Shown one piece after another: positions 1 through 9,015 of a stretch of 9,015 bases of DNA. The position numbers were made by a program, and so were the translations under genes. The stretch is from positions 1-9,015 of the forward strand of contig JAKLLP010000067.1 in NCBI GenBank assembly GCA_023150055.1, written 5' to 3'. The stretch is from Gammaproteobacteria bacterium. Lineage in GTDB: Bacteria > Pseudomonadota > Gammaproteobacteria > Steroidobacterales > GCA-2729495. Each line of letters begins with the position of its first letter. Position 1 is the stretch's first letter. Below the pieces are notes generated by a model, which did not search any database, had not been told where the DNA came from, and saw only the letters and a program-made list of their open reading frames with translations.

Positions 1-676
1 CGGACCCACGTGCCTGCACGGTATCTACCAGTATTTCGGGGACGAAATCACCCTGGCGGATGTCGTTGGCGGGGTGGACATGCTCACCGATGAAAGTGGC
101 GGCACGCTCGATGTGTTTCTGGCAAACCATGCGCTGTCCCGCGGCTATCGCGCGACATTATTCACCTACAACCTGTACCTGTTCGATCCGACGTGGGTCC
201 ACATGCCTGCAGGCGACCTGATCGCGCGCCTGCGGGCCCAGGCAGAAGCCAAAGACGATGCCAAGCTGCGCGCTGCCACCGCGGGCTACGTGCGTTTTCT
301 CGACCTCGGCGGCCGGCTTCGCTTCGAGGACCTGCGCCCGACACTGTTCCGGCGTTATCTCGGCCGCGGCGTACCGATCATGACCGGACTTTCCGCCACG
401 TACCTGTACCAGGCCCGGCGGGAAGTCCCGGAAACGTGCAGAGCCGACGATATCCGCGGCTTGCCCACCGGTCATTTCGTGGTGCTGTGTGGCTATCAGC
501 GAGGAACCCGGCTGGTTGACGTTGCCGATCCCTATGTATGGAATCCACTCGGTGGGCAGCACTACTACTCGGTGGATCTGAACCGGCTGATCGGGGCAGT
601 GTTGCTCGGCAGCCTCACCTACGATGCCAATCTTCTCGTGATCGAGCCTCCCAGGCGGCGACGATGGCGACGCTGA
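1..676 (+). CDS. C39-like papain-fold peptidase, C-terminal part (5' end outside window)
   Basis: The reading frame is open from the first complete codon (base 2) to the TGA at 674-676, giving 224 visible residues. The fragment opens with GPTCLHGIYQYFGDE, where Cys4 of the fragment (codon 11-13) fits the catalytic cysteine of C39-like papain-fold peptidases. A second block, GHFVVLCGYQ, carries the likely catalytic His158 (codon 473-475), and VDVADPYVW carries the likely third residue Asp176 (codon 527-529). The order Cys, His, Asp and the spacing match the family. From family knowledge, proteins of this type beside RLAN/RimK genes often carry a GNAT acetyltransferase domain in front; that part would lie upstream and cannot be seen here. 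The likely role is cleavage of a peptide or isopeptide bond in the pathway of the following ligases, which is inference. No start codon can be assigned because the Cys block sits at the window edge. The end overlaps the next gene by 13 bp. Confidence 0.85.
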   Translation, partial: GPTCLHGIYQYFGDEITLADVVGGVDMLTDESGGTLDVFLANHALSRGYRATLFTYNLYLFDPTWVHMPAGDLIARLRAQAEAKDDAKLRAATAGYVRFLDLGGRLRFEDLRPTLFRRYLGRGVPIMTGLSATYLYQARREVPETCRADDIRGLPTGHFVVLCGYQRGTRLVDVADPYVWNPLGGQHYYSVDLNRLIGAVLLGSLTYDANLLVIEPPRRRRWRR

Positions 677-2127
677 TTGTCGTCGACGAGCCAGCGGACT
701 GGCCTCTGCAGATCTCATCTGCCGAGGTGATCTCAGCGCGCTCCTACCTGACGGACAACCGCTTCAGCAGCCTGCGCAGGCCCCGCGTATACAACCTGTG
801 CGAATCCTATGCCTACCAGGCGAGCGGTTACTACGTGTCGCTACTCGCCGAGGCGCGTGGCCATCGACCGCTGCCGGATATTCTCACCATGCAGGACATC
901 AAGTCGCCTGCGCTCATCCGGCCGACGGAGGAGATCGAGGAGTTGATGCAGAAGGCGCTGCAGGGCAGAGAAGAGGAGCGCCTGGAGCTCAGTGTGTATT
1001 TTGGCCATCATTCCGAGCCGCGCTTTCAACGCCTGGCAAAGGCGCTGTTCAACGTGTTCCCGGTGCCGCTGCTCAGGGCGAGCTTCCTGCGCCGCCCGAA
1101 ATGGCGCCTGCAGGGCCTGCGGCCGATCCCGGTGGGGGATATCCCAGCTGAGCAGAGGGAGTTGCTCCGCGGCGCCATCGAGGAGCATTTCGCCCGGCGC
1201 ATGCCGGCGCCGAAGTCCGCGACCGCCCGCTACGAACTGGCAATACTCGTCAACCCGGCCGACAGGTCTCCACCCTCCGACCCTCCCGCAATAAGGAAAT
1301 TCGAGCGGGCCGGGGAAGCGCATGGCTTCGAAGTCGAGATCATCGGACCGGATGACTTCGGGCGGCTCGCCGAATTCGATGCCTTGTTCATTCGAGAGAC
1401 CACACGAGTCGATCACCACACTTACCGTTTTGCGAGCCGCGCGAAAAGTGAGGGCCTGATCGTGATCGACGACCCGGACTCGATCGTGCGCTGCGCGAAC
1501 AAGGTGTATCTGGCCGAGCTGATGGCGCGCCTGGCGATTCCGACCCCGAAAACCCTGATCGTCCATCGCAAGAACATCGACCGCGTCGAGGCCGAGCTCG
1601 GGCTGCCCTGCGTGCTGAAGCAACCGGACAGCAGTTTCTCCCAGGGGGTGGTGAAGGTGCAGGACAAGGTCGCGTTGCGTACGGCGCTGAAGCAGCTGCT
1701 CGGTCGCAGCGATCTGGTGGTGGCGCAGGAATATCTGCCGACTCCGTTCGACTGGCGGGTCGGCGTGCTGGATCGCAAGCCGCTTTACGTGTGTCGATAT
1801 TACATGGCGAGAAATCACTGGCAGATATACAAGCAGCATTCGGGTGGCCGAATGACGGCTGGCCGTTGGGATACCCTGCGGTTGGACGAAGCGCCACCGG
1901 ACGTCGTCGAGCTCGGATTGCGCGCCGCTAACGCCATCGGCGAGGGGTTTTACGGTGTGGACATCAAGGAGACCGACGGTCGTTATCTCGTCATCGAGGT
2001 AAACGATAACCCCAGCATCGAGCGTGGGGTCGAGGATCAGGTACTCGGAGACATGTTGTATGACGCGGTGATGCGTGTCATGCGTTCGCGCCTCGAGCTG
2101 GCGCGAGTCAATGGCATCAGCCGCTGA
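664..2127 (+). CDS. RimK-like ATP-grasp ligase with N-terminal RLAN domain
   Basis: This 487-residue protein belongs to the ATP-grasp carboxylate-amine ligases, which use ATP to make an acyl phosphate and join it to an amine. I chose ATG 664 because it gives the family-typical opening MATLIVVDEPADWPLQ and has an AGG 8 bases upstream; an in-frame ATG at 538 would run 42 residues back inside the peptidase gene. The first 160 or so residues are an RLAN domain, with the signature NLCESYAYQASGYYVSLLAE. Around residue 190 a pre-ATP-grasp region starts (ELAILVNPADR), followed by the ATP-grasp fold. Visible key sites are Lys319 in VLKQPDSS (nucleotide binding), the QEYLPTPFDWRVGVL strand, Asp433 in YGVDIK, and Glu445, Asn447 and Asn449 in VIEVNDNPS (metal binding). 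All look intact. The substrate is unknown; RimK itself adds glutamate to ribosomal protein S6, but RimK lacks the RLAN domain and this should not be called rimK. The stop overlaps the next start by 1 bp, so translation is probably coupled. Confidence 0.93.
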   Translation: MATLIVVDEPADWPLQISSAEVISARSYLTDNRFSSLRRPRVYNLCESYAYQASGYYVSLLAEARGHRPLPDILTMQDIKSPALIRPTEEIEELMQKALQGREEERLELSVYFGHHSEPRFQRLAKALFNVFPVPLLRASFLRRPKWRLQGLRPIPVGDIPAEQRELLRGAIEEHFARRMPAPKSATARYELAILVNPADRSPPSDPPAIRKFERAGEAHGFEVEIIGPDDFGRLAEFDALFIRETTRVDHHTYRFASRAKSEGLIVIDDPDSIVRCANKVYLAELMARLAIPTPKTLIVHRKNIDRVEAELGLPCVLKQPDSSFSQGVVKVQDKVALRTALKQLLGRSDLVVAQEYLPTPFDWRVGVLDRKPLYVCRYYMARNHWQIYKQHSGGRMTAGRWDTLRLDEAPPDVVELGLRAANAIGEGFYGVDIKETDGRYLVIEVNDNPSIERGVEDQVLGDMLYDAVMRVMRSRLELARVNGISR

Positions 2128-3377
2128 TGCTGTCCAGCGCGCTGCGCCTTTTCGAGGGTTACGGTGTCGAACTCGAGTACATGCTCGTGGATGCCGGGAC
2201 GCTTTGCGTGGCGCCACGGGCGGACTGGCTCCTGGCGGAAGCGGCTGGCGCAGAGACCGGCGAGTTCGAGAGCGGCGAGCTGGCCTGGAACAACGAGCTG
2301 GCCCTGCATGTCATCGAGCTGAAATTGCGTCGGCCAAGGCCGACGCTCAGTGACCTTGCGCCGGTGTTCCAGGCTGAGATCGGTAAAGTGAACCACCTGC
2401 TGGCGCAGCGTGATCTGCAGCTGATGCCCTCAGGTATGCACCCGTGGATGGACCCTGCGCGAGAGCTGCGCCTGTGGCCGCATGAGAACCGGGATATCTA
2501 TGCGGCGTTTGACCGCATCTTTTCATGCAAGGGTCATGGCTGGGCGAATCTGCAGAGCATGCATATCAATCTACCGTTCTCCGACGATGCAGAGTTCCGG
2601 CAGTTGCACACGGCGATACGCTTCCTGTTGCCGCTGTTGCCGGGGCTGGCGGCGAGTTCACCGGTGATGGACGGGCGCCGCACAGGTATCGCGGACAACC
2701 GACTGGCCGTCTACCGTCGCAATTGCGCCCGCATACCGTCCGTTACCGGCCTGGTCGTGCCGGAGGTGGTGACAGGGATCGATGATTACCAGGAGCGAAT
2801 TCTCGCGCGGATCTACGCGGATCTTGCTCCGCACGATCGAGAGGGGGTGTTGGCCGAGGAGTGGGTGAACGCGCGGGGCGCGATAGCGCGTTTCGATCGC
2901 ATGGCCATCGAGATCCGGGTGCTCGATGTCCAGGAGTGTCCACTCATGGATATTGCCTTCGCTCGCCTGATCGTAGCGACGCTGCGCGCCCTGTGTGGCG
3001 AAACGTGGTGCGATCTGCCGTCGCTGGAGGGGTGGCGGACCGAAGATCTCGCGCGGTACCTGGAGACCGTCGTCGAGCACGCAGAACGGGCGGAGATACA
3101 TGATCGCCGGTACCTGTCAGCACTGGGTTTTCCGGCCACATCGGCCCGGGTTGATCGACTGTGGGCGCATCTTGCCGAGCGCGCCGCGGTGCTGGGGCAG
3201 CTCGACCGCGGCTGCGAGCACGCCCTCGAGCATTATCTGCGCGCCGGCACGCTGGCGACCCGAATCGGCACCGCATTGCCGGCCGAGCCGGACCGGGCCG
3301 ATCTCGAGCATGTCTATCGTGAGCTGTGTGACTGTCTTGCGACCGGTCGCCCATTTGCCACTGCGGCGGGGCGGTAG
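2127..3377 (+). CDS. GCS2-type carboxylate-amine ligase (glutamate-cysteine ligase family)
   Basis: The 416-residue product fits the glutamine-synthetase-like GCS2 superfamily, which forms amide bonds between a gamma- or alpha-carboxylate and an amine with ATP. Motifs in order are GVELEYM with Glu15 and Glu17 (metal/ATP site), NNELALHVIELKL with Glu57 and Glu64, LQSMHINLPF with His146 and Asn148, the ASSPVMDGRRTG block (176-187), which resembles the NSPFWRGRDTG block of YbdK-like ligases, and MAIEIRVLD with Glu262 and Arg264. The glutamate-rich metal site therefore appears complete and the enzyme is likely active. The substrate cannot be read off; family membership does not prove glutamate or cysteine use. 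Its ATG shares its A with the upstream TGA, and the next gene begins one base past its TAG, so it sits firmly in the operon. A second ligase with a different fold next to an ATP-grasp ligase suggests two successive amide-forming steps, which is inference. Confidence 0.9.
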   Translation: MLSSALRLFEGYGVELEYMLVDAGTLCVAPRADWLLAEAAGAETGEFESGELAWNNELALHVIELKLRRPRPTLSDLAPVFQAEIGKVNHLLAQRDLQLMPSGMHPWMDPARELRLWPHENRDIYAAFDRIFSCKGHGWANLQSMHINLPFSDDAEFRQLHTAIRFLLPLLPGLAASSPVMDGRRTGIADNRLAVYRRNCARIPSVTGLVVPEVVTGIDDYQERILARIYADLAPHDREGVLAEEWVNARGAIARFDRMAIEIRVLDVQECPLMDIAFARLIVATLRALCGETWCDLPSLEGWRTEDLARYLETVVEHAERAEIHDRRYLSALGFPATSARVDRLWAHLAERAAVLGQLDRGCEHALEHYLRAGTLATRIGTALPAEPDRADLEHVYRELCDCLATGRPFATAAGR

Positions 3378-3378
3378 C

Positions 3379-4092
3379 TTGCGAGCACCGCTGGAGATAC
3401 TGGTCACCTGCGAGCATGGTGGTCGCGACGTGCCGGACAACTACCGGCAGCTGTTCCGAAGCGCCCAGAGGTTGCTTGCCTCCCACCGCGGCTACGACAT
3501 CGGTGCCCGCGAGGCCGCGCAGTATCTCAAGCGCCGTCTGCGGGCGCCGCTCGTCGTCGCTAACGTGACGCGCTTGCTGGTCGACTTGAACCGTTCACCC
3601 GGGCATCCGCGCCTTTTCTCTGAGCTTGTCCCGACCGAGGATAATCGGCTTCTCGAGCAGATCCTCAGCGATTACTACCATCCGTATCGCGATCTCGTCA
3701 GCGGCTGGATCGCCGCTCGCACGGCCGGTGGTGGTCGAGTGCTGCACCTGTCCGTCCACAGCTTCGTCGCTGCGCTCGATGGGCGAAGACGCAAGGCTGA
3801 CGTCGGCTTGCTCTATGACCCTTCGCGATTCCTGGAGAAGGCGTTCTGCCGGGATTGGCAGGAACGCCTGGTTGCCGGCGGCCGCTGGGTGGTGAGGCGT
3901 AACTACCCCTACCGCGGCACTGCCGACGGGTTCACGGTTGCGCTGAGGCGTCGATTCCCGGCGGGGGCCTATGTCGGTATCGAGATCGAGTTGAACCAGG
4001 GCACCCTGGAAAGCCACGATCGGCGGCTGGCGCTGTTGCGGGATCTGGCGACGACCCTGGGTATGTCGACGAAGGTGGTTTCGGCCGGCTGA
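3379..4092 (+). CDS. N-formylglutamate amidohydrolase-family hydrolase (TTG start)
   Basis: This is a zinc-type amidohydrolase of the N-formylglutamate amidohydrolase (HutG/FGase) family, 237 residues long with the start chosen. Family blocks are LVTCEHGGRDVP (Glu12, His13), GYDIGA (Asp40), TRLLVDLNRS (Arg65, Asp69, Asn71, Arg72), HLSVHSF (His127) and a late GIEIELNQ block. His13, Asp40 and His127 are plausible metal or catalytic residues. No ATG or GTG lies near the domain start; TTG 3379 puts the first domain block at residue 7, follows the upstream stop by one base, and has the purine-rich GGCGGGGCGG just before it, so it is preferred. A GTG at 3328 and TTGs at 3337 and 3355 are alternatives inside the previous gene. 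No histidine-degradation genes are nearby, so a role in hut catabolism is not supported. It more likely removes an acyl or amide group from an intermediate or product of the two ligases, which is inference. Confidence 0.88.
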   Translation: MRAPLEILVTCEHGGRDVPDNYRQLFRSAQRLLASHRGYDIGAREAAQYLKRRLRAPLVVANVTRLLVDLNRSPGHPRLFSELVPTEDNRLLEQILSDYYHPYRDLVSGWIAARTAGGGRVLHLSVHSFVAALDGRRRKADVGLLYDPSRFLEKAFCRDWQERLVAGGRWVVRRNYPYRGTADGFTVALRRRFPAGAYVGIEIELNQGTLESHDRRLALLRDLATTLGMSTKVVSAG

Positions 4093-4115
4093 TGCGGGAT
4101 TCCCGTGCGCGCGGA

Positions 4116-4628
4116 TCAGGGGTGCCTTCGTGTCGGTGTGGGGCCGCCTTGGCCCTCACGTTCCCAGGTACGGTATTCGCAGCCCGGTTGATATCGGATC
4201 GGAGATTGTTCGCTCTCGGTGCGTGATGCAGCCAGCGTGTCATCGCTGCCGATTTCGAATGCGTCGAAGCCGCTCTGGTGAATCAGTTCCAGCGCCTCCC
4301 GCGGCACACGCCCCACGGCACGCAGTTCGCCCCGATAGCCCCAGTGTTCACGCAACAAACGGGCATGGCTGCAGGGGTGCAGGTCCCCGCCATTGGAAAA
4401 TTCCAGCGCGATCACCGCGAAGTGGTCGAGGTCGTCGGCGATGACCTCCGGGTGCTCGTCGCTGCGCAGGCGGATGCCGAACGGGTCGCGGCGGGTGACG
4501 AGCGTGCGCAAGTTGTCGAGCCACTGCCCGAGGCTCAGGATGACGGCGCCGGCCGGGGGAATCGTCGCACTCCGGCTGATGTCGGTAAATGGATCGGCGA
4601 TCAGTTCGCCGTTGCGGACCAGCGCCAT
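4116..4628 (-). CDS. DUF934 family protein
   Basis: The 170-residue protein matches DUF934 (COG3749) by its opening MALVRNGELIADPF, the block GIRLRSDEHPEVIADDLDHFAVIALEF, and the highly typical ARLLREHWGYRGELRAVG followed by SGFDAFEI. It has no signal peptide or membrane segment, so it is probably cytoplasmic. In many proteobacteria a DUF934 gene lies directly after the sulfite/nitrite reductase hemoprotein gene (cysI), and it is thought to support assimilatory sulfur reduction; its exact biochemical role is not established. Here no reductase gene is adjacent: upstream is a non-coding stretch and a small membrane protein gene, downstream is the convergent hydrolase gene. The ATG at 4628 is supported by a strong AGGAGG upstream. 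The stop is 23 bp from the stop of the facing plus-strand operon. Confidence 0.88.
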   Translation of the reverse strand: MALVRNGELIADPFTDISRSATIPPAGAVILSLGQWLDNLRTLVTRRDPFGIRLRSDEHPEVIADDLDHFAVIALEFSNGGDLHPCSHARLLREHWGYRGELRAVGRVPREALELIHQSGFDAFEIGSDDTLAASRTESEQSPIRYQPGCEYRTWEREGQGGPTPTRRHP

Positions 4629-4638
4629 CGAGCGGTCT

Positions 4639-4644
4639 CCTCCT
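4639..4644 (-). promoter_or_regulatory. Strong Shine-Dalgarno for the DUF934 gene
   Basis: The minus strand reads AGGAGG, a perfect anti-16S match, ending 10 bases before the ATG at 4628. The same purine run continues as AGGAGGAGA, so the effective spacing may be shorter. It fixes this start and is much stronger than the ribosome sites of the other genes in the window. Confidence 0.75.
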
Positions 4645-4719
4645 GTGGGGCAGCTTCTTCTTTGTGAGGCTGTTGGCCCCGGCGACGGGCTCGGCGGTCA
4701 CCGGAGCAGCGCCCAGCTT

Positions 4720-4740
4720 ACCGGGTGTTTGTCACCCGGT
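4720..4740. other. Perfect 8-bp hairpin in the DUF934 leader region
   Basis: ACCGGGTG (4720-4727) and CACCCGGT (4733-4740) pair perfectly around a five-base loop. No T run follows on either strand, so it is not a classical rho-independent terminator. It lies between the candidate promoter and the ribosome site of the DUF934 gene and would be in its leader RNA if that promoter is used. Confidence 0.5.
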
Positions 4741-4746
4741 TAGACG

Positions 4747-4766
4747 AGATCTGCAGATCTTTATAA
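4747..4766 (-). promoter_or_regulatory. Candidate promoter/operator: 14-bp palindrome beside a TATAAA box
   Basis: AGATCTGCAGATCT (4747-4760) is a perfect 14-bp palindrome. On the minus strand it directly follows, with a one-base overlap, TATAAA (4765-4760), which resembles a -10 box and would put transcription start within the palindrome, about 120 bases before the DUF934 ATG. This is a plausible position for a repressor site. No convincing -35 hexamer is seen at the right spacing. The plus strand also reads TATAAG here, but no plus-strand gene follows. The regulator is unknown. Confidence 0.3.
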
Positions 4767-4777
4767 GCAGAGATTTC

Positions 4778-4812
4778 TTCGCTCGCCCCCCATCCGCTTC
4801 CGAGCGGGCGAA
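4778..4812. other. 9-bp stem with long loop, possible weak terminator of the small membrane-protein gene
   Basis: TTCGCTCGC (4778-4786) pairs with GCGGGCGAA (4804-4812), with one G-T wobble, around a 17-base loop. It lies 56 bases past the stop of the minus-strand small gene at 4868. No T tract follows, so termination is only a suggestion. The whole non-coding stretch 4645-4867 contains this stem, the palindrome and the hairpin; I see no further gene in it. Confidence 0.25.
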
Positions 4813-4867
4813 ACACCGACCGCAAAGCTCAGCGATGACGCATTTCGGTGCCCTGGTGCCGCCTGGA

Positions 4868-5038
4868 TTATTCCGGATCGCTCGGGGTCAGGTGCCGTCT
4901 GCGGCGCCGCCGGATGAGTTCGGCGATCACGGGCGCGAACGGCAGTAACGCACCGGCGAGGCTGATGCTCCAGTGCGTAAACAGCCCCAGGAACACCAGG
5001 CAGAGGCCAGCGGCGAGTAGCAGTGACCAGGCGCCCAT
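4868..5038 (-). CDS. Small two-helix membrane protein, 56 aa
   Basis: Reading the minus strand from ATG 5038 to TAA 4868 gives a 56-residue protein. Residues about 3-20 (WSLLLAAGLCLVFLGLF region) and about 24-42 are strongly hydrophobic, fitting two membrane helices joined by a short THWS turn. A basic tail with six arginines in a row (43-48) follows, and by the positive-inside rule both ends would be cytoplasmic. I do not recognise a named family. The start lies 9 bases after the TGA of the ABC exporter gene with a GAGAG run just before it, so it is probably translated from the same message. The clean hydrophobic pattern, the basic tail and the operon spacing argue for a real gene, though it is short. 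A role as a small partner of the exporter is possible but unproven; it may simply be a co-transcribed membrane protein. Confidence 0.6.
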   Translation of the reverse strand: MGAWSLLLAAGLCLVFLGLFTHWSISLAGALLPFAPVIAELIRRRRRRHLTPSDPE

Positions 5039-5047
5039 GACGCTCTC

Positions 5048-6889
5048 TCAGCTCACCGCGGCGCGGCTACCGCCCGCCTGCAGAACGGGCACTCCCTCAC
5101 CCTCACCCGCTGCCTCGCCAAACTGCAGTTCGGCAAGGCGCGCATAAAGCGGGTCGCGGCTCACGAGTTCCTCGTGCGTGCCGATGTCGATGATTCGTCC
5201 ACGGTCCATGACGACGATCCGATCCGCCTTGAGCACGGTCGCCAGCCGATGAGCGATGATGATGGTGGTGCGATCCTGCATCAGCCGGTCGAGTGCGATC
5301 TGCACCAGCCGCTCATTTTCCGAGTCGAGCGAGCTGGTAGCTTCATCGAGCAGCAGTATCGGCGGGTTGCGCAATATTGCGCGGGCGATCGCGATGCGTT
5401 GCCGCTGGCCGCCAGACAGGCGGGTGCCGCGCTCGCCGAGAAAGGTGTCATATCCCTGCGGCAGTTCGCTCACGAAGCCATCAGCAACCGCCGAGCGTGC
5501 CGCCTCGCGTAACTGCTCTTCGGTGGCGGTTGGCTTGCCGAAACGGATGTTCTCGCGCGCCGTATCTCCGAAGATCACTGTCTCCTGCGGTACGACCCCG
5601 ATCCTGGCGCGGACCTCCTCCGGCCGTGCCCGGGATATGTCCACGCCGTCGATGAGGATGCGCCCCCCCTGCGGGTCGTAGAACCGCAGCAGGAGCTGGA
5701 AGGTGGTGCTCTTGCCGGCGCCCGAGGGTCCGACGAAGGCGATACGCTCACCGGGCCTGATCTCGAGGCTGAATTCGTCCAGCGCGCGTTGCTCGGGGCG
5801 GGAGGGGTAACTGAACTTCACGTTCTCGAAGCGGATGTGGCCTCGGCCGGGCGCCGGCATCGGCAGCGGCTGCTCCGGCGCTATGATCGCCGGTCGGGCG
5901 CTCAACAGTTCGACCATTCGCTCCATCGCCCCCGAAGCCCGCTGGATTTCCCCCCACATTTCCGTAAGTGAGCCCGCCGATGTTGCGGTGAACATCGCAT
6001 AGAGCAGGAACTGGCCGAGCTGGCCGTAGCTCATCTCGCCGCTGAGCACGGAACGTGCGCCGACCCAGATGACGAACGTGATGCCACCGAATACACATAC
6101 GAAGGTCACGAAGGTCATGATTGCCCGTACGCGGGTGCGGGCGATGGCAGTATCGAAGCTCGCCTCTACGGTATCGTGAAAGCGCTGGATCAGTATCGGT
6201 TCAGCCGTAAAGGACTGCACGATCTGCACGGCGTTCAGGGACTCGCTGGCCATCGCGCTGGTATCTGCGATGCGGTCCTGTGAGGCGCGTGACAGTCGGC
6301 GTACGTGCCGGCCGATCAGCACGATCGGCAGGATCACCGATGGAATGAAGAGCACGATGATGCCCATCAGCTTCAGGTTGGTGACCGCCAGCATCACCAG
6401 CGCGCCGGGCAGCTGCAACAGTGAGCGCAGCACCAGGGAGAACCCTACGCCAGCGATCGACTGGATGAGTGTGGTGTCCGCGGTGAGGCGCGACAGGACT
6501 TCCCCGGTACGTGTAACTTCGAAAAAAGTCGGATCCATGCGGATGACGTGCGCGTAGACGGCGTCACGCACGTCCGCGACGACACGCTCGCCGATCCACG
6601 CAATAAGGAAGTAGCGCAATGAGGCGAATGCGCAGAAGACGACGATCAGGCCGCCGAAAAGGAGGAAGTAGCGATTGATGGTCCCGCCGCTGCCCGACGA
6701 GAAGCCCTCGTCGATCACGAAGCGTGCCGCAACCGGCAGCGAGAGCATCAGCGCCGAGGCGATCAGCAGCGCGGCGACCGCCAGTAACAGCATTCCCCGG
6801 TAGCGGCGGAGGTAGGGTGCAAGCTGCAGCAGCGGCTGGAGCGAACGCCCCTTGGGTCGGTTACGGGCCTCTTCTTCGGGGGTGGGCAT
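5048..6889 (-). CDS. MsbA-like ABC exporter, fused permease and ATPase
   Basis: The 613-residue half-transporter carries an N-terminal membrane domain (about residues 30-320, six expected helices) and a C-terminal ATPase (about 350-590), the layout of homodimeric type IV exporters. All ATPase motifs are intact: A-loop Tyr361, Walker A GPSGAGKST (387-395), Q-loop Gln435, signature LSGGQ (491-495), Walker B ILLLDE (511-516) with catalytic Glu516, and switch His547. It resembles the MsbA-related proteobacterial group, but the cargo (lipid, drug or peptide) cannot be read from the sequence, so no symbol is given. ATG 6889 is the first possible start because an in-frame TAG lies only four codons upstream. 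There is no clear Shine-Dalgarno; a TAGATT box at 6901-6896 would place transcription start near the ATG. The 56-codon membrane gene follows after 9 bases. It stands 195 bp behind typA on the same strand. Confidence 0.93.
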   Translation of the reverse strand: MPTPEEEARNRPKGRSLQPLLQLAPYLRRYRGMLLLAVAALLIASALMLSLPVAARFVIDEGFSSGSGGTINRYFLLFGGLIVVFCAFASLRYFLIAWIGERVVADVRDAVYAHVIRMDPTFFEVTRTGEVLSRLTADTTLIQSIAGVGFSLVLRSLLQLPGALVMLAVTNLKLMGIIVLFIPSVILPIVLIGRHVRRLSRASQDRIADTSAMASESLNAVQIVQSFTAEPILIQRFHDTVEASFDTAIARTRVRAIMTFVTFVCVFGGITFVIWVGARSVLSGEMSYGQLGQFLLYAMFTATSAGSLTEMWGEIQRASGAMERMVELLSARPAIIAPEQPLPMPAPGRGHIRFENVKFSYPSRPEQRALDEFSLEIRPGERIAFVGPSGAGKSTTFQLLLRFYDPQGGRILIDGVDISRARPEEVRARIGVVPQETVIFGDTARENIRFGKPTATEEQLREAARSAVADGFVSELPQGYDTFLGERGTRLSGGQRQRIAIARAILRNPPILLLDEATSSLDSENERLVQIALDRLMQDRTTIIIAHRLATVLKADRIVVMDRGRIIDIGTHEELVSRDPLYARLAELQFGEAAGEGEGVPVLQAGGSRAAVS

Positions 6890-6957
6890 GCCGTCAATCT
6901 AGCGCAACGAAGCCGCCCACGGCCAACCGGGCATGGCATGCCTTCGCAGGCTGGACA

Positions 6958-7031
6958 GGGACAGGCCCGAACATTCGCGCACACTCCTCACACAGCCGCG
7001 GAACCGGGGTTTTGCGAGCAGGGCCTGTCCC
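6958..7031. repeat. Inverted repeat, REP/MITE-like candidate
   Basis: GGGACAGGCCC (6958-6968) and its exact reverse complement GGGCCTGTCCC (7021-7031) flank 52 bases, inside the gap between typA and the exporter gene. The left arm is preceded by GGACA, making a short direct GGACAGGGACAGG. GGGACAGG-type ends are common in small mobile or REP-like elements linked to RAYT transposases, from general knowledge. No transposase is present and no target duplication is obvious. No T tract follows either arm. The gap 6890-7084 otherwise shows no gene. Confidence 0.45.
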
Positions 7032-7084
7032 CGGACTCGAGATTTCGACGCTGCGCACTGCAGTCGGACGCGCCGGCGCCGCAT

Positions 7085-8914
7085 TCAGGCCTGGAGTCGC
7101 GAGGCGCGCTTGCGGTCCGCCTCTGTCAGCATCTTCTTTCGCAGGCGGATGCTCGTGGGGGTGACCTCGACGAGTTCGTCATCGTCGATGAACTCCAGCG
7201 CCTGCTCGAGCGAGAATCTAATAGGCGGTGTAAGCAGGATGTTCTCATCCGATCCCGCCGCGCGGACGTTGGTCAATTGCTTACCCTTGGTCGGATTGAC
7301 CACCAGGTCGTTGCCGCGGCTGTGGATGCCGAGAATCATTCCTTCGTAGACCGGCTCGCCATGGCCGATGAACAGGCGTCCGCGTTCCTGCAGGTTGAAC
7401 AGGGCATAGGCCAGTGCCTTGCCGGCAACATTCGAGACGAGTACGCCGTTCGTGCGTTGACCGATTGCCACCGGGACCCGCGGCGCATAGTGCTCGAACA
7501 CGTGATAGATGAGCCCGGTGCCCGCTGTCGCGGTCAGGTACTCGGTGCGAAAACCGATCAGCCCGCGCGCCGGAATGCGGTAATCGAGGCGCAGGCGCCC
7601 GCGGCCGTCGGGCTGCATCGCCACAAGTTCACCTTTGCGTTCCGCCAGTCGGCTCATGACGGCGCCCTGGTATTCCTCCGCAAAGTCCACCGTTAGTTGC
7701 TCCCACGGTTCGCAGCGGACTCCGTCGATTTCCTGTTCGATCACCTCGGGTCGGGAGACGGCGAGTTCGTAGCCCTCGCGGCGCATGTTTTCGATGAGTA
7801 CCGAGAGGTGCAGTTCCCCGCGGCCGGAGACCTTGAACTTGTCGGCGTCATCCGTGTTCTCGACCTTCAATGCCACGTTATGGAGCAATTCCTGGTCGAG
7901 GCGGGCGCGGATCTGCCGGCTGGTCAGGTACTTGCCCTCGCGCCCGGAAAAAGGCGACTTGTTGACCTGGAAGGTCATGCTGATGGTGGGTTCGTCCACG
8001 CGTAACGGCGGCAGTGCCTGCGGATAATTGCGGTCGCAGAGTGTGTCCGAGATATGCAGGGAATCGATACCGCTGAAGGCGACGATATCGCCGGCTCTGG
8101 CCTGGTCGATACGCTGACGCTCGAGCCCGAGAAAGCCATACAAATCCATGAGGCGTGCGGGGCGCACCGTGCCATCGGCACTGGCTACCGACACCGGAGT
8201 ATTCGCTGTGGCCGTGCCGCGGCTGACCCTGCCCACACCGAGTACTCCGACGTAGGCGTCGTAGCCGAGACTCGACACCTGCAACTGCAGTGGACCGGCG
8301 GTATCGACCTCGGGTGGTGGAACATGCTCGATGATCGCCCGGAACAGTGGCGTCATGTCGCCCTCGCGGATGTCCGGGGTGCTGCCCGCATAGCCGCGCA
8401 GTGCGGAAGCGTAGATGACCGGGAAGTCGAGTTGACGGTCGGTGGCGCCGAGCCGGTCGAATAGGTCGAAGGTCTGGTCGAGGACCCAGTCTGGCCTGGC
8501 GCCGTCACGGTCGATCTTGTTGACCACGACAATTGGCGTGAAGCCGAACGCAAACGCCTTCTGCGTCACGAAACGCGTCTGTGGCATGGGGCCATCGACT
8601 GCATCGACCAGGAGCAAAACGCTATCGACCATGGACAGCACCCGCTCGACCTCGCCGCCAAAATCCGCGTGACCCGGCGTATCGACGATATTGATGCGCC
8701 ATTCGTTCCAGCGGATCGCGGTGTTCTTGGCGAGTATGGTGATGCCGCGCTCACGCTCGAGATCGTTCGAGTCCATGGCCCGCTCGGGCAGGATGGTGCG
8801 ATCGTCCAGCGTGCCCGACTGCTTGAGCAGCTGGTCGACCAGCGTGGTCTTGCCGTGATCGACGTGCGCGATGATCGCGACGTTCCGCACGTCGGAGCGA
8901 GTCGGGGGTGTCAT
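7085..8914 (-). CDS. typA: Translational GTPase TypA/BipA
   Basis: This is a full-length TypA (BipA), 609 residues against about 607 in Escherichia coli. TypA is a ribosome-binding GTPase of the EF-G class that helps assembly of the large subunit and growth in cold or stress. The G-domain motifs are intact: G1 AHVDHGKTT (16-24), G2 RGITI (56-60), G3 DTPGHADF (78-85), G4 NKID (132-135) and G5 SALRG near residue 170. The C-terminal TypA region contains [20 protein letters not shown] and [19 protein letters not shown], both characteristic. ATG 8914 is chosen because the opening [19 protein letters not shown] lines up with family starts. The Shine-Dalgarno is weak, and a GC-rich stem overlaps the region just before the start. 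The gene appears to be single, separated by 195 bp from the exporter gene downstream. Confidence 0.97.
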
Positions 8915-8917
8915 GGT

Positions 8918-8945
8918 CGCGCGCCGAACTAGCGCAAAGCGCGCG
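8918..8945. other. GC-rich 7-bp stem just before typA
   Basis: CGCGCGC (8918-8924) can pair with GCGCGCG (8939-8945) around a 14-base loop. In the typA message this would end three bases before the ATG and cover the region where a ribosome site is expected. In so GC-rich a sequence such a stem may be chance. Confidence 0.25.
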
Positions 8946-8965
8946 TCCTGTCCAAGCGATAGTCT

Positions 8966-9015
8966 TCAGACCACGCCTAGCCGCTCGAACACCGGCAGTC
9001 GGTTCGCTTCGAGAT
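8966..9015 (-). CDS. Possible C-terminal end of an unknown gene
   Basis: On the minus strand a frame entering from the window edge reads LEANRLPVFERLGVV and stops at TGA 8968-8966, 51 bp before the typA ATG. The amino acid mix looks like a genuine soluble protein end, while the second frame stops after twelve residues and the third runs as an arginine-rich stretch. Fifteen residues are too few to identify a family, and the gene may equally not exist. Confidence 0.35.
   Translation of the reverse strand, partial: LEANRLPVFERLGVV

What the first reader, a model, noticed from the sequence alone, without database searches (positions are those of the whole stretch)
1..4092. Compact operon with two unrelated amide ligases, a peptidase and an amidohydrolase of unknown product
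The sequence shows a C39-like peptidase, an RLAN-ATP-grasp ligase, a GCS2 ligase and an N-formylglutamate amidohydrolase-family enzyme, all with intact active-site motifs and almost no spacing. ATP-grasp and GCS2 are two separate solutions to amide-bond formation, so finding both with a peptide-bond cleaver and an N-acyl hydrolase suggests a full make-and-trim pathway for a peptide-like metabolite or protein tag. Similar sets have been noted in comparative surveys of amidoligases, but I know of no proven product.
Basis: partly seen in the sequence, partly recalled or inferred. Interest (0 to 1): 0.7.

Follow-up and report, generated by a model that had tools for sequence, protein, structure and literature searches.

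The report
Widespread two-ligase peptide-building operon
Four packed genes, found side by side in bacteria of many phyla, encode two unrelated amide-ligase family proteins, a papain-like cysteine enzyme and an amidohydrolase that are predicted to build and then trim a small capped peptide; related bacteria carry a GNAT acyltransferase gene where this set has one of the ligases, so the two enzymes likely add the same kind of cap, and the product is unknown.

Summary
The four-gene set is real. RLAN-ATP-grasp (664-2127), GCS2 (2127-3377) and FGase (about 3379-4092) are complete; the C39-like gene is cut by the contig end, and its presumed catalytic Cys is lost with it. RLAN is followed by GCS2 in 66 of 80 named-genome loci from many phyla, in all but five of them behind a C39-like gene. 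Among 162 distinct RLAN loci, 87 have GCS2 beside RLAN and 67 others have GNAT instead; 1 of the 87 has both. FGase accompanies 59 of the 87 and 0 of the 67. The RLAN tree needs three partner changes. In the GNAT type a DUF3335 domain, homologous to the window's C39, is near in 43 of 67. So GCS2 and GNAT probably acylate the same amine. The C39 model resembles primitive phytochelatin synthase and C39 peptidases equally; the ATP-grasp is LysX/ArgX/RimK-like. I infer a glutathione-like, glutamyl-capped small peptide, trimmed by C39 and FGase. RLAN systems were predicted to make peptides in 2009 (recalled; paper not held), so this is a variant of a known, uncharacterised kind. No product was shown.

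The parts
1..676 (+). C39-like (papain-fold) cysteine peptidase or transpeptidase, 5' end cut by the contig end; base 1 is, by alignment, the last base of the presumed catalytic Cys codon
   Evidence: fold of the complete relative L051
664..2127 (+). RLAN domain fused to a LysX/ArgX/RimK-like ATP-grasp ligase
2127..3377 (+). GCS2-family (YbdK-like) carboxylate-amine ligase, divergent subfamily
3379..4092 (+). FGase (N-formylglutamate amidohydrolase-like) enzyme; the TTG start at 3379 is my reading

Best explanation
These four adjacent genes encode two unrelated amide-ligase family proteins, a papain-family cysteine enzyme and a FGase-family amidohydrolase, and together they likely build, trim and turn over a small glutathione-like peptide with a glutamyl-type cap on its amino end. 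Inferred steps: (1) GCS2 uses ATP to join a glutamate carboxylate to the amine of an amino acid or short peptide, which makes the cap; (2) the RLAN-ATP-grasp enzyme activates a carboxylate as an acyl phosphate and adds an amino acid, probably of the glutamate family; (3) the C39-like enzyme forms a thioester and hydrolyses or transfers the peptide; (4) FGase cleaves the glutamyl-type amide for trimming or recycling. In the sister type a GNAT enzyme, often fused to the C39-like domain, probably adds an acyl cap instead of GCS2. Shown here: the genes, their conserved order, the predicted folds of two models and the GCS2/GNAT exchange. Not shown: any reaction, substrate or product.
Against: The cap's identity rests on family habits: GCS2 scores far below every curated cut-off (best 52.4 against 176.4). 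The C39 fold fits plain peptidases as well as phytochelatin synthase. By spacing alone, the Lys and Tyr that form the second-substrate site of phytochelatin synthase (PMC3855540, passages) fall on N198 and P199 here. My FGase profile finds none in 28 of 87 GCS2 loci; 7 of these end within 700 bases of GCS2 and L098 has a FGase by Pfam, but the rest, three of them in the window's own genus (L037, L038, L040), show that FGase is not essential to the core. GshB's domain is present in all 24 RLAN-bearing relatives, so this does not replace glutathione there. Loci of each type are related by descent; only three exchanges are independent, and their direction is unsure. The EgtC-like link is small.
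Confidence: 0.4

Rival explanations
1. Protein tagging: the ATP-grasp enzyme would add amino acids to a protein carboxyl end, as RimK does on ribosomal protein S6, GCS2 would cap or branch the tag, and C39 and FGase would remove it.
Against: No target protein gene was seen to travel with the operon: among 198 neighbour proteins no Pfam family matched more than 4; a target encoded elsewhere would not show. LysX/ArgX score slightly higher than RimK, by about 1 Z.
Confidence: 0.2
2. Protecting-group pathway: glutamate would be attached to an amine by GCS2 only to guard it, as in butirosin or ergothioneine biosynthesis (recalled), and later be removed by FGase or an EgtC-like hydrolase, leaving a product without glutamate.
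For: FGase was found only with the GCS2 type (59 of 87 against 0 of 67); EgtC-like neighbours in 4 of 103 loci.
Against: No dedicated biosynthetic neighbours recur, and the GNAT type would need a different guard.
Confidence: 0.15
3. Ribosomal peptide modification: the ligases would act on a small precursor peptide encoded nearby.
For: ATP-grasp and C39 enzymes occur in ribosomal peptide pathways (recalled); PsnB (7dro) is among the Foldseek matches of the RLAN-ATP-grasp model.
Against: 1432 small ORFs around 87 GCS2 loci gave no convincing conserved family: the largest cluster (39 loci) looked low in complexity from the one member printed, and the next (6 loci) is confined to one genus.
Confidence: 0.05

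Closest known systems
RLAN (PF14401) ATP-grasp neighbourhoods predicted to make peptides (Iyer et al. 2009, PMC3268129; not held, recalled)
   Same: RLAN-ATP-grasp beside a papain-like peptidase; Pfam's text, as I recall it, also lists GCS2 among neighbours
   Different: 58 of the 60 Pseudomonadota loci read have GNAT beside RLAN; the window type has a separate C39 gene, GCS2 and FGase and no GNAT
GNAT-DUF3335 (PF11814) fusion with RLAN
   Same: Homologous C39-like domain and homologous RLAN ligase
   Different: GNAT in place of GCS2; no FGase near in 67 of 67 GNAT loci
Glutathione synthesis and phytochelatin synthase
   Same: A GCS2-type ligase, an ATP-grasp ligase and a papain-fold enzyme like Alr0975
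   Different: No GSH-S_N match in the window's ATP-grasp and no PF05023 match in the C39 relative L044; GshB's domain exists separately in the relatives
N-acetylglutaminylglutamine amide (NAGGN) trio (recalled)
   Same: An N-cap enzyme plus an ATP-grasp ligase plus a peptidase; L182 and L187 fuse GNAT to RLAN
   Different: No amidotransferase among the window's genes, and none of the families listed is a NAGGN model (model names recalled)
LysX/ArgX with carrier LysW
   Same: Closest ATP-grasp fold
   Different: Far below the equivalog cut-off (74.9 against 275.6); no carrier protein gene noticed in the window, not searched in the genomes

Membership tests
RLAN-ATP-grasp peptide-synthesis systems | RLAN domain fused to ATP-grasp | tested here: met
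RLAN-ATP-grasp peptide-synthesis systems | papain-like/C39-like enzyme encoded alongside | tested here: met
   80 of 87 distinct GCS2 loci
RLAN-ATP-grasp peptide-synthesis systems | GNAT partner (typical form) | tested here: not met
   No GNAT among the window's seven proteins; 86 of 87 distinct GCS2 loci lack one within 1.8 kb. I read this as a variant, not exclusion, because GCS2 neighbours are recalled as part of the family's description
Glutathione synthesis | GCS at curated score and GshB with GSH-S_N | tested here: not met
Phytochelatin synthase | PF05023 match | tested here: not met
   L044 matched only PF13529 and PF03412 at E up to 0.001
Phytochelatin synthase | Cys-His-Asp triad, oxyanion Gln six residues before Cys, His-Asp spacing 18 | tested here: met
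   C18, Q12, H175, D193 in 39 of 39; AtPCS1 Q50, C56, H162, D180. Shared in kind with papain-fold enzymes at large
Phytochelatin synthase | second-substrate residues (Arg152, Lys185, Tyr186 of AtPCS1) | tested here: inconclusive
   by spacing only, N198 and P199 stand for Lys185 and Tyr186; loops were not superposed
N-formylglutamate amidohydrolase family | PF05013 over its cut-off and conserved His/Glu/Asn-Arg residues | tested here: met
N-formylglutamate amidohydrolase family | activity on N-formylglutamate | not testable with these tools
   needs an assay
Ergothioneine (EgtA route) | EgtB and EgtD genes with the GCS2 gene | not tested
   neighbour lists of seven loci were only looked over

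The most novel reading that the evidence does not exclude
Probability: 0.3. Interest if true: 0.75.

Novelty: new variant of a known kind. Interest (0 to 1): 0.5.

Why it matters
RLAN enzymes occur in about a fifth of the sampled Pseudomonadota genomes (81 of 397) and in many other phyla, yet no product was found in the papers searched. The GCS2/GNAT exchange narrows what the second ligase does (probably cap the same amine), ties FGase to the GCS2 type, and turns a 2009 prediction into a short list of assays.

Tried and rejected
Glutathione replacement: rejected for this order, because all 24 RLAN-bearing relatives also have GSH-S_N. The window's own incomplete genome (73%) gave no GSH-S_N match, which I do not interpret.

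Fifth conserved gene: none found. I gave Pfam 198 of the 242 neighbour proteins picked (up to two genes on each side, by my own rough gene caller; the 44 left out are mostly from RLAN-only loci). GATase_4 matched 4 of 103 and CN_hydrolase 2 of 95. Ribosomal precursor peptide: none convincing.

Homology searches of the protein database reached the 8000-candidate limit and listed only near relatives; I saw no informative fusion in the 120 rows of each. The GCS2 profile gave only a lectin among solved structures, which I take as spurious. VIA-align covered residues 189-484 of the RLAN model, so the fold of the RLAN domain itself stays untested.

L051 was dropped from the later counts because its RLAN gene is the one in L044, and L074 proved to repeat L028; still count L074, so their totals of 163, 88 and 60 are 162, 87 and 59 here. 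The 60 Pseudomonadota loci are 60 of the 84 places found, picked by me roughly from the best score down, with some same-genus places skipped. Context labels use distance limits (GCS2 and C39 1.2 kb, GNAT and DUF3335 1.8 kb, FGase 3.2 kb); contigs that end early count as lacking a partner (7 of the 28 GCS2 loci without FGase end within 700 bases of GCS2). Eight of 162 loci had neither GCS2 nor GNAT. The DUF3335 profile was built from 41 tails of these same loci, and the EgtC-like profile from three of its four hits. The tree is a quick one and its direction depends on a midpoint root; L148 has a long branch.

Papers: PMC10318531, PMC12096838, PMC12239564, PMC4431377 and PMC3855540 were read as passages only; other papers only as search listings; Iyer 2009 and Pfam's RLAN text are recalled.

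Full report
What is in the window. The window is one whole contig of an incomplete genome (G000:C481, 9015 bases). On the + strand lie a C39-like gene (to 676, start missing), an RLAN-ATP-grasp gene (664-2127), a GCS2 gene (2127-3377) and a FGase gene (about 3379-4092), with overlaps or a gap of one base between them. Pfam supports three of the four well over their cut-offs; the C39 fragment is below its own, but the complete relative L044 is above it. The presumed catalytic Cys, invariant in 39 of 39 aligned relatives, is lost at the contig end: base 1 is, by alignment, the third base of its codon. Selection looks purifying in all four (dN/dS 0.10-0.33 against L036, with dS near saturation).

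Conservation. RLAN occurs in 25 of 147 genomes of the window's order (G000 included). In the 24 others, GCS2 follows RLAN in 22. In 80 named loci the order by BLAST was all four genes in 40 (36 plain and 4 with a split or extra hit), C39-RLAN-GCS2 in 21, RLAN alone in 10, C39-RLAN in 4, RLAN-GCS2 in 4 and RLAN-GCS2-FGase in 1. The record titles include Pseudomonadota, Bacteroidota, Planctomycetota, Verrucomicrobia, Spirochaetes, Nitrospirota, Omnitrophota, Ignavibacteria and desulfobacterial groups. This is far beyond chance linkage.

Two kinds of RLAN locus. In a sample of Pseudomonadota, RLAN is in 81 of 397 genomes. Of 60 fetched places (of 84), 40 have GNAT with DUF3335 nearby, 17 GNAT only, 1 (L191) GNAT with a hit to the C39 profile, 1 (L148) the window type and 1 (L136) neither. 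In 41 cases the DUF3335 part sits in one frame behind the GNAT, and Pfam confirms it in the two tested. DUF3335 is in 62 of 397 genomes drawn the same way, and 61 of these bear RLAN (Fisher p 5e-53, not corrected for descent). In the window's order DUF3335 is in 3 of 147 genomes, none of them a GCS2-type genome.

Exchange of the second enzyme. Over 162 distinct loci, GCS2 is near RLAN in 87 and GNAT without GCS2 in 67; only L048 has both, and 8 have neither. FGase goes with 59 of 87 and 0 of 67. On a tree of 165 RLAN proteins (164 different), 156 labelled rows need three changes: a clade of 62 rows, a clade of 6 (both SH-aLRT 100), and one single row, L113. The direction is not secure. The C39 and DUF3335 profiles align over 163 columns with probability 97.2. 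The simplest reading is that GCS2 and GNAT do equivalent jobs, acylation of an amine on the molecule that the RLAN ligase extends, and that FGase acts on the GCS2-made bond.

Mechanism. Shown: genes, order, exchange, predicted folds. Inferred: GCS2 makes a glutamyl-type amide; the ATP-grasp enzyme adds an amino acid; the C39-like enzyme trims or transfers; FGase decaps. The small-molecule reading is preferred over tagging because no target gene was seen to travel with the set, but it is no more than a preference (0.4 against 0.2).

Novelty. RLAN systems were predicted to be peptide makers in 2009 (recalled). Ten literature searches listed no experimental work on this set (open-licence PubMed Central papers only; one search was on phytochelatin synthase, and one search listed 20 of 33 papers that hold the title of the 2009 study). 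The quantified GCS2/GNAT exchange and the restriction of FGase to the GCS2 type are what I add.

Noticed in passing
L054:6208-7011, L063:1283-2119, L071:11436-12296, L082:11435-12295: EgtC-like class II glutamine amidotransferase beside the operon in 4 of 103 loci and 0 of 60 Pseudomonadota loci; L054, L063 and L071 match TIGR03442 below its cut-off
   Followed up: partly
L111:10775-12337; also L033, L103 and partial hits in L039 and L135: GNAT-nitrilase fusion, in L111 inserted between GCS2 and FGase
   Followed up: partly
L182 and L187: GNAT fused in frame to RLAN-ATP-grasp, plus a separate GNAT-DUF3335
   Followed up: no
L129:11674-12636: A second ATP-grasp with an L-amino acid ligase C-terminal domain downstream of the operon
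   Followed up: no
L047, L056, L103; L037, L038, L040: FGase, C39 and GCS2 respectively appear split into two frames in the first three; no FGase hit behind GCS2 in the last three
   Followed up: no
L065:10702-11964: FGase frame continues into a weak HD-domain match, below its cut-off
   Followed up: no
L055, L058, L061, L079, L084, L096, L112, L129: DnaJ-type gene near the operon in 8 loci, four of them Pontibacter
   Followed up: no
window 4116-4628, 5048-6889, 7085-8914, all - strand: DUF934, an MsbA-related ABC transporter and TypA/BipA; in the 24 relatives the ABC-TypA pair was found beside the operon only in the window's genus
   Followed up: no
L081:10741-11796: AstE/AspA-type deacylase beside a C39-RLAN-GCS2 set that lacks FGase, perhaps a substitute
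   Followed up: no
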